Part shown: one piece after another, positions 1 through 64,000 of the stretch
How the letters are laid out: each line of letters starts with the position of its first letter
How positions within the stretch are numbered: position 1 is the stretch's first letter
DNA from: Verrucomicrobiota bacterium
GTDB lineage: Bacteria > Verrucomicrobiota > Kiritimatiellia > CAIQIC01 > JAGNIJ01
Reading direction: 5' to 3'
DNA length: 64,000 nt
Assembly: GCA_022710725.1 (NCBI GenBank)
Contig: JAKLGK010000012.1
Span: forward strand, 1-64,000
Translations under genes and position numbers: made by a program
The notes under the pieces: generated by a model
The model's database searches: none
What the model was told of the DNA's origin: nothing
What the model saw: only the letters and a program-made list of their open reading frames with translations

Positions 1-1
1 G

Positions 2-142
2 AGCCGGGAGCTGGTGTTCAGCGGGCTGCCGGCGCCGACGAACGGGACGCGGCATGTCTTCCGCGGCTTCGTCGACAGCCGCGGCGCCATCACCGAGTCC
101 AGCGAAGGCAACAACCAGTCCACCAAGGCGTATACGTACTGA
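2..142 (+). CDS. C-terminal fragment of a secreted adhesion-type protein
   Basis: The window opens inside a gene whose last 46 codons run to a TGA at 140-142. The visible residues include RGFVDSRGAITESSEGNN, a pattern like the closing strands of CARDB-type beta-sandwich domains, in which an acidic ESxExNN turn is common. The next gene starts about 20 bases downstream on the same strand and is also exported, so this is probably the end of another secreted surface protein. The domain name is an inference from a short stretch; the rest of the gene lies outside the window. Confidence 0.6.
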   Translation, partial: SRELVFSGLPAPTNGTRHVFRGFVDSRGAITESSEGNNQSTKAYTY

Positions 143-163
143 CGATACGTGCAGGAAACATCC

Positions 164-853
164 ATGAGAAAATCCGTCACCATCCCGGTATTGTTGTTCG
201 CCTTGGTTCTTTCAACCGCGGCGCAGGATTATCGCCATCTCAGCACGGTGCAGGACGGGAACGGGGTCATGTCCACCAGCACGGTCGTCCTGGGCGGCGT
301 GGCCTACACCAACGTCAGCGCCGGAGCTCAACCGGGCGGCATCCAGATCTCCACCAACGCGGAATGGAAGAATTATGCCGGCTTCCTGCAGGCCGTGGAC
401 ATCAAGCGGCCCGGCCTGGACACGGACGGCGACGGCGTGATCGACGAGATCTCGCAGGACAACGACGGCGACACGCTGTCCGATACGGAGGAAATCCAGG
501 GCGATTCCTTCAACCCGGTCACGGCCACTCTGGTCAACGATGCCGACACGGACGATGACGATGTGCCGGACGGCCACGAGGCCCTGGCGGAGACCGATCC
601 GACCGATCCCGACAACAAGCTGGAGATCCTCGCGATCCAGCAGGCCGGCGGGCAGAAAGAAGTGACCTACCGCGCGCGCAGCGGAAAGAACTACAACATC
701 CGCGGCTGGGACCAGCAGTATGCCTATCCCACCAACGTCGTGGGCACGGACCAGGAAATCGGCGGCGCCGGGGCCTGGGAGGTGCGCACGAACGTCTTCG
801 CTGACGCGGCCAGCACCAATGCCCGCTATTACGCCGTCGAGCCACTGCCGTAG
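164..853 (+). CDS. Secreted protein with calcium-binding (thrombospondin type 3-like) repeats
   Basis: This 229-residue protein begins with a signal peptide (MRKSVTIPVLLFALVLSTAA, then QD). ATG 164 is preferred over the in-frame GTG at 149 because it places the signal peptide at the N-terminus and has an AGGAA six bases upstream. The middle holds aspartate-rich repeats such as DTDGDGVIDE and DNDGDTLSDTEE, then DADTDDDDVPDGHEA, typical of TSP3-like calcium sites. The tail has the pattern RSGKNYNIRGW followed by a final YYAVEPLP. This resembles the C-terminal module of the two proteases downstream, which have a YSVYYKTN strand and end in YRLGVRVP. Role unknown; it is likely exported to the envelope or the medium. 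Confidence 0.75.
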   Translation: MRKSVTIPVLLFALVLSTAAQDYRHLSTVQDGNGVMSTSTVVLGGVAYTNVSAGAQPGGIQISTNAEWKNYAGFLQAVDIKRPGLDTDGDGVIDEISQDNDGDTLSDTEEIQGDSFNPVTATLVNDADTDDDDVPDGHEALAETDPTDPDNKLEILAIQQAGGQKEVTYRARSGKNYNIRGWDQQYAYPTNVVGTDQEIGGAGAWEVRTNVFADAASTNARYYAVEPLP

Positions 854-889
854 GCGTTCATGCTTTCGCGCCCATCGGCGGGATGATGC

Positions 890-2254
890 CTATCCGGCCA
901 GCGCCATTTCCCGGCGGCGCATGATCCAGGCGGCCAGTCCCGCGAGCAGGATCGGATAAATCAGCCCGTGCGTCAGCAGCACGCGGCCTGTTTCGGCCCA
1001 GGAGACCAGGATGCCCGTCGTCAGCCGACCCAAGGCGTCCGGGACTTGGAGTGGCGACGCCACCGAGCCCAGGAGCCGGAACACCCATTGGAAAAAGACC
1101 GCGGCGCGCGGGCCGATAAGCGCGTCCCCGTGGTGGGACACCAGGGTGATCGGGCGTGCCGTAAGCGATGCCAGGTCGCCGGCCATCTGGATCATCAGCA
1201 ATACGAAGCCCGACACGAAGGCGGCCACCGGCATGGAAAAGAGGCTGCCGGCCGTGATGCCCAGCGCGGCGAGGAGCGCCAACTGGCCGAACAGTAAAAG
1301 CAGCCCGCGCGCGTAATTGGGCCCGAAAGACCCGGCGCGGGCCAGCGTTTCCAGCCCGTCGTCCGGGGAGAACAGCACCGTGACGGCTTCGGAGTCCGTA
1401 TTACGGTACTCCACCGTCAGCGCCCCCTCCTGCGGGAGATCGCGGAGGGGGACATGCAGGACGTGCGGCGTCGTCGCCACGGCGTTGGTATCCACGCGGA
1501 CGTCGGCGTCGCCGCGGCGGACGACCCAGGCGCCGGCGACCCGGACCGGGCCGGGCGTCGAGCACGAGAAGCGGAACCGGAGCGAAAGGGGATGCCCGGG
1601 ATCGAGCGGCCCGGGCTGCGGGTAGCGCCACGAGCGCGCGCCGCCCGGCGCGACGGAGAACGCCTCCGTGCGCAGGGCCTGGCGGAAGGCCTCGAAGGCC
1701 GCCCCGGGCGACACGTCGGGCGGCAGTCTCCCGAGGCCCCGGGCCTGTTCGAGCCGCGCGAGCGCCGCCGCGTCCACGTCCACGGGTTCCGGCGCCAGCG
1801 GACGGCGGGCGACGAGGATATCGGCGAGCAGTTCGCCACGCCGGGCTGGGTCGGCCAGCGGCTCGCGCAGGCGCCAGCGCAGCAACGCGGCCGTCACGCT
1901 TCCCGCGACCGCCAGCAGAACCGCGTTGAGCAGCACCAGGCCGAGCCACTTGCCAAGCCACAGCTCGAACGGATGCAGCGGCTTGGTGGCCACGAGCTGG
2001 AGCTTCTTCGACTGCCATTCCAGGGATACCGAGGCGCACCCGGCCCACAGCGCCGCGAGGGAGAGAATGAGCATGGCGAGGCCGAGGGTATAGCGGACAA
2101 GGATCTGCACCTCGCCGGAAAGCGTCCCGTCGCCCCGGATGGTCAGCGGAAGCCCGACGATGACGGCCACGAGCAACCCGAAGAGCAGCGGCGCGACACG
2201 CGAGCGCATCGCGCCGCGCAGGGTCAGCTTCGCGATGGCCCAGACTTTACGCAT
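890..2254 (-). CDS. ABC-2 type transporter permease with large extracytoplasmic insert
   Basis: A 454-residue membrane protein. The N-terminus (MRKVWAIAKLTLRGAMRSR) is followed by a hydrophobic helix, then two more helices around residues 50-75 and 95-125. A soluble segment of roughly 180 residues separates these from further helices in the C-terminal third, which ends with the basic tail MRRREMALAG. This layout matches ABC-2 exporter permeases carrying a periplasmic domain. It overlaps the upstream ATPase gene by 8 bases, so the two are translationally coupled, and it is the last gene of a three-gene minus-strand operon. The substrate cannot be told from sequence. Confidence 0.82.
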   Translation of the reverse strand: MRKVWAIAKLTLRGAMRSRVAPLLFGLLVAVIVGLPLTIRGDGTLSGEVQILVRYTLGLAMLILSLAALWAGCASVSLEWQSKKLQLVATKPLHPFELWLGKWLGLVLLNAVLLAVAGSVTAALLRWRLREPLADPARRGELLADILVARRPLAPEPVDVDAAALARLEQARGLGRLPPDVSPGAAFEAFRQALRTEAFSVAPGGARSWRYPQPGPLDPGHPLSLRFRFSCSTPGPVRVAGAWVVRRGDADVRVDTNAVATTPHVLHVPLRDLPQEGALTVEYRNTDSEAVTVLFSPDDGLETLARAGSFGPNYARGLLLLFGQLALLAALGITAGSLFSMPVAAFVSGFVLLMIQMAGDLASLTARPITLVSHHGDALIGPRAAVFFQWVFRLLGSVASPLQVPDALGRLTTGILVSWAETGRVLLTHGLIYPILLAGLAAWIMRRREMALAG

Positions 2255-3188
2255 GCGGAGGGCCGTCCAGGTAGGGGGCCACTCCCTCGGATGGCGCGGC
2301 CCCGGAGGGCTCGGTGTCCTGGTTCATGGCCCGGGCCACGGTCTCCAGGAAAAACCGTTCCAGGTTGCGGCGGGGATAGTCGAGTTCCGGCTCGCGCCCG
2401 AGTTGGGCCTTCAGGGCCGCCAGGATCGCGCGAAGCTGCTCGGGCGTTACGGCCGGCAGGGTCACCCGCGGCCGGTCCCGCTCCTCGAGCAGGTCGCGGA
2501 TGGATCCGATGGCCTGCAGCCGCCCGTTGAACAGGATGGCAATGCGGTCGCAGACATCCTCGATATCCGCCAGCAGGTGCGAGGACAGCAGCACGGCCTT
2601 GCCGCGGCGGGCGAGAGTCAGGATCAGGTCCTTGACCTGCCGGCAGCCCAGCGGGTCCAGGCCGGACGTGGGTTCGTCGAGGATGATCAGGTCGGGATCG
2701 TTGATCAGGGCCTGGGCCAACCCGATGCGCCGCGCCATGCCCTTGGAAAACTCGCCGACCGGCCGCCGGCGCGCGTGGCGCAGCCCGATCATGTCCAGCA
2801 GTTGTGCCGTTCGCGCGCGCCGTTCCGCGCGCGGAAGGCGGAACAGGCTGCCGAAGAAATCGAGCGTCTCCTCGCAGGTGAGGTAGGGATAGAGATAGGA
2901 GTCCTCGGGCAGGTAGCCGATGCGGGCCTTGCGGCTCACGTCGGTCGGGGGCGCGCCCAGCACGTGGAGCCGTCCCTCCGTGGGCCGCAGGAGGCCGACG
3001 ATCATCTTCAGCGTCGTGCTTTTTCCCGAGCCATTGGGCCCGAGCAGGCCGAAGACCTCGCCGGGCCGCACCTCGAACGAGAGGTCCTGGACAGCCCGGA
3101 TGCGGGGCCGGCGCCAGAAATCGCGGAAGACCTTGCCTGCATTTTCCACGCGGAGCACAGGCGGCGTCTCGTGGGCCTCCGGTTTCAT
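2247..3188 (-). CDS. ABC transporter ATP-binding protein
   Basis: A 313-residue ATPase. The Walker A motif is GPNGSGKST with the lysine at residue 56, the signature region reads EFSKGMARRIGLAQA (a variant of LSGGQ), and Walker B is LIILDEPTSGLDP. A C-terminal extension of about 80 residues is usual for ABC-2 drug, polysaccharide or gliding exporters. The open frame extends far upstream, but ATG 3188 is chosen: it overlaps the stop of the preceding permease in an ATGA arrangement and is immediately followed by the family N-terminus. It powers the two flanking permeases. Confidence 0.92.
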   Translation of the reverse strand: MKPEAHETPPVLRVENAGKVFRDFWRRPRIRAVQDLSFEVRPGEVFGLLGPNGSGKSTTLKMIVGLLRPTEGRLHVLGAPPTDVSRKARIGYLPEDSYLYPYLTCEETLDFFGSLFRLPRAERRARTAQLLDMIGLRHARRRPVGEFSKGMARRIGLAQALINDPDLIILDEPTSGLDPLGCRQVKDLILTLARRGKAVLLSSHLLADIEDVCDRIAILFNGRLQAIGSIRDLLEERDRPRVTLPAVTPEQLRAILAALKAQLGREPELDYPRRNLERFFLETVARAMNQDTEPSGAAPSEGVAPYLDGPPHA

Positions 3189-4156
3189 CCGTTTCTCCAT
3201 TCGGCCCGGCGGAAAGACAGCAGGCCCAGCAACAGCAGCCCGCCGAGATGCATCGCCCCGTAGGCCGACGCGTGTCCCACGTAGGACCAGGGGATCTGCC
3301 CGTTGCCGGACAGCGCGTCCGCCAACCAGAAGTGCTGCCAGTTGGGCAGCAGGCCGCCCAGCACGCTGACCGCTGCGGAGGGTTCCGTCGCGCGGCCGAA
3401 CAGGTGATCGGACATGAGGCCCAGCAGGAAGGCGAGGCTGCAGAGGATCAGGGTGGGGACGGTGTCCAGGCGGGTGGCCAGCAGCCCGGCCAGCCCGGTC
3501 AGCATCAGGAGCGCCATGGCGATCAGGAGGCCGGCCGGCGCCAGGCGCCAGTCCATCGCGGCCCCGAACGCGCCGCAGTGCCCTTCGGCGTCGATGGCGC
3601 AAGCCCAGGCCAGCGCGGCGGCATAGAGAACCAGCATCCCGATGAAAGCGCGGGACGCGAAGGGCCCCCGGTCCCGGTAGTTGAGATAGCCCCCGATGAG
3701 AAAGGCCAGCACGGGCGCGGCGATTGCCGGGCCGCCGGCCCGCCAGTCGAGGATGAAATAGCCGGCGGCCATGCGGGCGCTCAACAGCGTGGCCATGCCG
3801 GCGCCGAGAGAAAAGAGCAGCGTGGCGGCGGCGGCGCCGCAGAACTTAGCGAGGAAGAAGAGGCTGCGGCTCACCGGCTTGCTCAAGACCAACGCCGCGG
3901 TGCCGAGGGCGGTTTCGCGGGCCAGGGTCGAAGAGGCCGCATAGCTGCCCAGCACCAGGCCGAAAGTCCAGTGCACGGCCAGCGCGTTGTCGCGGACCAG
4001 GCGCGCCGACTCGCCGAGCGTCTGGGTGAGCAGAAGAGGCAGGAGAGTGATCAGCGCCATGCCGGCCGCCGCGATCAGCAGAAAGCCCGGCTGGCGGATG
4101 ATATCCAGCAGGCTGATGCGTGCGACGGCGGCAAACTGTCGGATTCGCCAGAACAT
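3185..4156 (-). CDS. ABC-2 type transporter permease
   Basis: First gene of the exporter operon, about 323 residues with at least six hydrophobic helices, including ones near residues 28-46, 62-80, 105-130 and 200-225. A conserved-looking cytoplasmic loop (LARETALGTAALVLSKPVSR) is typical of ABC-2 permeases that carry the Y/LSKPVSR motif. ATG 4156 is preferred because GAAGAG lies four bases upstream; a GTG at 4168 would add four residues. The gene overlaps the ATPase start by four bases. With two dissimilar permeases and one ATPase, the complex is probably a heterodimeric exporter or envelope-remodelling transporter. Confidence 0.82.
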   Translation of the reverse strand: MFWRIRQFAAVARISLLDIIRQPGFLLIAAAGMALITLLPLLLTQTLGESARLVRDNALAVHWTFGLVLGSYAASSTLARETALGTAALVLSKPVSRSLFFLAKFCGAAAATLLFSLGAGMATLLSARMAAGYFILDWRAGGPAIAAPVLAFLIGGYLNYRDRGPFASRAFIGMLVLYAAALAWACAIDAEGHCGAFGAAMDWRLAPAGLLIAMALLMLTGLAGLLATRLDTVPTLILCSLAFLLGLMSDHLFGRATEPSAAVSVLGGLLPNWQHFWLADALSGNGQIPWSYVGHASAYGAMHLGGLLLLGLLSFRRAEWRNG

Positions 4157-4417
4157 GATGCTCTTCACAATAACGGAACCGCACAGGCTTTATAAGACAT
4201 GGGAAGGAATTACTCAAGACTCCCTGCGGCACGTCCATATCCGGATAACCTGCAACCACGAGGATTCAAGCGCTTTACTGATTTCGGGGAACTCGGAATC
4301 ACATTTTTCAGACCCGGATTCTATTGACGTAGAAACGGCATCGGTGAATGCTTATTCCATTAAGCTGTTGAGCGAATGCTCGATCCCGCTCACGAATCCA
4401 GCTGGAGAAACACCGCC

Positions 4418-7400
4418 ATGAGAAAATTCGCCATCCTTATGGCCTGTGCCATGGCCACTCCACTGCTGGCGGCGGAGCCCCTTCTGCTGGATGCCGGGCG
4501 CATTGACACGTCCGCGCCGGAGCAGCAGCAGCAATTCCAGGAATGGCGCACGGCCCGCCGGTCGCTTTCACAGAAAAGAGCCGCTTCAGGCAAGGCGCCG
4601 TGGATCGTGCAGTTCAACGACATGGTTCGGGAGGAATGGGAAAAGGCGATGACGGAAGCCGGGGCGGACCTGCGCGGCTACCTTCCCGAAAACGCCTACC
4701 TTGTCGAGGCGACGCCCGAGACGATCGCCGCGATCGGCGCGATGGATGGCGTGTACTGGGTCGGCGAGTATCTCCCGGAATACAAGCGGGCCCGGCCGGT
4801 TCGCGAGGCCATGGCCCGGGGTATCGCGGGGACCCGGAATGTGAACGTCGTGGTGTTCAATCCGGACGACGCGGAACGCATCGGGCAGGCCATCGCGGCC
4901 CTGCCGCGCTGCGCCGTGCTGCTGGCCGAGCCCATGACGGACCGCGGACTCGTCCGTGCGTCGCTGACGGCGGCGGCGATGGAAGAGGTCGCGGGCTGGG
5001 GCGAGGTGGAGTGGATCGAGCCGTACACGCCGAAGAAACTCTGCAACGACGTGGCGCAGGGCACGAGCAAGATGAATGTTTCCAACGCGTGGAGCGTGCT
5101 GGGCCTGTCGGGCGCCGGGCAAACCATCGCCGTCTGCGACACCGGGCTGGATACGGGAAACACAAATACACTGCACCGGGATTTCACGGGTAGGGTGGCA
5201 TGGGTGCAGGCGTTGGGACGGGTGGGAGACTGGAGTGATTTCGACGGGCATGGGACGCATGTGGCCGGCTCGATACTCGGTAGCGGGGCGTCTTCCTCCG
5301 GAAAATACCGGGGCGGATCCTACGCCGCCAGCCTGGTGTTTCAGTCGGTCCTGGATAGCAGTACTAACCTGGGCGGCATCCCGAGCGACCTGAACGTGCT
5401 GTTCCGCGCCGCGTACACCAACGGAGCGCGCATCCATTCGGACAGCTGGGGTTCGGCGGATACCGGCGAGTACACGACGGATTCCCGCAACACGGACATG
5501 TGGATCTGGAGCAACAAGACCATGCTCGTGCTGTTCGCCGCGGGCAACGAGGGCATCGACGCCGACAAGGACGGCGTCGTGGACCTCGACTCGCTGAACT
5601 CCCCCGGCACGGCGAAGAACTGCCTGACCGTCGGCGCGTCCGAGAACTATCGCACGACCGGCGGGTACTCGACCTACCAGTACGGCGTGGATCTCTGGAC
5701 CAACGACTACCCCGCCGAGCCGATCAAGTCGGACTACCCCTCCAGTCCCAATTCACCGCAGGGCCTCGTGGCGTTCTCGAGCCGCGGCCCGTGCAACGAC
5801 GGCCGCATCAAGCCCGACATCGTGGCCCCGGGCAGCGACATCATCTCGACCCGCTCCAAGGCGTCCACGGACACGGGGTGGGGGACGGTGTCCGGCAACA
5901 CGAACTACATCTACATGGGCGGAACCAGCATGGCCACGCCGCTGACGGCCGGATCGGCAGGCTTGGTGCGGCAGTGGCTCGTGAACAGCGCCGGCATCAC
6001 GAATCCCAGCGCGGCGCTGATGAAGGCGGTGCTGATCTGCGGCGCCCGCCACATGGCCCCGGGACAGTACGGGACGGGGGCGGACCAGGAAATCCCCTAC
6101 ACGCGGCCGAACAACGTGATGGGGTGGGGCCACGTGGACCTCTACAACACCCTGCAGCCGGCGGCCAGCCAGTACATGAGCCTCTACGACACCAACAGCC
6201 TCGTTACGGGCGGCACCAATATCTTCACCTTTACCGTCGGCTCGACCACGACGAACAAGATCGTCGTCACCATGGCCTACTCGGACTACTTCGCTACGGC
6301 GGGCTCCGGCAAGAAGCTGGTCAACGACCTCGATCTGACCGTGCTGAAGCCGTCGTCCACCACGCTCTACGCCAACGGACGGACCAGCGTGGACGCGACG
6401 AACAACGTGGAGATGGTCGAGTTCGAGCCCAACGAGACCGGCACGTATACCGTGCGCGTCGTCGGCCGCACGGTCCCCTCCGGCGGCAGCCAGCCCTACG
6501 CGCTGGTCATCCGCGGCTGGAACGCGGCGGCGGGAGATTCCTTCGACGTGTCGTCGTCGGGCTCCTTCTCGCCCGCCGGCCCCGCGGGCGGCCCATTTGC
6601 GCCGACCAGCACCGTCTACTCGCTGACCAACAGCGGCGTGGCCTCGTTGAACTGGACGGCGGTCAAGGGCGCCGGGCTCACCTGGCTGGACCTGTCGCGG
6701 ACGAACGGGACACTGGCGGCCGGGACGGCCACGTCGGTCTCTTTCATGGTCAACGCCGCGACAGCGGCATCTCTGGCCACCGGTTTGTTCAGCGGCACGG
6801 TGACCTTCAGCAACGTCACCTCCGGGGCCACGGTCTCCCGGTCGGCGGCTCTGACGGTCCGGGGCATCAGCCAGCTGATCTGGAATTCGGTTTCCTCTCC
6901 GCAACTGGAGAGCACGCCGTTCGTCGCCACCCTCACGGCGAAGGATTCGGAAACCCAGACGGTCACGGCCTTCGCGGGGCCGGTGGCCTTGAGCGGAGTT
7001 GTCTCGGCCACCAGCACGGTAGGGACCGCGACCAACGGCTGGATCTTCCCGATGAGCACGTACTACCACGATGCCCGCACACAGGTGATCTACCTGCAAA
7101 GCGAACTGGGCAGCGCGACGGTCCTCCAGGGCCTGGCGCTCAACGTGGCCACGATTCCGGGCCAGGGCCTCGGCAACTGGACGATCCGGATGAAGCACAC
7201 GGCGGCCAGCACGCAGTCCTCCTGGGAAGGGCCGGCCAGCGGCTGGACGACGGTATACCAGGACGACGCGACGGCGTTGGCCACGGGCTGGACCTGGTTC
7301 GCCTTCTCCACGCCGTTCAGCTACAACGGCGTCAGCAACCTGCTGGTCGATTTCAGCCACAACAACTCCAGTTACAGCACGGACGGCCAGGTCCGCTCCT

Positions 7401-9190
7401 CCACCGGCGCGGTCGGCCGGGCGCTGGTCTGCCGTTCGGACAGCAACGACGGCGATCCGCTGGACTGGAGCGGGACCACCCCGACGCCGGCTTCCACCAA
7501 CCGCGTGCCCAACATCAGGCTCCTGGCGGGCGCCTCGGTGTCCATCTCGCCCGCGGCGACCGGGGCGTTCACCAACGGCGTGTGGTCGGGCCTGATCACC
7601 GTGAACGAAACCGTCTCCTCGATGATCCTGCGGGCCAGCACCAACGGGATCACGGGCGATTCCAATGCGTTCGCCGTGGACGCGGCCTCGGGCACGCCGA
7701 CGCTTTCCACGCTGGCGGTCAGCAACCTGGCCCCGACGTCGGCCATGAGCGGCGGCAACATCACCTCGGACGGCGGAGCCTCCGTGACCCAGCGCGGCGT
7801 GTGCTGGAGCACCAATTCGACCCCGACGACCAACGACACACGGACCAGCAACGGCTCCGGCGCCGGCTCCTACTCGAGCAGCCTGGCGGGCCTGGCCCCC
7901 GGCCGGTCCTACTATGTGCGCGCCTACGCGATCAATGCCAACGGGGTGGGGTACGGCAGCGCCATCGGCTTCTCGGCTGATTGCTTCACCAACGCGCCCG
8001 GCGGACTGACGACCGGGTCGGTCGCGGAAACGTCGTTCACCGCTGCGTGGAATGCCTTGGACGGGGCCTTGGGATATCGCCTGGACGTGAGCACGAGCGA
8101 AGCATTCACCGGGGGCGGAGGAGGAGATTCCACCAACCTGGTCCGGTTCGAGTTCGCCGCGGCGCCTTTCCTCGCGCCCGAGACCGTGGCGGGCGTCGTG
8201 ACGTGCTCGGTCATGTCCCTCTCCTCCGGGACGATCGAGACCAACGTGACAACGGGCATCTACTTCCCGAACGAGCCGTATATCGAGGAGACCGGGGGAT
8301 GGACCGCCGGCAGCCAGGCGGGCGCCAAGTACTTCGCCTTCACGATCTACCCGCTTACCGGCTACAGCGTTTCCATCACGGGCATCACCTTCCGTGCCTA
8401 TGCCACCGCGGCCGGGCCTTCGGCTTTCTCATGGGATATTGACGGCGGCGCGGCCACCCACACGGTCAACGCGCCGGAGGCTTCTCTCGTGCTGGTCAAC
8501 GATCCCGTGACGGGCGTGGAGTACAAGGATTCGCCCATGGTGGTGATGATCCAGGGGTGGACGAACGGATCGAGAAGCACCTCGGGCACCGGCGTGTTCC
8601 GCCTGGACGACGTGCAGATTTCGGGGACGGTGGGCATCGGAGGCGGATCGTCCTACGTCGCCGGCTATTCCGACCGGGCCGTGGATGGAACCAGCCAGTC
8701 GGTCACCGGGCTCGTGGCGAGCACGCCGTACTACTTCCGGGTTCGCGCGGTTTCCGACGGCGGCTGTGCCAGCGGCAACTCGTCCACGCAGTCGGTGACC
8801 ACGAGCGGCGGCGGCCTGCCGGCCTGGTATACCGACTGGGCCGCGGCGCAGGGCTTCGATCCCTACGGGCCCAACGGCGGCATGGACGACGACTACGACA
8901 GTGACGGGACACCCAATGTCGATGAATACACCGGTGGGACGGGCGCCACCAACGGCACCTCCGAGTTCGCGGTGTTCGATCCGCTCCTGCTGACGCCGGG
9001 CCAATACAGCCTGACCGTCGACGTCGTCACGGGCCGCATCTACAGTGTGTACTATAAAACGAATCTCACCGACGACCTGAACTGGTCGCTCTTCAAGGCC
9101 TGGACCAATCTGCCCGCTGGATCGCAGGATCTGATCCTGACCAACAGCGAAATCCTGCAACTGTACCGGTTGGGCGTGCGGGTACCGTAA
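4418..9190 (+). CDS. Secreted subtilisin-like (S8) serine protease with C-terminal modules
   Basis: A 1590-residue exported protease. The signal peptide is MRKFAILMACAMATPLLAA. The S8 domain shows Asp241 in AVCDTGLD, His278 in GHGTHVAG, the oxyanion Asn in FAAGNEG and Ser504 in GGTSMATP, so the catalytic triad is intact. A jelly-roll-like P domain follows around residues 590-700. After it come beta-sandwich segments, an fn3-like region (near residues 1090-1210 and 1400-1460), an aspartate-rich DDDYDSDGTPNVDEY turn and a final module ending YRLGVRVP. The last roughly 480 residues match the next gene closely in order and wording, with an insert. ATG 4418 is used because it gives the signal peptide. 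The likely role is extracellular protein degradation. Confidence 0.93.
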   Translation: MRKFAILMACAMATPLLAAEPLLLDAGRIDTSAPEQQQQFQEWRTARRSLSQKRAASGKAPWIVQFNDMVREEWEKAMTEAGADLRGYLPENAYLVEATPETIAAIGAMDGVYWVGEYLPEYKRARPVREAMARGIAGTRNVNVVVFNPDDAERIGQAIAALPRCAVLLAEPMTDRGLVRASLTAAAMEEVAGWGEVEWIEPYTPKKLCNDVAQGTSKMNVSNAWSVLGLSGAGQTIAVCDTGLDTGNTNTLHRDFTGRVAWVQALGRVGDWSDFDGHGTHVAGSILGSGASSSGKYRGGSYAASLVFQSVLDSSTNLGGIPSDLNVLFRAAYTNGARIHSDSWGSADTGEYTTDSRNTDMWIWSNKTMLVLFAAGNEGIDADKDGVVDLDSLNSPGTAKNCLTVGASENYRTTGGYSTYQYGVDLWTNDYPAEPIKSDYPSSPNSPQGLVAFSSRGPCNDGRIKPDIVAPGSDIISTRSKASTDTGWGTVSGNTNYIYMGGTSMATPLTAGSAGLVRQWLVNSAGITNPSAALMKAVLICGARHMAPGQYGTGADQEIPYTRPNNVMGWGHVDLYNTLQPAASQYMSLYDTNSLVTGGTNIFTFTVGSTTTNKIVVTMAYSDYFATAGSGKKLVNDLDLTVLKPSSTTLYANGRTSVDATNNVEMVEFEPNETGTYTVRVVGRTVPSGGSQPYALVIRGWNAAAGDSFDVSSSGSFSPAGPAGGPFAPTSTVYSLTNSGVASLNWTAVKGAGLTWLDLSRTNGTLAAGTATSVSFMVNAATAASLATGLFSGTVTFSNVTSGATVSRSAALTVRGISQLIWNSVSSPQLESTPFVATLTAKDSETQTVTAFAGPVALSGVVSATSTVGTATNGWIFPMSTYYHDARTQVIYLQSELGSATVLQGLALNVATIPGQGLGNWTIRMKHTAASTQSSWEGPASGWTTVYQDDATALATGWTWFAFSTPFSYNGVSNLLVDFSHNNSSYSTDGQVRSSTGAVGRALVCRSDSNDGDPLDWSGTTPTPASTNRVPNIRLLAGASVSISPAATGAFTNGVWSGLITVNETVSSMILRASTNGITGDSNAFAVDAASGTPTLSTLAVSNLAPTSAMSGGNITSDGGASVTQRGVCWSTNSTPTTNDTRTSNGSGAGSYSSSLAGLAPGRSYYVRAYAINANGVGYGSAIGFSADCFTNAPGGLTTGSVAETSFTAAWNALDGALGYRLDVSTSEAFTGGGGGDSTNLVRFEFAAAPFLAPETVAGVVTCSVMSLSSGTIETNVTTGIYFPNEPYIEETGGWTAGSQAGAKYFAFTIYPLTGYSVSITGITFRAYATAAGPSAFSWDIDGGAATHTVNAPEASLVLVNDPVTGVEYKDSPMVVMIQGWTNGSRSTSGTGVFRLDDVQISGTVGIGGGSSYVAGYSDRAVDGTSQSVTGLVASTPYYFRVRAVSDGGCASGNSSTQSVTTSGGGLPAWYTDWAAAQGFDPYGPNGGMDDDYDSDGTPNVDEYTGGTGATNGTSEFAVFDPLLLTPGQYSLTVDVVTGRIYSVYYKTNLTDDLNWSLFKAWTNLPAGSQDLILTNSEILQLYRLGVRVP

Positions 9191-9213
9191 CGCGCGCCGG
9201 ACTCCGTTGATCC

Positions 9214-9255
9214 GACAGATGAGATACTCATGTTCTGTCTGTAAAAACGTTTTAC
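9214..9255 (+). terminator. Double hairpin after the S8 protease gene
   Basis: Two adjacent inverted repeats lie 23 bases after the stop codon. The first is GACAGA paired with TCTGTC, with TGAG/CTCA inside it (9214-9239). The second is GTAAAA-ACG-TTTTAC (9241-9255). There is no long T tract after the first stem, so termination is only a suggestion; the second stem could also be a protein-binding site. Confidence 0.35.
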
Positions 9256-9312
9256 CAATGACTCGTTCATAACCCCCTGAAAGACAAGGCATTTGAAAAT
9301 CGTTTTGATTGC

Positions 9313-9340
9313 TTGATGCTCCATAAGTATGCAATACTAA
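9313..9340 (+). promoter_or_regulatory. Candidate sigma-70-like promoter of the C1 protease gene
   Basis: TTGATG at 9313-9318 and TACTAA at 9335-9340 are separated by 16 bases, in an AT-rich stretch that stands out from the GC-rich surroundings, 50 bases before the start codon. The assignment is by eye only. Confidence 0.35.
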
Positions 9341-9390
9341 ACAACACGTTTCATGATTTCGTTCCGCCATTCCCTGCCCTGGAGGCGACC

Positions 9391-12105
9391 ATGTTGAGTT
9401 CCTTCGCCCGCGCAATAGTGTGCATGCTTTGCCTCGTGGCCTTTAGCCCGATCCCCGCCCCGGGCCAGGACGGCGACCTGCCGGATCCTTCGACCTTGCC
9501 GCCGTTGCGGACGATTACGACCCGTTACGGAGCCTTCAAACTGGGGAAACGGCCGTATCCTGCAGGCACCCGTTCCGCGTGGATCGCGGAGGGGCGCGTA
9601 CTGGCGGCCGCGCCCGAGGGCGTGCTTCCACGCCGCACGACCCTCAAGGGTGCGGCGACCAACACCAACTACCTGCCGGCGATCGGCAACCAGGGCAGCG
9701 AGGGCTCCTGCGTCCACTGGGCCGGCACCTACTACGTCAAGACAGCCAACATGAAACACAGGGAACCGTCGCTGAATCTCTCGTTGAGCAGCAACCGGTG
9801 TTCGCCCCGCTTCACGTATAACCTGACCAACATCGGGGAGGACAACGGGGGATACGGACACGAGCCGTTCGAGATATTCATGCGGTACGGGGTCGCGTCG
9901 CTCGCGCAGTTGCCCTATGTCGAGGGCGATACGAACAGCCTGCCGGACACCGCTGATTTCATCGAGGGCCTGCACCGACGCTCGACCAACTACGTCTGGG
10001 TGTGGGACTGGAACCCCGGTACCACGGAGATCAATGAACTAAAGGCCTGGCTGGATGCCGGAGGCGTGGCTTCCTGCGCGATTTACGTGGATGACGCGTA
10101 CTCCATCGATGACTGGGCCCCCAGCGATCCCCCCTACACGGGCGAAACCTGCACGTACGACGACTTGAATCACATGGTCACGGTCTGCGGGTACGGTTCC
10201 GGGTGGTATCTGATTGCCAACTCGTGGGGCACAAGCTTCGGCAGCAACGGCTTCATCTATATCGACTCGGACTACTTCGAAAACTATGTGGGCGATATCA
10301 TGTATCCCCTGGAGGGGGTCTATACGCCATCCAGCAACTACCTCAAGTATACGGTCAACCACACCCAGCGCAGTGACATCCAGGAACTGCTCGTCACGGT
10401 CAACGGGGCCAACGTGTGGAGCAACTACCCGCTGCCGAAGAATCTGCCGAAAGACACCGGCTCGTTCGACACGGACACCCGGAACAATCTGGAAATCGCG
10501 ATAGACTTGTCCCTCGTGAGCGGCCTGGGCAACTCTATTGTCACCGCCCGTTGCATGGACAGCGTGTCGAGCTACAACGGCACCGTCACGGTGTGCTCCG
10601 TGTATTACGCCGGGACGGAATACGCCTCGGCCAGCGTGCCGACGTCGGTGACGTACAACGTCTATTCCAGCGCCAAGGTGGCGGTGACGGCCGGGGCCAG
10701 CCCGCCGACGGTGGCGACGCTGGCTGTCAGCAACGAGACGCCGACGGGCGCGATGAGCGGGGGGAACGTGACGGACGACGGCGGGGCGTCGGTCACGCAG
10801 CGCGGGGTGTGCTGGAGCACGTCCTCGTCGCCGACGACCAACGACAGCAAGACCAGCAACGGGAGCGGAACCGGGTCCTTCTCCAGTTCGCTGACCGGCC
10901 TCACGCCGGGCCAGGCTTACTATGTCCGCGCGTACGCCGTGAACAGCAACGGGGTGGGGTACGGCAGCGATGTCGGCTTCTCCGCGGACTGCTTCACCAA
11001 CGCGCCGGGCGGGCTGACCGCCGGCTCGGTGAGCGAAACCTCGTTCGCGGCCTCGTGGAGCACGGTGGGCGGCGCCACGGGATACCGGCTGGACGTGGCC
11101 ACGAATGCGACCTTCGCGGGCGGGGGCGACGGAAACGGCGGGGTGGAAGGCTTCTCCGGGATCGGCGGCGGGACGACGAGCAGCTATCTGACGCGCATCT
11201 GGACGAACAACGGCGTGGCCTGGACCGCGTACAAGGCGCGCACGGACCAGAGCATCGACGGCGGCTCCGCGATCTGCCTGCAGAACGCGGCCGACGCCTG
11301 GTTCACGTCCGGCACCCTGACGGGCGGCATGGACGAGGTCTCGGTGGTGCACCAGCAGGTCTTCGCGGGCAGCGGGGGCACGTTTGACCTGTTCGTCAAC
11401 GGCACGAAGGTGACCTCCGCCGTGCCGATCACGACCTCGATCACGACGACCCGTGTGACGGGGATCGGCGTGACGGGCGATTTTACGATCATGGTCACGA
11501 ACAGCGGCGCGGTGCGCGTGATTTTCGACAACCTGGCCTGGACCAATGCGGGATCCGGCGGGTCGGCTTACGTGCCCGGGTACCAGAACCGACCCGTGGC
11601 CGGGACCAGCCAGTCCGTGACGGGGCTGACCGGCGGGGCGACTTACTACTTCCGGGTCCGCGCGGAGGGCGCCGCGGGGTGCGTGAGCGGAAACTCGTCG
11701 ACGCAGTACGTGACCACGAGCGGCGGGGGCCTGCCGGGGTACTACACCGACTGGGCGGACGACCAGGGCTTTGATCCGGAAGGCCCCAACGGCGGGATGG
11801 ACGACGACTACGACGGCGACGGCACGCCCAACATCGACGAATACACCGCCGGGACCGGCGCCACCAATGGCCTGTCGGAGTTTGTCGTGGAGAATCCCGA
11901 GAGCGCGTCGGCGACCCAGTGCAGCCTGACCGTGGACGCGATCACAGGCCGGATTTACAGCGTGTATTACAAGACGAACGCCGTGGACGGCCTTCCCTGG
12001 ACGCTGTTCAAGGCGTGGACCAACCTGGGCGCGGGCGAGCAGGACCTGGTTTTGACCAACGCGGCTCTCCTGCAGCTGTACCGGCTGGGCGTTCGGGTGC
12101 CGTAA
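9391..12105 (+). CDS. Secreted papain-like (C1) cysteine protease with C-terminal modules
   Basis: A 904-residue exported protein. ATG 9391 has GGAGG seven bases upstream and starts a signal peptide (MLSSFARAIVCMLCLVAFSP). The peptidase domain shows Cys107 in NQGSEGSCVHWA, His261 in DLNHMVTVCGYG and Asn277 in ANSWGTSFGSNG, the C1 catalytic set; the usual CWAF is altered to CVHWA. From about residue 430 the protein carries fn3-like and beta-sandwich segments, DDDYDGDGTPNIDEY and a C-terminal module ending YRLGVRVP. All of these are shared with the S8 protease upstream. The pair appears to combine different catalytic heads with one inherited tail, probably for secretion, anchoring or substrate binding. 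Confidence 0.9.
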   Translation: MLSSFARAIVCMLCLVAFSPIPAPGQDGDLPDPSTLPPLRTITTRYGAFKLGKRPYPAGTRSAWIAEGRVLAAAPEGVLPRRTTLKGAATNTNYLPAIGNQGSEGSCVHWAGTYYVKTANMKHREPSLNLSLSSNRCSPRFTYNLTNIGEDNGGYGHEPFEIFMRYGVASLAQLPYVEGDTNSLPDTADFIEGLHRRSTNYVWVWDWNPGTTEINELKAWLDAGGVASCAIYVDDAYSIDDWAPSDPPYTGETCTYDDLNHMVTVCGYGSGWYLIANSWGTSFGSNGFIYIDSDYFENYVGDIMYPLEGVYTPSSNYLKYTVNHTQRSDIQELLVTVNGANVWSNYPLPKNLPKDTGSFDTDTRNNLEIAIDLSLVSGLGNSIVTARCMDSVSSYNGTVTVCSVYYAGTEYASASVPTSVTYNVYSSAKVAVTAGASPPTVATLAVSNETPTGAMSGGNVTDDGGASVTQRGVCWSTSSSPTTNDSKTSNGSGTGSFSSSLTGLTPGQAYYVRAYAVNSNGVGYGSDVGFSADCFTNAPGGLTAGSVSETSFAASWSTVGGATGYRLDVATNATFAGGGDGNGGVEGFSGIGGGTTSSYLTRIWTNNGVAWTAYKARTDQSIDGGSAICLQNAADAWFTSGTLTGGMDEVSVVHQQVFAGSGGTFDLFVNGTKVTSAVPITTSITTTRVTGIGVTGDFTIMVTNSGAVRVIFDNLAWTNAGSGGSAYVPGYQNRPVAGTSQSVTGLTGGATYYFRVRAEGAAGCVSGNSSTQYVTTSGGGLPGYYTDWADDQGFDPEGPNGGMDDDYDGDGTPNIDEYTAGTGATNGLSEFVVENPESASATQCSLTVDAITGRIYSVYYKTNAVDGLPWTLFKAWTNLGAGEQDLVLTNAALLQLYRLGVRVP

Positions 12106-12124
12106 CGGGCCGTGTTTTGTCGGT

Positions 12125-12160
12125 GGCAGCCTGCGCGGCGGGCCGCCTGCCTTTTTTATT
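12125..12160 (+). terminator. Rho-independent terminator after the C1 protease gene
   Basis: GGCAG pairs with CTGCC around an inner GCGG/CCGC stem, followed directly by TTTTTTATT. It lies about 20 bases after the stop codon and before leuS. Confidence 0.7.
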
Positions 12161-12189
12161 GATGCACCGGCCGCCAAATCGGGTATGCT
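12159..12189 (+). promoter_or_regulatory. Candidate leuS promoter
   Basis: TTGATG (12159-12164) and TATGCT (12184-12189) are 19 bases apart and sit 34 bases before the leuS start. The -35 part overlaps the T tract of the preceding terminator. Confidence 0.4.
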
Positions 12190-12222
12190 GCCCCGCGGCT
12201 GCAATTCCAACAGGAGCCGGCG

Positions 12223-14847
<2,625 letters not shown>

Positions 14848-14946
14848 CGCGGGAACCGGGAAGGGCTTGTCCCTCTTTCCGCCCCTGCCGGACAAGCCGG
14901 CCGGAGGCGAACCACGGCACAAAAAAGGGCGCGGAGAAGAACCCGT

Positions 14947-15282
14947 TCAGCGGTGATCCCCGCTGCCGTGGAGCTTCCCGTTCTCCTGCCGCGCGCGCAG
15001 CTTGGCCAGGTTCTGCTCGGCCACCTCCTGCATCGCGAGCCCGAGTTCCGTGCAGAGCGCCGCGATGTACCAGAGCACGTCGCCCAATTCGCGCGCGAGA
15101 TCGCGGAGCCGCTCCGGGCTGATCCGCCCGCCGTCGTCGCGGATGGCCTTCTTCAACTTCTCGCAAATCTCGCCCGTCTCGCCCGCGAGCCCCAGCGCGG
15201 GATAGGTCCAGTTTCCCTCCCCGCGTTTCGGGTACACGGCGGTGCGCATGGCGCCTTCCTGGTAGGCCTTGAAATCGAGCAT
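14947..15282 (-). CDS. MazG-like nucleotide pyrophosphohydrolase
   Basis: A 111-residue protein of the all-alpha NTP pyrophosphatase group, which hydrolyses nucleoside triphosphates to monophosphates, often for house-cleaning. The metal-binding pattern is visible as GETGEICEKLKK followed by ELGDVLWYIAAL, i.e. ExxE, then ExxD on the next helix. ATG 15282 is chosen over upstream in-frame starts because it has GGGAG six bases before it and gives the typical short N-terminus. It is transcribed divergently from the NYN-domain gene, 173 bases away, and converges on leuS. Confidence 0.85.
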   Translation of the reverse strand: MLDFKAYQEGAMRTAVYPKRGEGNWTYPALGLAGETGEICEKLKKAIRDDGGRISPERLRDLARELGDVLWYIAALCTELGLAMQEVAEQNLAKLRARQENGKLHGSGDHR

Positions 15283-15361
15283 GGATGTCTCCCGTTGAAT
15301 GTCCCGAAGGGTGCCTCGAAGGAGGAGGCCGCGCAAGCGGTAAAAAAAGCGCAAAGCAGGA

Positions 15362-15391
15362 TTGGACAAACCGGGTGGGAGCTGCTACTGT
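15362..15391 (+). promoter_or_regulatory. Candidate promoter of the NYN-domain gene
   Basis: TTGGAC (15362-15367) and TACTGT (15386-15391) are 18 bases apart. The block ACCGGG...CTGCTACYGT recurs before infA at 22750-22771, suggesting that both are recognised by the same housekeeping sigma factor. Confidence 0.4.
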
Positions 15392-15455
15392 ACGCCCAAT
15401 CCCATCAAACAAGGGGATTGTCCCCCCGGTCGCAAGGAGACTGTCGGGGGACCGA

Positions 15456-16268
15456 ATGAAAGGAAAAATGAAGGAAGAGAAGGAACCAACGCTGGCCGTT
15501 TTCATCGATTTTGAAAACCTGGCCCTCGGGTTCACCAATAGGAACGAACGCGTAAATATCGGGCGCATTCTGGCTCGGCTGCTGGAAAAGGGCCACATCG
15601 TGGTCAAGCGCGCCTACGCGGACTGGAAGCGCTACGCCTCGGACGCCGCCTCGCTGCACGAGGCGGCCATCGAGCTCATCGAGGTGCCCGCGCGGCGCAT
15701 GACCGGCAAGAACTCCGCCGACATGCGGCTGTGCGTGGACGCCATGGACATGAGCTACTCCAAGCCGCACATCGACACGTTCGTCATCGCCTCGGGCGAC
15801 AGCGATTTCTCGCCGCTGGTGTCCAAACTGCGCGAGAACAACAAGCACGTGATCGGACTGGGGCTGCGGAATTCCACCTCGGCCCTCCTGCGCGACAACT
15901 GCGACGAGTACATCTTCTACGAGGATCTCACGCTGGGCCAGGAGGAGCCGCAGGACATCCCCGGCGCCGACGACAAGCAGAAGGAGGTCTTCGGCATGCT
16001 GCTGGAGGCGCTCCAGGCCCTGCGCCGCGAGAACCGCGAGACGCTGTGGTCGTCGCTGATCAAGACCACGATCAAGCGCAAGAACCCCTCGTTCAACGAG
16101 GCGGCCTACGGCTACAAGAGCTTCAGCCGTCTGCTGGAGGACGCCGCCCAGCAGGGCCTGATCGAACTGCAGCGCGACGCGGCGAATCGCACCCACATCG
16201 TCACCCAGTTCGGCGCCGAGCTGAACAGCAAGGCCCCGGTGGCGGCCTCCGTTCGCCGCCGGCGGTAG
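15456..16268 (+). CDS. NYN-domain (LabA/DUF88-like) protein with OST-HTH-type C-terminus
   Basis: A 270-residue protein. The N-terminal NYN/PIN-like fold keeps the acidic residues expected of this nuclease family: FIDFENL near residue 17, KNSADMRLCVDAM near 88 and IASGDSDFSPLV near 110. The C-terminal part (about residues 175-255: LLEALQALRRENRET, then YGYKSFSRLLEDA) resembles an OST-HTH/LOTUS RNA-binding domain, a common partner of NYN. The known role of the family is RNA binding or cleavage; the target here is unknown. ATG 15456 is used; ATG 15468, with AAAGGA before it, is an alternative start. Confidence 0.85.
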   Translation: MKGKMKEEKEPTLAVFIDFENLALGFTNRNERVNIGRILARLLEKGHIVVKRAYADWKRYASDAASLHEAAIELIEVPARRMTGKNSADMRLCVDAMDMSYSKPHIDTFVIASGDSDFSPLVSKLRENNKHVIGLGLRNSTSALLRDNCDEYIFYEDLTLGQEEPQDIPGADDKQKEVFGMLLEALQALRRENRETLWSSLIKTTIKRKNPSFNEAAYGYKSFSRLLEDAAQQGLIELQRDAANRTHIVTQFGAELNSKAPVAASVRRRR

Positions 16269-16292
16269 GGCGGTCCCGCCGGAGAGTGCCCC

Positions 16293-16934
16293 ATGTCCAT
16301 TCGCGCCCGGCTGTATTCCCTGGTCGGCCTCCTCGGGGGGCTGCACGAGCGGGACCTCGACGCGGATCCCGTCGCGCAGTTCAACGCGTGGTACCGCGCC
16401 GCCCGGCGGCTCTGGCTGCCGCAGCCCGACGCCTTCACCCTGGCTACGGCGGGCGCGGACGGCCGGCCCGCGGGCCGCATGCTGCTGCTGAAAAGCGCGG
16501 ACGAAAAGGGGTTCGTGTTCTACACGAACTACGATAGCCGCAAGGCCGTCGAGCTCGAAGCCAATCCGCGCGCGACGATGGTCTTCTTCTGGACCGAGTA
16601 CTACCGACAGGTCCGCGTGGAGGGCCGGCTGGAAAAGGTGTCCGACGAAGAGTCGGATGCCTACTTCGCCTCCCGTCCGCGCGGGAGCCAGGTCGGCGCG
16701 TGGGCCTCGCGCCAGAGCGCGGAGATCGCCGGCCGGGAAGTCCTGGAGGCGCGCTGCCGCGAGATCGAACAACGCTTCGCCGGGCAGCCGGTGCCGCGTC
16801 CCCCAAATTGGGGCGGGTATCGGTTGGTCCCGGACCGCATCGAGTTCTGGCAGGGCCGGCCCAGCCGCCTGCACGACCGGCTGTGCTATCTCAAGGAAGG
16901 CGCCGGCTGGCGCGTGGTACGGCTCTCGCCGTAG
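16293..16934 (+). CDS. pdxH: Pyridoxamine 5'-phosphate oxidase
   Basis: A 213-residue FMN enzyme that oxidises pyridoxine or pyridoxamine 5'-phosphate to pyridoxal 5'-phosphate. Family blocks are clear: [60 protein letters not shown] and the C-terminal [17 protein letters not shown] with RLHDR. The length is normal. It follows the NYN gene by 24 bases with GGAGA before the ATG, so the two may be co-transcribed. Confidence 0.96.
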
Positions 16935-16974
16935 TAAAGCCGGTCCTATCCCGAGGTGGACCGCGTCCGTCCCG

Positions 16975-17784
16975 TCACGGCTCCGTGAACACGTACGCCC
17001 CGTAGCCCACGACCTCGTCCCGCGGTCCGGCCGTGTCTCCCGAACTGCGCAGGTCGATGGTCTGGCCCTTGAGCCCGTGCCGCTGCGCCGCGAGGAGCAA
17101 CCCGGCGATGGGCAGGCGGCCGCAGGCCTGCTCGGGGTCCAGCTCCTCCGGATGCAGTTGCTCAATCGCCCGCGACGCCGCCTCGTCCATCCGGCGGGCC
17201 TCCTTGTACGGATGGTAATGGCTCAAGTCGGAGCTGACGACGATCAGCGTCTCCGGCCCGCCCCATAACGCATCCAGCGCCTCGGCCACTTCCTCCGGCT
17301 CCGCGTCGCCGACGGCGATCGGGACCAGTTGGAAATCATCGAGCACCATCTGCAGGAACGGAAGCTGCACTTCCAGGCTGTGCTCCAGGGCGTGGGCGGG
17401 GTCGATGACGCGGACCTGGCGCAGGGCGCGGAGTTGGGCGGCGGCGGCCGGGTCCACCGGCACGTCTCCCAGCGGCGTGGCGAACGCGCGGGCGCCGCTC
17501 AAGGCCAGGCCGCGGAACGCCACGCGGTGCGACGGGCCCGCCAGCACGACGCGCCGGATCCGGCCGCGGGCCGGTTGGATCCGGGCGTAGGCCGTCGCGG
17601 CGATGGGGCCGGAATAGATGTACCCGGCGTGCGGCGCGATGATCGCCTTCGGAACGGGGCCCCGTGACTCGCCCGCCTTCAGCCAGCCGGAGATCATGGC
17701 TCGCAATTCGGCGGGGGCCGAGGGATAAAACATCCCGGCCACGGCGGGGCGGCGTATGCCGGCGGCGCTCATCGTTAATTCCAT
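16975..17784 (-). CDS. AmmeMemoRadiSam system protein B (Memo family)
   Basis: A 269-residue protein of the Memo/extradiol dioxygenase-like fold. Landmarks are RRPAVAGMFYP at the start, PHAGYIYSGPIAATAY near residue 50, LAGPSHRVAFRG and VSSDLSHYHPY near residue 180, which carry the conserved histidines of the metal-like site. ATG 17784 is chosen for its GGAGG seven bases upstream. It is divergent from the radical SAM gene with only 83 bases between them. These two are known partners in AmmeMemoRadiSam clusters of unsettled function; the third member, AMMECR1, is not in the window. Confidence 0.93.
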   Translation of the reverse strand: MELTMSAAGIRRPAVAGMFYPSAPAELRAMISGWLKAGESRGPVPKAIIAPHAGYIYSGPIAATAYARIQPARGRIRRVVLAGPSHRVAFRGLALSGARAFATPLGDVPVDPAAAAQLRALRQVRVIDPAHALEHSLEVQLPFLQMVLDDFQLVPIAVGDAEPEEVAEALDALWGGPETLIVVSSDLSHYHPYKEARRMDEAASRAIEQLHPEELDPEQACGRLPIAGLLLAAQRHGLKGQTIDLRSSGDTAGPRDEVVGYGAYVFTEP

Positions 17785-17867
17785 GATACGCCTCCGTTCG
17801 GGCCGGGCAAGAGGCTTCTGGATTCGGGGGGCCGGGAAGCGTATCCTGCTGCCGGAGAGAAAACGCC

Positions 17868-18932
17868 ATGCCGCCATACCCCGATGGCCCCGTGGTTCCC
17901 GCGCGCTACGGGCGAAAGCTGCCCGGCGGCGGCGTGCAGTGCGCCGTGTGTCCCCACCAGTGCCGCCTGAAGGAGGGCCAGCGCGGCCTCTGCTTCGTCC
18001 GGGCGTGCCAGGGCGGGGAACTCGTGCTGACGACGTACGGCCGCTCGAGCGGCTTCTGCGCGGATCCGATCGAAAAGAAACCCCTGAACCATTTCCTGCC
18101 GGGCACCGCCGTGCTGTCGTTCGGCACGGCGGGCTGCAACCTGGCCTGCCGCTTCTGCCAGAACTGGCACATCAGCAAGGCGCGGGGGATGGATCTCCTG
18201 GCCGAGCGGGCGGGGCCCGAAGAGATCGCCCGCGCCGCGCGGCGGGCTGGCTGCCGGAGCGTGGCGTTCACCTACAACGATCCGGTGATCTTCCTCGAGT
18301 ACGCCGTGGACGCCGCGGAGGCCTGCCGCCGCGAGGGGATCAAGACCGTGGCCGTGACGGCGGGCTACATCCAGGGCGAGGCGCGCCAGGAGTTCTTCGC
18401 GGCGATGGACGCCGCCAACGTGGACCTCAAGGCGTTCACGGACCGCTTCTACCGCGAGGCGTGCGGCGGCGACCGGCAGACCGTGCTCGATACGCTGGTC
18501 TACCTCAAGCGGGAGACCCGCGTGTGGTTTGAAATCACCACGCTGCTGATCCCCGGCGAAAACGATTCCGAGGAGGAGGTCGGCGCGCTGTCCCGCTGGG
18601 TGGCCTCCGAACTCGGTTCCGACGTGCCCCTCCATTTCACCGCGTTTTATCCGGCCTGGAAGATGACGGACCGGCCGCCGACCCCGCCGGCCACGCTGCG
18701 CCGCGCCCGGCAGCAGGCCTTGCAGGCCGGCCTGCGCTACGTGTACACGGGCAACGTGCGGGACCCCGAAGGCGCCGCGACACTGTGCCATGCCTGCGGG
18801 AATATGCTGATCGGCCGGGACGGCTACCGCCTCACGGCCTGGGGCTTGGAAGCGGGCGGACGGTGCCGGAAGTGCGGCACGGTCTGCGCTGGGGTTTTCG
18901 AGGAACGGCCCGGCCGGGAGACGGCTTCGTAG
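17868..18932 (+). CDS. AmmeMemoRadiSam system radical SAM enzyme
   Basis: A 354-residue radical SAM protein of the pyruvate-formate-lyase-activating-like group. The [4Fe-4S] cysteines are C90, C94 and C97 in CNLACRFCQNW. An N-terminal cysteine cluster (CAVCPHQCRLKEGQRGLC) and a C-terminal ribbon (CHACGNM, then CRKCGTVC) add further metal-binding sites. Other blocks include SVAFTYNDPVIFLEY and WFEITTLLIPGEND. The start has GGAGAG eight bases upstream. The head-to-head layout with Memo supports the system assignment; the substrate is unknown. Confidence 0.93.
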   Translation: MPPYPDGPVVPARYGRKLPGGGVQCAVCPHQCRLKEGQRGLCFVRACQGGELVLTTYGRSSGFCADPIEKKPLNHFLPGTAVLSFGTAGCNLACRFCQNWHISKARGMDLLAERAGPEEIARAARRAGCRSVAFTYNDPVIFLEYAVDAAEACRREGIKTVAVTAGYIQGEARQEFFAAMDAANVDLKAFTDRFYREACGGDRQTVLDTLVYLKRETRVWFEITTLLIPGENDSEEEVGALSRWVASELGSDVPLHFTAFYPAWKMTDRPPTPPATLRRARQQALQAGLRYVYTGNVRDPEGAATLCHACGNMLIGRDGYRLTAWGLEAGGRCRKCGTVCAGVFEERPGRETAS

Positions 18933-18953
18933 GGGCCGCGCTTGCGCGGCCCG

Positions 18954-20045
18954 TTACGTGGCCAGGATCCGCTTCGACTCGTCGAGGAAGATGCCCTTCA
19001 GGTTCATGCGCAGCTGTTCGACGTTGCCCGCACGCGCCATGCCTTCCTCCTCGGTGATCTGGCCGGACTTGATCAGCTTGTAGATGGCCTGGTTGAACGT
19101 CTGCATGCCGTCCGCCTCGCCGGTCTCGATGGCGGCGGCCAGCACCTCGAGGGAGTTCTTCTCGATCAGCTTCCGGACGGTCGGCGTGTTGACCATGATC
19201 TCCGTCGCCGGCACCACGCCGCCCCGGATCGCCGGGATCAGCCGCTGGCAGACGACCGCCTTCAGGTTGGTGGCCAGGCTCATCCGCACCTGGTCGCGCT
19301 CGGTATGGGGGAAGAAGTTCAGGATGCGGGACATGGTCTGGCTGGCCGTGTCGGTGTGCAGCGTGGTCAGCACCAGGTGGCCGGTCTCGGACGCCGCGAG
19401 GGCGGCCGTGAAGCTCTCGGCGTCGCGCATCTCGCCGACCATGATGACGTCGGGGTCCTGGCGAAGCATGAACTTCAGCGCGGTATGGAACGAAATCGTG
19501 TCCAGGCCGATCTCGCGCTGGGAGATCGAGGACTGCGCATCCCGGAACTCGTACTCGATGGGATCCTCGACCGTAATGATCCGCCGCTTGAAGCGCAGGT
19601 TGATGTGCTGGATCATCGCGGCCAGCGTCGTGGACTTGCCGCTGCCGGTCGTGCCCGTGGCCAGCACGATGCCGCGGGGCACCTCGGCGAGTTTCTGGAG
19701 GATGGGCGGCAGGTGAAGGTCCTCGAATCCCGGGATCTTCGACTTGACGTGCCGCATGGCCACGGTGGGCAGGCCCTGGCTCTGGAACACGTTGACCCGA
19801 AACCGTCCAATGTCCTGCAGCCGGTATGAGAAATCCAGTTCATGCTTGTGGTCGACGGACGTCTGCAGATGGGCGGGGATCAGTTCCCTCTCGAAGTCCT
19901 TCAACTGCTCGGGCGTCAGAGGCTCGGGACGGACGTCCTCCAGGTTGGCATGCACGCGGATGAGGGGAGGCTGGTGCGCCTTCAAGTGGACGTCCGAGGC
20001 GCCCCGGCGCACGGCCTCGGTCAGAAGTTCTCGCAGTAGGGACAT
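18954..20045 (-). CDS. pilT: PilT-like twitching motility / retraction ATPase
   Basis: A 363-residue secretion-type ATPase. Features are the N-terminal GASDVHLKAHQPPLIR block, Walker A GTTGSGKST with Lys137, an Asp box (TVEDPIEYEF), Walker B region VGEMRDAES, and the His box LTTLHTDTASQTMSRI. PilT depolymerises type IV pili, though the wider family also includes PilU-like and orphan members. The frame runs upstream, but ATG 20045 matches the family N-terminus and overlaps the PilZ gene by 25 bases, suggesting co-translation. No pilin or other pilus gene is nearby. Confidence 0.92.
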   Translation of the reverse strand: MSLLRELLTEAVRRGASDVHLKAHQPPLIRVHANLEDVRPEPLTPEQLKDFERELIPAHLQTSVDHKHELDFSYRLQDIGRFRVNVFQSQGLPTVAMRHVKSKIPGFEDLHLPPILQKLAEVPRGIVLATGTTGSGKSTTLAAMIQHINLRFKRRIITVEDPIEYEFRDAQSSISQREIGLDTISFHTALKFMLRQDPDVIMVGEMRDAESFTAALAASETGHLVLTTLHTDTASQTMSRILNFFPHTERDQVRMSLATNLKAVVCQRLIPAIRGGVVPATEIMVNTPTVRKLIEKNSLEVLAAAIETGEADGMQTFNQAIYKLIKSGQITEEEGMARAGNVEQLRMNLKGIFLDESKRILAT

Positions 20046-20383
20046 AGGTGCTTGCCCGCCTTCGCCATGCAGCGGATCTGGTCGCGCTTGGAGTCCGGCA
20101 GGTCCAGGAACTTGATCCAGATCCGGAACAGGTCGCGACCCTCCAGCGGCTTGCAGTGCACCACGACCCCGGAGCATTGGATCTCCTCGGACGTATTCTT
20201 CCGGCCGGGGATGGCGACCCGGAACTCCATGATCTGGAATTCCTGGATCTTGCGCGGCGAGTAGAACTGGACCCCCAGCGGGCACACGCGGAAGCCCTCG
20301 GGCTGTTCCACGGGCTGGTCGCCGCAAACGAAGACGCTGACCGGTTCCTGTTTTTTCGCCGGGCTGGCCGATCCGATTCGCAT
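20021..20383 (-). CDS. PilZ-domain-like protein
   Basis: A 120-residue protein with the order QLF-type strand then VxYxS-like turn of small PilZ proteins (for example GVQFYSPRKIQEFQIMEFR and CSGVVVHCKPLEGRDLFRIW, where the last part matches the WIxF/Y strand). PilZ proteins bind cyclic-di-GMP or act as partners of pilus ATPases. The classic RxxxR and D/NxSxxG c-di-GMP residues are not obvious, so this may be a non-binding form. The C-terminus has two cysteines (CPYCENF). It overlaps pilT by 25 bases, and a strong promoter lies just upstream. Confidence 0.65.
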   Translation of the reverse strand: MRIGSASPAKKQEPVSVFVCGDQPVEQPEGFRVCPLGVQFYSPRKIQEFQIMEFRVAIPGRKNTSEEIQCSGVVVHCKPLEGRDLFRIWIKFLDLPDSKRDQIRCMAKAGKHLCPYCENF

Positions 20384-20418
20384 GATGTCCCAGTATACGA
20401 CAACTTCGACCCGGGCTC

Positions 20419-20447
20419 AATCTAAAGCAGCGGCACCCCCTTGTCAA
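20419..20447 (-). promoter_or_regulatory. Strong sigma-70-like promoter for the PilZ-pilT operon
   Basis: On the minus strand, TTGACA (20442-20447) and TAGATT (20419-20424) are exactly 17 bases apart, 36 bases before the PilZ start codon. It lies in the 108-base divergent region with galE. Confidence 0.7.
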
Positions 20448-20453
20448 ATGGGC

Positions 20454-20483
20454 TTGCGGCGGGGAACGGGCCCCGCCTATGAT
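20454..20483 (+). promoter_or_regulatory. Candidate galE promoter
   Basis: TTGCGG (20454-20459) and TATGAT (20478-20483) have an 18-base spacer. The -10 element lies only eight bases before the ATG, so the leader would be very short or absent. Confidence 0.35.
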
Positions 20484-20491
20484 GCAGGGCC

Positions 20492-21463
20492 ATGAAGATT
20501 TTTCTGACCGGCGGCGCGGGCTATATCGGCAGCGTCACGAGCGAACTCCTGCTGGACTCCGGGCATGAAGTCGTCGTTTTTGACAACCTGGAGCGCGGCC
20601 ACGCGGAGGCGCTGGACCCCCGCGCGCGGTTCGTCCGCGGCGACCTCCGGGAGCGCGGGCAGATCCTGGACGCCCTGGCCGCCGCTCGGCCGGACGCCGT
20701 CATGCATTTCGCCGCCTATGCCCTCGTCGGGGAGTCGATGCAGGATCCCCAGTTGTACTTCCGCAACAACGTGGCCGGCGGGGTGAACCTGCTGGACGCC
20801 GCCCTGAAGCAGAAGGTCCGGAAATTCATCTTCTCCTCCACCTGCGCCACCTACGGCGTGCCCGACCGGGTGCCGATGACGGAGGAAACGCCGCAGCGGC
20901 CGGCCAACCCGTACGGCGAATCCAAGCTGATGTTCGAAAAGATCCTGCTCTGGGCGGAGCGCCTGCACGGCATCGAGCCCGTTTTCCTGCGCTACTTCAA
21001 CGCCTGCGGCGCCACGGAAAAGCTCGGCGAAGACCACGAGCCGGAAACGCATCTCATCCCCAATGTCCTGCGCGCCGCGCTCGGCAGGCAGGAGGCCGTG
21101 CAGGTGTTCGGCGACGACTACGACACGCCGGACGGGACCTGCGTCCGGGATTATATCCATATCGTGGACCTTGCCCAGGCGCACATGCTGGCGCTTCGAG
21201 AGGGCGTCTCGGGGGCGTTCAACCTCGGGAACGGCGAGGGCTTTTCCGTCCGGCAGGTGATCGAGGCCGCCCGCGAAGTGACCGGGCGTCCGATCCCGGT
21301 GCGCATGGCCCCGCGACGGCCCGGCGACCCGCCGCGCCTGGTCGCCGCCGCCCGGAAGGCCGCCGCGGCGCTCGGCTGGAAGCCGAAGCACCCCGACCTG
21401 CGGACCATCCTCCGCCACGCCTGGGCCTGGCACCAGGCCCATCCCAGCGGCTACGCGTCATGA
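20492..21463 (+). CDS. galE: UDP-glucose 4-epimerase
   Basis: A 323-residue SDR enzyme that interconverts UDP-glucose and UDP-galactose, supplying sugar donors for surface glycans. The NAD motif GGAGYIG is at residues 7-13, and the catalytic Tyr141 and Lys145 form YGESK. Other family blocks are HFAAYALVGESM, FSSTCATYG, YFNACGA and GTCVRDYIHIVDLA. It overlaps cinA by four bases (ATGA). The likely physiological link is to the glycosyltransferase locus at 40-57 kb. Confidence 0.95.
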   Translation: MKIFLTGGAGYIGSVTSELLLDSGHEVVVFDNLERGHAEALDPRARFVRGDLRERGQILDALAAARPDAVMHFAAYALVGESMQDPQLYFRNNVAGGVNLLDAALKQKVRKFIFSSTCATYGVPDRVPMTEETPQRPANPYGESKLMFEKILLWAERLHGIEPVFLRYFNACGATEKLGEDHEPETHLIPNVLRAALGRQEAVQVFGDDYDTPDGTCVRDYIHIVDLAQAHMLALREGVSGAFNLGNGEGFSVRQVIEAAREVTGRPIPVRMAPRRPGDPPRLVAAARKAAAALGWKPKHPDLRTILRHAWAWHQAHPSGYAS

Positions 21464-22731
21464 AGCCGGTGGTCGAACTGATCACCACCGGCAGCGAGCT
21501 GCTCAACGGTCGAACCGTCAACCGTCATGCCCAGGCGTTGGGCGCGCACCTGGACCGGCTGGGCTACGAACTGATCCGCGACACGACGGTGCCCGACGAT
21601 CTGCCTTCCATACGGGACGCGCTGAAGTGGGCGCTCACCCGCGTGGACGTGGTGGTGATCAGCGGCGGGCTGGGCCCGACCACCGACGATGTCACGCCCG
21701 AGGCCGTGGCCGGCCTGTTCGGACGATCGGTGGCCATGGACGCCGCGTCCCTGGAGTCCTTGCGCCGCCGGTACGAACGGATGGGCCGGGCGATCACGCC
21801 TTCGGCCGAGCGCCAGGCGCGGATCGTGGAGAAGGCCGTCGCGCTGCCCAATCCCGTGGGGGTGGCGCCTGGCGAGCGGCTGGAAGTCGGCGGCAAAACC
21901 GTGTTCATCCTGCCGGGTCCGCCGGCTGAATTCCTGGCCATCCTGGAGCAGTACGTCCTGCCGTGGCTCGATGCCGCGCTGCCGGACCGGCCCGCCGTGC
22001 GCCAGGCCCTGCTGATGGTCTGCGGCCTCGGGGAATCCGATATCGCCACCGTTTTCGACAAGGCGGGCTTTCCCCCGGCCGATGTGCGGACGGCCTACTG
22101 CGCGGCGCCGGGGCGGATCGAGGTCCGCTTCGCCACCGGGCCCTCCGCCGGCAATGTCGAGGCCGTCGCGGCCGAGGCGGGCCGGCTCCTGGGCGGCCAC
22201 GTCTTCTCCACCCGGCGCGAGGATCTCGAGGACGTCGTGGGTCGGCTGCTGGCCCAGCAGGGGAAGACCCTGGCGGTGGCGGAATCCTGCACCGGCGGAG
22301 CGATCGGGGCGCGGCTGACCTCCGTGAGCGGAAGCTCGGCCTACTTCCGGGGCGGCATCATCGCCTATGCCAACGACGTGAAGACCGCCCAGCTCGGCAT
22401 CGACGCAGATATGATCGAGGGCAAGGGCTCCGTCAGCCCGCGGGTGGCGGCCCGGATGGCCGGCGCCGCGCGCGAGCGAATCCGGACCGATTTCGGCCTG
22501 GGGATCACGGGGATTGCCGGGCCCACCGGCGGCACGCCCGAGAAGCCCGTGGGGCTCGTGTATATCGCCCTGGCCGACGAGGCGGGCGTTCAGGTGCGCC
22601 AGTACCGGTTCGGCGGCGACCGGGAGCGCGTCCGCGACTGGAGCGTGCGGATGGCCCTCGATATGCTCCGGAGGCGACTCCAGGGCATCCGGGAAAGCGA
22701 TGCCTTCGGGATCGACAGCCCGCCGGCCTGA
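21460..22731 (+). CDS. cinA: CinA family protein (competence/damage-inducible; NMN amidase type)
   Basis: A 423-residue two-domain protein. The N-terminal MoCF-type domain (COG1058; ADP-ribose pyrophosphatase in studied members) shows [13 protein letters not shown] and [18 protein letters not shown]. The C-terminal CinA domain, which deamidates nicotinamide mononucleotide, shows [18 protein letters not shown] with the catalytic serine, and [18 protein letters not shown]. Its start overlaps galE in an ATGA. Length and domain order are normal. Confidence 0.95.
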
Positions 22732-22743
22732 CGCCGATTCCGC

Positions 22744-22771
22744 TTGCCAACCGGGCGCAACCTGCTACCGT
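22744..22771 (+). promoter_or_regulatory. Candidate infA promoter
   Basis: TTGCCA (22744-22749) and TACCGT (22766-22771) are 16 bases apart, 27 bases before the start. The spacer shares ACCGGG...CTGC with the promoter at 15362. Confidence 0.4.
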
Positions 22772-22798
22772 GAAGCAAATTTTGAATCTCGAACGATC

Positions 22799-23029
22799 AT
22801 GACCGAAGGCATCAAAGAGGAACTAATCCAGGTGGACGGCGTGGTGACGAAGGTCCTGCCGGCCACGATGTACCGGGTCAGGCTCGCCAACGGGCACGAA
22901 ATCCTGGCCCACATCTCCGGCAAGATGCGGAAGCACTTCATCAAGATCACCACCGGCGACAAAGTGACCGTGGAGATGTCGCCGTACGATCTCACGAAGG
23001 GCCGCATCACCTTCCGTCACAAGTTCTGA
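22799..23029 (+). CDS. infA: Translation initiation factor IF-1
   Basis: A 76-residue S1/OB-fold protein that binds the ribosomal A site during initiation. The family pattern is intact: [20 protein letters not shown], then [37 protein letters not shown] and TFRHKF. ATG 22799 gives the family length plus about four N-terminal residues. Confidence 0.97.
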
Positions 23030-23049
23030 TCACCGCGCGGCGGGCGGCC

Positions 23050-23886
23050 TTATTCGTTCAACTCAAGCGTCCGCAGCACCCTCTTGAAATCCGCCGGCAG
23101 GGGCGCCTTCACGCGGACCGTCTGCCCGGTTTTCGGGTGCGGGAAGGCCAGGCCGGAGGCGTGCAGCATCTGGCGGGGCACCTCCCGCAACTGCGGCTCT
23201 TCGATTTCCCGGGTCAGGTAGGATCGGTCCCCGAGCACGGGATGCCGGACGGATGCCATGTGCTTGCGGATCTGATGCGTCCGGCCCGTCTCGATCAGGA
23301 TTTTCACGTGGCTGGCGGCGCGCGCGCCGCTCAACAGCTTCACGCGCGTGACCGCCGGCAGCCCATCCAGCGGCTCCGTGATCGTGATCCCATCCGCCGG
23401 GACGCGGCCCGCGACGATCGCATGATAGGTCTTGGTGACGGCCTTCTCCCGGAACAGGGCCGTGGCGGTCGCCCGGGCCGCCGCGTGGAGGGCGAACCAG
23501 AGGCAGCCGGTGGTGTCTCGGTCCAGCCGGTGCACCGCCTCCAGGGCCGGGAGGCGAAGGTCCTTCCGCAGCCGCTCCTCCACGCTGTCGGCGCCGTTGG
23601 AAGGGAAGCCCGCGGGCTTGTTGACAACGAGGTAGTCGTCGTCGCGGTACAGGGAGGGTATTGCGACCTCCCGTGCTTCCGGGGCCGCGAAGGCGGGGAT
23701 TTCCACCTCGTCGCCCGGTTCGAGCGGATGGCGCGCCATCCAGATGCGGCGGCGGTTGACAAATACCAGGCGCTCGTCCAGCAGGCGCTTGGCCTGCTTG
23801 CGCGATATCTTCAGGCGGCGCGCCAGGAACATGTCCAGCGGCGTGCCCGCCTCGGCCGGTGTCGCGATCATGGGACGTTGGCTCAT
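23050..23886 (-). CDS. RluA-family RNA pseudouridine synthase
   Basis: A 278-residue enzyme that isomerises uridine in RNA. An S4-like domain occupies residues 15-75 (LDMFLARRLKISRKQAKRLL). The catalytic aspartate is Asp122 in HRLDRDTTGC, followed by the KTYHAIVAG strand and the GRTHQIRKHMA motif. It converges on infA and is divergent from the next gene. Which RNA position it modifies (RluC/RluD type or other) cannot be judged. Confidence 0.93.
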   Translation of the reverse strand: MSQRPMIATPAEAGTPLDMFLARRLKISRKQAKRLLDERLVFVNRRRIWMARHPLEPGDEVEIPAFAAPEAREVAIPSLYRDDDYLVVNKPAGFPSNGADSVEERLRKDLRLPALEAVHRLDRDTTGCLWFALHAAARATATALFREKAVTKTYHAIVAGRVPADGITITEPLDGLPAVTRVKLLSGARAASHVKILIETGRTHQIRKHMASVRHPVLGDRSYLTREIEEPQLREVPRQMLHASGLAFPHPKTGQTVRVKAPLPADFKRVLRTLELNE

Positions 23887-23999
23887 CGCGGGCGATCCTA
23901 TCGCGTTCCGCGGCTGGATGCCCGTCTTTTCGAAGGGCCGCGCGCCCGCCGCCGGTTTTTCTGTCGAAACCTGCGGGCTTGTGGCATGGTGAACGAGAC

Positions 24000-26087
24000 A
24001 TGACTTCGTCGAACCCAGGCCGACTCAACGCCGCGCTGCTCGTTTTCCTGGCGGGGACATGCGTGATGGGCATGGAACTGGCCGCGGGCCGCCTGCTGTC
24101 GCGGGTCATGGGCCAGTCGCTGTACACCTGGACCTCCATCATCGGCGTGGTCATGGCGGGCCTTTCGCTGGGCAACAGCCTCGGCGGCCGGCTGGCGGAC
24201 CGGTGGCCCGCCCCGGTGATCCTGGCCTGGTCGCTGTTCCTGGCGTCGCTGTCCTGCTTCGTTGTCCCGCCGCTGCACCAGGCGATCGCCGGCTGGGTCT
24301 GGCTCTGGGATTTTTCAGGTCCGGTCCGCGTCCTTGTTCATGCGGCGGCGGTATTCTTCGCGCCGGCCCTCCTCATGGGCCTCATCCCGCCCGTGGCGGC
24401 GCGCGTGGCCCTTGGCGAGGGAGGGACCCCCGGCCGCACGCTGGGCCGGCTCTATGCCTGGAACGCCGGCGGCAGCATCGCGGGGACGTTCCTGGCGGGC
24501 TTCTTCCTTGTCGCGGCCGTCGGGGCGCTGGGCACCGTTCTGCTGGCCGGGGCGGGACTGGGTTTCCTGCTCCTGTCCACGGGCGGGCGGGCGAAAGGCT
24601 GGGCGCTGGCGGCCGCCCTACTGCTGTGGATCGGCCTCGCGCCGGGCTCCCTCGCGACCCGCCTTGGCCGGGCGCTGCGCCTCCGCGACAACCCGGCGGC
24701 CAACGTGGTGTACCACGACGAAAGCCAGTACTCGTACATCGCCGTCAAGACCACGGACCGTCCCGGCGTGCGCGGCCTGTACCTCGACAAGATGATGCAC
24801 AGCGAGATGGACATCCACGATCCCTCGAAGCTGCTCTACAAGTACGCGTGGATCTACGAGGCCGCCCTGGACCATTTCTCGCCCGCGCCCGCGCCGGTCT
24901 CCGCCTTTGTCATCGGCGGGGGCGGCTACACCTTTCCCCGTTACCTCGCCCTGACCCGGCCGGGCAGCCGGGTGGACGTCGCGGAGATTGATCCGGCCGT
25001 CACGCGGGCGGCGCAGGCCGCCTGCGGGCTGGAGCCGGACGCGAATATCCATATCCATCACCTCGACGCCCGGAACTTCGTGGAGGACCTGGTGCGAAGG
25101 AAGGATGGGGTAGGGCGGGTTCGCCGAACCCGCCGGGATTTCGGCGCGTTGGGCCAACGCGCCCTACCAGATGTGCCCCCCTATGACTACATCTTCGGCG
25201 ACACGTTCAACGACTACTCGGTCCCGTACCACCTGACCACGGTCGAGTTCACCCGCGCGCTGGCCGGGTTGATGAGCGACCGGGGGCTGTACATGCTGAA
25301 CATGATCGACCGCTTCGACTCCGGCCGGTTCCTGGCGGCGGTCGTCGCGACGTTCCGGGAGGCGTTCCCCGGCGTGTACGTATTCTTCTGCCACCGCAAC
25401 CTGACCTCGCGCGGCACCTACGTCGTCATCGGATCGAAGCGCGCGCTGGAGGCTTCCGACCTGGCCGCCATGACCGAGCGGTTGCGGAAGCGGCCGGACT
25501 TCTTCGGCTTCCTGCTGACGGCGGAGCAGGTGGACGGCCTGCTCGCGCGAACGCGGGCCCGGCCCCTGACCGACGACTATGCCCCGGTGGAGAACCTGCT
25601 GGCCGACGTCGTCCGCCGCGACCGGCCGGAGGGGTTGGATTTCGAGCACATCCGGAACGGCCTGCGCGAGGCCGAGCAGGGCCGCCTGGACGAGGCCGTC
25701 CGCGAATTCGAGCGGGCGCTGGAACTTAACCCGTCCAACGTCAAGGCCCTCTACAACCTCGGCGTCGCGCGGATGAACCAGGGCGAGTTGCGCAAGGCGC
25801 TGCAGGTCTTCGGCGCCGCGCTCGAGGCGGAGCCCGAGAACGCGGACGTCCGGAACAACGCGGGCGTGAGCCTGGCCCGGCTCGGGATGTACGACCAGGC
25901 CGCGGAGCAGTTCGAGGCGATCGTGCGCCTGCAGCCGGAGTCCGTGGACGCGCGGGTCAACCTGGCCGCCATCCGCGCGCAGCAGGGCAGGGGAGACGAG
26001 GCGCGGGCGCTCCTGCAGGAAGCCCTCCGATTGAATCCCGACCACGTCCAGGCGCGGCAGAACCTGCAGGCGCTGGGCAGCCGGTAG
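24000..26087 (+). CDS. Membrane-anchored spermidine synthase-like protein with TPR tail, carrying a REP insert
   Basis: A 695-residue protein. The first roughly 220 residues are about seven hydrophobic helices (GTCVMGMELAAGRLLSRVMG, GLSLGNSLGGRLADRWPAP). Then comes a spermidine synthase-type Rossmann domain (VIGGGGYTFPRYL, VDVAEIDPAV, HHLDARNFVEDL, YDYIFGDTFNDYSVPYH), and TPR repeats from about residue 540 (LNPSNVKALYNLGVARMNQG and two more). ATG 24000 follows 113 bases of divergent spacer. Residues about 369-390 are encoded by a 60-base REP element (see that entry) that keeps the frame. The stop codon TAG lies inside a second REP. Whether it makes polyamines is uncertain; such fused proteins are often of unknown function. 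Confidence 0.85.
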   Translation: MTSSNPGRLNAALLVFLAGTCVMGMELAAGRLLSRVMGQSLYTWTSIIGVVMAGLSLGNSLGGRLADRWPAPVILAWSLFLASLSCFVVPPLHQAIAGWVWLWDFSGPVRVLVHAAAVFFAPALLMGLIPPVAARVALGEGGTPGRTLGRLYAWNAGGSIAGTFLAGFFLVAAVGALGTVLLAGAGLGFLLLSTGGRAKGWALAAALLLWIGLAPGSLATRLGRALRLRDNPAANVVYHDESQYSYIAVKTTDRPGVRGLYLDKMMHSEMDIHDPSKLLYKYAWIYEAALDHFSPAPAPVSAFVIGGGGYTFPRYLALTRPGSRVDVAEIDPAVTRAAQAACGLEPDANIHIHHLDARNFVEDLVRRKDGVGRVRRTRRDFGALGQRALPDVPPYDYIFGDTFNDYSVPYHLTTVEFTRALAGLMSDRGLYMLNMIDRFDSGRFLAAVVATFREAFPGVYVFFCHRNLTSRGTYVVIGSKRALEASDLAAMTERLRKRPDFFGFLLTAEQVDGLLARTRARPLTDDYAPVENLLADVVRRDRPEGLDFEHIRNGLREAEQGRLDEAVREFERALELNPSNVKALYNLGVARMNQGELRKALQVFGAALEAEPENADVRNNAGVSLARLGMYDQAAEQFEAIVRLQPESVDARVNLAAIRAQQGRGDEARALLQEALRLNPDHVQARQNLQALGSR
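25109..25168. repeat. REP element copy 1, in frame inside a coding gene
   Basis: A 60-base element bounded by GGTAGGGC and its exact complement GCCCTACC. It contains two hairpins, ggcgggttc-gcc-gaacccgcc and ggcgcgttg-ggc-caacgcgcc. Its length is a multiple of three, and it is read through as about 20 residues between RRKDG and PDVPPYDYIF of the spermidine synthase-like protein. GATG occurs on both sides and could be a target duplication. Confidence 0.85.
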
Positions 26088-26138
26088 GGCGGGTTCGCCG
26101 AAAACCCGCCGCGGCGCGCTCGGCGAGCGCGCCCTACC
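26083..26138. repeat. REP element copy 2, supplying the stop of the upstream gene
   Basis: A 56-base copy with the same GGTAGGGC...GCCCTACC ends. The hairpins are ggcgggtt/aacccgcc and ggcgcgctc-ggc-gagcgcgcc. Compared with copy 1 the second stem differs by paired changes (ttg/caa to ctc/gag), so pairing is conserved. The TAG at 26085-26087 is the stop codon of the spermidine synthase-like gene. Confidence 0.85.
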
Positions 26139-26156
26139 AGGGCCTGACGATGAAAA

Positions 26157-26182
26157 GGTAGGGCGGCTTGGCCCGAGCCGCC
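26157..26182. repeat. Half REP element copy 3, just upstream of the RAYT gene
   Basis: A single-hairpin form: GGTAGGGC leading into ggcggct...agccgcc. It lies 20 bases before the transposase start, the position where RAYT genes commonly have a flanking REP. Confidence 0.75.
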
Positions 26183-26202
26183 GTGCATGATAGCCTGATA
26201 CC

Positions 26203-26649
26203 ATGCTCCCGCAACGGAAGGAACTGCCCCATGAACCTCCAGCCTGGGTAGAGGGGGGCGCGGTCTATTTCATCACGATTTGCGCCGGGCCTCGGGGCGT
26301 CAACACGCTGGCCCGGCCGGATGTGGCTCCATGGATTCTTGAAACACTGGTTTTTCGAGAGGCGCGAGGAGATTGGTCTGTGCGGCTTGCGCTGGTAATG
26401 CCGGATCACATTCACCTGTTGATGAGTTTCCCGCGTGATCCGGGCCTGGCACAGACTCTCGGCCAATGGAAACGCTATGTCGCGCGCGCAAAGCTGGTTC
26501 AGTGGCAACAGGGTTTCTTTGAGCATCGCCTGCGGAAGGAAGAAAGCCTGATCGAGAAAGCGGCCTACATTCGGGAGAATCCTGTCCGGGCCGGACTCTG
26601 TGCGCGATGGGAAGAGTGGCCGTATGTAATGTCCAAGGGCCTTTGGTAG
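26203..26649 (+). CDS. REP-associated tyrosine transposase (RAYT, Y1_Tnp family)
   Basis: A 148-residue Y1 HUH-type transposase. The HUH pair is His69 and His71 in MPDHIHLLM, and the likely nucleophile is Tyr122 in AAYIRENPVRAGL. Other family blocks are VYFITICAGPR, then GQWKRYVARAK, and the terminal WEEWPYVMS. RAYTs are domesticated relatives of IS200/IS605 transposases that act on REP palindromes. Here four GGTAGGGC-type elements lie within about 1.6 kb, one on each side of the gene, and the stop codon TAG (26647-26649) lies inside the downstream REP. No clear ribosome binding site is visible. Confidence 0.92.
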   Translation: MLPQRKELPHEPPAWVEGGAVYFITICAGPRGVNTLARPDVAPWILETLVFREARGDWSVRLALVMPDHIHLLMSFPRDPGLAQTLGQWKRYVARAKLVQWQQGFFEHRLRKEESLIEKAAYIRENPVRAGLCARWEEWPYVMSKGLW

Positions 26650-26743
26650 GGCGGGTTCGCCGAACCCGCCGCTCTTTCGGCGCGTTGAGCCCCGTGAGAG
26701 GGGCGTTGCCCCCAACGGGGGCTCACGCCCAACGCGCCCTACC
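26645..26743. repeat. REP element copy 4, expanded, overlapping the RAYT stop codon
   Basis: A 99-base copy with the usual GGTAGGGC and GCCCTACC ends. The first hairpin is identical to copy 1. The second hairpin carries a nested insert: outer stem ggcgcgttg/caacgcgcc, then gagcccc/ggggctc and an inner cgttg-cccc-caacg-like stem. It covers the RAYT stop codon. Confidence 0.8.
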
Positions 26744-26777
26744 AAAACAAACGACCCCGCCCTGGGGCGGGGTCGTT
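26740..26777 (-). terminator. Terminator of the PEP-CTERM gene
   Basis: AACGACCCCGCCC and its exact complement form a 13-bp stem with a two-base TG loop (26750-26777). On the minus strand it is followed by TGTTTTGG, a T-rich run suitable for intrinsic termination. It lies between the PEP-CTERM gene and REP copy 4. Confidence 0.75.
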
Positions 26778-26799
26778 CAACAAACTCGGTGACTTCCGC

Positions 26800-27396
26800 T
26801 TAGCGCTGCTTGCGGGTCAGCCGCAGGCCGATCAGGCCCAAGCCCACCAGCGCCAGCACGCCCGGCTCCGGAATGGCCAGAGGTGCCAAGGTCGTATTAA
26901 GGTCGCCAGAGCCAGCGATATCGAAACTGTCACGCAGCGGATTGCTGTGCGGATAGGTCCATGTAGCGCTATTCTGATAGCGGTTGGTCGGGGAAGTCGG
27001 GATATAACCGGAGGCGTAATTCGCCGCCGGGGCACTCCAAGTGCGAGCGAAGTACACCTGACCGGAGACGATGTTACCACCCGCCGCTATGTCGCCGCCA
27101 CCGAAGTAGCCATTCTCGCCAACACCGGCACCAACCCACCGAGTGTCTACTACGAGATCGTCGGTCGCGCCGGTTCCATCGGCTCCATCAACATAAGCGG
27201 AGTCAATCACACCATTTGCTCCGACCCACAGCAACTGAACAAAGCAGCCCACGCTTGTATCCGAGAGGCTGCCAGTCAGTCTCGTGCTGCCATCGCCATA
27301 GTTCAACCAATACACCTCGGCGAACCACGAAATGCCTTCACCAAACGTACAAACAGCCGTCGCAAGCACGAACAAGACAATACCGATTTTTCGCAT
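26800..27396 (-). CDS. PEP-CTERM sorting-signal surface protein
   Basis: A 198-residue exported protein. It has an N-terminal signal peptide (MRKIGIVLFVLATAVCTFG), a beta-rich body with no family I recognise, and a C-terminal PEP-CTERM tripartite signal: PEP in AIPEPGVLALV, a hydrophobic helix, and the basic end RLTRKQR. In known systems an exosortase (EpsH/XrtA) cleaves such tails, usually together with exopolysaccharide genes; none is in the window. ATG 27396 has GGAG eight bases upstream. Base composition here (26.8-28.5 kb) is lower in GC than the surroundings. Confidence 0.88.
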   Translation of the reverse strand: MRKIGIVLFVLATAVCTFGEGISWFAEVYWLNYGDGSTRLTGSLSDTSVGCFVQLLWVGANGVIDSAYVDGADGTGATDDLVVDTRWVGAGVGENGYFGGGDIAAGGNIVSGQVYFARTWSAPAANYASGYIPTSPTNRYQNSATWTYPHSNPLRDSFDIAGSGDLNTTLAPLAIPEPGVLALVGLGLIGLRLTRKQR

Positions 27397-27457
27397 TATC
27401 AGTCTCCTTTTCTACTATTCGAATTAGCTTCTAGCCTAAACGCCTTTTCCTGTCAAA

Positions 27458-28204
27458 CTAAAAAGTGTAGGGGCGATGCTCAACCCAGTTGAAGACAACA
27501 TTCGTGCGATTTTGATACCAAAATCCCCGGCCTGCTCCGACTTTTACACCCGTCGCTAGAGAACCAGCCAGTGTATACCACTTGCGGTCCGTCTTGAGCC
27601 AATACCGGGTATAGGCTTGGGATGCAGGATCCCAGATAGCAATGTTATCCGCGCCGCCGTCCGTTTTGCCCGACTTGCCATTCGTTAATCCAGAACTGTT
27701 GATGTCGATGTCCGTGCTGAACGGATAGGATACCAAGTTCATACCTGGCTGCAGAAAGTTAGTGGCTGTATCCATTTCAGGCACATCACCCGAAAACACA
27801 ACAGTCTGATTGGTCGCCCTGCGGCTTTGAATCCAGATACCATCATAAGTCGTAACGAAGACGTTCGTAGCCCGTGCGCCCGCCAGCGTGTACCAATTCG
27901 TGTCGCTGGATTTCAGCCAGTACCGCTTATACGTTTGGTTGGTCGAGTCCCAAAGGGCGACATTATCCGCTCCGCCGTCCGTCTTGCCGCTCGTGAGTTG
28001 ATTTCCGATAACGCCGTCGAGGTTGTTCGAAGTCTTGGAAAAAGGGGTGGATGTCATCGTCAGGGCATTGGATGTTGCCGACCCCTTCTGGAACCCCACC
28101 ACGTTGACGGAATAGACTTCGCTCTGGCCGGAGGAGGAGAGGATCATGAGGCCGCAGAGGAGGGCTGCACCGGACCATACCGCTTTCTTGCACGCGTTGC
28201 GCAT
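27458..28204 (-). CDS. Secreted repeat protein resembling the TIGR02597 family
   Basis: A 248-residue exported protein with two internal repeats. Each has a GKTDGGADNxAxWD stretch, then xYxRYWLKxxxxWYTLAG, then an FWxQ/IWIQ-like strand. The first covers roughly residues 72-137 and the second 181-235. The mature N-terminus shows VYSVNVVGFQKG, a block that I associate with TIGR02597-type proteins of Verrucomicrobiota. A signal peptide is present (CKKAVWSGAALLCGLMILSS). ATG 28204 with AAGGCGG upstream is preferred over a TTG at 28237. Role unknown, probably outer surface. GC is lower than in neighbouring housekeeping genes. Confidence 0.72.
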   Translation of the reverse strand: MRNACKKAVWSGAALLCGLMILSSSGQSEVYSVNVVGFQKGSATSNALTMTSTPFSKTSNNLDGVIGNQLTSGKTDGGADNVALWDSTNQTYKRYWLKSSDTNWYTLAGARATNVFVTTYDGIWIQSRRATNQTVVFSGDVPEMDTATNFLQPGMNLVSYPFSTDIDINSSGLTNGKSGKTDGGADNIAIWDPASQAYTRYWLKTDRKWYTLAGSLATGVKVGAGRGFWYQNRTNVVFNWVEHRPYTF

Positions 28205-28537
28205 GGATGAATCCGCCTTTCTTGTAAACAGGTCCAAAACGATATCCTAAACATACCGGTAACGCGTTTTACCGTAAAGGCTATTTTTTCATTTTTTTCG
28301 TTTTTTGCTGTACATATATAACTCATTTGCATTAAATATGTTGCAACTATAGGCGAAGCTATTTACGGGCCGAAAATCGGTCCTTTCTTCCGTCGGATCA
28401 GCGAAACCACGTAGATCATGGCTCGATAAAAAAAAGAGGTTCGCTTCCTCGCCTTGTATTCTCAATGTTCCTCGACGTTGACATGATGCGTATTAACACG
28501 TAGTAGTTGCGGAGCTATTGCCGATAGAAGGATGATC
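28205..28537. other. AT-rich divergent intergenic region
   Basis: 333 bases between divergent genes without a convincing open frame. It holds closely spaced T runs at 28284-28289, 28292-28298 and 28301-28306, which may bend the DNA. There are also inverted repeats GGTAA-AACGCG-TTACC on the minus strand near 28258-28273 and GGGCCGA-AAA-TCGGTCC near 28367-28383. The greA promoter candidate lies at its right end. No RNA gene was recognised. Confidence 0.6.
28478..28506 (+). promoter_or_regulatory. Candidate promoter of the GreA-like gene
   Basis: TTGACA (28478-28483) and TAGTAG (28501-28506) have a 17-base spacer, 31 bases before the chosen start. The -10 match is weak. Confidence 0.45.
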
Positions 28538-30724
28538 ATGGACCAAGACTCACATTCGCCGATCGACCCGCCCTCCGCCGCCGACCGCGAGGAATGGTTC
28601 CTCGCGCGCCTCGCCGACGATCCCCTGCCGAACGCCACGCTGCTGGATTTCCTGAAAACGCTGCCGCCCGCCGGCGAGACCGAGCGGGCCGACGCCTGGG
28701 CCGAACTGCTGGAGGATACCCTGGTGGAGCGCGGGCAGAACCTCGCGGCCCTTTCCCTGTTGCGCGTCCGCTCGACCTGGGCCGCGCCGGGCCGCGACGC
28801 GGCGTACTGGCGCGCCCGCGCCATGGCGCTGCTGGACTCGGATCACGACCGGCGCGCGCTGGTGTCTCACGCCGGGTTCGACGCCACGCTGCCGGTGGCG
28901 GAGGGGTTCCGCCGGCTCGACTTCCTGCTCTCCCTGCGGCCGGGGATGCTCTGCCTGGACCGCACGTGGGGCTTCGGCGTGGTCCAGCGCGTGGACTCGT
29001 TCTACGGCCGGGTGGAGATCGACTTCGAGCGGAAGCCCGATCATTTTCTCGCGCTGGCCTACGCGGCCGAATCGCTGCGGCTGCTCCCCGAGGATCACCT
29101 CCTGGCGCGCCTGTACCGCCGCCCCGAGGAAACGATCCGGCTTGTGAGCGAAAACCCGGCCGAGGTCGCGCGCCTCGCGCTGCGGAGCTACGGGCCGCTG
29201 ACGCCGCCCCAGCTCCAGGAAATCCTGTCGCCCCGCCTGGTGGCGGAGGCCGGCTGGAAGAAATTCTGGGACACCGCGCGGGCCGCGCTGAAGAAGGATC
29301 CGCTGGTCGACGTGCCGGCGAAGCGCTCCGAGCCGCTGCGGCTGCGGGACAAGCCGGCGGCCTTCGACGCCGCCTGGCTGGCCGGCCTCGCCTCCGAGCG
29401 CGACCTGGACCGGATCGCCTCCGAGGTCGAGCGATACGAGCGCGAGCGCGGCACGATGGAGATCCCCGTGGGCGAAGAGGCCGCGCGCGAGGTGATCGCG
29501 GAGCGGCTGGCCTTCCTCGTGAAGGGCATCGGCCGCGCGCGGCCGGACCTCGAGGTGATCGCGGTGCTCGCCGCGGAGAAGCTAGGGATCGCTCCGGAGC
29601 GCATCGGCGCCGCGGGCCGCGTGAAGGAATGGCTGGCCGAGGCGCGGTACCTGGAGATGGTGCGGGACCTGCCCGCCCGGGTGGTGCCGCCGTTCCTGGA
29701 CGCGCTCGAGCGCGCCAGCGCGGAGGGCGTCCGCGCGCTCTGGCTGAACAACCCCAACCGCATGGGGTTCACCGCGCTGGCGGAGGCCCTGGCCCGGCTG
29801 GAGGCGGCGCGATGGGACGGCCGGTGCGCGGACGCGCTGCGGGAGCTGCTGGCCGCGCGCAAGGCCGAGGTCGAGGTGCTGTACTGGATCACCCGCAACA
29901 TGGCCCGGCTCGACGGCTGGGACCTGGCGACCGCGCCCGAGCTGATGACCCAGGTGCTGGACCAACTGGCGGAGGACTACAGCGGCGAGCGGCTGAAGGT
30001 GAAAAACCAACTGCGCTCCCGGTTCGAGCAGAAGGAATGGCTGCAGCCGATGCTCGCCGCGCTCGACGAGCGGAAGCGGCGAGAGGTCCTGCAACGCGTG
30101 AAGGAGTCGCCGGCCTGGTCGGCCCTCGACCGGCAGTCGGTGATGGGCAAGATCGTCAAGATGTACCCGGAGCTCGAACAGGTGCTGTCGGGCGCGGCGC
30201 CGGAGAAGGCCGCCGAGGCGGCGCCGGCCGCGGTGACGTCGTGGCGCACGTACCGGGAGCGGCAGGCGCAACTGGAGAAGCTGGTGCGCGAGGAGATCCC
30301 GCGGAACAGCCGGGACATCGCGACGGCCCGGGCGCACGGCGACCTGCGCGAGAACGCCGAGTTCAAGGCGGCGAAGGAAATGCAGGGCATCCTGTTCCGC
30401 CGGCGCGCGGAGTGGGAGGCGATGCTGCAGCTCGTGCAGCCGACCGATTTCCGCAGCCCGGCCGGGGAAGGCGCGGGCCAGGGGACGGCGGTGCGGCTGC
30501 GGTTCGCGGACGACCGCGAGGAGCGCTATCACATCCTCGGCGAGTGGGACCAGGACGAGGCGCTGCACATCATCTCGAGCCAGACGCGGATGGCGCAGGC
30601 GCTGCAGGGGCGGAAGGCGGGCGAGACGGTGAAGGTGCCGACGGCCTCCGGCGAGGCGGACTGCACGCTGGCCGAAGTCGGCCCGCTGCCGGACGAGGTC
30701 CGCGCGTGGATCGGCGGGCCGTAG
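28538..30724 (+). CDS. greA: GreA-family transcription elongation factor with long N-terminal extension
   Basis: A 728-residue protein. The last 160 residues are GreA/GreB-like: a coiled-coil start (RQAQLEKLVREEIPRNSRDI), the acidic tip region AHGDLRENAEFKAAKE, and the FKBP-like C-terminal domain ending TLAEVGPLP. GreA factors rescue backtracked RNA polymerase by stimulating transcript cleavage. The N-terminal roughly 550 residues are mainly alpha-helical and acidic/basic mixed, with no domain I can name. Chlamydiae have a similarly long GreA, so this architecture supports a PVC origin. ATG 28538 is preferred over 28532 because AGAAGG lies six bases before it. Confidence 0.9.
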   Translation: MDQDSHSPIDPPSAADREEWFLARLADDPLPNATLLDFLKTLPPAGETERADAWAELLEDTLVERGQNLAALSLLRVRSTWAAPGRDAAYWRARAMALLDSDHDRRALVSHAGFDATLPVAEGFRRLDFLLSLRPGMLCLDRTWGFGVVQRVDSFYGRVEIDFERKPDHFLALAYAAESLRLLPEDHLLARLYRRPEETIRLVSENPAEVARLALRSYGPLTPPQLQEILSPRLVAEAGWKKFWDTARAALKKDPLVDVPAKRSEPLRLRDKPAAFDAAWLAGLASERDLDRIASEVERYERERGTMEIPVGEEAAREVIAERLAFLVKGIGRARPDLEVIAVLAAEKLGIAPERIGAAGRVKEWLAEARYLEMVRDLPARVVPPFLDALERASAEGVRALWLNNPNRMGFTALAEALARLEAARWDGRCADALRELLAARKAEVEVLYWITRNMARLDGWDLATAPELMTQVLDQLAEDYSGERLKVKNQLRSRFEQKEWLQPMLAALDERKRREVLQRVKESPAWSALDRQSVMGKIVKMYPELEQVLSGAAPEKAAEAAPAAVTSWRTYRERQAQLEKLVREEIPRNSRDIATARAHGDLRENAEFKAAKEMQGILFRRRAEWEAMLQLVQPTDFRSPAGEGAGQGTAVRLRFADDREERYHILGEWDQDEALHIISSQTRMAQALQGRKAGETVKVPTASGEADCTLAEVGPLPDEVRAWIGGP

Positions 30725-30805
30725 CTGGAGCCAAGGCGCCCCTGGCCCGGCCTTGTTCCGCGGGAGCGCGGCGTCTCCAGGTTCGCATAAGGCCGCCGGG
30801 GAGGT

Positions 30806-32875
30806 TCAATGGTTCCAGTTCCCGGCGGCGGCTGGCTGTTGAACCCGGTAGATTCGCAACGGGTCCGTCGGCAGGGGCTGGCCCCTGAACCGCAGCGTCG
30901 ACTCTTCCAGTTTTTTCAGCGCAGGCTCCGGGCCCAGCCATTCGGGGAGCGTCGGGTCTCCACCCGCCAGCCGGGCGGCAAAGGTCCGCGCGATGCCCGC
31001 GGCGTCCTGGGAGCCGAAGCGCATGTAGTAGAAATCGCGCGCCGTGTCGGCCGGCCGGCTTAACAGCAGGTGGGTCCACCCGCGTTCGAGGGCAAGCTGC
31101 CGCGCGTTCCGACCGCCCGGCTCGTCCGTGAAGAACATGGCGGCAGCGGTCAACCCGTCGAGATTCTCCCAATAGAAGGAAGTGACCGCGGGGATCCCGG
31201 CGCGCCACCAGAGGATGCCCGCCAGGGCGGGGTTGGAAGCGAGGCCGCGCCAGGTCTGTCCGTGCCGCGCCGAGGACATGGCCTGCGCGATGCCCTCCCG
31301 GTACACGGCGCCGGTCAGCAGCGGAGAGATCGTCTGCCCGTTCCGGAGGCGCGCGAGGTAGGTCGCGTGCTCGAAGACGCACCAGGCCGGCTGCGCGAAG
31401 GCCAGCGCGGCCGCCGCCGTCCACGCGAGCCGGGCCGGGCGGCGCTTGCGCGCCTGCCGCCAGGTAAAGGCCAGCGCGCCGGCCGCGAGCCAGAAGAGCG
31501 CCACGGTCCAGAAGGCTGCCCACCGTGCCTGGAGGTGCGTCAGATAAAGGAAGCCCCCGGCCAGCGCCAAGGCCGTTCCGATCCAGGCCCACTCCGCGCG
31601 GCGCGTCTTCCGCGAGGCCGCGAGCGCCAGGCCCGCCGGCAGGGCCAGCAGCACGGCGCCGTACTCGAGCAGCCAGCGGCCCAGCGTGGCGGAGGCCAGC
31701 AGGTCCGTGCGTTTGAATTCGGCGATGAAGCCGTGCATTCGCAGGAGGGGATCGAGCTTCATGGCGTGCCAGGACGCGGGGCCGAGATAGAGGGCGAGCG
31801 GCAGGGCGGCCGTGCCGGCGGCGGACAGACCCAGGGCCAGGGCGCGCGTCCGCGTGAGCGGGCCGCCCTCCGCGCGCCACGCGCCGACGCGGGCCAGCAG
31901 TTCGCCGGCCGCCATGAACCACAGAGCGTAGAGCGGATGGTTTACCTCCAGGCGCATGGCGAGGGGCGCAGGGACATACTCGATCAGGTACGCCGCCAGG
32001 CTCGCGATCCCTCCCGCATAGCCCCAGGCCTTCCAGGGGCTCGGATCGAAGCGGCCGCCGCCCTGCCGTCCGTGGCGGGTGACCGGAAGGAACCAAAACA
32101 GGACCAGCATGCCCGCGATGACCAGGCCGGTGCACAGCAGGGCGACGGTGGCTCCGATCCAGAAGCCGAGTCCTCCGGCTACGCCCGCGCCAATGAACCA
32201 TCGCCGGACTGCGGGCGGGGAGCCCAGGCCGGGAGCGCGGCGCGCCCAACCCCATCCGCCGGCGGCCAGCATCGCCCACTGGCTGAACGCGAAAAGAAGC
32301 TGGAGCGAATGATGATCCGGCCGCAGCGGGTGGAACAGCCAGAACAGCGTCTTGGACGAAGCGGTCAGCAGCAGCCAGAGCAGGGCGGGGGCCAGACCCA
32401 GGGTCCGGAAGAGCAGCGCCGCGCCGCCGACGGCCAGCAGGGCCAGGAGGACCGGTTGGATCCACAGGGCGGCCGGTTCAAGATTGTCTGCAATGGTCCC
32501 GCCGGCCGCCCGGCTGCGCAGCCACGCGGCCGCGTTCATCAGCCAGGCCATGGACTGGCTCCAGTGCATGGGCCGGCCCCGGGGCGCGTTGTCGGCGAAG
32601 GTCCATCGCACGCGCCAGGTTTTTCCGTCCGCCATCTCGCGCGCATACGAGAGCCAGTAGTAGGCGTCCGCGTCGAGGAACCCCCGGGCCGCGTCGGGCC
32701 GCGCCGTGACGCCGGCGAATTCATAGTATTGGGCCGCCCGGGCCGTCGCGCGGTCCCATGTCCGCGTCAGGGCCAGCAGGTAGACGGTGGCCGCCAGCGC
32801 GGCGCCGCCAAGGATCAGGCGGGCCGTCAGGTTCCGTCGGATCGTTCCCGCGGGATGTTCTTTTCCGGCGTGCAT
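30806..32875 (-). CDS. STT3-like (GT-C fold) membrane glycosyltransferase
   Basis: A 689-residue polytopic protein. After the first helix (LILGGAALAATVYLLAL) a large loop carries DADAYYWLSYAREMADG (Asp68/Asp70), then WRVRWTFADNAPRGRPMHWSQ. This resembles the catalytic first loop of oligosaccharyltransferase STT3/PglB proteins, which transfer glycans to asparagine. About twelve further helices follow, with a soluble C-terminal domain from about residue 540. No WWDYG-like motif is evident, so the exact activity is uncertain; another GT-C enzyme is possible. It is divergent from argC and convergent with greA. Confidence 0.72.
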   Translation of the reverse strand: MHAGKEHPAGTIRRNLTARLILGGAALAATVYLLALTRTWDRATARAAQYYEFAGVTARPDAARGFLDADAYYWLSYAREMADGKTWRVRWTFADNAPRGRPMHWSQSMAWLMNAAAWLRSRAAGGTIADNLEPAALWIQPVLLALLAVGGAALLFRTLGLAPALLWLLLTASSKTLFWLFHPLRPDHHSLQLLFAFSQWAMLAAGGWGWARRAPGLGSPPAVRRWFIGAGVAGGLGFWIGATVALLCTGLVIAGMLVLFWFLPVTRHGRQGGGRFDPSPWKAWGYAGGIASLAAYLIEYVPAPLAMRLEVNHPLYALWFMAAGELLARVGAWRAEGGPLTRTRALALGLSAAGTAALPLALYLGPASWHAMKLDPLLRMHGFIAEFKRTDLLASATLGRWLLEYGAVLLALPAGLALAASRKTRRAEWAWIGTALALAGGFLYLTHLQARWAAFWTVALFWLAAGALAFTWRQARKRRPARLAWTAAAALAFAQPAWCVFEHATYLARLRNGQTISPLLTGAVYREGIAQAMSSARHGQTWRGLASNPALAGILWWRAGIPAVTSFYWENLDGLTAAAMFFTDEPGGRNARQLALERGWTHLLLSRPADTARDFYYMRFGSQDAAGIARTFAARLAGGDPTLPEWLGPEPALKKLEESTLRFRGQPLPTDPLRIYRVQQPAAAGNWNH

Positions 32876-32991
32876 GCGGTACGGCCCAGTATGCCGGGGG
32901 GCGGCAGGGAAGACAAACCCCGTTCACCTTTTCCTTTTTTTCCCCCGCGGGCAGAGTATATTCGCCGGGATTTAACGACGGGAGAGCGACG

Positions 32992-34050
32992 ATGATCAAG
33001 GCGAAGATCGTGGGCGCGGGCGGGTACGGGGGCGTGGGGATCACGGAGCTGCTGATGCGGCACCCGGAGGCGCGGATCGCGTGCCTGGTGGACGTCACGG
33101 ACGTGGGCTCGCCGATGAGCGCGCTGTATCCGCACCTGGCGGGCTTCTGCGACATGAAGGTCTCGGCGCCGGACAGCCCGGAGGCGCAGGCGCCGGCGGA
33201 CGTCGTGTTCTTCTCCACGCCGGACGGCGTCGGCATGCAGCTGGCCGAGGCGGAGCTGAAGAAGGGCGCCCGGGTGATCGACTACAGCGGGGACTTCCGG
33301 TTCAACGACGCGGAGACGTACGCCGAGTACGCCCGGCGCATCGGGCGGGATCCCGCGCACAAGTCGCCGCACCTGCTGCCCCAGTCGGTGTACGGGCTGG
33401 CCGAACTGCACCGGGCGCAGATCGGGAAGGGCCAGAAGCTGGTCGGCAACCCCGGCTGTTTCGCGGTGAGCTGCCTGCTGGGGCTTTCCCCGGCCATCCG
33501 GAACGGGTTGGTGGATCTCGCCAGCCTGATCTGCGACTGCAAGACGGGCGTGTCGGGCGCGGGCAAGAAGCCGGCGGCGAGCTTTCATTACCCGGCGCGG
33601 TACGACCACATGAACGCCTACCGCCTCACGGGCCACCAGCACGTAATGGAGGTCGAGCGCGAACTGGGCCTGCTGGCGGGCGGGCCGGTCCGGGTCACGT
33701 TTACCGCGCAGGTCGTGCCGACGTGCCGGGGCATCCTGTCGTGCCTCTACGGGACGCTCCGGCCGGGCGTCACCCCGGCCGCCGTCGCGGACGCGTACAA
33801 GGCCTTCTACGCGGGCAGCCCGTTTGTCCGGCTGTACGACCGGACGGCGGCGATCGGGACCGCCCACGTGCGCGGCACCAACTACGGCAACCTGATCGTC
33901 GACGTGGACGAGCGGACGAACCGCCTGCGCGTCGTGTCGCACATCGACAACCTGATGAAGGGCCAGGCGGGCAACGCGCTGCAGAACATGAACCTGCTCT
34001 TCGGCCTGCCGGAGACCTGCGGGCTGGACCGGGCGGGGCAGTATCCCTGA
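32992..34050 (+). CDS. argC: N-acetyl-gamma-glutamyl-phosphate reductase
   Basis: A 352-residue NADPH-dependent enzyme for the third step of arginine synthesis. The nucleotide-binding GAGGYGGVGITELL is at the N-terminus, the catalytic Cys156 in VGNPGCF, and further blocks are VIDYSGDFR, SVYGLAELHR and CDCKTGVSGAGKKP. ATG 32992 is chosen for the GGAGAG eight bases before it; the frame runs further upstream but without family sequence. No other arginine gene is adjacent. Confidence 0.95.
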   Translation: MIKAKIVGAGGYGGVGITELLMRHPEARIACLVDVTDVGSPMSALYPHLAGFCDMKVSAPDSPEAQAPADVVFFSTPDGVGMQLAEAELKKGARVIDYSGDFRFNDAETYAEYARRIGRDPAHKSPHLLPQSVYGLAELHRAQIGKGQKLVGNPGCFAVSCLLGLSPAIRNGLVDLASLICDCKTGVSGAGKKPAASFHYPARYDHMNAYRLTGHQHVMEVERELGLLAGGPVRVTFTAQVVPTCRGILSCLYGTLRPGVTPAAVADAYKAFYAGSPFVRLYDRTAAIGTAHVRGTNYGNLIVDVDERTNRLRVVSHIDNLMKGQAGNALQNMNLLFGLPETCGLDRAGQYP

Positions 34051-34089
34051 CGCCGACGCAGGGGAGCGGCGGCCCCGCGCGGCCCGTCT

Positions 34090-34413
34090 TTACGGCCGCA
34101 GGTCCCGCGTCAGGCGTTCGCGGAGGCGCGTGTGCGACTTGACCACGTCCGCCGCGCAGTTCAGCGCCTGGAGAATACCGGGCGTTTCCAGGTGATGGTA
34201 GACCCGGAGTCCGGCTCTTCGCTCGGTGAGGATCCCGCACTTCTTGAGGACCGTCAGGTGGCGGGAGAGGGTGGGCTGCCTCACGCCGACTTCCCGGTTC
34301 AGATCCCGCACGCAGAGGTCCTGGTGCCGAAGCGCCTCCACGATGGTGATCCGCACCGGATTCCCCACGGCTTTAAGGATCTCCGCCTTGGCCTTGGCTG
34401 GGTCCATATTCAT
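34090..34413 (-). CDS. ArsR-family winged-helix transcription regulator
   Basis: A 107-residue repressor-type protein with the ArsR layout: AVGNPVRITIVEALRH, recognition region RDLNREVGVRQPTLSRHLTVLKK, and wing GILTERRAGLRVYHHL. No clear cysteine metal motif (such as CxC before the recognition helix) is seen, although DLCVRD provides one cysteine in the alpha-3 position, so the inducer is unknown. A perfect 24-base palindrome lies seven bases upstream, suggesting autoregulation. It is convergent with argC. Confidence 0.88.
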   Translation of the reverse strand: MNMDPAKAKAEILKAVGNPVRITIVEALRHQDLCVRDLNREVGVRQPTLSRHLTVLKKCGILTERRAGLRVYHHLETPGILQALNCAADVVKSHTRLRERLTRDLRP

Positions 34414-34733
34414 CTATTCATATATAGCCATATGGCTATATATTATGTCAAGCGGGGCCGCGGCGATGGCGAACCGGGGGATGCCGATCCCGCCTCGCCT
34501 GCGCGGAAGAGGTCCGGGCCTTCCCGCCGCTTCCCGCGAACCACCGGGCAGCGACCTCGCGCGCGGAACGGGACGTCTCCCTTCCGCCGCCGCGTCGCTT
34601 TCCTCTTGAGTTTTGCCGGCTCCCGTTCTATGTCCGGGTCTGCTTCAAAAACCCGAACGCCGGGCCGGGGCCCTCTCCGCCAACGACGGCGGGGCGCATC
34701 CTCCGCGCGGCTTCGACACGAGGAATAGACGAC
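34414..34733. other. Intergenic region between ArsR-type gene and bactofilin
   Basis: 320 bases. The left end is AT-rich and holds the palindromic operator at 34420-34443. The rest is GC-rich, with no open frame that resembles a protein and no recognised RNA gene. It probably contains the bactofilin promoter, but no good -35/-10 pair stands out. Confidence 0.6.
34420..34443. promoter_or_regulatory. Palindromic operator for the ArsR-type regulator
   Basis: A perfect 24-base palindrome centred on CCATATGG (ATATATAGCCAT and its complement). Its position directly before the ArsR-type gene and its length are those of ArsR/SmtB operators. The flanking TATA-rich sequence could be the -10 region. 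Binding is inferred. Confidence 0.65.
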
Positions 34734-35150
34734 ATGGACAGCAACGCGAACGCATCGCAGTCGGTCATCGCCCCCGAAGTGGAAATCACCGGGACCATCA
34801 AAACGTCCGGATCCATCCGGATCGACGGCAAACTCGATGGCGAACTCAATTGCGGCGGGGACGCCGTGATCGGCAAGAGCGCGAACATCAAGGGCAACCT
34901 GACCGTCAATGCCGTTTCGATCGCCGGCGCCATCACGGGCAACATCACCGCGCGCGACCGCATCGAGATGAAATCCACGGCCCGGGTCATGGGCGACATC
35001 AAGGCCAAGCGGCTCGCGGTCGAGGACGGCGTGACCTTCGTCGGCAAGTCGGAAGTCAATCCTTCCGGCTCTCCGGCGGCCGCGGCCGCTTCGGCCCGCG
35101 ACGAGGAACCGGTCGCGGATACCAAGCCGAGCTTCTTCGGCAAGCGCTGA
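34734..35150 (+). CDS. Bactofilin (polymer-forming cytoskeletal protein)
   Basis: A 138-residue protein whose centre (about residues 12-105) is a run of short beta-helix turns with GTI/GSI-type repeats: EITGTIKTSGSIRIDG, LDGELNCGGDAVIG, NIKGNLTV, ITGNITARDRIEM and AKRLAVEDG. Such bactofilins polymerise at the cell membrane and organise wall or polar structures. The tail is alanine-rich and disordered. It lies 90 bases before a second bactofilin-like gene on the same strand, probably the same operon. Confidence 0.93.
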   Translation: MDSNANASQSVIAPEVEITGTIKTSGSIRIDGKLDGELNCGGDAVIGKSANIKGNLTVNAVSIAGAITGNITARDRIEMKSTARVMGDIKAKRLAVEDGVTFVGKSEVNPSGSPAAAAASARDEEPVADTKPSFFGKR

Positions 35151-35240
35151 CCGGGTTCGGGATCGCGCCGCCTGCGGCCGGTCCGGCTTCGTGCCGGGCG
35201 TGGCCGCTTGAGGCCGGCCCCTGTCTTTCCTGGAGCACAC

Positions 35241-35936
35241 GTGGCGGGTTCGCGCAAAACGTCGGTGGTGGACGGCTACACGGTCGTCCGGATGGTCCGG
35301 CACGCCAAGGGCGGCGAGCCGGAGCCCGCCCCGTCCCCGCCTCCCCGGAAGGAACCGCTGCCGGCGGGCGACGGGAAAAAGGCGCACATCGGGCACACGG
35401 TCCTGCCGACCCGACACACGATCCGCTGCTATGAATGCGCCTATGAATTCACGCTGACCGCCCGCTCGCCGAAGACCTACTGCCCCAAGTGCCGGACCAT
35501 CCTCGAATGGAAGGATGTGCTCATCCAGGGCGAATGGTCCGAATCGGTCAAGACCGCCGGCACGATCCGCGTCGGGCCGCAGGGCGTGGTCCGGGCCGGG
35601 ACGCTGATCGCCACGGATATCCTCCTGGACGGGCGGGTCGAAGGGGGGAGTCTCGATGCTTTCCGCTGGCTCGAACTGGGCGCCGGCGCCGCGTACGACC
35701 CGGCCTGCATGAAGGCCTCCAGCCTGCGCGTGGCGGCCGGGGCGGAGATCAAACTGAAAGGCCGGGCAACGTTCCAGGACGTGGAGATTTTCGGGCGGCT
35801 CGATGCCCGGCTGCAGGCGGGCGGCCTGGTGGCCGTGCGCGCGGGCGGGCTGCTGACGGGCGAACTGGAAGGGCCCCGCTTGTCGGTGGAGGAAGGCGGC
35901 GGCCTCCGCGCCCGCCTCAAGGTGATCGGCGCCTGA
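35241..35936 (+). CDS. Bactofilin-like protein with N-terminal zinc ribbon
   Basis: A 231-residue protein. After a disordered proline-rich stretch it has a likely zinc ribbon formed by CYEC and CPKC around residue 57-78. A bactofilin-like beta-helix region follows (SVKTAGTIRVGPQGVVRAGT, ILLDGRVEGG, LQAGGLVAVRAGGLLTGELE). The start is inferred as GTG 35241, with GGAG seven bases upstream, because upstream codons in the same frame have no good start signal. It may co-assemble with the bactofilin upstream. The zinc ribbon plus polymer domain is unusual to my eye. Confidence 0.78.
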   Translation: MAGSRKTSVVDGYTVVRMVRHAKGGEPEPAPSPPPRKEPLPAGDGKKAHIGHTVLPTRHTIRCYECAYEFTLTARSPKTYCPKCRTILEWKDVLIQGEWSESVKTAGTIRVGPQGVVRAGTLIATDILLDGRVEGGSLDAFRWLELGAGAAYDPACMKASSLRVAAGAEIKLKGRATFQDVEIFGRLDARLQAGGLVAVRAGGLLTGELEGPRLSVEEGGGLRARLKVIGA

Positions 35937-36018
35937 TCGGCCGGGCCTCCCCCGGCCGCCCGCATTCCTCGTTGTGCGGGTCCGATCATTATGCTAGGAA
36001 CGGCTTCGGAGTGCGGAT

Positions 36019-38964
36019 GTGATCACGCCATCATGTCGCCGGGCCGCGCGCAGGCTGCTCCTGCTGTCCCTGTGCATCGGGGGGATTCTCCCCGCCGGCT
36101 GGGCCGGTCCCAAGAACGAGCCGCCGGCCCCGCCGCCGATCACGGTGGTCCTCGACGATAACTATCCCCCGTATTCCTTCCGCGATGCCCAGGGCGCCCT
36201 GCAGGGCATCCTGCCGGACCTGTGGGCGCTGTGGGAGAAGAAGACCGGGCAGCGCGCGCGCCTGGAGGCCATGGACTGGGGGCGCGCCCTGAAGTGCATG
36301 GAGGACGGGGGCGCGGATGTGCTGGACACCGTCTTCTACACCGAGGAGCGGGCGCAGCATTTCGCCTTTTCGCAGCCGTACGCCGAAATTCGAGTCCCGG
36401 TGTTCAACCAGAAGGACCTCGGGGGCCTCAAGGATGCCGCCGGCCTTCAGGGATTCACGGTGGGCGTCAAGGCCGGCGATGCCGTCGTCGGCGTCCTGCG
36501 CGACCGGGGCGTCACCACGCTCCAGGAATTCGACAGCTACGAGCAGATCGTCCGCGCGGCGGCCGACGGGCGACTGCGCGTGTTTGCCATCGACGAAGCG
36601 CCCGCTGTCTATTACCTGAACAAATACCGCCTCGAAAATGAGTTCCGGCAGGCCTTCATCCTCTACACGGGCGCCTTTCACCGGGCCGTGCTGCGCGGCC
36701 GCCCGGACCTGTACCGCCTCGTCGAAGACGGCTTCGATGCCATCCTCAAGAGCGAGCGCACGGGCATCGAGCGGCGGTGGCAGGGAACCCCCCTGGGCGC
36801 GGGGCGGGCGCTGCACTACTTGTTCTCGGCGCTGCTGATCGTCGCCGCTGGCGCCCTCGTGCTCGGCTTTTTCCTGATGGTCCTTCGGCACCAGGTCAAG
36901 GAGCGCACCGCCGAGTTGCGGGGCACGCTCCAGGCCCTCCGGCAGAGTCGCGACAAGATCAAGAGCATCTTCTCGGCCGCGCCCGCGGGCATCGGCATGG
37001 TGACGGGCTATGTGATCCAGGAGGCCAACGACCCCCTGTGCGAGATGACAGGCTACTCGCGCGAGGAACTGGTCGGGATGGACGTCCACACGCTGATCCC
37101 GGGGCCGGAAGAGTTCGCCCGCATCGATCGGGAGCTGCATTCGCAATTCGCCCGGTCCGGCGGCGGCTCGGTGGAAACCCGCTGGCGGCGCAAGGATGGA
37201 CATGAACTCGAGGTGCTGCTGGGCGTGGCGCTCATGGTCCCGGGCGCCCTGGAGCAGGGGATCACCTTCTTCGCGCTGGACATCACCGAGCGGCGGAGAA
37301 CCCTGACCCTGCTCCGCGGCATCAACCAGTGCTTCGTCTCCTTCGGCACCGACCCCCGGGAGAACATCCGCCGGATCACCGAGGCCTTCGGCCGGTTGTC
37401 GGGCGCCGATTGCGTGCTGTACAAGCGCAGGCAGGGCGAGCACCTGATCACCGAAACGGGATGGAACCTCATGCCGGGCATGGAAGACGACGTCCGCGGC
37501 GCCGGCATCGTCTGCTACGAGGCCATCGCGCAAAACCGGGAGCAGACGCTGTCGGTGAAGGACCTGCACGATCCGAACAGCGCCTGCCTGCATCCCAATG
37601 TGAAAATGCACGGATTCCAGAACTGCCTCGGCTCGCCGGTTCAACTGGGCTCGGAAAACGTGGCGTTCATCTGCGCGCTGTTTTCGTCCGGCTACAGGCC
37701 GGCCGGCCAGGACATGGACCTGCTGCAGATCCTCGTGAATGCCGCGTCGATCGAGGAGGCGCGGCGCAAGGCGCTGGACGAGCGCATCCAGTTGGAACGG
37801 CAGGTGCAGCAGGCGCAGAAGCTGGAAAGCCTCGGCGTCCTCGCGGGCGGCATCGCGCACGATTTCAACAACCTGCTGACGGCCATCCTGGGGCATGTCA
37901 CCCTCGCCCGGGATGCCTTGCCGGACGTGACCGCGGCCGGCGAGGACATGCGGGCGGCGGAAAAGGCCACTCGCCGGGCCGCCGAACTGGCCCGCCAGAT
38001 GCTGGCCTACACCGGCAAGGCGCGGGCGGAAGTCCGCCCCGTCTACATCGGGAAGATCATCGATGACATGATCCCGATGCTCAAGGTGGCCATTTCCAAG
38101 AAGGCCGAGTTGCAGTTCGACCTGGCGCCCGGCCTGCCGCCGATCCGGGCCGACGTGACCCAGCTTCACCAGGTCATCATGAACCTGGTGATCAACGCGT
38201 CGGAATCCCTCGGGGAGGGCGGCGGGTTCGTCAACCTGTCCGCGGGGCTCAAGGATTGCGATCGCGCCTACCTGTCGTCCGCCTGGCTGAACGAGGAGCG
38301 GGCGGCGGGCCCCTACGTCTACCTGGAGGTGGCCGACACCGGCTGCGGCATCGACGCGGCCGCCTTGCCGCGGATCTTCGACCCGTTTTACACGACGAAG
38401 TTCGCCGGCCGGGGACTCGGCCTGGCCGCCGTGCTGGGTATCGTCCGCGCGCATCACGGCGCCCTCCGCCTGGAGAGCGAGCCCGGCCGCGGCACCGTTT
38501 TCCGGGTTCTGTTCCCGGCGGCTGAAGCGGCCGAACCGGCCGCGCGCGAAGAAGAGGTGTCGGCGGACCGCTGGACGGGGAGCGGGCTGGTGCTGCTGGC
38601 GGACGATGAGGAGAGCATCCGCCTGGTGGGGCGCCGCATGCTGGAACGGCTCGGGTTCCGGGTCGTGACGGCCTCCGACGGCCTGGAAGCCGTCGACCTG
38701 TTCCGCGCGCATGCCGCCGAGATGGTCTGCGTGCTGATGGACCTGACCATGCCTCACCTCGACGGCGGGGAAGCCTTCAAGCGATTGCGCGAGATCCGGC
38801 CGGCTGTCCCCGTGATCCTCGCCAGCGGCTACGACGAGACCGATCTGGCGGGCCGCTTCGCCGGAGAGGGCCTGGCGGGTTTCGCGCAGAAGCCCTACGC
38901 CTTCAAGCAGTTGAGATCCATCCTGCATACCGTCCTGGGCGGCGCGGGCTCCCCCGGGAGCTGA
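36019..38964 (+). CDS. Hybrid sensor histidine kinase with solute-binding-protein-type sensor
   Basis: A 981-residue protein. Order of domains: signal sequence; a family-3 extracellular solute-binding domain (about residues 36-260: ITVVLDDNYPPYSFRDAQG); one transmembrane helix near 272-293; a PAS domain (about 305-430); a GAF-like segment (about 430-595); a HisKA domain with His614 in GGIAHDFNNLLTAILGH; an HATPase domain (INASESLGEGG, DTGCGIDAA, GRGLGLAAVLGIVRAHHG); and a receiver domain with the phospho-acceptor Asp908 in VCVLMDLTMPHLDGG. It probably senses a small ligand such as an amino acid outside the membrane. The start is GTG 36019. No cognate regulator gene is adjacent. Confidence 0.93.
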   Translation: MITPSCRRAARRLLLLSLCIGGILPAGWAGPKNEPPAPPPITVVLDDNYPPYSFRDAQGALQGILPDLWALWEKKTGQRARLEAMDWGRALKCMEDGGADVLDTVFYTEERAQHFAFSQPYAEIRVPVFNQKDLGGLKDAAGLQGFTVGVKAGDAVVGVLRDRGVTTLQEFDSYEQIVRAAADGRLRVFAIDEAPAVYYLNKYRLENEFRQAFILYTGAFHRAVLRGRPDLYRLVEDGFDAILKSERTGIERRWQGTPLGAGRALHYLFSALLIVAAGALVLGFFLMVLRHQVKERTAELRGTLQALRQSRDKIKSIFSAAPAGIGMVTGYVIQEANDPLCEMTGYSREELVGMDVHTLIPGPEEFARIDRELHSQFARSGGGSVETRWRRKDGHELEVLLGVALMVPGALEQGITFFALDITERRRTLTLLRGINQCFVSFGTDPRENIRRITEAFGRLSGADCVLYKRRQGEHLITETGWNLMPGMEDDVRGAGIVCYEAIAQNREQTLSVKDLHDPNSACLHPNVKMHGFQNCLGSPVQLGSENVAFICALFSSGYRPAGQDMDLLQILVNAASIEEARRKALDERIQLERQVQQAQKLESLGVLAGGIAHDFNNLLTAILGHVTLARDALPDVTAAGEDMRAAEKATRRAAELARQMLAYTGKARAEVRPVYIGKIIDDMIPMLKVAISKKAELQFDLAPGLPPIRADVTQLHQVIMNLVINASESLGEGGGFVNLSAGLKDCDRAYLSSAWLNEERAAGPYVYLEVADTGCGIDAAALPRIFDPFYTTKFAGRGLGLAAVLGIVRAHHGALRLESEPGRGTVFRVLFPAAEAAEPAAREEEVSADRWTGSGLVLLADDEESIRLVGRRMLERLGFRVVTASDGLEAVDLFRAHAAEMVCVLMDLTMPHLDGGEAFKRLREIRPAVPVILASGYDETDLAGRFAGEGLAGFAQKPYAFKQLRSILHTVLGGAGSPGS

Positions 38965-39003
38965 CCCCGTCTTGTCGCGGGCGCAAATCATTCGATCCCC
39001 GGC

Positions 39004-39040
39004 TTGACATATCATATAATCATGATAGGTTAGTATCATG
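39004..39040 (+). promoter_or_regulatory. Promoter and operator of the ArsR/thioredoxin cluster
   Basis: TTGACA (39004-39009) and TAGGTT (39026-39031) are 16 bases apart. An inverted repeat TATCAT-N6-ATGATA (39010-39027) fills the spacer, and a further TATCAT lies at 39034-39039. An ArsR-type dimer bound here would block polymerase. The start codon is at 39038, so the transcript could be nearly leaderless. Confidence 0.55.
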
Positions 39041-39391
39041 AATGCTGCTCCTTCACGATGCGCCGGCGCGCTGCCGCTGGACCTCATGGCGCGGATGGCG
39101 TCCGTCCTCAAGCTGCTCGCGCACCCGTACCGACTCAAGGTCGTCGAACTGCTCGACGGTCGGGACCGGGTGCCCGTGCGCCGGATCGCCGAATGGCTGG
39201 GGTTGCCGCACGCGGCGACGTCCCAGCACCTCAACCAGATGAAGCGCATCGGCCTGCTCGAATCCGAGCGGCACGGCAAGGAGGTCTGGTACCGTATCGC
39301 GGATCAGCGCTGCATCAACATCCTGAAATGCATCCGGGGCCGCCACGAGACCGTCCCGGGGAAGGAGCGAAGACATGTCGCCCATGCTTAA
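39038..39391 (+). CDS. ArsR-family transcription regulator
   Basis: A 117-residue winged-helix protein: LKLLAHPYRLKVVELLDG, recognition helix region VRRIAEWLGLPHAATSQHLNQMKR and wing GLLESERHGKEVWYRIAD. A pair of cysteines (CINILKC) near residue 96 may sense metal or redox state. It overlaps the next small gene by 17 bases and heads a four-gene cluster with thioredoxin. An internal ATG at 39086 is an alternative start if the transcript is not leaderless. Confidence 0.88.
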   Translation: MNAAPSRCAGALPLDLMARMASVLKLLAHPYRLKVVELLDGRDRVPVRRIAEWLGLPHAATSQHLNQMKRIGLLESERHGKEVWYRIADQRCINILKCIRGRHETVPGKERRHVAHA

Positions 39392-39545
39392 AATCGCCGT
39401 CGGCGCGGCGGCCGGGGCGGGGATCGGGTACCTCATGTACCGCTTCGTCGGCTGCCGGACCGGCGCCTGCCCGCTGACCGGCAATCCCTACGTCGCCATG
39501 GTCATCTGGGGCGCGATCGGCGCCATCATGGCGGCGGGGAAGTAG
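39375..39545 (+). CDS. Small membrane protein, DUF6132-like
   Basis: A 56-residue protein with two hydrophobic helices (IAVGAAAGAGIGYLMYRF, and VAMVIWGAIGAIMAAG) joined by a loop with CRTGACPLTGNPY. This loop, with its CxxxxC pair and TGNPY turn, is typical of DUF6132 proteins found beside thioredoxin or redox genes. It overlaps the upstream regulator, and the thioredoxin gene starts 37 bases downstream, indicating one operon. Function unknown. Confidence 0.8.
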   Translation: MSPMLKIAVGAAAGAGIGYLMYRFVGCRTGACPLTGNPYVAMVIWGAIGAIMAAGK

Positions 39546-39582
39546 GCTTTTTGAAACCAGCAACCCACACAGGAGACTGACC

Positions 39583-39900
39583 ATGAGCGGATTGACGGAA
39601 CTGACGGACAAGACATTCGACGGGCAGATCGCCGCCGGCGTGACGGTGGTGGATTTCTGGGCGCCCTGGTGCGGGCCGTGCCGGATGCAGACCCCGATCC
39701 TCGAGGCGCTCACGCCCAGGGTCGCGGGCAAGGCCGTCCTCGCCAAGGTCAACGTGGACGATTATCCCGACCTGGCGGCGCGCTTCAATGTGCGGGGTAT
39801 CCCGACGCTGATCCTCTTCAAGGACGGGAAGGCCGTGCAGCAGATGGTCGGCGTTCAGCGCGAGGACGCCCTCCTGCGCGCTATCGAGGCGGCGGGCTAA
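39583..39900 (+). CDS. trxA: Thioredoxin
   Basis: A 105-residue protein disulfide reductase. The active site is WCGPCRMQ with Cys30 and Cys33, preceded by VTVVDFWAPW, with the cis-proline in VRGIPTLILFKDGKAV. AGGAG lies upstream of the ATG. Placement between a cysteine-bearing membrane protein and a zinc-ribbon protein, and under an ArsR-type regulator, suggests a specialised redox or metal stress role rather than the general housekeeping copy; that is inference. Confidence 0.95.
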   Translation: MSGLTELTDKTFDGQIAAGVTVVDFWAPWCGPCRMQTPILEALTPRVAGKAVLAKVNVDDYPDLAARFNVRGIPTLILFKDGKAVQQMVGVQREDALLRAIEAAG

Positions 39901-39917
39901 CCGGGGAGGAGGGCGTC

Positions 39918-40151
39918 ATGCCGCTATTCGAATATCGGTGCGAGGGCTGCGGGTCGGTCTTTGAGCATCTGGCGCGGTCGGCCGGCGAGAAGCCGGCGGC
40001 CTGCCCGCGGTGCGGGGCGAAGAAGGTGGAAAAGCAGTTCTCCACCTTTTCCGCCCACCAGGCGCCGGAGTCGGGGCTGCCTTCCTGCGCTTCGGGATCC
40101 TGCTCGGCCGGCGCGTGCGCCACCGGCGCCTGTCCGTTCAGCGCATCCTGA
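39918..40151 (+). CDS. FmdB-type zinc ribbon protein
   Basis: A 77-residue protein beginning MPLFEYRCEGCGSVFEHL with a second CPRCG pair, the zinc-ribbon pattern of FmdB/YfgJ-like regulators. The tail has a further cysteine-rich run (SCASGSCSAGACATGACP). GGAGGAGGG lies just before ATG 39918. It is 17 bases after trxA, so it is the last gene of the cluster. Function unknown beyond metal or redox binding. Confidence 0.9.
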   Translation: MPLFEYRCEGCGSVFEHLARSAGEKPAACPRCGAKKVEKQFSTFSAHQAPESGLPSCASGSCSAGACATGACPFSAS

Positions 40152-40187
40152 TCCCCGCCGCGATACGGACTCCGCGTTCGCTCGTCA

Positions 40188-40216
40188 CAAACCTCTTCAC
40201 ACGTGTGAAGATATTT
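40188..40216. terminator. Bidirectional hairpin between convergent genes
   Basis: TCTTCACAC and its complement GTGTGAAGA form a perfect 18-base palindrome (40194-40211), flanked by ACAAA and TTTGT that extend the stem. It sits between the ends of the FmdB-like gene and the convergent minus-strand operon. Confidence 0.55.
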
Positions 40217-40217
40217 G

Positions 40218-40493
40218 TTACGGATGGTCTGACGAGCCGGCGTACAGCCGGGCGCGCATGCGCTCCAGTTCGGCGAGGTCTTCCGCGAGGCGGAGCCGCC
40301 AGGCCTCCGTGAGCGGCACGCCCGCGTAGGCTGTTTCCAGGCGGAGTCGCTCCCCGTCCAGCCTCCGCATCTCGCGGTTGATGAACACGGCGGGAGACAG
40401 CCGCCCGCCGACCTCGGGCGTGCGGACGGCCCCGTCGAGCAGGACCAGCGCCAATCCGGCGCCGAGCAGAAATCCCCGGGCCCTCCGGGTCAT
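40218..40493 (-). CDS. Small hypothetical protein with N-terminal membrane anchor
   Basis: A 91-residue protein with one hydrophobic segment near the N-terminus (GFLLGAGLALVLLDGAV) and a charged helical rest (MRRLDGERLRLETA, then AEDLAELERMRARLYAG). It resembles no family I know. Its start overlaps the end of the GT-C gene by four bases, so it is probably translated with it and belongs to the same operon. Confidence 0.6.
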   Translation of the reverse strand: MTRRARGFLLGAGLALVLLDGAVRTPEVGGRLSPAVFINREMRRLDGERLRLETAYAGVPLTEAWRLRLAEDLAELERMRARLYAGSSDHP

Positions 40494-42055
40494 GCGCCCT
40501 CCTTCCGGCGGTAGAGGACGAGGTGCTCAAAGGGCTCCCGCGGCGGGAGGAAACGATGTTGGGCGGGGTCCGGGCGATTCCCGAACGGGTCGTCCGGGGC
40601 CGGCAGGACGATCCTCTCGTAATCGCGTTCGAGTTCCAAGGCGTCGGCCTGTCGGCGCGATGCCGGCAGGTCGTTGTCCCGCGTCAGGAACGTGCGCCGG
40701 CGCACGATCACCCAGTCAGGCTCGATCCCGGGCTCCGGTTCCGGCCGCTGGAATCCGCCCGTTACCCGGCACCTTGTGTAAAACTGCAGGGGCAGGTCCC
40801 CGTACGTGGCGAGCACCGTGTCGCCCGGCCGCGCGGCCTCGTTCAGGCGCGCGATGGCGGCGGCATGGACATCGGGATAGCCCCGGCAAAGTTCGGTCAG
40901 GAAGAGTTTCATCGGGAAGTTGGGGGCCGTCAGCATCGCGGGGTCGTTGTGCCAGGGCCGGTGATACACGTGCGCCCGGTCCAGCGGAACCACGTGGAGC
41001 CAGTTGGTGAAAACCAGCAGGACTCCCAGCAGCACGGCCGGCGCCCGGTGCGCCGCCCACAGCGTCCGGAGGCACCAGGCGCACACGATCGCGCACAGGG
41101 GAAGCAGGGGCACGAGATACCGGAAGTATTCCCGGGGCGCCAGGCTCACGGTCAGCAGGCTGCCGGCGACCAGGATGAGCAACCGGCGGACGATCGGCTC
41201 TCCCGTGGCCCCCGGTTCGGTCCGTCCGCGGAGAAGCACGGCGGCGGCCAGCGGCAGCGGCAACGCGAACTGCAACACGTCCACCAGGTTTCGCTGGAGC
41301 CGGACCGGCGCCATGCTCCAATCCATGAGCCCCGCGCGTGAGCCGATGTGATACCCCGCGATGCCCGGCGCGATGAACAGGGCCAGGACCGTGGCCGCGG
41401 CGGCAAGCCGAAGCCACGTCCATTGCCTCCGCTCGAGCCATACGAGGGGGAGCAGGCCGCCGAGCAGTCCTGCGAAGACGATGTAGTTCAGGTGGAACAG
41501 CGCGCCGAGCGCCGGCAGGGCGACGGCCAGCGCGGCGCGCGAGGGCCGGAACGCGGCGGGCACGATGAGCATGGTCAGCAGCATCGCGGGCCCGGTGTAG
41601 CGGCCTTGCCGCGCGAAAAGCAGGAAGGGCACGGAAAGCGCCAGCAGGGCCGCGCTCCACCGCGCCCAGGCGACGTCGCCGGAGAGGCGTCGCACCCATC
41701 GGTAGACCAGCCAGAGCGTGAGCCATCCGCAGAACGCGAAGGGCAAGCGCCCGGCCAGCGTTGTCTCGCCGCCGATCCGGAACGAGGCGGCCATGAGGTA
41801 GATCTGAAGCCAGGGCGACCAGCGCCAGACATGATCCGGGCCGAATTCGCGGTTCTCCTCCTGCGAGACCAGGTTCACGCCGTCGAAGGCGAGCGGCAGC
41901 CCGAAACGCAGGACGTTGCGGGCGAGGCACGCGGTCTCCGCCTCGTCCTGCCAGAACGGCCGGTGGTCGAGACGAAAAAACAGCAGGAACGCCGCGGCGG
42001 CCAGGATCGCGATCAGCCACCCGTCGATGCGTTTGCCGGAGTCGGCGGAGTTCAT
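40490..42055 (-). CDS. Polytopic GT-C (PMT/ArnT-like) glycosyltransferase
   Basis: A 521-residue membrane protein. After the first helix comes FRLDHRPFWQDEAETACLARN with Asp37-Glu38, the catalytic acidic pair of the PMT_2/ArnT (GT39/GT83) group that uses polyprenyl-phosphate sugars. About ten more hydrophobic helices and a C-terminal soluble part follow. The frame runs upstream, but ATG 42055 overlaps the preceding stop (ATGA) and gives the family N-terminus. It may add a sugar to a lipid or protein at the outer face of the membrane. Confidence 0.82.
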   Translation of the reverse strand: MNSADSGKRIDGWLIAILAAAAFLLFFRLDHRPFWQDEAETACLARNVLRFGLPLAFDGVNLVSQEENREFGPDHVWRWSPWLQIYLMAASFRIGGETTLAGRLPFAFCGWLTLWLVYRWVRRLSGDVAWARWSAALLALSVPFLLFARQGRYTGPAMLLTMLIVPAAFRPSRAALAVALPALGALFHLNYIVFAGLLGGLLPLVWLERRQWTWLRLAAAATVLALFIAPGIAGYHIGSRAGLMDWSMAPVRLQRNLVDVLQFALPLPLAAAVLLRGRTEPGATGEPIVRRLLILVAGSLLTVSLAPREYFRYLVPLLPLCAIVCAWCLRTLWAAHRAPAVLLGVLLVFTNWLHVVPLDRAHVYHRPWHNDPAMLTAPNFPMKLFLTELCRGYPDVHAAAIARLNEAARPGDTVLATYGDLPLQFYTRCRVTGGFQRPEPEPGIEPDWVIVRRRTFLTRDNDLPASRRQADALELERDYERIVLPAPDDPFGNRPDPAQHRFLPPREPFEHLVLYRRKEGA

Positions 42056-43260
42056 GCGCGGGGATCGAGCGCCACTTTCATGCTGTGGAATCGGCGTTTG
42101 TCGAAAGCCGCCTGGAACGCGCGCGCGTGGTCCCTTAGCGGGAACACGTGCGTGACCAGGTCGCGCCAGAGGTCGGGCCGTCCCGCGAGGAGGTCCATGG
42201 CCCGTTCGTACGTGCGCCGGGTCTCGCCGCGGAACTTCGTGAGGCCGCAAAGCGCCGAGCCCGTGACGGCGAGTTCCCGGAACCAGAGCGGGGAAACGTC
42301 CACCAGTCCGACCCGGGAGGACGACGCGATCAGCGCCAGGCGGCCGCGCGCCTTCAGCTGCAGCAGCCCTTCCTGCAGCGAGCGCGCGCTGCCGACGCAG
42401 TCAAAAAAGACATCCGCCGCGCCCTCGACGGTCCCGCCGCCCAGCGTGGTCGGGAGGAATCGGCCGCCGAGCCGTTCCGCCAGTTCCTGACGCGAAGGCG
42501 ACAGCATGGCCTCTGTCGCGCCGCCGGCGAGCGCCGCCCCGCGCTGGAACTCGTGGCGGACTACCGCGATCACGCGCGCCTTCGAGCCCAGGGCCCGAAG
42601 CAGGCGCACCACGTGCTGGCCCAGGATGCCCGCTCCATAGACCACCACGGTTTGCCCGTCCGCCGGGAAGCAGGGCAGCGCGGCCTGCAGGGCGCAGGCG
42701 AGGGAATCCGTCAGCACGGCAAGCCGATCGTCCATGGCTTCCGGGAGGCGCACGAGTTGCCGGGGATGCGCGAAGAACTCCTCCGCCATCCCGCCGCCGG
42801 GACCGGCCGTGTAGCCCAGGGATATCCCGGGCGCGAGCGCGCCGCGCGTGAAGTTCTCGCAAACGTGGTAGTTCCCGCGGGCGCAAGACGGGCAGGGCGG
42901 GAGCCCGCGCGTTTCGCAGCAGAGCACCGGCTCGACCGTCACCCGCTCACCGGTCTTCCATCCCGTCCCGGCCGGCGCGTCGAGGATCTCCGCGGCGATC
43001 TCGTGGCCGGGCACAAAGGGGAAGGAGGCAAACGGCTCCATGAGGAACGACTCCTCTCCGCGGAGGAGGCGGAGGTCCGAGCCGCAAATGCCGCACAGCC
43101 GCGAGCGGAGCCGGACCCAGCCCGCCGGGGGCGTGGGCTCGAAAGGTCCCAGGGTCATCGGGACCAACCAGGGGAAGTACCGGCGTGGACACAGCCGCCC
43201 CAGGGCGCGCGACAACAGGTAACGCGGCACGGAGCGGCGATAAACCAGGGCGGTGACCAT
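42052..43260 (-). CDS. Zinc-dependent alcohol dehydrogenase-like (MDR) enzyme
   Basis: A 402-residue medium-chain dehydrogenase. Cys56 and Cys59 lie in CGICGSD, the GHE of FVPGHEIAAE follows, and a structural-zinc type cysteine set appears in LPPCPSCARGNYHVC. The Rossmann motif is VVVYGAGILGQHVV, with VFFDCVGSARSL beyond it. The first 30 residues are a basic, aromatic extension not usual in the family. Substrate unknown; it heads the minus-strand operon with the GT-C gene and is divergent from a radical SAM gene, so a sugar or polyol substrate for the glycan is plausible. Confidence 0.87.
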   Translation of the reverse strand: MVTALVYRRSVPRYLLSRALGRLCPRRYFPWLVPMTLGPFEPTPPAGWVRLRSRLCGICGSDLRLLRGEESFLMEPFASFPFVPGHEIAAEILDAPAGTGWKTGERVTVEPVLCCETRGLPPCPSCARGNYHVCENFTRGALAPGISLGYTAGPGGGMAEEFFAHPRQLVRLPEAMDDRLAVLTDSLACALQAALPCFPADGQTVVVYGAGILGQHVVRLLRALGSKARVIAVVRHEFQRGAALAGGATEAMLSPSRQELAERLGGRFLPTTLGGGTVEGAADVFFDCVGSARSLQEGLLQLKARGRLALIASSSRVGLVDVSPLWFRELAVTGSALCGLTKFRGETRRTYERAMDLLAGRPDLWRDLVTHVFPLRDHARAFQAAFDKRRFHSMKVALDPRA

Positions 43261-43346
43261 GGCGGCAGGGTAGCAGGCGGCCTGCGCCGTCGCAACTGCG
43301 GGGAGGCTCTGGACAGAAGCCGCCGTTTCTGTGAGAGTTCACGGGC

Positions 43347-44591
43347 ATGACCTCCGTTCAGGCCACCGAGTCGGACACCACCCGGAGCAGCCGCATCGGC
43401 TCGGGCGCGATCTGGCGGGGGCTGCTCCCGGTTCTGCGCCGGCCGTGGATCGCGGCGCGCCTGGTTTCCCTCCAGTTGGAAAAACACTTCTTTGCCTGGC
43501 GGTATCCGCCGCGCGCGGACGGGCGGGCAGGCCGGATCCGGCAGGTCAGCCTGCGCCTGACCGACCTGTGCAACCTGCGGTGCGCGACCTGCGGCCAGTG
43601 GGGCGAACAGGGCTACCTGCGCGGGCGGGATCTCAAGGCGCTCAAGTCGGCGGAGGTGACGCCCGCCCGGCACCTCGAGCTCTTCCGCGACCTGGCGGAA
43701 CACGGGCATCGCCCGATCGTCTACCTGTGGGGCGGCGAGCCCATGCTCTACGACGGCGTGCTCGACCTCGTCGATTCCGCCACGCGCCTGCGGATGCCCG
43801 TGGCCATCGCGACCAACGGCACGCGCGTCGCCGAGGCCGCGGAGCGGCTGGCCCGCGCGCCGTTGTTTCTCCTCCAGGTTTCGATCGACGGGCACTGCGC
43901 GGAATTGCACAACCGCCTGCGGCCCTCGGCCGCCGGCGCCGACAACTTCAAGGCCATCGAGGCCGGGCTGGAAGCGGTACGACAGGCCCGGTTCCGCGGG
44001 AAGGGCGGGCTCCCGCTGATCGCCAGCCTCACGACCATCTCCCGCGAGAACGCGCCCCATCTCCTCGACATCTACGAAGCCTTTTCAGGTCGCGTGGACA
44101 TGTTCGTCTTTTACCTCGCGTGGTGGATCGACGAGCCGCGCGCGGCGGCGCACGACCGGGATTTCGAACGTCGTTTCGGATTCGTCCCGCGCCGGCACCG
44201 CGGCTGGATCGGCGGCTGGAAGCCGGATCGGCCGGAGGAACTGCACCGGCAGATTCAAGCCGTGCTCGGACGTTCGCGCCGGCGCGGCGCGCCGCCGGTC
44301 GTGCTGATCCCGCGGTTGAAAACCGCGGAGGATTTGCGGCGTTACTACGCCGACCACGCCTGCGATTTCGGCTTCCGCCGCTGCCTTTCGATCTACCACG
44401 CCCTTGAGGTGAACAGCAACGGCGACGTCTCGCCGTGCCGCGACTACCACGACTATGTGGTCGGCAACGCGAAGGAGAAGACCTTCGCGGAATTATGGAA
44501 TGACGAGCGATACCGCCGTTTTCGCAGGAGCCTTGCGCAGGACGGATTGATGCCCGTCTGCACTCGCTGCTGCGGGTTGATGGGATACTGA
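43347..44591 (+). CDS. Radical SAM protein with SPASM-type C-terminus
   Basis: A 414-residue protein. The [4Fe-4S] cysteines are C75, C79 and C82 in LTDLCNLRCATCGQW, with LWGGEPMLYDG and IATNGTRVAEAAE following. The C-terminus contains CRDYH and CTRCCGLM cysteines, after an NSNGDVSPC stretch, as in SPASM domains that carry extra Fe-S clusters. SPASM enzymes often mature peptides or modify sugars or lipids. The gene ends one base before the GT4 gene begins. The context points to glycan or lipid modification; the substrate is unknown. Confidence 0.9.
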   Translation: MTSVQATESDTTRSSRIGSGAIWRGLLPVLRRPWIAARLVSLQLEKHFFAWRYPPRADGRAGRIRQVSLRLTDLCNLRCATCGQWGEQGYLRGRDLKALKSAEVTPARHLELFRDLAEHGHRPIVYLWGGEPMLYDGVLDLVDSATRLRMPVAIATNGTRVAEAAERLARAPLFLLQVSIDGHCAELHNRLRPSAAGADNFKAIEAGLEAVRQARFRGKGGLPLIASLTTISRENAPHLLDIYEAFSGRVDMFVFYLAWWIDEPRAAAHDRDFERRFGFVPRRHRGWIGGWKPDRPEELHRQIQAVLGRSRRRGAPPVVLIPRLKTAEDLRRYYADHACDFGFRRCLSIYHALEVNSNGDVSPCRDYHDYVVGNAKEKTFAELWNDERYRRFRRSLAQDGLMPVCTRCCGLMGY

Positions 44592-44592
44592 C

Positions 44593-45675
44593 ATGGCCCC
44601 TCTCCGCACGGTATTCCTGCTCCAGGACCTGAAATTCGGGGGCACGCAAACACAGGCCCTGGCGCTCGCGCGCGGCCTGCCCGCCGACCGCTTCGCCGTG
44701 GAAGTCTGGACCATGGCCGCCGGAGAGGACCTCGATCCCGCGCCGGTCCCGCGCGTGAAGCTGGCGGACGGGTCCGTCGTTTTCGCGCGGGCGATCGCCG
44801 CGCTGGGACGCGCGCTGAAGCGCAGTCCCCCGGACCTCCTCGTGCTCTGGACGGTGGTGCCCAACCGGTGGGGCCGGATTCTCGGCCGTTGGGCGGGCGC
44901 GCGGGCGATTGTCGGCAACTGCCGCGACGGCTCGGCGCCGCGCCGCCAGCACGAGCGCTGGCTTTGGCGCTTCGCCGATCGTGTCGTCTGCAATTCCGGG
45001 TCGCAGCGCCGCGAGCTGGTCGAATCGCTGGGCGTGCCGGCTGCGCGCGTTTCCGTGGTCTACAATGGCGTCGATGTCGCCCGATTTGCGCCGGGGCCGG
45101 CATTCCGTGAACCCGTGCTGCTCAACGTGGCCCGGCTGGTCCCGAAGAAGGATCACGGCACGCTGCTGGCGGCCCTCCGGATCGTGCGGCAGCGGAGGCC
45201 GGACGTCCGGTTGCGCATCGCCGGCGACGGGCCACTGGCTTCGAGCCTGCGGGCGTCCGTGCGCGATTTGCCTCCCGACTCGGTCGAGTGGCTTGCCGCG
45301 CGGAGGGATCCCGTGCCCCTGTACCGTGGATGCGCGGCGGTCGTGTTGAGTTCGCTAGTCGAGGGCCTGCCGAATGTCGCGCTGGAGGCCATGGCCTGCG
45401 GGCGACCGGTGGTGGCGACCGCGGTGGACGGCGTCCCCGAGGTTGTGGAGCACGGACGGACCGGTTGGCTGGTGCCGCCGGGCGATCCGGGCCGGCTGGC
45501 TGAAGCCCTGCTGGAATGGCTGGCCGATCCGGCCCGCGCCGAGGCGATGGGCGCGGCGGGCCGGGAAAAGATCGTGTCGTCCTTTTCTATGGAGGCTATG
45601 ATCCAGCGGTATGCGGAGGTTTTTGAACAGGCGCTGGCTTCTCGCCGGCGTGTTGCTGCTGACGGGTTGCTGTGA
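44593..45675 (+). CDS. Family 4 glycosyltransferase
   Basis: A 360-residue GT-B glycosyltransferase. N-terminal block: FLLQDLKFGGTQTQALALA. The donor-binding C-terminal half shows LLNVARLVPKKDHGTLLAAL, then SSLVEGLPNVALEAMACG and RPVVATAVDGVPEVVEHG, carrying the EX7E motif typical of GT4. It follows the radical SAM gene by one base, and its last 65 bases overlap the next gene in another frame. It probably adds a sugar to a lipid-linked or peptide acceptor in the cytoplasm. Confidence 0.93.
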   Translation: MAPLRTVFLLQDLKFGGTQTQALALARGLPADRFAVEVWTMAAGEDLDPAPVPRVKLADGSVVFARAIAALGRALKRSPPDLLVLWTVVPNRWGRILGRWAGARAIVGNCRDGSAPRRQHERWLWRFADRVVCNSGSQRRELVESLGVPAARVSVVYNGVDVARFAPGPAFREPVLLNVARLVPKKDHGTLLAALRIVRQRRPDVRLRIAGDGPLASSLRASVRDLPPDSVEWLAARRDPVPLYRGCAAVVLSSLVEGLPNVALEAMACGRPVVATAVDGVPEVVEHGRTGWLVPPGDPGRLAEALLEWLADPARAEAMGAAGREKIVSSFSMEAMIQRYAEVFEQALASRRRVAADGLL

Positions 45676-46618
45676 CGCACGCGGCCCGCGTCGGGGGCAA
45701 GCCTGGACGATTCCAGGCCTGGCGCTGGAGATGCCGTGGATCCCTCCGGGGCGCGCCGGGTTGGGCAGTACGCCGGAAGAGCGCGCTTGGGCGGAGGGGC
45801 CGGAGGGCATGGCGCCGCGCAACTGGTTTGTGGACGAGGGGCTGCAACCCCGCCCGGTCGTTTTTAAGCGCGGGTTCTGGATGGGGAGGACGGAGGTAAC
45901 GCGGGGCCAGTGGCGGCAGTTTGTGGAGGCCACCGGTTATGTTTCGGAGGCGGAAAGGAAGGGCGAGGCGTGGGGTTACGATGCGGCCTCCGGCAGGATG
46001 GCGAATCTCCCGGGCTTGAACTGGCGCGAGACGGGCTTCCCTTTCCCCGTGCGCGACGATCATCCGGTTTCATTTGTAACCTGGAACGATGCGGCCGCAT
46101 TCTGTCGCTGGCTAACGGAACGCGAGGCCGCGGCGGGCCGGTTGCCGTCCGGCTATGCGTACCGCCTGCCGGGCGAGGCGGAATGGGAGTATGCTTGTCG
46201 GGGCGGGCGGACGCGGACGGCGTTCTGGTGGGGAGACTCGCTGCAGGACGGGCACGGCCGCATGAACGCCGCCAGCCAGGATGCCGATGAAAAAGGGGGC
46301 TGGGACATGGCCTGCCCTTGGCCGGACGGGTTCAAGTTTATTGCGCCGGTGGATACCTACGGTGAACGAGGCCGTAATGGTTTTGGGCTGGCCGACATGC
46401 TGGGGAACGTGTGGGAGTGGTGCGCGGACGGGTACGATCCGGACGGGGCGCACGCCATGATATGGACCAACAGGACCCCGCGGCGCATCCTGAAGGGCGG
46501 GGCCTTCGACGATCGTCCCGGTTACCTGCGCTGTGCCGTCCGGTCGGCGCCCAAGCCCGATGATGCGAACCTGGCGCGGGGTTTCCGCGTGTGTCTGGGT
46601 GGAAAGGTCGAACCGTGA
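45611..46618 (+). CDS. SUMF1/FGE-domain lipoprotein lacking the catalytic cysteines
   Basis: A 335-residue exported protein. The signal ends in LLLTGC (Cys20), a lipobox. The body follows the FGE-sulfatase fold: FWMGRTEVTRGQWRQFVEAT, HPVSFVTWNDAAAFCRWL, YRLPGEAEWEYACRGG, FGLADMLGNVWEWCADGY, and a final GGAFDDRPGYLRCAVRS, ARGFRV. In true formylglycine-generating enzymes the segment after GGS carries two copper-binding cysteines; here it reads FDDRPGYLR, so that pair is absent. A structural or other enzymatic role is likely. It overlaps the GT4 gene by 65 bases. Confidence 0.87.
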   Translation: MRRFLNRRWLLAGVLLLTGCCDARGPRRGQAWTIPGLALEMPWIPPGRAGLGSTPEERAWAEGPEGMAPRNWFVDEGLQPRPVVFKRGFWMGRTEVTRGQWRQFVEATGYVSEAERKGEAWGYDAASGRMANLPGLNWRETGFPFPVRDDHPVSFVTWNDAAAFCRWLTEREAAAGRLPSGYAYRLPGEAEWEYACRGGRTRTAFWWGDSLQDGHGRMNAASQDADEKGGWDMACPWPDGFKFIAPVDTYGERGRNGFGLADMLGNVWEWCADGYDPDGAHAMIWTNRTPRRILKGGAFDDRPGYLRCAVRSAPKPDDANLARGFRVCLGGKVEP

Positions 46619-47607
46619 GGGTTCGTCGGGCCATCGCGGGGTTGTGGCTGGCCGCGCGGGTCATGGCGTCGGGTGTCGAGCCCGGACAGGATCATGAAAT
46701 CGGGGAACTGGGTATCGTGATGAAGTGGATTCCGCCCGGACTGTGCCAGGTGGGTTCGGGTCCCTACGAGCAGGAGTGGACCGATGGTCCGGAGGGGCAG
46801 GGGAATCGCAAGTGGTTCGCCAACGAGGGCCCGTCCCTGGCGTACTTCGAGTCCGGCTTCTGGCTGGGCCAAACCGAGGTAACGATTGAGCAGTGGCAGA
46901 TGTTTGTCGCCGGCACGGGGTATGTCACGGACGGGGAGCGGCAGGGCTTCGCGTGGGGATTTGACTGGCAACTCAAGACGCTGGCGAACGTGGACGGGGC
47001 CAACTGGCGTCAACCCACGTACGGCCTGCCGCTGCGGCCGGACCATCCGGTTTCCTGCGTGAGTTGGAACGATGCCATGGCCTTTTGCGAATGGTTGACG
47101 GCGCGCGAAGCGGCGGCCGGGCGACTGCCCGAGGGCTACGAGTATCGCTTGCCGGGCGACGCGGAGTGGGAGTACGCGTGTCGTGGCGGGCAAGGGGACA
47201 CCCGCTTCTGGTGGGGCAACAGCTTGGCCGGCGGCGAAGGTCGTCTCAACGCGGCGGGGGACGATGTCGTGGTCCCCGGCGATCCCGCGTGGCGATGGAA
47301 CAATCCGTTCCCGTGGAGCGATGGATACGGATTCATTGCGCCGGTGGATGCGTACGGAGAGCGCGGCCGGAACGGGTTCGGCCTGGCGGACATGCTGGGC
47401 AATCTGTGGGAGTGGTGTTACGACGGATACGACCACCATGGCGCGCATGCCCGGATATACATGAAGGGGACATCCAACCGCCTGTTACGGGGCGGGGCCT
47501 TTGACGATCGTCCCGCCTTTCTGCGTTGCGCCGTTCGCCAGGCGCCGGCTCCGGAAGAGGCCAATTTCGCGCGCGGCTTTCGCGTGTGCCTGGGTTCGCC
47601 GCCCTGA
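46615..47607 (+). CDS. Second SUMF1/FGE-domain exported protein (tandem paralog)
   Basis: A 330-residue paralog of the preceding gene, sharing motif order, for example FWLGQTEVTIEQWQMFVAGT, HPVSCVSWNDAMAFCEWLTA, YRLPGDAEWEYACRGG, FGLADMLGNLWEWCYDGY and GGAFDDRPAFLRCAVRQ. It too lacks the FGE catalytic cysteines. The start is GTG 46615, overlapping the previous stop (GTGA), with GGAAAGG upstream; the N-terminus looks like a plain signal peptide (ASGVEPGQ follows) rather than a lipoprotein signal. The tandem copy suggests duplication; the two may act together in the envelope. Confidence 0.86.
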   Translation: MRVRRAIAGLWLAARVMASGVEPGQDHEIGELGIVMKWIPPGLCQVGSGPYEQEWTDGPEGQGNRKWFANEGPSLAYFESGFWLGQTEVTIEQWQMFVAGTGYVTDGERQGFAWGFDWQLKTLANVDGANWRQPTYGLPLRPDHPVSCVSWNDAMAFCEWLTAREAAAGRLPEGYEYRLPGDAEWEYACRGGQGDTRFWWGNSLAGGEGRLNAAGDDVVVPGDPAWRWNNPFPWSDGYGFIAPVDAYGERGRNGFGLADMLGNLWEWCYDGYDHHGAHARIYMKGTSNRLLRGGAFDDRPAFLRCAVRQAPAPEEANFARGFRVCLGSPP

Positions 47608-47647
47608 TCCCTGGGCATTTTACCTCCGTCGGTTCCTCCGTGGAGCC

Positions 47648-47673
47648 TGGCCATACTTTGCAAAGTGTGGCCA
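47648..47673. repeat. 26-base near-perfect palindrome, copy 1
   Basis: TGGCCATACTTTG and CAAAGTGTGGCCA pair with a single A/G mismatch. It lies 40 bases after the tandem SUMF1-like genes. The core CCATACTTTGCAAAGTRTGG is repeated about 80 bases to the right. Confidence 0.8.
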
Positions 47674-47725
47674 GGGGGTATATTTATGTAATATTCAGCA
47701 GGGGAAAGTAGTATGACATATTATG

Positions 47726-47749
47726 CGCCATACTTTGCAAAGTATGGCG
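47726..47749. repeat. 24-base perfect palindrome, copy 2
   Basis: CGCCATACTTTG and its complement CAAAGTATGGCG form a perfect palindrome, sharing its core with copy 1. It sits only five bases before the stop of a convergent gene. There is no T tract after either copy, so simple Rho-independent termination is not obvious; a binding site or a mobile repeat is possible. Confidence 0.8.
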
Positions 47750-47754
47750 AGGGG

Positions 47755-48798
47755 TCAGATGACGCCGAGGAACGACTGGATACGCTGCTGCACGACTTCA
47801 TTGCCATAGAACAGGGCGCCGCGAATCCGCTCCCGGTACCGATCACTCTTCGATTCAAAATCGCGGATGAACCCCGGCGAAGGATAAAACGAAGCCAGCA
47901 TGCGGCCGTAGCCCAACCGCTCCACATGCCACGCGTTCAGCCACTGCTCGATGGCGCGCCGGATCGGAAACGATAGCACCGGCTTTCCGTAATACAGCGC
48001 CTCGGAAATCAGGCTGTGGCCGCCGCCGCAGATCACGTAGCGGCAGCCGGCCAGATCGCGGAGAAATTCCTCCTCCGCATTCGGCTTGAAGTGCAGATTG
48101 CCTTCGCTCCCGGTCCTCTCGAGGCCGTACACCAGCACCGGCCGTCCGATCCGGCGCAGGAACGGAACGAACCGCTCGAACGTGGAATAACCCTGGTACG
48201 CCAGGACATGTTCGCCCTCGCGAGATCCGTGTTCCAGGACCTTCTGGCGAAGCAGCGGCGGCACAACGTGAAGCGACCCGTCCGAGGGCGGTCTCGGCGC
48301 GGGGAAGAACGAGGTGGCCACGTGAACGGAAGCCCCGCTGAAGAGCCGCCGGATGGCCCACACGGTCGCGAGGTATTCCGGGTACCTCGCCAGCGGAACG
48401 CATGACCCGCAGAGGGGGAGGATATGCTGGTGGTCCAGGGACAGGCACGGCACCCCGAGTTCGCGCGCGACCGCCGGCACGAGGCACTCGTAGTCCGTCA
48501 GGGCCGCGTCGGGCTGGAACCGGGAGAAACAATCCCGCACCGTCCGGAGATGATCGGCCCGACGCCGCTGGAAGCGCATCAGGCTCGCCAGCGTGGCGGC
48601 CGCGCGGACCCGGTGCCCCGTCACGACGGTCGCCGGGTTCGGACACGCAGTCGCAGGATAGGCCCCGCGGAGCAGGTCCAAGCCTGTGTCATGGCTGACG
48701 AAATGAAACTCGTGCTCCGGGAACATCCGGGCGATCGCCAGGGCTCGGATGGCGTGCCCGTGCCCCGTTCCGTGGACCCCGTAGATGATTCGCGCCAT
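47755..48798 (-). CDS. Glycosyltransferase, MJ1255-like (GT-B type)
   Basis: A 347-residue protein beginning MARIIYGVHGTGHGHAIRAL, a nucleotide-sugar glycosyltransferase N-terminal block with a GxGHGxR-type loop. The C-terminal domain holds CRYVICGGGHSLISEALYYG, corresponding to the donor-binding glycine/serine loop of MurG-like and MJ1255-like enzymes, with KPVLSFPIRRAIEQWLN after it. ATG 48798 is chosen because the open frame upstream is not of this family. It is divergent from a GT2-type gene. Substrate unknown. Confidence 0.82.
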   Translation of the reverse strand: MARIIYGVHGTGHGHAIRALAIARMFPEHEFHFVSHDTGLDLLRGAYPATACPNPATVVTGHRVRAAATLASLMRFQRRRADHLRTVRDCFSRFQPDAALTDYECLVPAVARELGVPCLSLDHQHILPLCGSCVPLARYPEYLATVWAIRRLFSGASVHVATSFFPAPRPPSDGSLHVVPPLLRQKVLEHGSREGEHVLAYQGYSTFERFVPFLRRIGRPVLVYGLERTGSEGNLHFKPNAEEEFLRDLAGCRYVICGGGHSLISEALYYGKPVLSFPIRRAIEQWLNAWHVERLGYGRMLASFYPSPGFIRDFESKSDRYRERIRGALFYGNEVVQQRIQSFLGVI

Positions 48799-48897
48799 GG
48801 TGTGCCAAGCATAAGAAAGCCCGGCGGCCGTGTCCGCAAGAAAGTGGCGCGCCCTTTTCACTAAACATTTCCCGCCCGATGTGATTGACTGCGCGCC

Positions 48898-50001
48898 ATG
48901 GAATGGCTGGCGCCGGGTTTGCTGGTGGCCCAAATTGTGGGATTGGGCGCCCTCGTCTGGATCGGGGGGCGCCGCCTGAAGACGCCGGCCGCACCCGCCC
49001 CGGCGCTGGAATGGCCGGCCGTGTCCGTCATCATCCCCGTCAAGGGCCTGTCCCGCGCCGCCCGGGAAGGAATCGACTCGCTGACCGCGCAGGGCTATCC
49101 CGACATCGAGTTCCTGTTCGTTACGGAGAGCGAAGGCGACGAGGCGACGCCGCTCATTCGCGAAGTCCTTGGGCGGGTCCGCGGACGCCATATTGTTGCC
49201 GGCCCGGCCGCATCATGCGGGCAGAAGAATTTCAACCTTCTAGCCGGAATACGGGCCTCCGATCCCGGCCGCCCGGTTCTGGTCTTCTGCGACGCCGGCC
49301 ACTCCGCTCCGCCGGACTGGCTGCGAGAACTGGTCGCGCCGATCGCCGCGCGGAAAAGCGAGGTCTCCACGGGCTACCATTTCGTTGATCCGTCCCCTCC
49401 GGCGATTCCGTCGGCCGGCCGGGCGGCGACGGTGCTGATGCTTCACGTGCTCCAGCAGATCCCCGGCCTGGCCCAGCCGTGGGGCGGCGCCTCCGCGATG
49501 ACCCGGGCCCTGTTCGAGCGCCTGAACCTGGCGGAGTTCTGGGCGCGGCAGGTCGTGGACGATGTCTCGCTGGCGCTCTTGCTGAAAAAGCAGTCCGTGC
49601 GCGTCGTCCCGGCGCCCGCGGCTGTGATGCGGACGGTCCTGGAATCGGAATCGTGGGCCGAATGGTATCGCTGGCTGACCCGCCAGCTCTTCTATCTAAA
49701 AATGTATTTCCCCTTCGCGTGGTTCGTGGGCGGCCTGCTGGGATACGCGATGGCGGTATTCCTGCTGATCTGCCCTTTTTCCGCGATGGGCCCGGCGCCC
49801 TGGGCGCTGCTCCTGCTGCTCATCGTGGGGATGCGCAGCTTTCACCCATCGCCGGGGCCGTGGGGACGCTGGCTGGCCGGCGGCGTGGCGGCGATTGTTC
49901 TGGCCTGCATCGGCCACGCCCGGACCGTGTTCATGCGGGGTCTGACATGGCGCGGCATCGTGTACGAAGTCGCGCGAGACGGCTCGGTCCGGAGGATTTG
50001 A
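48898..50001 (+). CDS. Membrane-bound family 2 / GT21-like glycosyltransferase
   Basis: A 367-residue protein. An N-terminal helix is followed by a GT-A domain with VSVIIPVKG near residue 42, LVFCDAGHSAPPDW (the DxD-like position) and QVVDDVSLALLLKK, and then PPAIPSAGRAA. Three to four C-terminal hydrophobic helices anchor it (VGGLLGYAMAVFLLICPF). The layout resembles ceramide glucosyltransferase (GT21). It may glycosylate a lipid, which would fit with the alpha-oxoamine synthase at 56525. Confidence 0.85.
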   Translation: MEWLAPGLLVAQIVGLGALVWIGGRRLKTPAAPAPALEWPAVSVIIPVKGLSRAAREGIDSLTAQGYPDIEFLFVTESEGDEATPLIREVLGRVRGRHIVAGPAASCGQKNFNLLAGIRASDPGRPVLVFCDAGHSAPPDWLRELVAPIAARKSEVSTGYHFVDPSPPAIPSAGRAATVLMLHVLQQIPGLAQPWGGASAMTRALFERLNLAEFWARQVVDDVSLALLLKKQSVRVVPAPAAVMRTVLESESWAEWYRWLTRQLFYLKMYFPFAWFVGGLLGYAMAVFLLICPFSAMGPAPWALLLLLIVGMRSFHPSPGPWGRWLAGGVAAIVLACIGHARTVFMRGLTWRGIVYEVARDGSVRRI

Positions 50002-50006
50002 AGCGG

Positions 50007-50444
50007 TCAGTCCCGGCCGGCTTTATAGGAGGCGCCCGTGTGCCCGTCCGTCGTCGGCTCGCTATCGTCGTCATCCCCGCCGCTGTCGCCGGTCGCGATG
50101 ATCACGGCCGTGATCGTCCCCGCCACGACCGCTTCGCCGGCCAGGACCTTGGCCGTGCGGCCGGGCGCTTCGCCCCAGGCGCCGAAGTTCAGCCAGGAAA
50201 GCGTCCCGCCCACCGCGAACGGATTCTTCCAGCGGCTGGGCCGGAAAAACGCGGTCAGGTCGGACCAGGTGCTGAACTCGGTGTGCACGCCCGCGCCGAC
50301 ACTGTCACCGGATGTGAAGAGGACCAACTCGGCCCGGGAATCCTCAACGGCCGAGGCGCGCGCCAGGCCGGTTGAAAGCGAATGAGTCATAACGGTGAGA
50401 GCAGAACCAATAGCCGCCAGCGTCGCGAAGCGCATGCTTTTCAT
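50007..50444 (-). CDS. Exported hypothetical protein
   Basis: A 145-residue protein with a signal peptide (FATLAAIGSALTVMTHSL), a central segment NPFAVGGTLSWLNFGAWGE and a hydrophobic helix near residues 102-120, then an acidic glycine/aspartate tail. ATG 50444 has AAGGAGG six bases upstream, which decides the start. No family recognised. It lies 55 bases from the GT-C operon above it and converges on the GT21-like gene. Confidence 0.62.
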   Translation of the reverse strand: MKSMRFATLAAIGSALTVMTHSLSTGLARASAVEDSRAELVLFTSGDSVGAGVHTEFSTWSDLTAFFRPSRWKNPFAVGGTLSWLNFGAWGEAPGRTAKVLAGEAVVAGTITAVIIATGDSGGDDDDSEPTTDGHTGASYKAGRD

Positions 50445-50499
50445 CAGCCGCCTCCTTGCTTGTTGCCACTCTACACGCGGGGCGCACTCCTGACCATGC

Positions 50500-52179
50500 T
50501 CAATCGTGTTGCAGCCGGGAAAGATCCAGCAACATCATGGACCCGTGCCGGAACACCGCGCAGACGTCCGCCTGTCGCAGCACTTCGCTGCCGCTTCGGC
50601 GCATCGCAGCGTGGGCTTCCCGTATCGAGTCGCCGAATGGCTCGAAATAGGTCGGCGCTTCCTCTTCGTAATGAGCGAGATCCGCCAGCAGGTGCGTGAC
50701 GCCCCAGTTCCGGCGCAAGCGCAGCAGGGGCTCGGGCGTGGTGGCGAAATAGGCGTCCGTGAGCGCCTTCATGCGCCGGCGCATCTGGTCCGCGCACCCC
50801 TGGTGAATGGCCTCGTGGCATTCCCGGTTCATGAGCACCGAGCGGCGGGAGAGCCAGGGGACGTTGTCCAGCGCGCCTTCAGGCCAGCCGGCAATCAGCG
50901 AGCCCGGCGGGAGGGCGGCGAGCCTGCGGTAGAGTTCGCGATCCGCGGAGGCGTCCACGCTCAATCCCGTCGCGCCGCCGCCGCGTCCGCCCAGGAGCAG
51001 CAGGCAGGCCAGCGTCACCACGGCTGTTGCCGGCCCTGCTGCCACAGGGCGAATTGCGAACGCCAATTGCCGCACGGCGGCCGGCAGGAGGAGCATGGCC
51101 AGCACGGGCGCCGAGTAGATCATGTAACGCTGCGGAAAATAAAGCGACGGGGCCAGCCGGGCGGCCGCCAGGTAGGTCAGGACCGCCGCCGCGAGCAGGA
51201 GCAACAGTCGACCGGCCGCCGTTTCCCGCCGGGCAAGCAGGACCGTGCCGGCCAGCGTCAGGAGCCCGAAGCAACCGGCCAGCGCGACGAGCAGCAGCGA
51301 TGGGTGTCCGTACGTGGACCGGGCCGCCATCCGGTCGCGCAACGCCGGCCACCAGGCGGGATCGCCGCCTTGGAGGCTGCGCCCGAAGGCATCCGCGAGA
51401 GCGGAGGCGACATCGAGGAAGGGCGGCCGGTCCTCGAAGCCGTATCGGCCGCCCGGCCCCAGTTCGGGGTAGGCGGCCACGTCCGCCGGGCCCAGCCGGC
51501 GGCCATAATCCGAGGTCTGGTTGGGGAGCATGCACAGGGCCGAGACCGCGAAAACGACCAGCAGCAACGCGGCCTTCTTCCACTTCGGTCCCGGGGAGAG
51601 CACAACCAGGCCCGCCAGCGCCAGTCCCAGCACGAGGGCGATCGGCGGATACAGCGACGCGGCGAGGATGGTCAACACGGCCAGCAGGCGGGGCCGGTCC
51701 GCGACCAGCGCGAAAGCGCCCCACGCGACAAGCGGGAACGCCCAGGACCGCGCCGTGCCGCCGGCCATGCGATACAGGAATTCGCGCGACGAGAGCGCGA
51801 GCGCCAGTGTCGCCCACGCGCCGATCGGCCCGCCCAGCCGGAACGCGCACCATCCCAGCGCGGCCATCAGCAGCGCGTACTGGACGAGCGGGAGGACCTT
51901 GCTGGTGAAGGCCGGATCGAAAAGGCGGCCGGCGCAGCGGTAGAACAGGCGGTGCCCGACCGGCGTCATGGCCAGGCGATAGTTGACCAGGTAGTCGTCC
52001 TCGCGGATCCCGGGTTGCGCCTCCCGGACGAACGGGACCAGCCAGTGCCGCGCGTCGTCGTTGAAGCGGTAGGGGTCGCCCGCGAGGCGGATGCTCTCCA
52101 GCAGGGACGGGCCATAGAGGATGACGAGGCTCGTGATGGCGAGCCAGCGCCACGCGGTTCGTTTGTCCAGTCTCACCAT
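50500..52179 (-). CDS. Polytopic membrane protein, GT-C-like
   Basis: A 559-residue protein with a dozen or so hydrophobic helices. The first loop carries YRFNDDARHWLVPFVREAQ (Asp41-Asp42), in the position of the acidic residues of GT-C enzymes, and the C-terminal 130 residues are soluble. The frame extends upstream, but ATG 52179 overlaps the preceding stop and starts at a helix-containing N-terminus. No specific family is clear. It is the last gene of the flippase operon, and a role in transferring sugars at the membrane is inferred from layout. Confidence 0.68.
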   Translation of the reverse strand: MVRLDKRTAWRWLAITSLVILYGPSLLESIRLAGDPYRFNDDARHWLVPFVREAQPGIREDDYLVNYRLAMTPVGHRLFYRCAGRLFDPAFTSKVLPLVQYALLMAALGWCAFRLGGPIGAWATLALALSSREFLYRMAGGTARSWAFPLVAWGAFALVADRPRLLAVLTILAASLYPPIALVLGLALAGLVVLSPGPKWKKAALLLVVFAVSALCMLPNQTSDYGRRLGPADVAAYPELGPGGRYGFEDRPPFLDVASALADAFGRSLQGGDPAWWPALRDRMAARSTYGHPSLLLVALAGCFGLLTLAGTVLLARRETAAGRLLLLLAAAVLTYLAAARLAPSLYFPQRYMIYSAPVLAMLLLPAAVRQLAFAIRPVAAGPATAVVTLACLLLLGGRGGGATGLSVDASADRELYRRLAALPPGSLIAGWPEGALDNVPWLSRRSVLMNRECHEAIHQGCADQMRRRMKALTDAYFATTPEPLLRLRRNWGVTHLLADLAHYEEEAPTYFEPFGDSIREAHAAMRRSGSEVLRQADVCAVFRHGSMMLLDLSRLQHD

Positions 52180-53753
52180 AGGGTCCGTACCGGGCGCCCG
52201 GAATCCTCGTCCACGTTCAGCCGCCACGCGCGGCGGTCGCGAAAGTATTGCCGCAGCGCCTCATCATCGGTTTCGTTCAAGGAGCGCGCCCAGACCACCG
52301 GGGCCGCGTCCACGTCGGCCGCATTATACACCCACTCGTTCTGGACGGAATGCCGCGGGCCGTACCGGACGACAACGAGGTGCGATCCGCCGGAGTCGCG
52401 GAGTTCCCGCTCCAGGTCCGCCCGGTAGCGCATGTATCGCGAGACGCTGGTATTCCCCCGATCCGGCAGGGGTAACGCGGTCGCGGCCCGGACCCACGCC
52501 GCCGCGATAACGGCCAGCGCCAGCGCGGCGCCGACCGGCCTGCCGCGCAACGACAGGTGATGCAGCCGCCGCAGGCCGGCGGCGACCAGCAGGAACAGCA
52601 GCGCCGCCGCCGGCGCGTAGTAATGGGGCGAAACCCGGACGCACAGCAGGCAGGCCGCCAGGACCAATCCGCACGTGGCCTGCGCGAGACGGCGTCCCTT
52701 TCCCGGCCCCAGGGCGAGCAGCAGCGGGAGCGTGAGCAGGGGGCCGATGAAGAAGGCCCATAATCGCAGCAGTTTCAACCCGGTCTGGTTCGCCAGGCCC
52801 GGCCAGGGAAAGTGCCGCGTGTAGAGGTTCAACTCCCAGCCATTGTGGAATTCCTCGAGGACCGGATGCGTCCAGCCGGGTTCAGGCCCTGGGTGCTGCC
52901 ACAGGAATACGGGGAAGGTGCAGTATTGCTCGTGATGCTCGGTGAACGGCAACTTCAAGGCGTTCCCGGTCACGCGGTGATTGTAGTATCCCAGCGCGGC
53001 GGCGAGGAGGCTGGCGGTGGCCAGCATGGGAATCGCAGGGCGCCATGACAAGCGCCCGCGCGCGAGATCGAGGCCGAGCAGGGCGCAGGCCGGCAGCGCG
53101 GCGACGAGTCCCTCGTAGGGCCGGGACGCAGCGAGCACGGCGAGGCCGAGTCCAAACAGAATGCCATCACGGGCGAGTCGGCGTCGCTGCAGGCGGGGCA
53201 GGGCGCCATAAACCAGCGCGCCGCCGGTCGCGGCCACGGCGCCACCCCAGTACGACTGGCTCCAGTAGCCGATCACGCCGTGGTCGTATTCGCGGCCCAG
53301 CGCCACGATCTGCGCGACGGCCAGCAGGGCGCCGAGCCATGCCCACCGGCCGGGCAGCCAGCCGCGGAGCATCCAGCAGAACGCCGCGGCCATGGCGGCG
53401 ACGCTCATCCAGACTCCGATGACCGGGTGCCCGAGCCGCTGTCCGAGGGCCAGGATAAGCCCCTGCGCCGGCGGGTACATGGACTGGTACGTCGGGCGCT
53501 GGAGCACGTGCATCGTGTCGAAGTGCTTCCAGCACGGATGCGTGGGATTCGTCAGCCGGCCGTGCGCGAAGGTGTCCGCGGCCAGCAGGTAGCTGAACTC
53601 GTCGTGCACCCTGGGAACGGGAATGCCGCTGAACCACGCGGCGCCGACGGCCAGGACCAGGGCGGCGAGCGCGGCCGTCAGCGGGGCTGCCGCGGGGCCG
53701 TCGGCGGCGGCCCGGAACCAGCCGGGCCATCTCGTGAGCCGGCTACGCGCCAT
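52173..53753 (-). CDS. Polytopic GT-C-like membrane glycosyltransferase
   Basis: A 526-residue membrane protein. The first loop contains VPRVHDEFSYLLAADTFAHG with Asp51-Glu52, the acidic pair of GT-C enzymes, then hydrophobic helices and a soluble C-terminus. It starts in the end of the flippase gene (11-base overlap) and overlaps the next gene by seven bases, so all belong to one translationally coupled operon. Which lipid-linked sugar it uses cannot be told. Confidence 0.76.
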   Translation of the reverse strand: MARSRLTRWPGWFRAAADGPAAAPLTAALAALVLAVGAAWFSGIPVPRVHDEFSYLLAADTFAHGRLTNPTHPCWKHFDTMHVLQRPTYQSMYPPAQGLILALGQRLGHPVIGVWMSVAAMAAAFCWMLRGWLPGRWAWLGALLAVAQIVALGREYDHGVIGYWSQSYWGGAVAATGGALVYGALPRLQRRRLARDGILFGLGLAVLAASRPYEGLVAALPACALLGLDLARGRLSWRPAIPMLATASLLAAALGYYNHRVTGNALKLPFTEHHEQYCTFPVFLWQHPGPEPGWTHPVLEEFHNGWELNLYTRHFPWPGLANQTGLKLLRLWAFFIGPLLTLPLLLALGPGKGRRLAQATCGLVLAACLLCVRVSPHYYAPAAALLFLLVAAGLRRLHHLSLRGRPVGAALALAVIAAAWVRAATALPLPDRGNTSVSRYMRYRADLERELRDSGGSHLVVVRYGPRHSVQNEWVYNAADVDAAPVVWARSLNETDDEALRQYFRDRRAWRLNVDEDSGRPVRTLW

Positions 53754-55146
53754 GCCCGGTCCTCCGCTTCCACCGCAGCATCAGCGCCAGCATCGGGAGC
53801 AGCGCGGCCGATTCCGCCACGAGCCGGACCCCGAGCGGCCGCAGGACGAACAGGAGAACGGCGCCGGCCAGCGCCGCCGCCCCGGTTTCCGCCAGAGGAC
53901 GGAGGCGCAGCAGGCCGAGGCGTCGCTGGGCATAACCCAGCGTGCACAGGGCCACCGCGCCCTTGGTCGCGAGCAGCGCCGCGATACTGCCCGCGAGAGG
54001 CCGGCCGGGGATCCAGAGCGCGCACAGCGCGATGTTGAGAACGAGGCCGGCGGCGCAGATGCCCAGCAGCAGCGCCTGCCGCCCCAGGCTCAACATCAGG
54101 TAGGCGGCCAGGTTGTGAAACAGGCCGATGGCCACGCTGATGATGAGCCAGCGCTGCATCCATGCCGCGTCGGCGTACTCTCCGCCGTAGAGCAGGGGGA
54201 TCAGGCGGTCGCTCTCGATGGCCAGCCCGTACATCAGGCAGGCGGCGACCGGCAGCAGCCAGCGGGCCGTGTCGCGGGCCAGGTCCCGCGCGGCCGCGAA
54301 GTCGGTGCCGAGCAGGCGGGCAAAGAGGGGGAACAGCGTGCGGGCGAGCAGGAGCCCGCACACCAGGTTGGTCGCGCCGTCCACGATCTGCCACGTGGCG
54401 CTGTACTGGGCCACGCCGCCGGGACCGGCGGCGCGCTGGAGGAAAAAGAGGTTGGCCTTGTTGTAGAGAATCGCGGCCAGCTCGATCAGCGCGAAGACCA
54501 GCCCGTCGCGCAGGGTCGCGCCAATGGCGGACGGGCCGGGGAGGAGCGGCCGCGCCTGGCTGCTGCGGAGAATGGGAAGCATGGCGCCGGCCAGGGCCGC
54601 GAGCGACTCGACCAGCTTGTACAGGGCCAGGGCGGCGGGAGGAAGTCCGAGCGCGAGCGCCGCCAACCCGTAGCCGAATCCGGCGGCGGCGGCCACGCTC
54701 CGGACCGCGGCCTCGCGGCGCTGATCCCCGCGCCACTGGTACAGGGCGTAGAACGTGCTGGTCAGCGCGTCGAAGCCGACGCCGGCCGACAGCAGCAGGA
54801 TGACCGTGCCGAGCGAAAGCCCGTACGACTGCACAAGGACGAAGAGAAAGGTCGCGCCGCCCCCGAGCGCCAGGAGCAGGCTCTTGACCGCGGTCACCTG
54901 CCAGACCAGGCCCGTCTCCGTATCCGGACGGTGCGCGAGCCGGCAGATGGTGTGCTTGTTGAGCCCGAACTCGGCGAACATCAGGAGGATCTGGCCGAAT
55001 CCCATCGCCAGCATGAACTGGCCGTACGTGATCATCTGGCGTCGCGCCAGGACGATCAGGAAGACCGCCTGGAGGATCTCCCGGAACGCATGGGCGCCCG
55101 CGAGAAGGCCGATCCTTTCGAGGATGCCGTGGCGGGGCCCGCTCAT
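53743..55146 (-). CDS. Oligosaccharide flippase (Wzx/polysaccharide biosynthesis family)
   Basis: A 467-residue membrane protein with about 12 to 14 helices, starting MSGPRHGILERIGLLAGAHA, then FREILQAVFLIVLARRQ, typical of the MOP/Wzx superfamily. The internal repeat of helix pairs and the small soluble tail fit. ATG 55146 is chosen: it overlaps the GT4 stop (ATGA) and gives the right N-terminus, whereas the frame upstream is another gene's shadow. Such proteins move lipid-linked glycan across the membrane. Confidence 0.86.
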   Translation of the reverse strand: MSGPRHGILERIGLLAGAHAFREILQAVFLIVLARRQMITYGQFMLAMGFGQILLMFAEFGLNKHTICRLAHRPDTETGLVWQVTAVKSLLLALGGGATFLFVLVQSYGLSLGTVILLLSAGVGFDALTSTFYALYQWRGDQRREAAVRSVAAAAGFGYGLAALALGLPPAALALYKLVESLAALAGAMLPILRSSQARPLLPGPSAIGATLRDGLVFALIELAAILYNKANLFFLQRAAGPGGVAQYSATWQIVDGATNLVCGLLLARTLFPLFARLLGTDFAAARDLARDTARWLLPVAACLMYGLAIESDRLIPLLYGGEYADAAWMQRWLIISVAIGLFHNLAAYLMLSLGRQALLLGICAAGLVLNIALCALWIPGRPLAGSIAALLATKGAVALCTLGYAQRRLGLLRLRPLAETGAAALAGAVLLFVLRPLGVRLVAESAALLPMLALMLRWKRRTGHGA

Positions 55147-56396
55147 GGGGTTGGCCCCGAGTGTTGCGCGATCAGCTCGAAAAGCCGCCGGGCATTGGTG
55201 TCGAGATGGAACTCCTGCAGAACGAACCGGCGGCCGCGCTCCGCCATGGCGCGGGCCGCGTCCGGCCCGCCCGCCAGCCGGCGCACGGCGGCGGCGAGGG
55301 ATTCGGGATCGTTGGGCGGAACCAGGCAGCCCGTGACACCGTCCCGGATGACCTCGGCGATGCCGCCGATGTTGGTGGCGACGACGGGGATCCTGTGCAG
55401 GAGGGCTTCGAGTACCACGTTGGGAATGCCATCCCGGTCGCCGGCCGGATCCACAACGCTGGGCATGAGGAACACGTCGCAATCCCGGAACAGGTCGCTT
55501 GTCCGCTGGCGCGGCACGAAGCCAGGGAAAGAGACATCCCCGGTCAAGCCCAGTGAGCGCGCCAGCCGTCGAAGGCGGCTGTTTTCCGGTCCGTCGCCTC
55601 CCACGGTCAGTCGGAACGACACGCCCTCTGCTTTCAACCGCGCCGCCGCATGCAGCGCCACGTGGAATCCCTTTTTGCGCACGAATCGGCCGAGCGCCAG
55701 CAGCTTCAGGGGGGACTGGAATCGCGCCTCCGCGGGCTGGAAGCGGGCCGGATCCTGACCGTTGTACAGAACGCGGATTTTGTCCGCGTGGAGGCCGGCC
55801 TGTTGCCGGAGGTGTGGCACGAAACTGCGGCAGGTGCTCCGCACAAAGGCCGCATCCCGGATTTTTTCGGACAGCGCGCCGTCGGGCGGAAAAATGTCGC
55901 CGGCCCACGTGGAGAAGCTGAAAGGGATACCGGTCAACTGCGAGGCGACCCAGGCCGCCGAGGCCGGCCCGTTGGCCCAGGGGGCGTGCAGGTGCGAGAA
56001 GCCTCCATTCCGGACCAGCCGCGCGATATAAAAGCCGCACAGGAAAGCCCATAGGTTCTCGCCGGCCATTTCCAGGTCGCGCCAGCGTCGCCACGGCACC
56101 GTGCGCCAGAGCCGGCGCGCTGCGGGCGGATTGGTTTTCAGCCAGAACCCGATGGCCCTGGCCATCCGGCCCAGGGCCCGCGTGCCGAGCCGGGTGATCG
56201 GCAGGTCGTCCGCGGGCATGTCCGGCGACAGGGGGCCGCGCCAGCATCCATACAGCGTGTAGAGATGGAGCGGGGCGCCCGCGCGCTGCAGCGCCGTCAT
56301 TTCATCGAATATGAAGGTTTCCGAAGGCGCGGGGAACCAGCGGAGGATGCAGGCCAGGCCGGGCGCCTTCGCCGTATTTGCCATGTTTTCCGCCAT
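55143..56396 (-). CDS. Family 4 glycosyltransferase
   Basis: A 417-residue GT-B enzyme, the first gene of the flippase operon. N-terminal block CILRWFPAPSETFIFDEMTAL is typical of GT4 proteins of the colanic-acid type (WcaL-like). The C-terminal domain has LLALGRFVRKKGFHVALHAA, VGGDGPENSRLRRLARSLGL, then FLMPSVVDPAGDRDGIPNVV followed by LEALLHRIPVVATNIGGIAE, giving the EX7E-type motif. It overlaps the flippase start by four bases. ATG 56396 is used; ATG 56384 is possible. Confidence 0.93.
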   Translation of the reverse strand: MAENMANTAKAPGLACILRWFPAPSETFIFDEMTALQRAGAPLHLYTLYGCWRGPLSPDMPADDLPITRLGTRALGRMARAIGFWLKTNPPAARRLWRTVPWRRWRDLEMAGENLWAFLCGFYIARLVRNGGFSHLHAPWANGPASAAWVASQLTGIPFSFSTWAGDIFPPDGALSEKIRDAAFVRSTCRSFVPHLRQQAGLHADKIRVLYNGQDPARFQPAEARFQSPLKLLALGRFVRKKGFHVALHAAARLKAEGVSFRLTVGGDGPENSRLRRLARSLGLTGDVSFPGFVPRQRTSDLFRDCDVFLMPSVVDPAGDRDGIPNVVLEALLHRIPVVATNIGGIAEVIRDGVTGCLVPPNDPESLAAAVRRLAGGPDAARAMAERGRRFVLQEFHLDTNARRLFELIAQHSGPTP

Positions 56397-56524
56397 GAAG
56401 ACACGCTGTAAGGCGCGAATCGTTTTAACTTGGAAATGTTACCAGCAAACGGCTATGTTTGAAACAGCAAGGTGCGTTCGGCCGCTTACAGAGGCCGACA
56501 CCGCAGGCGGGGAGACTGATTTTC

Positions 56525-57757
56525 ATGCTGCCGAGGAGCCGTTTCCAGGCGTTTGTAGACATGGTCGAGCAGGGCAAGGAGGGGGGCTACTATCCCTTCT
56601 TCCGGCCATTGGCCGAATCCTGGGGGCCCGAGGTGGATGTCGGCGGCCGGCGGCTGATCATGGTGGGCTCCAACGATTACCTCGGCCTGTCCCACGACCC
56701 CCGCGTGGTCGCCGCGTCACAGGAGGCGGCGCGGCGGTGGGGCGCCGGGCCGGGCGGATCGCGGTTCCTCTGCGGCAATACGACCCTCCACGAAGCGTTG
56801 GAAGAGCGGCTGGCCGCCTTCATCGGCAAGAAGAAGGCCGTGGTGCACACCACCGGCTTCACAACCAATTCCGGCGCGCTGCACTGCCTCGCCGCCACCC
56901 AGGACGTGCTGGTCTGCGATTCGGAGAGCCACGCCAGTATCGTGGACGGCTGCCTCTTTTCCCGCGGCCGGCTGCTGACCTTCCGGCATAACCAGGCCGA
57001 ATCCGCCCGCGCCAAGATCGAGGCCGCGCAGGAGAAGAGCCCCGAGGCCTGCTTCCTGGTCACCGAGGGCGTCTTCAGCATGTCGGGCGACGTCGCCCCG
57101 CTCTCCGAACTGCTGCCGCTGAAACAACGCTTCCCCAGCCTCCTCGTCTATCTTGACGACGCCCACGGCCTCGGGGTCATGGGGCGCGGCGGGCGGGGCA
57201 CGGCCGACCATTTCAACGCCACCGCCGGCGTGGATTTCATCATGGGCACGTTCAGCAAGGCCCTGGCCTCCATCGGCGGGTTCATCGCCTCGGACGACAC
57301 CGACGCGTTGACGTACATCCGGCACCAGTCGCGGCCGCTGATCTTTTCCGCGGCGCTGCCGGCCTCCTGCGTTGCGGCCGCGCTCGCCGGCCTGGACGTT
57401 CTCGAGCGCGAGCCGGAGCGGGTCGAGCGCCTCCATCGCAACACGCGGCTGGCCTGGGAAGGCTACCGCCGCATCGGCCTGGCGACGCGCTACTCCGGTT
57501 CGCCCATCCTGCCCATCACCGTGGGCTCGGAAATGAAGGCCTACCAGCTCTCGCGCGAGTTGTTCGAACTCGGCGTCTTCGCGCTGCCGGCTGTGTTCCC
57601 GGCGGTCCCGCGCGGCCAGGCGATCATCCGCACGGCCTACATGAGCACCCACGAGCCCCGGCACATCGAGCAGGTGCTGTCCGTGCTCGAATCCCTGGCC
57701 GAGCGGCACGGCCTGCGCGGCGTCGTCCCCGAGCCCGAACCGATCGCCGCCGGGTGA
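56525..57757 (+). CDS. Alpha-oxoamine synthase (BioF / serine palmitoyltransferase-like)
   Basis: A 411-residue PLP enzyme of the group that condenses an amino acid with an acyl-CoA. The PLP lysine is Lys245 in GTFSKALASIGG. Other blocks are MVGSNDYLGLSHDPRVV, GSRFLCGNTTLHEALEE, the VFSMSGDVAPLSELL stretch with YLDDAHGLGVMG, and IRTAYMSTHE near the end. ATG 56525 gives the family N-terminus. No other biotin gene is adjacent, so the lipid-type branch (sphingolipid-like long-chain base synthesis) is at least as likely as 8-amino-7-oxononanoate synthase. It is divergent from the GT4/flippase operon. Confidence 0.87.
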   Translation: MLPRSRFQAFVDMVEQGKEGGYYPFFRPLAESWGPEVDVGGRRLIMVGSNDYLGLSHDPRVVAASQEAARRWGAGPGGSRFLCGNTTLHEALEERLAAFIGKKKAVVHTTGFTTNSGALHCLAATQDVLVCDSESHASIVDGCLFSRGRLLTFRHNQAESARAKIEAAQEKSPEACFLVTEGVFSMSGDVAPLSELLPLKQRFPSLLVYLDDAHGLGVMGRGGRGTADHFNATAGVDFIMGTFSKALASIGGFIASDDTDALTYIRHQSRPLIFSAALPASCVAAALAGLDVLEREPERVERLHRNTRLAWEGYRRIGLATRYSGSPILPITVGSEMKAYQLSRELFELGVFALPAVFPAVPRGQAIIRTAYMSTHEPRHIEQVLSVLESLAERHGLRGVVPEPEPIAAG

Positions 57758-58031
57758 ACAAGTTATTGAGTACTATTCTTGTGATCTTACACTGATCCGC
57801 GGGGGGTGTTACAACGCGCCTCCGTGTAGCGGATAGCATAGCAGTATTTCCCCGGCGGTAGAAGGAAATATCCATTACCGGGCGCGGCTCGGCGCGGCTG
57901 TTGATTGTGGCTCTTGCGCCCTGCGGGGCGCAGGCGCGAGGGAAGCGTTGACGTCCGCGGGCCGGGCGGGCGAACATTCCAGGTTGAGCCGGAGGCCCCG
58001 GTCGGGCAGAATGCCGTTCCACGGGGCGAAC

Positions 58032-59219
58032 ATGCTCGATTTTCACGACCTGTTGCGCGTCAGTTTCCGCCAGGTGCGGCGGCAGCGGTCCCGCTACCTG
58101 GGCGTGCTGCTGACCGTTACGCTTGGCACGTCCGGCTTCATCGCGGTCAATACCATCGGCCGCAACGTCAAGAGCAACCTCGACCGCGACCTGGACGTGC
58201 TCGGCGGCGTGACCATCGTGAAGGTTTTTTTCGACGACGAGGCCGCCGGCCGCCCGCCCACGAAGTTCCGGCCCGCCACGCTCGACGCCCTGCGCGCGAT
58301 CCCCGGCGTCGAAGGGATCAGCGCGATGGCCATGAAAATGGTCAACGCCCGCGTGGTCCTGCGCGGCGAGCGCTACGGCTTCACCCTCGTCGGCGTGGAC
58401 GAGCACTTCTGGTCGGTCAACCGCTTCGCCGCCGTGGAGGGCCGCCTGTTCTCCGCCGGGGAAATCGACAGCCGCCGCACCGTCTGCGTGCTCGGGGCCG
58501 GGCTGGCCCGTCAGTTGTATGGAACGGGCCCGGCCGTGGGGCAGGACCTTCTCGTGGACGGGGACCTCTACCGCGTCACCGGCCTGCTGGACGGCCCGGG
58601 GGTCGGCGACCGCGACCAATGGGCGTTCATCCCGGTCACCACGGCGCAGGACCGCATCCACCCGCTGATCCCGCCTAATCGGCTGTATGTCCGCTGTCGG
58701 TCGGTGGAAGCGGTCCGGTCCGTGACGGCGGCCATCCCGGATGCGATCGCGCGCGTCCAGCCGGCGGACCACCTTCGCGTCGAGGTCGGGTGGGAGCGGC
58801 TCAAGCACGTCCAGCGCATGGTCTGGTGGGTGCAGGCCTTCGTGCATATCGCGGTCGCGGCCACACTCGCGCTCGGCGGATTCGGCATTTGGACGATCAT
58901 GATGTCCGCCGCGCGCTCCCGCACGCGCGAGATCGGCCTGAAAAAGGCCATGGGCGCCGAGGACCGCGACATCCTCGCGCAGTTCCTGGCCGAATCCGCG
59001 ACCTTGAGCCTGGCCGCGGGCTTGCTGGGGACGGCGCTGGGCTGGCTGGCCGTCCGGGGGATCGGCGCGTGGCTCGGGTCGCGCCCGCCGCCGGAGACCC
59101 TCTGGCTGTATATGGGCGTCAGCCTGTTCGTGGCCTTCGCGCTGGGCGTCGGCGCGGGCTTCTACCCGTCGTTTCACGCGAGCCGCATGGAGCCGGTGAC
59201 GGCGATCAAGTATGAATGA
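58032..59219 (+). CDS. ABC transporter permease, MacB/FtsX type
   Basis: A 395-residue permease. An N-terminal helix (YLGVLLTVTLGTSGFIAVN) is followed by a large extracytoplasmic MacB-like core domain (about residues 50-270), then three helices at the C-terminus with FtsX-type signatures (SRTREIGLKKAMGAEDRDI, and EPVTAIKYE at the end). ATG 58032 is preferred over 58011 because it begins directly at the family's MLDFHDLLRVS. It overlaps the ATPase gene by eight bases. It forms a tripartite export complex with the TolC- and HlyD-like proteins downstream. Confidence 0.88.
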   Translation: MLDFHDLLRVSFRQVRRQRSRYLGVLLTVTLGTSGFIAVNTIGRNVKSNLDRDLDVLGGVTIVKVFFDDEAAGRPPTKFRPATLDALRAIPGVEGISAMAMKMVNARVVLRGERYGFTLVGVDEHFWSVNRFAAVEGRLFSAGEIDSRRTVCVLGAGLARQLYGTGPAVGQDLLVDGDLYRVTGLLDGPGVGDRDQWAFIPVTTAQDRIHPLIPPNRLYVRCRSVEAVRSVTAAIPDAIARVQPADHLRVEVGWERLKHVQRMVWWVQAFVHIAVAATLALGGFGIWTIMMSAARSRTREIGLKKAMGAEDRDILAQFLAESATLSLAAGLLGTALGWLAVRGIGAWLGSRPPPETLWLYMGVSLFVAFALGVGAGFYPSFHASRMEPVTAIKYE

Positions 59220-59907
59220 CGAAGCGTCCAGGAACGGACAGCTGCTCCAGGTCCGCGGGCTGGCCCGGCGCTACGACACGGCGGCCGAGAGCCTGCACGT
59301 CCTCAAGCAGGTGGACCTCGACGTCCGCGCGGGGGAGAGCATCGCGATCGTCGGCCCGTCGGGCTCCGGCAAGTCCACGCTGCTGTTCATCCTCGGCCTG
59401 CTCCTGCCGCCGAGCTCCGGGAGCTACCGGATGGAGGGCCGGGACATGCTCGCGCTCGACCGCCGGACCCAGGCGGACCTGCGGCGGCGCGCGTTCGGGT
59501 TCGTGTTCCAGAGCTGCAACCTGATCGAGCACACCACGGTCCGGGAGAACCTGGAGTTTCCGCTCATGTACGCGGGCGTGCCTCGCGGCGAGCGCGAGGC
59601 CCGCATCCGCGAGGCGCTGGACGCCGTGGACATGGCGCACCGGATCCGGCACCCGACCAACCTGCTCTCCGGCGGCGAGCAACAGCGCGTTGCCGTCGCC
59701 CGGGCGCTGGTCAACCGCCCGCGCGTGATCCTCGCCGACGAGCCGACCGGCCAGCTCGACCGCGCCCACGGGCGGCAGATCATGGACCATTTCCATCGCA
59801 TCCTCTCCGGCGGCGACAAGGCGATGATCGTCGTCACGCACGACCCGTCCGTCGCGGAATGCTGCGCGCGGGTGTGCATGTTGGAAGACGGGGTGCTGAA
59901 GGGATGA
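59212..59907 (+). CDS. ABC transporter ATP-binding protein, MacB/LolD type
   Basis: A 231-residue ATPase with Walker A GPSGSGKST (Lys54), the signature LLSGGEQQRVAVARAL, and Walker B VILADEPTGQLD. Length and motif spacing match the LolD/MacB group (COG1136), which energise FtsX-like permeases without transporting substrate through the membrane itself. It overlaps the permease by eight bases and the following gene by four. Confidence 0.95.
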   Translation: MNDEASRNGQLLQVRGLARRYDTAAESLHVLKQVDLDVRAGESIAIVGPSGSGKSTLLFILGLLLPPSSGSYRMEGRDMLALDRRTQADLRRRAFGFVFQSCNLIEHTTVRENLEFPLMYAGVPRGEREARIREALDAVDMAHRIRHPTNLLSGGEQQRVAVARALVNRPRVILADEPTGQLDRAHGRQIMDHFHRILSGGDKAMIVVTHDPSVAECCARVCMLEDGVLKG

Positions 59908-61025
59908 AGCAAATGCAACATAGGTCTTATAAGACCAATATGACCTATCTCATCCCGCCTCACGGCGGATACCGGGAACTCAAGTCCTTTCAGATGTCCG
60001 AGCTGGTCTATGACGGGACGGTGGCCTTCTGCGGCCGATTCATTGACCGTCGTTCCCGAACCCACGACCAGATGGTGCAGGCCGCCCGCAGCGGCAAGCA
60101 AAACATCACCGAGGGGTGCATGGCCTCCGGCACGTCGAAGAAGATGGAACTCAAGCTCATCGGCGTGGCCCGGGCCAGCCTCGAAGAGTTGCTCCAGGAC
60201 CTGGAGGATTTCCTGCGCCAGCGCGGCCTGCCGAAATGGGGCAAAGACGATCCGATGGCCAAAAAGATCCGCCGCCTGGCTTATGAAGTGAATAGGTCCT
60301 ATACGACGTATAAGACCTATATCGAGAACTCTCCCCCCGAGGTGGCCGCCAACACTTTGCTTTGCCTTGTTCACCAAACCAATTTTCTCCTGGACCAGCA
60401 ACTCCGCCGGCTGGAGCGCGATTTCCTGGAGCAGGGTGGCTTCACGGAAAGGTTGTATCGCGTTCGAAACCAGGTCCGGGAGGATAGGTCCGATAAGACC
60501 TATACGACCTATTCCTACTGGGGCCAGCACGACATCCTGCAGCAGCCCTTGACCGCGTTCTTCTGTTCTCATCGTTGTCCCGGGCCCCTGGTGGCCAAGG
60601 CGTACGACCTGGCGCAGAAGTGGCGGTTGGAGGGCCGTCCACTGATCGGAGGCTTTCATTCGCCTGTCGAGCAGGAAATCCTACGGAACATGCTCCGGTC
60701 GCAGGCGCCGGTCTGCGTGGTCCTGGCGCGGAGCCTGCCGAAACGAATCCTGGCGGAATGGCGCCGCCCGCTCGATGAGCATCGCTTGCTGTTGCTCTCG
60801 CCTTTCGATGCCAGGGTGAAGCGCGCCACCCGGGAGACCGCCGCGCGCCGCAATCAAGTCGTCGCCGTGCTGGCCAAGACGATATTCGTCGCCCACGCGG
60901 AGCCCGGGAGCGCCACCGAGGCCTTCGGCCGGGAAATGGCGGCCGCAGGAAAAACCTGCATGACGTTTGACGATCCCCGGACGGAGAACCTGAAGGCCGC
61001 CGGATTCAAAACGCTTCTTCTTTGA
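59904..61025 (+). CDS. Four-helix-bundle suffix domain fused to DprA-like domain, with palindromic inserts
   Basis: A 373-residue protein. Residues about 15-205 form the four-helix-bundle 'suffix' type domain known beside S23-type bundle proteins (HGGYRELKSFQMSELVYDG, ITEGCMASGTSKKMELKLIG, LEELLQDLEDFLRQRGLPK). Residues about 215-373 look like a DprA/Smf Rossmann domain (IGGFHSPVEQEILRNML, and RRNQVVAVLAKTIFVAHAEP with the following GSATEAF). DprA proteins load RecA on single-stranded DNA. Three 29-base inserts encode RSYxTxxTY-like peptides. It starts in the ATPase stop (ATGA) and splits an efflux operon, so it is probably a later insertion. A role in DNA handling is inferred only from the fold. 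Confidence 0.82.
   Translation: MKQMQHRSYKTNMTYLIPPHGGYRELKSFQMSELVYDGTVAFCGRFIDRRSRTHDQMVQAARSGKQNITEGCMASGTSKKMELKLIGVARASLEELLQDLEDFLRQRGLPKWGKDDPMAKKIRRLAYEVNRSYTTYKTYIENSPPEVAANTLLCLVHQTNFLLDQQLRRLERDFLEQGGFTERLYRVRNQVREDRSDKTYTTYSYWGQHDILQQPLTAFFCSHRCPGPLVAKAYDLAQKWRLEGRPLIGGFHSPVEQEILRNMLRSQAPVCVVLARSLPKRILAEWRRPLDEHRLLLLSPFDARVKRATRETAARRNQVVAVLAKTIFVAHAEPGSATEAFGREMAAAGKTCMTFDDPRTENLKAAGFKTLLL
59920..59948. repeat. 29-base palindromic insert, copy 1, in frame
   Basis: ATAGGTC-N15-GACCTAT, with an inner perfect palindrome GGTCTTATAAGACC. Read in frame it encodes RSYKTNMTY. It has the same length and the same reading phase as the copies at 60292 and 60484. Confidence 0.85.
60292..60320. 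repeat. 29-base palindromic insert, copy 2, in frame
   Basis: ATAGGTC-N15-GACCTAT; encodes RSYTTYKTY in the same phase as copy 1. It lies in the loop after KIRRLAYEVN of the four-helix-bundle domain. Confidence 0.88.
60484..60512. repeat. 29-base palindromic insert, copy 3, in frame
   Basis: ATAGGTC-N15-GACCTAT; encodes RSDKTYTTY in the same phase. It lies between the bundle and the DprA-like domain, in a probable linker. Confidence 0.88.
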
Positions 61026-61057
61026 ACTGTACAGGAATATGCGGTTAACATGAATTC

Positions 61058-62323
61058 ATGGTGCGGCCCGGGATGAAATACAGGCTGGTCATGATCGGGG
61101 TTCTGCTGGCCGGAGGCGCGGTCGCGCGCGCGGGTGAGCCTCCCTTGACCTTTCGGGACGGCGTGGCGCGCGCGCTGGAGCATTCCCCGTACCTGGCCGT
61201 GGGCGAACTGGACGTGGCCGTGCAGCGCCTGGGCGAGGCGGACGCCCGGTCGGATTTCATCCCGCAGTTCTCGCTCCGGACCCGCTACTACCTGGATCCG
61301 CCGGCCGGGTCCGACGAGCGATTCCAGCTCTCCTTCACCGTCGATCCCTACAATCCCGTCGAGGCGAAGCTGTCCGTCGAGGCGCGGGAACTGCTGACCG
61401 ACCTGGCGGTGCTGTCGCACCTGCAGGCCGTCGCGGAATGCCTGCACCGGGTGGGGCAGGGCTGGTTGGAACTCGAGGCCCTGTCCGAACTGGAGGCGGT
61501 GGAACGGGCAGGGCTGGAACTGGCCGAGGCGGCGGCCGCCGCATCCTCGGACCGCGCGGCGCGCGGCGTGGGGACCGAGCCCGACGCGCAGGCGGCCGGC
61601 CGGGAACTGGAAATCCGCCGGTTGCGGCTCGATCACTTGAAACGCACGCGGGCGGACGTGCTGGAGGGGCTGGGCGCGCTGATCGGCGCTTCGCCGGCGG
61701 AGCCGCTCAACGTGGATGCGAAGGATGCCGGGGCGGAGGTGCTGGGCGACCCGCCGGGCGCGGAGACAGCCTGGGAAGCCGTCCGCGATCGCTCCATCGA
61801 GGCGCAAGCCCGCGAACTCCGGAGAAAGCTGCAGGAGATCCGGATCCTGGCCGCGCGCGCCGCGTACATCCCCGACCTCTGGCTCGGCGTCAGCACGCCC
61901 GATCCGCTTTCCGGCTTCAACGACGGCGATTTCTACTTTTCCGTCGGCGTGGACATCCCGATCTGGGACGGCTGGAAGCGGGCCCGCGATATCGCACGGC
62001 AGAAACAGGAGCTTCGCCGCCAGGACCAGTCGGGCCTCCTGGACATCCTCGATTTCCGGGCGCGCTGGCGCGCGGCGGAAAGCGCCTGCCGCGCCGCGGA
62101 GATCGAGTGGCGCGCGGCGCAGGCGGCCGAGGAGCGCACCGCGCTTCGGCGCCGCCAGGCCGGCGAGGGCGAAGCGGAACGCGCGGCCCGGGCCGACTGG
62201 CTCGAGGCCCGGCGGCGGGCCATCCAGTCGGGATGGGCCTGGCGCAAGGCCTGCCTGGACCGGGATGCCCTGTCCGGCGCGCTGATTGACCGGCTCTGCA
62301 AAACCGAAACGGAACAGCCATGA
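61058..62323 (+). CDS. TolC-like outer membrane efflux protein
   Basis: A 421-residue exported protein: a signal peptide (MIGVLLAGGAVARAG), then the outer-membrane factor pattern LTFRDGVARALEHSPYLAVGE and a long run of helical segments with GVGTEPDAQAAGRELEI, VSTPDPLSGF and VGVDIPIWDGWKRARDIARQ, typical of TolC-family beta-barrel/alpha-barrel channels. It lies 32 bases after the DprA-like fusion and overlaps the HlyD-like gene by four bases. With that gene and the MacB-type pair it would make a full tripartite efflux system. ATG 61058 is used; 61073 is possible. Confidence 0.9.
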   Translation: MVRPGMKYRLVMIGVLLAGGAVARAGEPPLTFRDGVARALEHSPYLAVGELDVAVQRLGEADARSDFIPQFSLRTRYYLDPPAGSDERFQLSFTVDPYNPVEAKLSVEARELLTDLAVLSHLQAVAECLHRVGQGWLELEALSELEAVERAGLELAEAAAAASSDRAARGVGTEPDAQAAGRELEIRRLRLDHLKRTRADVLEGLGALIGASPAEPLNVDAKDAGAEVLGDPPGAETAWEAVRDRSIEAQARELRRKLQEIRILAARAAYIPDLWLGVSTPDPLSGFNDGDFYFSVGVDIPIWDGWKRARDIARQKQELRRQDQSGLLDILDFRARWRAAESACRAAEIEWRAAQAAEERTALRRRQAGEGEAERAARADWLEARRRAIQSGWAWRKACLDRDALSGALIDRLCKTETEQP

Positions 62324-63204
62324 AAGCAATACTCGGTGCCCTGGTGCTGGCCGCCCTCCCGGCGATGGCGGCGCCGGAAGAAACCGCCGTCCGCGGAGAG
62401 TTGTTCTGCTCGGTGGAGCGGCGCGTCGTCCTGCCGTACCCGGGCACCATCACGGCCATCGCGGCGGAGGTGGGCCAGGACGTGAAGCGCGGCGACCCGC
62501 TCCTGCAGTTCACGCTGTCGCGGCGCGCGCGCGCGGAACTGGAGCCGCTCGCGTCGCAGGCGTCGCAGGCGGCCGCCGAGGCCGAGGTCGCCGGCTTGGA
62601 GGCCGAAGCCGGCGAGGCCCGGGCCGCGGCGGAGGAGGCCGAACGTCTGGCGCGGGAGCAGCTTGGGACCCGGCCGCAGGCTGACCTGGCGAAGAGCCGG
62701 GTTGCGGCGCTCGACAAGCGGCTGACGGCCGCCCGGGAGCGCGCCGAGTACGAGCGGAGACAGCGAGACACCAACCTGCGCTGGCTCAAGGAGGGCCTCG
62801 GCATCGAGAATCCGGAAAACGGCATCCCGGAAACTGTCCCGCTGCCCGCGCCGATGGACGGGACCGTGATCTGGATTTCCGGGGACGCCCGGCCCGGCGT
62901 GGAACTCGATCCCAGCACGCCGCTCCTGACCCTGGGCGTCATGGACCCGATGATCGTCCGCGCCCACGTGCACGAGCTGGACGTGGTCAAGTTGAAGGTG
63001 GGCGACCGCGCGCACATGACGCTGCTGGCCCGGCCGGACGCGAAACTGGAGGGCGCGATCCGGCGCATCGCGTGGGCGCCGTTCCCGCACTGGCTGCCCG
63101 AGCCGTCCTACTTCGAGGTCGAGCTGACCGTACCCAACCCCGACCGTGCCCTGCGCCAGGGCTACAAGGTCAACCTGCAGTTCGGCGACGCGGCCGCGGA
63201 GTAA
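62320..63204 (+). CDS. HlyD-family periplasmic adaptor (membrane fusion) protein
   Basis: A 294-residue protein. An N-terminal signal peptide (MKAILGALVLAALPAMAA) precedes a barrel-sandwich strand (LPYPGTITAIAAEVGQDVKRGD), a coiled-coil region of about 90 residues, the second half of the barrel-sandwich (PLPAPMDGTVIWISGDARPG) and a beta domain (MVRAHVHELDVVKLKV-like, then VELTVPNPDRALRQGYKV). This is the classic adaptor order. Overlap with the TolC-like gene (ATGA) indicates one operon. It joins the MacB-type permease to the outer-membrane channel. Confidence 0.9.
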   Translation: MKAILGALVLAALPAMAAPEETAVRGELFCSVERRVVLPYPGTITAIAAEVGQDVKRGDPLLQFTLSRRARAELEPLASQASQAAAEAEVAGLEAEAGEARAAAEEAERLAREQLGTRPQADLAKSRVAALDKRLTAARERAEYERRQRDTNLRWLKEGLGIENPENGIPETVPLPAPMDGTVIWISGDARPGVELDPSTPLLTLGVMDPMIVRAHVHELDVVKLKVGDRAHMTLLARPDAKLEGAIRRIAWAPFPHWLPEPSYFEVELTVPNPDRALRQGYKVNLQFGDAAAE

Positions 63205-63207
63205 CCC

Positions 63208-64000
63208 GTGAGCGGACCCGCCGTGGAGATTCTGCCCGTCCGCACCGCGCGCGAGCGCGAGGCGTTTATCCGCTTCCCGTGGCAGGTGCAGGCCGCGGAC
63301 CCGTGCTGGGTCCCGCCGCTGGTGTCGCGCCAGCGCGAGTTTCTCGATCCGCGGCGGGGGCCGTTCTTTGAATTCGGGGAGGCGGAGTGCTTCCTCGCGC
63401 GGCGGGGCGGGCGATGGGCGGGCCGGATCTCGGCGCAGGTCAGCCGCCGGCACGACGAATTCCACGGGGCCGGGACGGGTTTCTTCGGCTTCTTCGAGTG
63501 CGAGGACGACCCGGAGGCGGCCGGGGCGCTGCTCCGGGCCGCCGCCGACTGGGTTCGCGCGCGGGGCCGCCAGCGTCTGGTCGGCCCGATGAGTTTCTCC
63601 ATCTACGACGACATCGGGCTGCTCGTCGACGGGTTCGATTCCGTGCCCGCCCTCCTGCTCACGCACAACCCGCCGTGGTATGCGGAACTGGTCGCGGCGC
63701 AGGGCTTCCGCAAGGCCGTGGACTGGCACGCCCTTCGGGTCACGAACACGGACATCGATCCCGCCGCGATGCAAACCGAGGCGGCGGAGATCATAAAGCG
63801 GAGCGGCCTCGTGCTGCGGATGCCCAGCCCGGCGGAAATGGTCCGCCGCTCCGACGAGATACTGGAGCTGTTCAACGAGGCCTGGGACGGCAACTGGGGG
63901 CATGTCCCGTTTACCTCGCTCCAGTTCAAGGTCATCCTCGGCGAACTGCGGCCGCTGCTGCGCACCGACCTGATCCGGCTGGTCCTGGACGGCGGGCGCA
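63208..64000 (+). CDS. Putative N-acetyltransferase-like protein (partial, cut by window end)
   Basis: The frame starts at GTG 63208, three bases after the adaptor stop, with GGAG before it, and runs off the window after 264 codons. The N-terminus has FIRFPWQVQAADPCWVPPLV, a block I associate with GNAT-like proteins of unknown role, and later GFFGFFECEDDPEAAGALL and LVGPMSFSIYDDIGLLVDGF. It may be translationally linked to the efflux operon, but no functional link is known. Identity is moderately supported. Confidence 0.7.
   Translation, partial: MSGPAVEILPVRTAREREAFIRFPWQVQAADPCWVPPLVSRQREFLDPRRGPFFEFGEAECFLARRGGRWAGRISAQVSRRHDEFHGAGTGFFGFFECEDDPEAAGALLRAAADWVRARGRQRLVGPMSFSIYDDIGLLVDGFDSVPALLLTHNPPWYAELVAAQGFRKAVDWHALRVTNTDIDPAAMQTEAAEIIKRSGLVLRMPSPAEMVRRSDEILELFNEAWDGNWGHVPFTSLQFKVILGELRPLLRTDLIRLVLDGGR

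Follow-up and report, generated by a model that had tools for sequence, protein, structure and literature searches.

Palindromic repeats of the REP kind usually lie between bacterial genes and are parasitic. The window analyzed here, a stretch of 64,000 nucleotides from a Verrucomicrobiota bacterium (contig JAKLGK010000012.1), contains such a repeat inside a spermidine synthase-like gene, and the questions are how it came to be there and what has kept it as a repeat since. A sequence-only reading had described a 60-base element with the ends and two stems of its family, read in frame for 20 codons without a stop between the blocks DARNFVEDL and YDYIFGDTF, and the present analysis bore out each of these points and placed the element in a genome-wide family.

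A complete REPIN read in frame

The element at 25109-25168 (GGTAGGGCGGGTTCGCCGAACCCGCCGGGATTTCGGCGCGTTGGGCCAACGCGCCCTACC) is a complete REPIN, GTAG...CTAC, with two REP hairpins and a spacer (Table 1). The GTAG tag (25110-25113) and the CTAC tag (25164-25167) each adjoin a short palindrome, every base of both 9-bp stems is paired, and the two inverted REPs form one unit, the whole of which folds as a single hairpin. As a single strand it folds far better than its shuffles (z −4.8). A BLAST search of its own genome (G000) with the element gave 42 match rows, some of which are one place matched on both strands. The strict family pattern, GTAGGGCG...CGCCCTAC, was counted 22 times in this genome and 77 times in a second genome of the same genus (G001, the sister species), and the same pattern reversed, which served as the control, had no occurrence in either. 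The catalogue of REPINs used below comprises 91 copies taken from these two genomes; the spacer sequence differs from copy to copy in the family.

Table 1. Features of the host gene region and loci of further coding REPINs
Feature	Position or locus	Strand	Basis or remark
Host gene, fused MFS-like/spermidine synthase domain/TPR protein, 695 aa	24000..26087	+	NF037959, TPR families
Coding REPIN, GGTAG...CTACC, 60 bp	25109..25168	+	encodes V371-P390
REP arm 1, GGCGGGTTCGCCGAACCCGCC	25114..25134	+	9-bp stem, 3-nt loop
Spacer GGGATTTC separating the two REP arms	25135..25142	+	
REP arm 2, inverted, GGCGCGTTGGGCCAACGCGCC	25143..25163	+	9-bp stem, 3-nt loop
REPIN at 3' end of host gene	26083..26138	+	its GTAG supplies the TAG stop of the gene
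Single REP between host gene and RAYT	26157..26184	+	conserved in G001
RAYT, REP-associated tyrosine transposase, 148 aa	26203..26649	+	NF047646, 86.6 bits, cut-off 80
REPIN downstream of RAYT	26645..26743	+	holds the TAG stop of RAYT
Eco57I/N6 methylases	L093, L153 (twice), L155		Pfam domains on both sides, around or near the site
Type ISP enzymes	L104, L123, L135		Pfam domains; L104 by homology to L123
M36 peptidase	L102		Pfam domains on both sides, around or near the site
AllH-family protein	L172		Pfam domains on both sides, around or near the site
Coding REPIN in ORF	L140		ORF as sole basis

The host ORF begins with ATG at 24000 and ends with the stop codon at 26085-26087, and its frame across the REPIN reads V-G-R-V-R-R-T-R-R-D-F-G-A-L-G-Q-R-A-L-P (residues 371–390). 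The protein matches the NCBIfam family NF037959 (fused MFS/spermidine synthase) with an E value of 1.7e-95 and 320 bits against a cut-off of 40, and its C-terminal region matches TPR families. An AlphaFold model of the spermidine synthase part, built from five sequences, has a mean pLDDT of 80.8, and the closest fold to the modeled domain is that of Corynebacterium spermidine synthase 3gjy. The REPIN segment (residues 139–155 of the domain model) has pLDDT below 50 and is the main low-confidence internal stretch. Because it stands between helix 123–139 and strand 161–167 in the model, and 3gjy has just a few residues at this place, the insertion appears to be located in a surface turn, with the REPIN-encoded segment modeled as a disordered loop between helix and strand.

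The RAYT gene is located about 1 kb downstream of the coding REPIN, with REPs on both its sides. It was identified through NCBIfam; a Pfam scan of the protein gave no match at threshold. The RAYT of the sister species occupies the same place and is 74% identical, and the order of gene with internal REPIN, REPIN at the stop codon, single REP, RAYT and REPIN is common to the two genomes. The TAG stops supplied by REPINs (26083-26087 and 26645-26649) are also found in G001 (L122, about 1157 and 1730). Among 55 REPINs with a recognizable upstream coding frame, a number that depends on a simple coding score, the in-frame stop is TAG in 26 (P 0.03 versus one third). In the REPIN at 26645-26743 the loop of the second hairpin holds an extra stem, or inverted repeat, and the G001 counterpart of this REPIN has a different insertion, in the first hairpin. 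Elsewhere in the window, 7692-12110 and 45871-47590 contain long direct repeats of 70–79% identity that are probably tandem paralogous genes. Among the sampled genomes, a class-level relative (G055) has 57 RAYT-family matches, far above any other.

Insertion site and codon-level evolution

All orthologues examined outside the genus, at order and class level, are without the segment. In the nearest of these, G036, about 50% identical, the site reads K-R-L-V-G followed directly by D-V-S-P-Y, and compared with it the window species gains exactly 18 codons (54 bp), that is, the 58-bp REPIN core minus four bases. The comparison with related proteins that had been suggested from the sequence thus came out in favor of an insertion, with 18–20 residues missing outside the genus; orthologues with the same residues encoded by unrelated DNA were also looked for, and none was seen. 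Within the genus the comparison is with one other genome, G001, a GTDB scan for further members having returned only this species and distant relatives, and a search of viral contigs having returned none. At this position G001 also has a REPIN that is read in frame, perfect but unlike the one in the window species; it carries KELVGRLGSSRRDGGALAQRALPVAIPEVPGYDY and is followed at its 3' side by 12 further in-frame bases (GGTAGGGCGGCTTGGCTCAAGCCGCCGGGACGGCGGCGCGTTGGCCCAACGCGCCCTACC).

The empty site in G036 and the occupied one in the sister species lead us to reject the earlier suggestion that the GATG on both sides of the element is a target-site duplication. The right GATG corresponds to the ancestral D-V codons (GAC GTC in G036, GAA GTC in G001). 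The left GATG occurs in the window species only, where the codons are AAG GAT GGG (AAG GAA TTG in G001, AAG CGT CTG in G036). The idea of a GTAG that was there beforehand as the insertion target (G036 has GTCGGG) is only suggestive; in published work GTAG is a motif for recognition or guiding, and the cut is made at CT or CA (PMC8266576).

In a codon alignment of the window host gene with its G001 orthologue, dS is 0.93 and dN 0.09 upstream of the insert (dN/dS about 0.1), and 1.05 and 0.18 downstream of it (dN/dS 0.17), values that point to purifying selection on both flanks. For the 18 REPIN codons dS is 0.13 and dN 0.25, and none of the 309 other 18-codon windows in the aligned part has pS as low. 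Of the 18 REPIN codons, 2 are changed at the third position, compared with 45% in the rest of the alignment (Fisher P 0.006). Two base pairs of arm 1 are changed on both sides, GGG-TTC/GAA-CCC having become GGC-TTG/CAA-GCC, which leaves all nine pairs intact and rewrites four consecutive residues from V-R-R-T to L-G-S-S; arm 2 differs by one base. By this comparison it is the DNA identity, or the palindrome, and not the peptide that is kept or renewed. Such a pattern would be expected if other REPs renewed the element, if it was inserted anew, or if selection acted at the DNA level. An old insertion left to drift does not fit it, and neither does selection on the peptide. We found no description of such DNA-level conservation of a coding REPIN between species in the literature consulted.

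Other coding REPINs in the two genomes

The REPIN family lies mostly outside detected genes, and the statement that coding sequence does not normally contain REPs stands as a trend. It fails as a rule, for at least 12 of the 91 catalogued copies fall within ORFs and are read in frame, and a paper of 2013 had already reported intragenic GTAG REPs (PMC3733652). The stems of the coding REPINs were not significantly weaker than those of the other copies (12 versus 79, P 0.17). Further in-frame copies are found at L093, L102 and L104 in the window genome and at L123, L135, L140, L153, L155, L172, L186 and L208 in G001. The first copy at L155 has diverged and is not part of the strict catalogue, and the in-frame reading of a copy at L091, which seems to be a gene's antisense shadow, was left out of the count.

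Many of the coding REPINs are in genes of DNA-methylase or restriction type, and several adjoin SAM-binding motif I; at L093, L153 and L155 an insertion is located immediately ahead of the DPACGSG motif. The L093 site, in an Eco57I-type gene, is also occupied in G001 (L186, where the contig is broken within the REPIN). The type ISP paralogues L123 and L135 of G001 have different REPINs, with opposite arm order, at one site, and their orthologue in the window genome, L104, is empty at that site, its REPIN being in another part of the gene. Two type ISP relatives, L208 in G001 and L203 in a genome of another family (G009), share one in-frame site at which both carry REP-like DNA (ATAGGGCGC.../GTAGGGCGA... 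ahead of CAGCAATTGACCGAATTC).

Origin, maintenance and known systems

What, then, is the history of the REPIN in the spermidine synthase-like gene? We consider it very probable that it was inserted before the two species split, or at the same codon position in both, that the gene remained functional, and that the upkeep since then has been at the level of DNA. A non-autonomous REPIN, presumably mobilized by the RAYT 1 kb downstream, would have entered the gene, and the insertion would have survived because its length is a multiple of three, the TAG within GTAG falls outside the reading frame, and it landed in a surface turn. Such a turn could tolerate about 20 disordered residues, and we infer tolerance by the protein rather than benefit to it. 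The element may have been maintained as a REPIN because other REPs converted it, because it was inserted anew, or because selection favored recognition by the RAYT; upkeep of this kind would leave both species with perfect, different hairpins, the peptide having drifted along.

The alternative that deserves most attention is that different REPINs were inserted independently at the same permissive codon position after the species had split. Recent arrivals would give the low dS, arm 1 and the 3' flank are not the same in the two copies, and the window copy is 54/58 identical to a non-orthologous copy of G001 (L165), compared with about 85% to its positional counterpart; the two type ISP paralogues of G001 provide a precedent for different REPINs at one site. 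Nevertheless, we regard two insertions as rather unlikely, for the copies agree in base position, orientation, 58-bp core length and reading frame, arm 2 has a single base difference, and a second coding site (L093/L186) is occupied in both species too. The similarity of the spacers, 5/8, does not exceed that seen among unrelated copies and was discarded as proof of one ancestral insertion.

Recruitment of the REPIN-encoded peptide for a protein function, with selection on the amino acids, would account for a frame kept in both species and for the identity of 12 of the 18 insert residues. It is very improbable given that dN exceeds dS in the insert and that the third positions are the most conserved, which is the opposite of protein-level selection; moreover, the replacement of four consecutive residues in arm 1 kept the base pairing, and the segment is modeled as disordered. 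Least credible of all is a broken or decaying host gene in which the in-frame insertion is a matter of chance: a random insertion keeps the frame one time in three on general grounds, but both flanks are under strong purifying selection between the two species and the motifs are intact. Against an assembly artefact stands the fact that two genomes, binned separately, share the arrangement. Returning to DNA-level upkeep, we propose tentatively, as a reading that we find plausible without preferring it, that the coding REPINs of this genus are kept perfect at the level of the DNA, whether sister REPs convert them, the RAYT acts on them or selection favors recognition of the hairpin, across a divergence that gives a dS of about 1 in the host gene. 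If they are so kept, the repeat population would go on rewriting parts of host proteins, always at the same sites.

The best-known analogue is provided by the palindromic elements of Rickettsia (RPEs). Insofar as they are described in PMC3733652, the present case shares with them palindromic mobile DNA in frame in functional genes, and here the insertion is likewise in frame in a functional gene and absent from orthologues outside the genus. The comparison drawn in the sequence-only reading is apt as to a coding REP, more exactly a REPIN, with analogous workings, but not as to family. RPEs carry CGTC ends and the ends here are GTAG/CTAC; in the account of PMC3733652, RPE-4 and RPE-6 are of the CGTC-tagged class without a dedicated transposase, whereas this element is GTAG-tagged and accompanied by a RAYT. 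The enterobacterial RU sequences, as presented in PMC2759123, are also small, mobile, intragenic repeats that add peptide sequence; they are MITE-like elements of 103–168 bp and not of the REP/RAYT type.

As a kind, the coding REPIN is already known; its evolution is unusual. Intragenic GTAG REPs, most of them in the Verrucomicrobium O. terrae, were listed by Di Nocera et al. 2013 (PMC3733652), with which our case shares GTAG-ended REP dimers inside ORFs (coding for 20–30 residues there), TAG stops supplied by REPs and a RAYT-linked family, and in Xanthomonas recB different REPs were found at about one site, as here. It differs from those cases in species, host gene and stem sequences, and goes beyond them in that one site was compared codon by codon in two species, with conservation at the DNA and not the protein level. 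With the REPINs of 2011 (PMC3116915) it has in common the inverted REP doublet with spacer, the long hairpin, the many copies per genome and a RAYT gene flanked by copies; those REPINs were described as essentially extragenic, and here a copy is inside a conserved gene.

In most studies REPs have been treated as extragenic, and here a coding copy can be compared per codon across two species. In that comparison the DNA palindrome wins over the peptide, with low synonymous change, high amino-acid change and paired changes in the stem. If this is true in more species, such sites would provide a direct measure of the homogenization of REPIN populations, and the mobile palindrome would be seen to go on supplying proteins with new segments where their loops are tolerant.
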